In this document: positions 1-14,606 of the stretch, piece by piece
Numbering within the stretch: the stretch's first letter is position 1
Layout: each line of letters starts with the position of its first letter
Source of the DNA: Pseudomonadota bacterium
GTDB taxonomy: Bacteria; Pseudomonadota; Gammaproteobacteria; Burkholderiales; Gallionellaceae
Direction of reading: 5' to 3'
Assembly: GCA_021783855.1 (NCBI GenBank)
Contig: JAJXTL010000065.1
Location: 1 to 14,606 of the forward strand
DNA: 14,606 nt
Made by a program: the position numbers and the translations under genes
The notes under the pieces: model-generated
The model's database searches: none
What the model was told of the DNA's origin: nothing
What the model saw: the letters and a program-made list of their open reading frames with translations, nothing else

Positions 1-2
1 CG

Positions 3-41
3 GTTCCCTCACCCAAACCCTCTCCCGGAGGGAGAGGGAAC
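3..41. repeat. REP-like palindromic repeat
   Basis: A perfect 9-bp inverted repeat, CCCTCTCCC (18-26) and GGGAGAGGG (30-38), encloses a GGA loop. A second arm, GTTCCCTC (3-10), can pair instead with GAGGGAAC (34-41), so two alternative hairpins are possible. The CCCTCACCC-type lead followed by a CTCTCCC/GGGAGAG stem resembles dispersed intergenic palindromes common in proteobacteria. It may act as a terminator or mRNA-end structure for a gene left of the window. Copy number cannot be judged from one window. Confidence 0.6.
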
Positions 42-71
42 AAACGAATCGCTTCGCGACTTTCACGGTAA
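41..71 (+). repeat. Diverged direct repeat, copy A
   Basis: This stretch beside the REP-like hairpin matches 6031-6063. CAAACGAAT is shared, 16 of the first 19 bases agree, and after a 2-base gap TTTCACG(g/t)TAA matches 10 of 11. It may be part of a dispersed non-coding repeat, or chance. Confidence 0.3.
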
Positions 72-226
72 CGTATCTGGCATGTCTGAATGAATACTTT
101 TATTCTGAATTGCCCGCTTGTTGCAAGCTCAAGGGCCGCCTTTTGAGGCTGAATGTCCAATTCCATATTTTTGTAATGCAATTGCAATAATTAAAACGTA
201 GGCTGTGGAAAATATATTCGGCACCG

Positions 227-2101
227 ATGCCTGCGGTCATTCACTTGCCACAACGCCATATCATTGAAGACCTGATACCTGCACTTGAAAAGTTGCGGGA
301 AGATGCCATTTCAATGGAGCATCACTATCTGAAGACAGTGGCCGATATTGACCCATTGTACCGGTCCAGCGCCAGAAATTTGCTGCATTATCTGGCTTTG
401 CGTCGAAGCGATATTCGTAACCTTCAACAGAGTTTGGAATTGCTCGGCCTGAGCCGACTCGGGCGTGCCGAAGCGCATACCCTGAGCAGTCTGGATGCCG
501 TGCTCAATGCGTTGCATGCGCTGGCGGGGTTGAAAAAAAAGGCGCCGGATTTGGCGCCGGATGTTGAGAACCGTATAGGCGGGAAGCAGCTTGACGAGCA
601 TGCCACTCGGCTTCTGGGTGCGGCTTCCGGCAGGCATGTAACCCGAATTATGGTGACGATGTCATCCGAGGCCGCTACGGATGCGCGCCTGGTGCACGAT
701 TTGCTGGCAGCAGGCATGGACATCATGCGCATCAATTGCGCTCATGATGATGCGGATGCATGGCTGTCGATGATACGCCATCTGCGCGATGCAGAGCAGC
801 TATTGGGAAGGTCGTGCAAGGTGTACGCAGATCTGGCAGGGCCCAAGCTGCGTACCGGCCCCGTTCGTGCGGTCGGGCGTTTGGTTGAAGTCAAGATCAA
901 ACGCGATGCGCGAGGGTTCATGACTATGCCGGCCAAGGTGTGGCTCACCCCGGCAGGCTGTCGGGAGGCGCCATTATTGTCTGTCGATGCCACGTTGCCG
1001 ATGGATGAAGTGCTGCTGGCGGCAGTGCGTCCGGGTGATCTCATCGAAGTGAGCGATAGCCGTGGTTCGCTGCGCAATTTGCTTGTGAAGGAGCAATTCG
1101 GCTCTTCATGGCTGGCCCATTGCACGCAGCACGCTTTCATCGCCGAGAAAGCCGCCTGCAAGCTTTGCCGCAAGGGAAGGCTGCTGGTTCAGGGGAAAAT
1201 TACCAGCTTACCTGAGATATTTGAGCCCATCGTGCTGAAAGCTGGAGATGACTTGATACTCACGCATGCCGATCGGCTTGGCAGTCAGGCGCAGTATGAT
1301 GCAAACGGCCTGTTGCTCCGTCCGGCGTCCATGCCATGTACGCTGGCTGCAGTGTTCGATGCGGCCGCGCCCGGTCAGCCGATATGGTTCGACGATGGCA
1401 AAATCGGCGGCAACATTACCTCTAATGACGGCGAGCAAATCACAGTTCGCATCACGCATGCCGCTCCGCAGGGAAGCAAGTTGCGGGCAGAAAAGGGCAT
1501 CAATTTGCCCGACACCCATCTGGATATTCCTGCATTAACCGAAGCGGATATCGTCAACCTGCATGCACTGGCGGCGCATATCGACATCGTCGGCCTGTCA
1601 TTTGTGCGCACGCCTGACGATGTGATGGCGCTGCACCGTGAACTGAATGCTGTTGGTGCCGGGAATCTGGGCACGATACTCAAGATCGAGACGCGTCAGT
1701 CTTTTGAAAACCTGCCTATGATCCTGTTGGCCGGCTTATGTCATACGCCGGTGGGTGTCATGGTGGCGCGCGGAGATCTTGCGGTCGAGATCGGCTTCGA
1801 GCGACTGGCTGAAGTGCAGGAAGAAATACTCTGGTTGTGTGAGGCGGCTCATGTACCGGTGATATGGGCTACCCAGGTGCTGGAGAGCATGGCCAAAAGC
1901 GGCATACCCTCGCGTGCCGAGGTATCCGATGCAGCCATGTCTGTTCGGGCGGAGTGCGTCATGCTTAACAAGGGGCCTTATATTGTCGAAACCGTGCGTT
2001 TTTTGAGCGGTGTGCTGGAAAGAATGAGCGCCCATCAGAATAAGCTCAGTCCGATGATGCGGCGCCTGTCGGTCTCTAAAATTACCGGCTGCGAAGAATA
2101 A
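227..2101 (+). CDS. Atypical pyruvate kinase-family protein
   Basis: This 624-aa protein carries the core signatures of pyruvate kinase, which converts phosphoenolpyruvate and ADP to pyruvate and ATP in the cytoplasm. Visible motifs are RINCAHD (R168, N170), DLAGPKLRTG (202-211), KGINLP (from K423), KIE (K486, E488, matching the catalytic lysine and metal-binding glutamate), ARGD (514-517) and WATQVLESM with T549. Three features are odd. About 135 residues precede the first barrel motif. The segment between K207 and K423 is about 216 residues, roughly twice the usual B-domain stretch, and holds C299, C311 and C314. The protein ends shortly after the last barrel strand, so the usual C-terminal regulatory domain is missing. 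ATG 227 is the first good start but has no strong ribosome site. All main catalytic residues are kept, so activity is plausible; a different phosphotransfer or regulatory role is possible. Confidence 0.85.
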   Translation: MPAVIHLPQRHIIEDLIPALEKLREDAISMEHHYLKTVADIDPLYRSSARNLLHYLALRRSDIRNLQQSLELLGLSRLGRAEAHTLSSLDAVLNALHALAGLKKKAPDLAPDVENRIGGKQLDEHATRLLGAASGRHVTRIMVTMSSEAATDARLVHDLLAAGMDIMRINCAHDDADAWLSMIRHLRDAEQLLGRSCKVYADLAGPKLRTGPVRAVGRLVEVKIKRDARGFMTMPAKVWLTPAGCREAPLLSVDATLPMDEVLLAAVRPGDLIEVSDSRGSLRNLLVKEQFGSSWLAHCTQHAFIAEKAACKLCRKGRLLVQGKITSLPEIFEPIVLKAGDDLILTHADRLGSQAQYDANGLLLRPASMPCTLAAVFDAAAPGQPIWFDDGKIGGNITSNDGEQITVRITHAAPQGSKLRAEKGINLPDTHLDIPALTEADIVNLHALAAHIDIVGLSFVRTPDDVMALHRELNAVGAGNLGTILKIETRQSFENLPMILLAGLCHTPVGVMVARGDLAVEIGFERLAEVQEEILWLCEAAHVPVIWATQVLESMAKSGIPSRAEVSDAAMSVRAECVMLNKGPYIVETVRFLSGVLERMSAHQNKLSPMMRRLSVSKITGCEE

Positions 2102-2212
2102 TCGGTGCGGCGTTAAAGCTAACCGAAAAGCCGCTAATCTTCATCAGCCTGTCATATATTCCACCTAAAATTCTGAAATTGTCAGGAAAGACAGATGAAA
2201 GGGGAACAGGAT

Positions 2213-2383
2213 ATGAACGATGGTTTGAAAGATATTGTCAGTCAGCAAATCTCGGCAGCTATAGATGCGTTATGCTGCGCAAAGGCGAAGCTTGAGAGTG
2301 AGGAAGTTATGCTGCATTTGAATACGGCTGCTTCCTTTTTGCATGATATCCAGTTCAACATACTGACCCTGAAAGCAAGTTAG
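2213..2383 (+). CDS. Small hypothetical protein
   Basis: I do not recognise this 56-aa protein. It is predicted helical, with a CC pair (in DALCCAKAKLES) and no membrane segment or signal peptide. ATG 2213 is preceded by AAAGGGG at a reasonable distance. An in-frame ATG at 2195, itself preceded by AGGAAAG, would add six residues (MKGEQD), so the start is undecided. It lies 111 bp after the pyruvate-kinase-like gene on the same strand and could be co-transcribed. Its TAG stop falls inside the left end of the palindromic element at 2381-2496, so the element may have set the present C-terminus. Confidence 0.55.
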   Translation: MNDGLKDIVSQQISAAIDALCCAKAKLESEEVMLHLNTAASFLHDIQFNILTLKAS

Positions 2384-2496
2384 GGAACCGCTGCTTTATT
2401 CTCGTTTGTCATTCCGAACGAAGAGAAATATCCTTATAAATCAAATAGTTATATTTCTCGCTTTGCTCGAAATGACAATAATTCAGCGGTTCCTTA
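2381..2496. repeat. Palindromic element between convergent genes
   Basis: Terminal inverted repeats GGAACCGCTG (2384-2393) and CAGCGGTTCC (2484-2493) are perfect over 10 bp and extend outward to 12 of 13 matches over 2381-2496. Inner arms also pair: TTGTCATT (2406-2413) with AATGACAA (2471-2478), and GAAATAT (2425-2431) with ATATTTC (2451-2457), leaving a loop of about 19 bases. The inner unit resembles the dispersed GTCATTYCGAG-type palindromes seen in many bacteria. No transposase is present, so it is MITE- or REP-like. It lies between the small plus-strand ORF and the 3' end of phoU and could terminate or stabilise transcripts from both sides. Confidence 0.75.
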
Positions 2497-2550
2497 GAAA
2501 TAATTGGCGGGTCTGTGCTTCCTGCGCCGGTCTGAACCCTGCCAACAGTG

Positions 2551-3261
2551 TCAGAGATTTTCCTGACGCGGCAACGTTTCAACTGATGTGTGGCGAACAT
2601 CGCTGCCCTTCACCATGAAAATTATGTATTCTGCCATGTTCTTGGCGTGATCGCCGATGCGTTCAATTGCCTTGGCCATGAAAAGTATATCCAGCCCTGC
2701 TGTAATAGTCTGCGGATTTTCCGTCATGTGCTCTATCAGGTTGCGCGTGATGTGGCTGTACTCTTCGTTGACCTGCGTATCCTGCCGGATAACCTGCGTG
2801 GCAATCTCCATATCCGAGCGGGCAAAAGCTTGCAGCGCGTTGTGCAGCATGCTTGAGGCCATGCTGGCGGAGCGCGCCAATTCGCAAGGCTGGGTAAGGC
2901 TAAGCTCATTCCTCTGAAAAAGCATTTCGGCTCTGCGCACGATCAGCTCTGCCTGATCGCCTATCCGTTCAATGTCTGTCGTGCATTTCAACGCAGTCAG
3001 TATGGTGCGCAAGTCATTGGCCTCAGGCTGGCGCTGTGCAAGAAGCAAGTGGCATTTTCGGTCTATATCGACTTCCATACTGTTTACCTGGTAACCCAGA
3101 TCCCGTACGCGGGCGGACAAGGCCGTTCCACCGTCATTGAGGTATTCCATGGCGAGCTGAAACTGTTGCTGCACCAGCTCCCCCATATGCAGGACGCTGC
3201 TCGTTACCGCTTTCAGTTCAATATCAAACTGTATGGATGTGTGTTCTCTGAGTATTGTCAT
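2551..3261 (-). CDS. phoU: PhoU phosphate-signalling regulator
   Basis: This 236-aa cytoplasmic protein belongs to the PhoU family, which links the Pst phosphate transporter to the PhoR kinase and damps the Pho response when phosphate is sufficient. It shows the expected duplicated helical bundle, each half carrying the metal-binding signature ERIGD (residues 98-102 and 200-204); the second is followed by HAKNMAEYIIFMVKG. Length is typical. I chose ATG 3261 because AAGG lies about six bases upstream; an in-frame TTG at 3306 would add 15 residues unlike the family N-terminus. No pst, phoB or phoR genes lie beside it, so here it is unlinked. Its 3' end faces the small ORF and the palindromic element. 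I saw no convincing pho box upstream. Confidence 0.95.
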   Translation of the reverse strand: MTILREHTSIQFDIELKAVTSSVLHMGELVQQQFQLAMEYLNDGGTALSARVRDLGYQVNSMEVDIDRKCHLLLAQRQPEANDLRTILTALKCTTDIERIGDQAELIVRRAEMLFQRNELSLTQPCELARSASMASSMLHNALQAFARSDMEIATQVIRQDTQVNEEYSHITRNLIEHMTENPQTITAGLDILFMAKAIERIGDHAKNMAEYIIFMVKGSDVRHTSVETLPRQENL

Positions 3262-3755
3262 GCCGGGCCTTATTTTGCTTGATGTCGTCAGGTTTGACGG
3301 GTTCAACGATGGCTATGTTTCAGGTGGTCGTGGAATCAGATTGAGCGCCTCAGCGGCATATCGTTATCAGCGTTAAAGACAACTCGCCCTTCAGAGGTGT
3401 TTGCCCTGAATCTGCCGGTTCCTGCAATGCCATTCGATTCCTCTGCTGAATGCTATCACCAAGCTGTCAGGTTAATTATTTCAGAAATGTTAAATCTTCC
3501 GGTTTTCTAAATGCTGTCCAAGGTGGCGAAGCTGCGACAAACCGCCCATGCTTCATGAAATTGCGGGCTGCATTGACGACCTGATGACCGCTCGTGCATG
3601 TGACTGGCGCACCCAAAGGGGGTATTATCCAAACGCGTGAAATTCAGAATAGCTCGAAAAAATTGTTCAGAAATAAGTTCGGTGTTGTAGCGGATAAATA
3701 CGTGGATGCTGCCCTGCAGCCTGGTGAGTGAAATATCGTCGATGACAGAATCCGC
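3262..3755. other. Intergenic region between divergent phoU and kinase gene
   Basis: This 494-bp stretch must hold the promoters of phoU and of the two-component operon. I find no well-scoring sigma70 pair. What can be seen is an imperfect ACCC/GGGT inverted motif at 3611-3624. There is also a short open frame, 3548-3640 (30 codons, open back to 3494), of no recognisable family. A five-codon frame (ATG 3742, MTESA) stops within the kinase start codon as an ATGA overlap. No RNA gene or riboswitch was recognised. Confidence 0.5.
3611..3624. promoter_or_regulatory. Possible NarL-type operator
   Basis: ACCC and GGGGGTA form an imperfect inverted motif about 130 bp before the sensor kinase. NarL-family regulators bind TACYYMT-like heptamers; each half here fits in part, but the gap is one base rather than two. 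It could be an autoregulatory site for the adjacent regulator. This is weak. Confidence 0.2.
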
Positions 3756-6026
3756 ATGAAGCTGAATTTTTTCCCGTGTTGCTCGCTCAAGACGCGGGTA
3801 ACGTTATTCACATTGGCCATTTTTTTGGTCGGCATCTGGGCGATGACAATCTACGCCAGCCGGATGTTGCGCGAAGATATGCAACGCATGTTGGGGGAGC
3901 AGCAGTTTTCGACTGTCTCATATGTTGCAGCCGAGATAAACGAAGATATGGATAACCGGCTGAGGGGGTTGCATGTTGTTGCCACCGAAGTCACACCAGC
4001 CCTGCTGGGCGATGCGTCGGCCTTGCAACTGCTGCTGGGGCGGCATCTGATTCTTCAGAATATGTTTAACGGCGGTACTTTCATCACCCGAACGGATGGC
4101 GCAGTGGTGGCTTCTTTACCGCTTTGGGCAGGAAAGCACAATGTCGGCGATGCGGATAAATATGCCATGCTCGCTGCACTAAAGGAAGGGAGAGCGTCTA
4201 TCGTCCGACCTGCCATGGGAGGGATGCCGCGAACTCCGGTTGTCGTCATGGCGGTATCCATATTCGATGCCCGGGGAGCCGTGATCGGTGCCTTGATGGG
4301 AGTTACCAATTTGAGCCGGCCAAATTTTCTCGACAAGATTGCTGAAAACCAATATGGCAGGATGGGTGGTTATCTGCTCATTGCGCCACAGAGTCGGCTG
4401 ATTATCACCTCAACCGGCAAAAAACATATTCTGGATGCGCTTCCGGTTTACGGTGTCGATACGGTAACCGACCGCTTCATGCGGGGTTATGAGGGATCCG
4501 CAGTTTATGTCAATTCGCAGGGTGCTGAGCAGTTGGCATCGGTCAAATACGTTCCGGTGGCGGGATGGTACGTGAGTGTCGCATTACCGACCAGTGAAGC
4601 CTTTGCACCAATCGGCGGCATACAGCGGCGCATGCTGATTGCCGTGATGTTTTTTACCCTGCTGGCGGGCGCTCTGACCTGGTTGATGTTGCGACGCCAG
4701 CTATCTCCGATGTTTGCTGCAATGAAAACACTGGCCTTCCTGTCGGATACCAGGCAGCCCCTGCAAGCCTTGTCTATTACCCGTCAAGACGAGATTGGCG
4801 ATTTGATCGGCGGATTCAATCGCCTGCTCAATACCCTGGCGCAACGGGAAGCGGCACTGGAAGCGAGCGTACAAGAACAGAACCAGTTATCCGAGAAAAT
4901 CGCTCATTTCGCCGATGAAATGGCAGATCTCTATGAGCATGCACCGTGCGGTTATCATTCGCTTGATCAGGCGGGGTGTTTTCAGCACATCAATGAAACA
5001 GAGCTTAACTGGCTGGGTTATACATGGAGCGAAGTAGTCGGGAAACGCTGGCTTGCCGATTTGTTGAGCAGTACTTCAATTCTGACATACAAACGCGTTT
5101 TTTCGCTTCTCAGGGAAAAGGGGGAGGTGCATGATTTGGAGCTGGAACTGATCCGTAAGAATGGGACGATTTTGCCGGTGATGATTAGCGCGCTGGCCGT
5201 GTATGACAAGGATGGACATTTCATCATGAGCCGTTCCACTGTTTACGATATGACTGAACGGAAAAAAATGGAACAGGAGCGCATTCTTCATCTGAAACGA
5301 CTGGAGGATGCATCGCGTTACCTGGTTGCCGCACAGGAGGAGGCGCGGCGGCGACTTTCCAGTGAACTGCATGATCGCACCAGTCCGAATCTTGCTGCCA
5401 TTAACATCAATCTGGACATCATCGTCACTGAATTACCGCAGCAGCACTCGACAGATTTGGCAGGTCGTCTGGAGGATACGCGTGCGTTGATTATGGACAC
5501 GGCAGCCAGCATTCGCGACATTTGTGCGGATATGCGTCCGCCATTGCTGGATTATGCGGGACTGTCGGCGGCGCTGGAGAGCTATATCCAGCAGTTTACG
5601 CGGCGAACCGGTATTGCAGTTCAATTCGACTGCGTCAATCGTGAAGAGAGATACGCGCCGGAGCTGGAGTCTCTGTTGTTTCGCATTTTCCAGGAAGCGT
5701 TGACCAATTGTGCCAAACACGCTCATGCCACCTCGGTGCGGGTGACGTTCAGCAATGGCGACGCCCCCGTCGCACTGATAATCAGCGACGACGGCGCAGG
5801 ATTCGATCCCGCGTTGCTGGGGAAAAACGGCCCCATCGGTTTGGGAATGTTGAATATGAAGGAAATGGCTGAAGTTGCCGGCGGCAGATTCTCGGTCGAA
5901 TCGGTAATCGGCCAGGGAACACGTGTTGCGGTAGAGTTTCGCAGTGTGGATGAAAGGGAGTCGGTTCTGCGTCTTGGTCGTGACGCGAATCCGGCAATCG
6001 GTAAAGTTTGGCTGGACTTGCCCTGA
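3756..6026 (+). CDS. Membrane sensor histidine kinase (Cache-HAMP-PAS-HisKA_3)
   Basis: This 756-aa NarX/DegS-type kinase senses a signal outside the inner membrane and phosphorylates the regulator encoded downstream. In order it shows TM1 (about 15-35), a periplasmic region of about 255 residues resembling a double Cache sensor, TM2 (293-312), HAMP (about 313-368), a short coiled coil, PAS (about 388-502), a HisKA_3 dimerisation domain and a HATPase domain. The phosphoacceptor is H539 in ELHDRTSPNL. ATP-binding motifs are the N box with N651, DDGAGFD (678-684) and GLGM (695-698). Everything needed for activity is present. The ligand is unknown; Cache domains often bind small organic molecules. 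The start has no strong ribosome site and overlaps a five-codon upstream frame. The response regulator follows after 58 bp, so the two are very likely co-transcribed. Confidence 0.93.
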   Translation: MKLNFFPCCSLKTRVTLFTLAIFLVGIWAMTIYASRMLREDMQRMLGEQQFSTVSYVAAEINEDMDNRLRGLHVVATEVTPALLGDASALQLLLGRHLILQNMFNGGTFITRTDGAVVASLPLWAGKHNVGDADKYAMLAALKEGRASIVRPAMGGMPRTPVVVMAVSIFDARGAVIGALMGVTNLSRPNFLDKIAENQYGRMGGYLLIAPQSRLIITSTGKKHILDALPVYGVDTVTDRFMRGYEGSAVYVNSQGAEQLASVKYVPVAGWYVSVALPTSEAFAPIGGIQRRMLIAVMFFTLLAGALTWLMLRRQLSPMFAAMKTLAFLSDTRQPLQALSITRQDEIGDLIGGFNRLLNTLAQREAALEASVQEQNQLSEKIAHFADEMADLYEHAPCGYHSLDQAGCFQHINETELNWLGYTWSEVVGKRWLADLLSSTSILTYKRVFSLLREKGEVHDLELELIRKNGTILPVMISALAVYDKDGHFIMSRSTVYDMTERKKMEQERILHLKRLEDASRYLVAAQEEARRRLSSELHDRTSPNLAAININLDIIVTELPQQHSTDLAGRLEDTRALIMDTAASIRDICADMRPPLLDYAGLSAALESYIQQFTRRTGIAVQFDCVNREERYAPELESLLFRIFQEALTNCAKHAHATSVRVTFSNGDAPVALIISDDGAGFDPALLGKNGPIGLGMLNMKEMAEVAGGRFSVESVIGQGTRVAVEFRSVDERESVLRLGRDANPAIGKVWLDLP

Positions 6027-6030
6027 TTGG

Positions 6031-6063
6031 CAAACGAATTGTTGCGCGAGAGTTTCACGTTAA
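6031..6063 (+). repeat. Diverged direct repeat, copy B
   Basis: This segment between the kinase stop and the regulator's ribosome site resembles 41-71 (26 of 30 aligned bases plus a 2-base gap). Since it lies inside an operon leader, it may be a short mobile repeat or chance. Confidence 0.3.
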
Positions 6064-6084
6064 AGAAAACTTTGAGAGGTGATT

Positions 6085-6711
6085 ATGGGAAATGTTCGCA
6101 TCCTTCTTGTCGATGATCATCAGATGTTCCGCGATGCGTTGCGCAGCTTGCTGGAGAGAGAGACGAACCTGGAAGTCGTCGGCGAAACTGGCGATGCGTT
6201 TGAGGTGGTCGGGCTGGTTGAAAAAACGGCGGCTCAGATTGTCTGTATGGATATCGGCATGCCCGGCATGAATGGTATCGAGATTACGCGGCATCTCATC
6301 GTGGCCTTTCCTTCGGTCAAGGTGGTTGCACTTTCGACACACTCCGATCGGAGATATGTAACGGATATGATGAGTGCGGGCGCCGATGCTTATATCACCA
6401 AGGCCGAAGCCGCCGGTGAGTTGTTGCGTGCGATCAGCGCGGTGTTGGAAAATCGCAAATACTTGTGCCCCGACGTGTCAAAAATCATGATTCAGCATGC
6501 CGCTCCTCCCGCCAGACTCGGCAACCGGGAACGTCAGGTGCTGCAATTGGTGGCTGAAGGTCTTACCTCTGCGATGGTTGCAGACAGGCTGAATATCTCC
6601 CCCTCCACAGTCGATGTGCACAGACGCAACATCATGAGCAAACTCAACTTGCATAATGTCGCTGAGCTCACCCGCTACGCAATTACCGGCGAACTTATCA
6701 GCCGTAAATAA
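6085..6711 (+). CDS. NarL/FixJ-family response regulator
   Basis: This 208-aa DNA-binding regulator is the likely partner of the upstream kinase. The receiver domain has the acidic pair D10-D11, phosphoacceptor D56 in CMDIGMPGMNG and conserved K106 in YITKAE. A LuxR-type helix-turn-helix occupies about 145-204, from LGNRERQVLQLVAEGLTS to STVDVHRRNIMSKL. Length is normal for the family. I place the start at ATG 6085 because GAGAGG (6074-6079) lies five bases upstream; a GTG at 6079 would overlap that site. Phosphorylation should promote dimerisation and binding upstream of target genes. The targets are not shown by sequence; the FimV-like gene just downstream is a candidate by position only. 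Confidence 0.95.
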   Translation: MGNVRILLVDDHQMFRDALRSLLERETNLEVVGETGDAFEVVGLVEKTAAQIVCMDIGMPGMNGIEITRHLIVAFPSVKVVALSTHSDRRYVTDMMSAGADAYITKAEAAGELLRAISAVLENRKYLCPDVSKIMIQHAAPPARLGNRERQVLQLVAEGLTSAMVADRLNISPSTVDVHRRNIMSKLNLHNVAELTRYAITGELISRK

Positions 6712-6739
6712 TCGTTCAGCAGCTATTTCAGTACCGATG

Positions 6740-6769
6740 GAAAAAATACCCTGTTCAAGGTATTTTTTC
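6740..6769 (+). terminator. Intrinsic terminator after two-component operon
   Basis: GAAAAAATACC and GGTATTTTTTC form an 11-bp perfect stem around an 8-base loop. The T run is inside the 3' arm, as in bidirectional terminators with an A tract on the other side. The stem is AT-rich and thus weaker than typical. It starts 28 bases after the regulator's stop codon. Confidence 0.7.
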
Positions 6770-6914
6770 AAATTATCTTCCTGTTTAACATCCGTGTAAC
6801 AGGATCATTGTCGGGAATTTCTGTTTTGCTCGCCTGCCGGTGTAATCCACAGGGGGCGTTGTAATGACAGTGACTTTCTGGCGCAGCAGCCTTTTATAAA
6901 CCAGGGTATATGCC

Positions 6915-7010
6915 ATGCCATCAATCAAATCAGTTCTGGATGTATCGTCCGTCGAGCGCGTCACTTACGTCGGATGCGGATGCTATCCTGAATTTTCATA
7001 CGCGATATGA
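6915..7010 (+). CDS. Possible leader ORF, 31 aa
   Basis: An open frame of 31 codons begins at ATG 6915 with AGGG eight bases upstream and ends in an ATGA overlap with the start of the FimV-like gene, which has no ribosome site of its own. The product (C-terminal part VGCGCYPEFSYAI) matches nothing I know. It could be a translational-coupling leader, but a frame this short can arise by chance. Confidence 0.22.
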   Translation: MPSIKSVLDVSSVERVTYVGCGCYPEFSYAI

Positions 7011-8524
7011 CCGACGAGTTGCAACCGCCTGAATGGAGTAGTTTGACGCGCAGCTTTTTGTCGCGTGCGCTGTCCGCGTTGGCGTTGGTGACCTCCGGTG
7101 CCTATGCGATGGTGCCGCCCGTCGATGTGCCCGGTCGAATCGATGCTGCCGGCGAAGAGCGACAGGCAGCGCGGCTTGCGCAAGAATTAAACGAATTAAA
7201 TATGCAAATCAGTCAGATGCAGGCGTCGGTCAAAAGCTTGCAGGTCAGTATGAGGAAAAGGTCAGCGGTTGATGGTTATATGGCCGCAGGGTCGCATGTT
7301 GCCGGTGAGTTGCCGGCGGCAGGCGGGCAGCGCAGTGGCTCAGTCATGCTGGCTGATGCAGCAGCAGTGGATTCGGTCAGTTGGGCCGCGCTGTTGCAGC
7401 GCGATTATAAAAAAATATCGATATTTTTGCTGTTGCTGCTGGCGGGCGGGACAATTTCAGGGTATCGCAAATACGGGGCGGCGTTCAAGCGCAGTATTTT
7501 TGCCCAAACGTATGCTGAGGGTGCCGGTTCTGCACCGGAACGACTCCCGGCAAGCGAGATCGGTGAACGATCGTTGAAGACTCCGGCCATCGTGGAAAGC
7601 GAATTCGCCATGGGGAAATCAGGCAAGGTGATTCCGCTGAGTTCGGCGTCTGCCGGCTCACCCCTGCCTGTTCGACAAATCCGTTATATCGCTGAGCTGG
7701 CAAAGATCGATGCAATGATCGAGGAAGCCGAGTTATATGCAATGCATGGACGCTGGGATAATGCCATTGAGATATTGAACAATATCATCCTGGAATTTCC
7801 GGAGAAAATCGAGGCGTGGTTGTTGCTGTTATCCATTTTTCGCAACAAGGCGAGTGCACGGCAGTTTGAATTGATAGCCAGGACTTTTTTACGCACCATG
7901 GGCAGCAACGATACCTGGAAAGAGATTCAGCAAGCCGGGCGGAGCATAGATCCCGGAAATCGGCTGTATTTCTACCCCGATTATGCGCGAACAGCAAATG
8001 CCGAACATCGCATCAAACCGAACAAACGGCGTTTGCTGGGTCATATTTTGATTGATATGAAGGCGATTTCGTCGAACGACCTGGATGCCACCCTGGCGAA
8101 TTTTGATCAGCTGCGAGACGGTCGATTGGGTGGCTATCTGATTACATGCGGATTGATTAAGCGGATTCAGTTGGATAATGCCCTGCGACAGCAGGAAAGT
8201 GAGTCATCATTTTCTCAATTCAGTTATGCAACGTCGTTCGCCAATCCGGTCAAGGCGGGTTCGATAAGCGATGCGTTGATCCAAATGGACTTGGTGACCG
8301 AACCGGAGCTGGATCATGTTCTGGCCGATTTTGATTCGAGGTGCCATGGTCGCTGCGGAAATTACCTTGTGACACGCGGGCTCATCACACAAAAACAGCT
8401 TCACGCAGCGTTGTTGCAGCAGCTAAGCGGTGTGCAGGCTGCCGAAATTGTTGCGCCGGATGAAGCGTTCAGGCGACGTGTTGTCATGAATAAAGCCGGC
8501 CTCAAGGTTTTGCGTTCAGCTTGA
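7007..8524 (+). CDS. FimV-like membrane protein with MshEN-type repeats
   Basis: This 505-aa protein has an N-terminal signal-like segment (about 16-34, ending AYA), a charged coiled coil (51-84), a membrane segment (about 136-153) and a long, presumably cytoplasmic C-terminal part. Residues about 230-311 resemble the TPR-like cytoplasmic region of FimV (IDAMIEEAELYAMHGRWDNA, then LEFPEKIEAWLLLLSIF), which scaffolds type IV pilus and polar assemblies. Residues 343-472 hold four copies of a 24-residue motif with identical spacing inside each pair: 343-366, 373-396, 419-442 and 449-472. Copies 2 and 4 fit the MshEN c-di-GMP-binding pattern RLGxxxxxxGxxxxxxLxxxLxxQ almost exactly (copy 4 has RCG); copies 1 and 3 are degenerate. 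MshEN is normally found on type II secretion and pilus ATPases, none of which is encoded here. ATG 7007 has no ribosome site. Second-messenger-controlled scaffolding at the membrane is an inference. Confidence 0.75.
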   Translation: MTDELQPPEWSSLTRSFLSRALSALALVTSGAYAMVPPVDVPGRIDAAGEERQAARLAQELNELNMQISQMQASVKSLQVSMRKRSAVDGYMAAGSHVAGELPAAGGQRSGSVMLADAAAVDSVSWAALLQRDYKKISIFLLLLLAGGTISGYRKYGAAFKRSIFAQTYAEGAGSAPERLPASEIGERSLKTPAIVESEFAMGKSGKVIPLSSASAGSPLPVRQIRYIAELAKIDAMIEEAELYAMHGRWDNAIEILNNIILEFPEKIEAWLLLLSIFRNKASARQFELIARTFLRTMGSNDTWKEIQQAGRSIDPGNRLYFYPDYARTANAEHRIKPNKRRLLGHILIDMKAISSNDLDATLANFDQLRDGRLGGYLITCGLIKRIQLDNALRQQESESSFSQFSYATSFANPVKAGSISDALIQMDLVTEPELDHVLADFDSRCHGRCGNYLVTRGLITQKQLHAALLQQLSGVQAAEIVAPDEAFRRRVVMNKAGLKVLRSA

Positions 8525-8620
8525 GAAGAGCCGGTTGCAGCAGGAAGCCCGGGTTCAGGCCTGTTGACGTTGCGGGGGTACGTGCAGACTGGATCAGGCG
8601 GTTCATAGTGCTGGTTATGC

Positions 8621-8625
8621 GGAGG
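8621..8625 (+). promoter_or_regulatory. Ribosome binding site fixing a TTG start
   Basis: GGAGG lies five bases before TTG 8631. No in-frame ATG is available nearby (ATG 8618 is in another frame), so this site supports the rare TTG start of the next gene. Confidence 0.7.
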
Positions 8626-8630
8626 AAAAA

Positions 8631-9035
8631 TTGAATACCATAGACACCACCGAGTTGTTTTCGCAGTATCCACATATTGCGAAAAAAATCACCCATTCAT
8701 GGGGGCATCCGGAATGCCGGGCGTTGCTGGTGTCTCTCATCAGTGATTCCAGGGGCGGCGTCAGGGCGGGATTTTCATCCCGGAATGCAAAAACGTTATT
8801 TGCACTGCTGACCAGGCACGATGCCTTGTATCCCCAGTTTGAAAAGCCGGCTGATGTTTGGTCGGCAGAGCCTTCGGGCACGGATGGCACCGTAAACACT
8901 CATGCAATGCCTAAAAATGTTGGCAGACATGCCGAAAGCCGCCACGCTGACTGGAGGCTTGTTAAATATGTAGTTCCATTGTTTGCCCTGATTTTATTCG
9001 CATTGGTATTCAGGGCGTTCAGGGTATTTTTTTAA
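8631..9035 (+). CDS. Small tail-anchored protein of unknown function
   Basis: This 134-aa protein begins with a soluble region (LFSQYPHIAKKITHSWGHPE, then a repeat-like LFALLTRHD) that resembles a small uncharacterised domain often seen in betaproteobacteria. A variable linker follows (about 75-108), and one hydrophobic segment (112-131) ends just before the C-terminus. This places the N-terminal domain in the cytoplasm with a tail anchor in the inner membrane. The start is TTG, supported by a strong ribosome site. It lies 106 bp after the FimV-like gene and 59 bp before the HD-domain gene on the same strand. I cannot assign a function; partnership with either neighbour is a guess. Confidence 0.75.
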   Translation: MNTIDTTELFSQYPHIAKKITHSWGHPECRALLVSLISDSRGGVRAGFSSRNAKTLFALLTRHDALYPQFEKPADVWSAEPSGTDGTVNTHAMPKNVGRHAESRHADWRLVKYVVPLFALILFALVFRAFRVFF

Positions 9036-9094
9036 AAAACCGACTTATATTTGCAGAGTGCCTGATTCATCGTGCTTTCCTGATATTTTTATCC

Positions 9095-10024
9095 ATGAAA
9101 ATTACCCCTGCACCTGTCGAGATCAACAGTCTTTTTGCCAATAATAATCCGGAAGAGGTTTGGAAAAAGGCGGAGGAGATTGTCGGGCATATCAGCCACA
9201 CGCACGATAACAGTCTCGTAAGAAGCACCTTTGACGATGTGGTACGCTTGTTTCGCGGAAAATATCCCGGCTTCTGTCCGGTCGGTACGCTGTATCATGA
9301 TTTGCAACATACGCTGGATGTCTTTTTATGTTCGGTCAGGCTGATGCATGGCGTGCATCTTTCAGGATGCAGACTGACTGATGACGAAATGTCGATGATC
9401 ATGATGGCCGCGCTGATGCACGATACCGGCTATGCGCAACTTATCGGAGAAAATTACGGCACGGGCGCGCAACACACTCAGACGCATGTCAACCGCAGTG
9501 TATGTTTCATGCAGCGCTACCTCGTTGATAGAAATTTCCCAAAGGCATGGGCTGCGCCGCTCGAGTCGATAATTTTTTGCACTAATCCGGCACTGAATGT
9601 ATCTGATATCGTGTTCCCTGACGAGCGCTCACGCATGCTGGGGGAGATGCTCGGCACAGCCGATCTGACCGGGCAGATGGCGGACCGAACCTATCTGGAA
9701 AAATTGTTGTTGCTGTTTCTGGAATTTGAGGAAGCGCGTTTTGGCAACTACCAGCATATTCACGACCTGTTGCGTAATACCCAGGTGTTTTACGAGGCAA
9801 GCCTGCTGCGACTGCGCGAACAGTTCGGCGGTATCAATGGCAAACTCTCGTTTCATTTCAAAAACTGGTATGGCGTCGATAAAAACTACTACCTGGAATC
9901 CATCGAGAAAAACATCGCCTACCTGGCCAGGATTACGGCACTGGACGATGCAAAGCATTTTGCCATGCTCAAGCGCGGCGGGATCGTGGAAAAGCTGAGA
10001 CTCTGCCAGGTTAAGGGTGCGTAA
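9095..10024 (+). CDS. HD-domain phosphohydrolase, class I PDE-like
   Basis: This 309-aa soluble protein has an HD metal-hydrolase core: YHDLQHTLDV (H68, D69, H72), ALMHDTGYA (H109, D110) and TADL (D190). The order and spacing match class I cyclic-nucleotide phosphodiesterases, in which the first His of HNxxH is the catalytic acid and the second His, the HD pair and a distal Asp hold the metals. By that comparison H68 would be the acid and H72, H109, D110 and D190 the ligands. It lacks the GYP motif of c-di-GMP-specific HD-GYP enzymes, so the substrate may be cAMP, cGMP or another nucleotide. No sensor domain, signal peptide or membrane segment is seen. There is no clear ribosome site before ATG 9095. 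Generic HD nucleotide hydrolase is the main alternative. Confidence 0.8.
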   Translation: MKITPAPVEINSLFANNNPEEVWKKAEEIVGHISHTHDNSLVRSTFDDVVRLFRGKYPGFCPVGTLYHDLQHTLDVFLCSVRLMHGVHLSGCRLTDDEMSMIMMAALMHDTGYAQLIGENYGTGAQHTQTHVNRSVCFMQRYLVDRNFPKAWAAPLESIIFCTNPALNVSDIVFPDERSRMLGEMLGTADLTGQMADRTYLEKLLLLFLEFEEARFGNYQHIHDLLRNTQVFYEASLLRLREQFGGINGKLSFHFKNWYGVDKNYYLESIEKNIAYLARITALDDAKHFAMLKRGGIVEKLRLCQVKGA

Positions 10025-10412
10025 CCGAATAAATTGTTGTCGCCTGTTTGCTTGCAACCCTGCGGGGATGATGATTCTGGTGTTGCGGCGCGCTGGCGCT
10101 TCACTGCGTTAAGCTCTGTTCAGAAACCCCCTTTGTCACGCTTGCGAAAAATGTCCGGCAGTCTGCCGGTCTCGTCGGCTTTTGATCTTGAGACACATAC
10201 ACTTATGGGTCGAAAAAACCTGTGCGTGCTAACCCCTACGAGTGATTGACGTGACGGATATGGATTGTGTACCGTCTCCCAGCGAGTGCCGATACCTTTG
10301 AAAATTTGCATCTTGCCGGTAATTGCCTCCGTATTTCACTTTTTTCGTTGTTTAAAAATAATTATTTATGCCTGCATGCGGAGTTTTATAACAATCTAAC
10401 AGGGAGAGAAAA
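10025..10412. other. Intergenic region before small membrane protein gene
   Basis: This 388-bp stretch has no convincing gene. It contains a perfect 7-1-7 palindrome (10155-10169) and an AT-rich tract (about 10348-10368) before the next gene's strong ribosome site, AGGGAGAG. The promoter of the 10413-11186 unit is probably here, but I cannot pick a clear -35/-10 pair. Open frames on both strands (10034-10249 plus, 10120-10311 minus) look like chance translations. Confidence 0.5.
10155..10169. promoter_or_regulatory. Perfect 7-1-7 palindrome, candidate operator
   Basis: CCGGCAG T CTGCCGG is a perfect inverted repeat with a single central base. That spacing suits a dimeric DNA-binding protein better than an RNA hairpin. 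It lies about 245 bp before the next start codon. The binding protein is unknown. Confidence 0.3.
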
Positions 10413-10709
10413 ATGGATTTTGATGTCAGCAGCGTGCTGGATATTGTCGCCATACTGATCATGTTTTACAGTCTGTATATGGCGGTGTCGCTCAGGCCTA
10501 AAATCCCGGGCGGTGTGGTAGGCAAGCATTGGAATTTCCTGTCTCTGCTGGTTTTGTTATTCAGTATTGCTTATCTTGCGACTCCCTTCTTCGGCCTGAT
10601 ACCCATTGGCGTTCGGCGGTTGTTCGTCTCACTTGTCTTCTTCGGAGCGATTTATGTGCTGGTAACCGTGCGTCTTATATTTAACATTATCCGCGAGTTA
10701 ACAGAATAA
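10413..10709 (+). CDS. Small three-TM inner-membrane protein
   Basis: This 98-aa hydrophobic protein has three predicted membrane helices (about 7-26, 42-63 and 69-91), a basic loop (SLRPKIPGGVVGKHW) between the first two, and a short charged C-terminus (RELTE). The family is not one I recognise. ATG 10413 has a good ribosome site (AGGGAGAG). The next gene starts 12 bases after its stop, so the two are very likely one operon and may act together. Possible roles as a membrane anchor or partner for that soluble protein are inferred from position only. Confidence 0.75.
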   Translation: MDFDVSSVLDIVAILIMFYSLYMAVSLRPKIPGGVVGKHWNFLSLLVLLFSIAYLATPFFGLIPIGVRRLFVSLVFFGAIYVLVTVRLIFNIIRELTE

Positions 10710-10721
10710 GCCGGGGTGACC

Positions 10722-11186
10722 ATGCTTCCGCATCTTGTGCTGTTTCGTACTCAAAAGGGTGAGGACATTCTCCACGGTGACCGGCATGCAATCTCCGCCA
10801 ACTATCGTCGTGCGTTGCTGGCGATAGACGGCAAGACGTCTGTTGCCGGCCTGGAAAAAAGTGTGTTCTGGGTCAGCGATGTGAAGTCGGTGCTTGAGGA
10901 GTTGTATGCATCGGGTTTGGTTCACCATGATTTATCGGCAACACGAAGCGAAGCTGTGCCAACCGGCGCGCCCGAGCAATCGTTAAAGGTTCAGCTTGCG
11001 GCTCTCTCCAGAGAGTTGTTGGGCAGCCACGCTGAACGGCTTATCAAAAAAATGGAACAAGTCGATGGCTCGCCGGATGCGCTCGAACAGGTGTTGCTGG
11101 GCTGCAAAAAAGTGATCAAATTAACCATCAGTGAAGAATTGGCCGACGTTTTCTGGCAACGCGGACGCAAGATTATTGGTAAATAG
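10722..11186 (+). CDS. Soluble protein of unknown function, winged-helix-like N-terminus
   Basis: This 154-aa protein has no membrane segment or signal peptide. Residues about 20-70 (YRRALLAIDGKTSVAGLEKS, then VKSVLEELYASGLV) look like a small winged-helix fold of the kind found in uncharacterised bacterial regulators. The C-terminal half (from about residue 87) is helical, with AERLIKKMEQVDGSPDALEQ and a basic end (GRKIIGK). Similar hypothetical proteins occur in betaproteobacteria as far as I recall; no function is known to me. ATG 10722 is chosen over GTG 10716 because GGGG (10713-10716) is correctly spaced for the former. It is the second gene of a pair with the three-TM protein and converges on the TPR-methyltransferase gene 51 bp away. 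Confidence 0.72.
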   Translation: MLPHLVLFRTQKGEDILHGDRHAISANYRRALLAIDGKTSVAGLEKSVFWVSDVKSVLEELYASGLVHHDLSATRSEAVPTGAPEQSLKVQLAALSRELLGSHAERLIKKMEQVDGSPDALEQVLLGCKKVIKLTISEELADVFWQRGRKIIGK

Positions 11187-11237
11187 ACGCCCGCAGGAGT
11201 TCTGTCATGGCTTGTTCGATTCGGGGCAACGCGGGTT

Positions 11238-12557
11238 TTATCTTTCGCGCATAGCGCAAACGAACTGACCTTCGATCGGGCAACCCGCTTCTGTTCTGAT
11301 CGTCACATCGCATATCTTCGCTATATGGAAGCCTGCATCGTTCAGCAGCCGGGTCAGATATTCCTGGGTATGGCTGTATCTGCCGCTGACGTTCAGGCGA
11401 AAGCCGTGCTCATGAGGCGCTGCCAGCTTTTCAGTGCTGAAAAGCAATAAGCCGCCGATTTTCAGTCTCTGATAAATCAGTTCGCAAACCTTCTCCAGTC
11501 GGCCTATATAGATGAACGTGTCCATGCAACTGACAAGGTCGAACCTGTCGGGTGATGAGCGCAAAAAGTCATCGATGCCGGTTTGATGCAGGTGATGATA
11601 GCGTTGTTTTGCGGCGGCCTGACCCAGCATGGAGCGGGAAAGATCGACGCCTGTCAGTACACGGGAGTAAGGTTCGAGTATTTCGCCTATCAGACCGGTA
11701 CCGCATCCCAGGTCGAGTACGTCGAGGCTGGCAGCCGGAAGATCGAGCGTGGCAAGATGATCCTGCACCAATGCCGGGCCGCAATATTTCAACCTGCCCA
11801 GTATGTTTTCAAAACTGTTTGCGAAGGCATCGAATGTCTGCTCGATATACCGGGCGCTGCACTGATCCGGTGGCAACCGGCCCCGGCAGGCTGCCAACAA
11901 ATGCGCAGCCACCGGGTTGTCCGGTTCAGTCGTCTGCCAGTTTTCAAAGAGGGTAATGGCATCCGCTTTTCGGCCCAGTTCCTGACAGGCCTGTCCACGG
12001 GCAATGATGGATGTGCTGCCCGCAGGGGCTGCGATAATGCCCCGGTAATTGAAATGTCGTGCCTCGGAAAACCGTTCCAGCTTCAGATAGAGTGCCGACA
12101 ATAAATAGTATGCGTCCGGACAATCCGGGTCGAGCCTGGCGGCTGCGAGGTAGCATTGCTCGGCTCGAATCCATTGCAGACTCAACTCAAACGATGCGCC
12201 CAGATTGGCCCAGTAAAAATATTTGTCCGGATCGATTGCGATGGCGCTGGAAAATGCGTCTATGGAAGCCGTAACACGACCTTGCCTTGACGTCACGATA
12301 CCGAGATTGAAATACCAGTCGGCATGGTTGTCATCCAGCTCAATCGCGCGGGACAATTGAAGATGTGCCTCATCCAGCCGGTCGGTCTGTTGCAGCAAAA
12401 ATCCCAGATAGTGGCGAGCGTGAGGATCGCCGGGATCGGCCAGGATGATTTCACGGTAAAGCGCCTCGGCTGATGCCAGATCGCCGTCGAGATGCTTGCG
12501 CATGGCTTTTGAAAACAACGCGCTGCCAGGTGCTTGCACCGGAACCCTTATAGGCAT
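11238..12557 (-). CDS. TPR-repeat class I SAM methyltransferase
   Basis: This 439-aa cytoplasmic protein joins an N-terminal TPR array to a methyltransferase. Six TPR-like units of 32-35 residues span about 13-214, with typical DP boundaries such as ILADPGD and IAIDPD. A linker with the family pattern FDAFANSFENIL follows. The class I Rossmann fold has SAM-binding motif I, VLDLGCGTG, at 280-288, then GVDLSRSML and the post-motif stretch RFDLVSCMD. TPR-methyltransferase fusions of this kind are recurrent in proteobacteria, but their substrates (protein or small molecule) are mostly unknown, and nothing nearby reveals one. ATG 12557 has GAGG about ten bases upstream. A sigma70-like promoter lies 33 bases before the start codon, so it is probably transcribed on its own. 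Confidence 0.88.
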   Translation of the reverse strand: MPIRVPVQAPGSALFSKAMRKHLDGDLASAEALYREIILADPGDPHARHYLGFLLQQTDRLDEAHLQLSRAIELDDNHADWYFNLGIVTSRQGRVTASIDAFSSAIAIDPDKYFYWANLGASFELSLQWIRAEQCYLAAARLDPDCPDAYYLLSALYLKLERFSEARHFNYRGIIAAPAGSTSIIARGQACQELGRKADAITLFENWQTTEPDNPVAAHLLAACRGRLPPDQCSARYIEQTFDAFANSFENILGRLKYCGPALVQDHLATLDLPAASLDVLDLGCGTGLIGEILEPYSRVLTGVDLSRSMLGQAAAKQRYHHLHQTGIDDFLRSSPDRFDLVSCMDTFIYIGRLEKVCELIYQRLKIGGLLLFSTEKLAAPHEHGFRLNVSGRYSHTQEYLTRLLNDAGFHIAKICDVTIRTEAGCPIEGQFVCAMRER

Positions 12558-12589
12558 GATCTCGGTTCCTCAGGATTCAATTCGCGATG

Positions 12590-12619
12590 ATTATGGCGCA
12601 TAGTCATATGCAATGTCAC
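12590..12619 (-). promoter_or_regulatory. Sigma70-like promoter of TPR-methyltransferase gene
   Basis: On the minus strand GTGACA (12619-12614; 5 of 6 to TTGACA) and CATAAT (12595-12590; 5 of 6 to TATAAT) are separated by 18 bases. This is the best-scoring promoter pair I saw in the window, and it points into the 12557 start codon with a leader of about 25 bases. Confidence 0.5.
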
Positions 12620-12711
12620 ACCGGTTGAATAAAGCTTTCATGCGCTGCCCGCTTTGTATATGGAAGGGTGTGAGGGGCTCGCATGCTGCATGAAGTTGAA
12701 CTCAGTGAGAT

Positions 12712-13005
12712 TCAGTCGATTTTGTGCAGCAGTCGTTCCTTGAGGCAATCGCTGTCACCCGCCTGATAGTCGCCGCAGATCATCGGTCGCCGTGCGTAGA
12801 TCGTGCACAGCATGGTTTTTCTGTCCAATGCGGCGCACCAGTCATCGTCCAAACGCGCCATGATCCATCCGCCCCAACTATCCTGTTCCGTCAATTCGGG
12901 CGGAATATCGTCGTCACCCATCAGCATCACTTCCAGGCGGCAGCAGCATGCTTTGCACGTGGCGCAGGTAATAACAGGGCTGTCGCTTGTATCGTCGGTA
13001 TTCAT
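12712..13005 (-). CDS. YkgJ-type cysteine-cluster protein
   Basis: This 97-aa protein has the pattern of the YkgJ/CxxCxxCC family, putative Zn or Fe-S binders of unknown role. Cysteines are C14, C17, C20, C21 and C22 in the N-terminal cluster, then C57, C67 (MLCTIY), C77 after ARRP, and C87. The RRPxxC spacing is characteristic. No signal peptide or membrane segment is seen. I chose ATG 13005; an in-frame GTG at 13023 would add MRECQQ and one more cysteine, and neither start has a strong ribosome site. The gene is divergent from rlmF, with about 70 bp between start codons. Small proteins of this family often sit beside unrelated genes, so a link to rRNA methylation is not implied. Confidence 0.85.
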   Translation of the reverse strand: MNTDDTSDSPVITCATCKACCCRLEVMLMGDDDIPPELTEQDSWGGWIMARLDDDWCAALDRKTMLCTIYARRPMICGDYQAGDSDCLKERLLHKID

Positions 13006-13064
13006 CTGCTGGCATTCTCGCACTTTATGCCGCGGGTTGCACCATTGCCATGCCCGTTAGATGG

Positions 13065-13070
13065 GATAAT
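13065..13070 (+). promoter_or_regulatory. Possible -10 element of rlmF
   Basis: GATAAT lies five bases before ATG 13076, so a transcript starting at the usual distance would begin at or next to the start codon. TTGCAC and TTGCCA upstream are spaced wrongly (22 and 14 bases) for a standard -35. This is consistent with a leaderless mRNA, but uncertain. Confidence 0.25.
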
Positions 13071-13075
13071 GCCGC

Positions 13076-14044
13076 ATGAAAAATAAACATGCCGCAAAGA
13101 CCGCACCTGTCGAAAAAGTCGGCCTGCATCCGCGCAACTTACACCGGAGTCGTTACGACTTCAAAAAACTCATTGTCGCCAGTCCCGAGTTGGCTGCATT
13201 CGTGTCGTTGAATGTACACGGTGATGAGTCGATAGACTTTTCAGATCCGGCTGCCGTCAGGGCGCTCAATCGTGCCTTGTTGATCGACGTTTACGGCATC
13301 ATCGGATGGGATATACCTGAGCGCTACCTGTGTCCGCCTGTTCCCGGCAGGGCTGATTATCTGCATTGCCTTGCCGATCTGCTGGCCGAGCGTAACGGTG
13401 GCAGAGTGCCATCCGCTACGCGGGTGCTCGATATCGGCACAGGTGCGAACTGCATCTATCCGCTCATCGGTCATCGTCAGTATGGCTGGCGGTTCGCAGG
13501 CAGCGACATCGATCCGCTGGCGCTGACCAATGCGCAGGGTATTCTGGATGCGAACGCCGGGTTTAGTGCGGCCATCACGCTGCGTCTGCAAAGTTCACGC
13601 GAGGCGATCTTCAAAGGCATCGTACAGGCGGATGAGCTGTTCGATTTCACCATGTGTAATCCTCCCTTTCACGCCTCACTAGCCGAAGCTCGCGCAGGCA
13701 CAGAGCGCAAGTGGAAAAATCTCGGCAAACAGGCCATTAGGAAGCCGGTTCTGAATTTCGGCGGGCAGGGCGCGGAGTTGTGGTGCAAGGGCGGCGAGCA
13801 GGCTTTCGTCTGCCGCATGATCTCTGAAAGCGTGCAGTATTCAGCTAATTGTCTATGGTTCACCACGCTGATTTCCAAATCGGACACCTTGCCCGCTGTA
13901 TATCGCGCCCTGAAAAAAGCCGGTGTGCAGGACTACAGAACCATAGAGATGTCACAGGGACAGAAGAAGAGCCGCCTCGTGGCCTGGACTTTTCTGGATG
14001 AGAGCCGGCGGCGTGCATGGCAAGTGAAGCATAAAAAACTGTAA
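13076..14044 (+). CDS. rlmF: 23S rRNA (adenine-1618-N6)-methyltransferase RlmF
   Basis: This 322-aa enzyme methylates N6 of A1618 in 23S rRNA using SAM. Family hallmarks run through the whole length: [13 protein letters not shown] (17-29), [32 protein letters not shown] motif [14 protein letters not shown] (117-129), GSDIDPLAL, the catalytic CNPPFH (194-199, with N195-P-P-F198), [15 protein letters not shown] and [15 protein letters not shown]. Length agrees with E. coli RlmF, and no domain is missing. ATG 13076 matches the family N-terminus, but no ribosome site precedes it; a -10-like box just upstream suggests a leaderless transcript. No downstream partner is evident; the following ORFs look unrelated. 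Confidence 0.96.
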
Positions 14045-14064
14045 ATTCAACCGGCTAGACCGAA

Positions 14065-14187
14065 ATGCATAGGCCGTTAGGCATATTGACCGACGATATG
14101 CTGGCGGTTACTGTGCCGTACCAGACACCTGCCGCGACGCCGGGCGAGGTGGGTGATTTTGTTGCCGGCATATCAAAAGGAGAATGA
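14065..14187 (+). CDS. Possible 40-aa ORF overlapping peptidase start
   Basis: ATG 14065 opens a 40-codon frame (MHRPLGILTDDMLAVTVPYQ, then a Pro/Gly-rich part ending GISKGE) that stops at TGA 14185, overlapping an ATG at 14184 in the frame of the peptidase. The ribosome site of the peptidase lies inside its end. It has no clear ribosome site of its own and no family I know. It could be a translational-coupling peptide or a small partner or substrate of the peptidase; chance is also possible. Confidence 0.3.
   Translation: MHRPLGILTDDMLAVTVPYQTPAATPGEVGDFVAGISKGE
14178..14182 (+). promoter_or_regulatory. Ribosome binding site of peptidase gene
   Basis: AGGAG lies seven bases before ATG 14190 and only one base before ATG 14184. 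Spacing therefore selects 14190 as the start of the papain-like gene. Confidence 0.75.
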
Positions 14188-14189
14188 AC

Positions 14190-14606
14190 ATGTCCTTGGT
14201 TATCGATCTGAAAGCGACGCTTGAAAAAAGCCAGGCCAGCTGGCGAGTGAACGAAAACCTTTTGCATCTCACCGAACCGCCCAGGTACAGACTGGGCGGA
14301 ATTTCGGAAAAATTTGTACCGGCAGCGCAAATCCCGGCGCTTGATTTTAAAACCCTGCTATCCGGACCTGTCAACAATCCCTTTGTGTTGCAGCGCCGGA
14401 TTGACCATGGCTTCTTGCCGGCTGCGATCAAACCGGAGTTGCATGCCGGCTCCACCCAGGGTATCACTGCCGGGGAAGGGGGCGTGCCCGCGGGCGGTCC
14501 TGCGCCTTCCAGTGTCGATTGGCGGAACCGCTGGGGCTGGCCTTGGATCACGAGCATACGCGACCAGAATGGCTGTGAGGCCTGCTGGGTGTTCGGCGCC
14601 GTGGCG
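14190..14606 (+). CDS. Papain-family (C1A) cysteine peptidase, partial
   Basis: The frame from ATG 14190 stays open to the window edge (139 codons), so the 3' part is missing. Near its end lie SVDWRNRWGWPWITSIRDQ and then NGCEACWVFGAVA, which match the start of mature papain-like peptidases (VDWR...VKDQ..CGSCWAF). Q126 is placed as the oxyanion-hole glutamine, C132 as the catalytic cysteine and C129 as the disulfide cysteine of papain (the Q-to-C spacing of six is exact). The His and Asn of the triad would lie beyond the window. The 107 residues before the catalytic domain resemble no propeptide I know and end in a Gly/Pro-rich linker (about 91-107). No signal peptide is seen, which is unusual for this mostly secreted family. 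A good ribosome site supports the start. Target unknown. Confidence 0.85.
   Translation, partial: MSLVIDLKATLEKSQASWRVNENLLHLTEPPRYRLGGISEKFVPAAQIPALDFKTLLSGPVNNPFVLQRRIDHGFLPAAIKPELHAGSTQGITAGEGGVPAGGPAPSSVDWRNRWGWPWITSIRDQNGCEACWVFGAVA

Follow-up and report, generated by a model that had tools for sequence, protein, structure and literature searches.

The MshEN domain of V. cholerae MshE and the GSPII-B domain of T. thermophilus PilF, the closest described relatives of the domains considered here, are each built from two 24-residue motifs that form a four-helix domain. In MshE, each guanine of c-di-GMP is stacked by Leu17 and Leu21 of one motif and Leu2 of the other, backbone contacts to the ligand are made at positions 3 and 4, and loss of Gly3 in motif 1 abolishes binding, earlier changes at Arg1 or Gln24 having cost about fivefold at most (PMC5013675). 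PilF GSPII-B carries Lys and Leu at the two Arg1 sites with a higher affinity, from which an extended motif start, (R/K/L)LG, was proposed, and Gln24-to-Glu substitutions served to impair its binding (PMC11731258). E. coli NfrB, a c-di-GMP-activated glycosyltransferase, binds with a Kd of 1 uM through an MshEN domain that has been called fully conserved (PMC8669469), and its motif 1 deviates at positions 1, 10 and 24, which are P, Q and R. Binding can also be absent: the MshEN domain of XpsE has lost it (PMC5013675), and PilF GSPII-A does not bind c-di-GMP (PMC11731258). The original prediction placed MshEN in secretion and pilus ATPases, which is true as far as it goes; the domain is also reported together with REC, HD-GYP, CheA, CheX, cyclase and kinase domains (PMC5013675).

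FimV and HubP, polar landmarks with a single membrane helix, draw c-di-GMP enzymes to the pole of the cell (PMC9061725, PMC10212136), recruiting separate enzymes and receptors such as DgcP, PdeB and FlgZ (PMC10212136, PMC12564702). Pseudomonas FimV has a FimV_N domain that HubP lacks, and FimV of P. putida and P. aeruginosa has TPR in its cytoplasmic part in addition to the C-terminal FimV domain (PMC12918733). PMC9061725 and PMC10212136 do not, in the text available, present the landmark itself as a c-di-GMP sensor, and MshEN and FimV are named as separate entities in that of PMC9061725, PMC10212136, PMC12564702 and PMC12265715. The titles and abstracts retrieved on MshEN, FimV and HubP describe no fusion of the two, and the supplementary architecture tables of PMC5013675 might list one. 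Here we describe a protein in which MshEN-type domains and a FimV-type scaffold share one chain. Our preferred reading, to which we give a probability of roughly 60%, is that it is a membrane-fixed FimV paralogue whose first MshEN-type domain binds c-di-GMP and whose second serves in docking or relay, the whole organising pili or surface attachment.

A FimV-like protein with two MshEN-type domains

The window, as we call the whole stretch of 14,606 nucleotides that was analysed, contains an open frame at 7007..8524 (+) for a FimV-derived membrane protein of 505 aa, which has 34 homologues at E <= 0.01. Its N-terminus looks by eye like a signal peptide (residues 13-35, 7043..7111, +) and is followed by a long predicted helix (residues 47-86, 7145..7264, +; AlphaFold pLDDT 86-90 over 51-80), probably a coiled coil and, by analogy with FimV, expected on the periplasmic side. 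A hydrophobic stretch together with a predicted helix at 134-164 marks the membrane helix at residues about 136-152 (7412..7462, +). Beyond it lies a helical TPR-type region (residues 222-333, 7670..8005, +; pLDDT 81-95 over 231-320), recognised by FimV profile matches and by TPR_14, the latter at 17.9 bits and thus below the cut-off of 23.5. The two MshEN-type domains, A (residues 342-400, 8030..8206, +) and B (residues 418-474, 8258..8428, +), complete the ordered part; residues 476-505, which are everything past domain B, are predicted by AlphaFold to be disordered. The topology that we infer for the whole protein would have the one helix anchor it in the inner membrane, with the coiled coil in the periplasm and the TPR-type region and both MshEN domains in the cytoplasm.

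Each domain contains two motifs, motif 1 (8033-8104) and motif 2 (8123-8194) in A, motif 3 (8261-8332) and motif 4 (8351-8422) in B, and the four 24-residue units originally predicted do stand at residues 343-366, 373-396, 419-442 and 449-472, in two pairs with a six-residue spacer each. Scored against the consensus at 11 positions, motifs 1 to 4 reach 8, 11, 6 and 10, respectively. When the protein was shuffled 5000 times, the best-scoring segment reached 9, the values of motifs 2 and 4 being reached in 0/5000 and that of motif 1 in 32/5000. Motif 3, taken alone, is at chance level in this test, and its register is accepted because the spacing is equal, the profiles of the two pairs match and the helices are predicted in place. 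Motifs 1 and 3 are both backed by this register, since the two pairs, compared as profiles, align over their whole length (hhalign probability 99.5, E 2.8e-23 in a single comparison).

The curated NCBIfam model NF053729, entitled 'cyclic di-GMP-binding domain-containing protein, MshE-related', matches the protein at 56.8 bits (cut-off 38, E 1.4e-15) and 33 of the 35 alignment rows at E <= 0.001, the window protein among them; four scanned relatives with a single or first pair, which are more distant and include the one in a pilus cluster, all fall under the cut-off, at 23.2-35.6 bits. The second-best NCBIfam match is the NfrB model, at 41.6 bits and far below its whole-protein cut-off. Pfam MshEN, PF05157, gives no match to the 505-aa protein at E <= 5. 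In an MshEN ATPase encoded near one of the relatives (locus L081), PF05157 aligns to residues 61-147 and the two motifs lie at 8-60, so this model leaves the motif region uncovered and describes the part that follows it. AlphaFold predicts two four-helix domains with the fold of the MshEN N-terminal subdomain, and predicted domain A superposes on c-di-GMP-bound MshE at 1.7 A over 60 residues. MshEN rows in the fold comparison span domain A and stop short of domain B; domain B is recognised by its profile match to MshE and to pair A, with a pLDDT of 93-96 over residues 421-470. XpsE is among the structures in the same fold-match set, which we count against binding. The identity of the domains as MshEN-type is firm.

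Domain A shares the hydrophobic triads, Gly3 and motif 2 Gln24 with MshE and PilF GSPII-B. Unlike those proteins, the window protein has a spacer of six residues and Phe-Asp at positions 24 and 25 of motif 1, lacks an ATPase and shows no C-terminal MshEN subdomain that we could see, and its two domains stand in tandem, the site of the second being altered. NfrB is likewise a membrane protein with an MshEN domain at its C-terminus and a motif 1 deviating at positions 1, 10 and 24, but differs in its glycosyltransferase domain, its single MshEN domain and its four-residue spacer.

The ligand sites of domains A and B

Stacking positions were counted on the 35-row alignment, leaving out five gapped rows for pair A so that 30 were readable. 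All six guanine-stacking positions of pair A are hydrophobic in 29 of these 30 rows, and all are leucine in 21; Gly3 is present in 32/33 rows in motif 1 and 31/31 in motif 2. Pair A hence has two hydrophobic triads and Gly3 in both motifs, and motif 2 further has Gln24 in 31/33 and Arg1 in 26/31 rows. The relatives' single or first pairs have six hydrophobic stacking positions in 20/20 cases, all of them leucine in only 1/20, with Phe at position 2 of motif 2 in 15/20 and Lys or Arg at its position 10 in 16/20. Position 10 of motif 1 is Q, N or K in 30/33 rows of the 35-row alignment and Gly in 18/20 single or first pairs, and position 24 is not Gln but Phe or Tyr in 31/31 readable rows (Phe in 20/20 single or first pairs). 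The combination of Gln24 in both motifs with a five-residue spacer was not found in either pair, motifs 1 and 3 having Phe and the spacer being six. Motif 1 had been called degenerate, which is little evidence against binding because its LLG start fits (R/K/L)LG and motif 1 of NfrB, a binder, also deviates. Since the stacking positions, Gly3 and motif 2 Gln24 are kept and NfrB provides a precedent, pair A looks, from its residues, likely able to bind c-di-GMP.

Pair B shows a different pattern. The full hydrophobic stacking set is found in one of 32 readable rows and fails in the other 31, so that the two triads with Gly3 in both motifs are lacking; Gly3 of motif 3 is mostly gone, with Ser at position 3 in 21/32 rows. 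Motif 3 has Ile at position 2 in 32/32 and Asp at position 4 in 31/32, and in motif 4 Cys occupies position 2 in 30/32, Gly3 is kept in 31/32 and Gln24 in 32/33, position 1 being Arg in the window protein and His in 25/32 rows. Mean pairwise identity over 28 members is nevertheless 0.72 for pair B, compared with 0.71 for the TPR region and 0.62 for pair A, and two homologues (P0032 and P0034) have kept pair B without an intact pair A. Because its site is altered yet its identity is highest, pair B has a conserved job, and canonical c-di-GMP binding by it is improbable. The original prediction would have been refuted by a loss of the R, G and Q positions among close homologues, and this happened in part: Gly3 and Gln24 of motifs 2 and 4 and, mostly, Arg1 of motif 2 are kept, but motif 4 usually starts with His. 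Its proposal that each pair is one domain with half of the ligand site altered likewise survives only in part, as the two pairs are not equivalent and motif 1 may take part in binding.

That the MshEN fold was kept and c-di-GMP binding lost altogether, with both modules docking the scaffold onto ATPases of pili or secretion systems and onto related proteins, is the alternative that fares best, although we think it unlikely. It would account for a pair B that has no full stacking set in 31/32 rows and yet, with the TPR region, is the most conserved part of the protein, as well as for the Phe or Tyr at position 24 in the first motif of both pairs throughout the readable rows, and it has non-binding counterparts in XpsE (PMC5013675) and PilF GSPII-A (PMC11731258). 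Docking would not obviously need the hydrophobic stacking positions, both Gly3 and motif 2 Gln24 that pair A nearly always keeps, however. Considerably less probable is that c-di-GMP binds to domain A and a different ligand, for example another nucleotide, to domain B, whose site is altered yet conserved: the near-invariant Cys2 of motif 4 and Ile2 and Asp4 of motif 3 are not random decay, but nothing points to any other ligand and protein contact explains the conservation equally well. Chance resemblance of the motifs within a helical FimV tail, for which one could cite motif 3 on its own and the missing Pfam MshEN match, is contradicted by the NF053729 score above cut-off, its 33/35 rows, the fold match of domain A to MshE and the shuffle scores of motifs 2 and 4, and we regard it as very improbable. 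In the preferred reading, c-di-GMP binding by A with docking or relay by B, domain A would most likely hold one c-di-GMP between motifs 1 and 2, and the altered site of domain B would most likely form a docking or relay surface.

FimV ancestry and distribution

The FimV-like scaffold of the original prediction is borne out by FimV_N domains in relatives and by a homologous TPR region. FimV_N occurs in 5/9 relatives scanned, of 608-751 aa; the window protein itself has no FimV_N, LysM or FimV C-terminal model in Pfam or NCBIfam, and Pfam detects no LysM in it or in the nine relatives. NCBIfam includes FimV models, and no FimV model is among the seven NCBIfam families matched by the 35 rows. The family profile matches two FimV proteins (P0037 and P0038) in the homologous cytoplasmic TPR region, and, at E <= 1e-10, FimV-type frames in at least 123 genomes out of 200 from the order, with most of these matches lying in columns about 250-375. 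The protein hence resembles the FimV/HubP landmarks in its single membrane helix, its homologous TPR region and the FimV_N of several relatives, and is unlike them in that no LysM or C-terminal FimV domain was found and MshEN domains stand there instead. The gene would accordingly encode a FimV paralogue in which two tandem domains of the MshEN N-terminal type replace the C-terminal tail of FimV. It looks like a paralogue rather than the sole FimV because each of nine genomes of relatives has FimV_N in a frame separate from the FimV-MshEN gene, in six of them a frame of 880-941 aa. Adjacent FimV_N matches in separate frames of 168-169 aa and 490-501 aa were also observed (G003:C17:18942-19717 and G005:C3:18462-19237).

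The fusion was counted as a match at E <= 1e-20 spanning the TPR region and the MshEN columns or, in G005, TPR followed by pair B alone. It occurs in 22 genomes out of the 158 of a single family, apparently Gallionellaceae, that of the genome of Ferriphaselus locus L009 (G009). Among the matches listed for 200 genomes drawn evenly from the order, only G005 and G009 have it. Profiles of 20 further relatives from loci with wider flanks give a second pair in nine, mostly shorter or weaker, and one pair in eleven. One-pair and two-pair relatives offer a natural experiment, and the second pair of the two-pair branch lost its canonical site and became more conserved. Separately, four genomes have frames of some 798-807 aa in which the MshE-related c-di-GMP model matches two or three times in tandem (G005:C3:33241-33576, G003:C17:33648-33983, G002:C20:8920-9255 and G004:C11:9131-9382).

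Gene neighbourhoods and possible partners

Neighbours were sought at 26 loci, the window included (one side being cut by contig or stretch at L068, L082 and L083), by BLAST with a single query each for GGDEF-EAL, HDOD and ATPase proteins plus the window genes, a search that divergent neighbours could escape. HDOD, GGDEF/EAL or MshEN-ATPase neighbours were found at 12/26 loci and none at 14/26, among them the window. An HDOD gene is adjacent at nine loci (L001, L002, L003, L005, L069, L072, L074, L078 and L081); with 9-17 HDOD matches per genome in eight genomes, we estimate chance adjacency at about 1% per locus, but the nine loci are related, and independent cases among them may number two or three. 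GGDEF or EAL domains are encoded no more than two genes away at five loci, on the basis of Pfam for L003, L069 and L078 and of BLAST to L003 for L001 and L005, and an MshEN/T2SSE ATPase gene at four, L006, L007 (a 304-aa piece), L071 and L081. As to co-occurrence with pilus genes, an MSHA-like cluster was found once and an MshEN ATPase near 4/26 loci, neither being among the window's own neighbours. In the cluster (L081/L086, G351:C46), the FimV-MshEN gene lies between a T2SSF gene and two HDOD genes, accompanied by genes for an MshEN ATPase, a pair of prepilins, a DUF6701 protein, a protein with weak resemblance to PilM and a secretin that scores best with the MshL model, at 246.5 bits just below the cut-off of 250.2; the FimV-MshEN relative there matches NF053729 weakly, at 23.2 bits.

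A conserved neighbour is g134, a 134-aa protein with a C-terminal hydrophobic stretch and no Pfam match, encoded in the window at 8631..9035 (+). It follows the FimV-MshEN gene in the window and at L001, L002, L003 and L005 and is fused to FimV-MshEN at L004, being present at 6/6 window-branch loci with flanks, the L001 copy as a 67-aa frame with 36 residues matched. Over its N-terminal part, g134 is similar to the N-termini of the MshEN ATPases encoded at L006, L007 and L071 (hhalign probability 95, E 3.8e-8 in a single comparison).

Domain identity, predicted fold, FimV origin, conservation and neighbourhoods were computed, and it is ligand binding, partners and output that we infer. Binding of c-di-GMP at domain A would alter the scaffold's hold on its partners, which, going by the relatives' neighbourhoods, might be MSHA- or type II-like pilus ATPases, HDOD proteins and the g134 protein, and the output would be a c-di-GMP-responsive organiser of MSHA-like pili or related attachment systems, fixed in the membrane. 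If this is true, receptor and scaffold are joined in one chain, and the scaffold may itself answer c-di-GMP, the messenger of swimming versus sticking; with a receptor-type domain built into a FimV paralogue, sensing of c-di-GMP by a landmark becomes directly testable. A bolder and more tentative proposal, which we hold to be possible and rather doubtful, is that a landmark-type scaffold itself reads c-di-GMP through domain A, with domain B as a conserved docking site and g134 as an interface common to scaffold and ATPase.

The gene directly upstream of FimV-MshEN encodes a response regulator both in the window, where it is LuxR-type (6079-6711), and at L004, where it is OmpR-type (6676-7362). 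The window regulator is preceded by a histidine kinase at 3756-6026, the two (3756..6711, +) being identified by Pfam and NCBIfam and regarded as neighbours only. Two genes past the scaffold, an HD-domain-like protein of 309 aa (9095..10024, +; PF01966, 13.9 bits, cut-off 22; NF045583, 52.6, cut-off 400) has matches to HD and PDEase_I that stay below cut-off. At the beginning of the window, a 624-aa frame (227-2101) contains a pyruvate-kinase barrel, its best stretch being residues 366-581.
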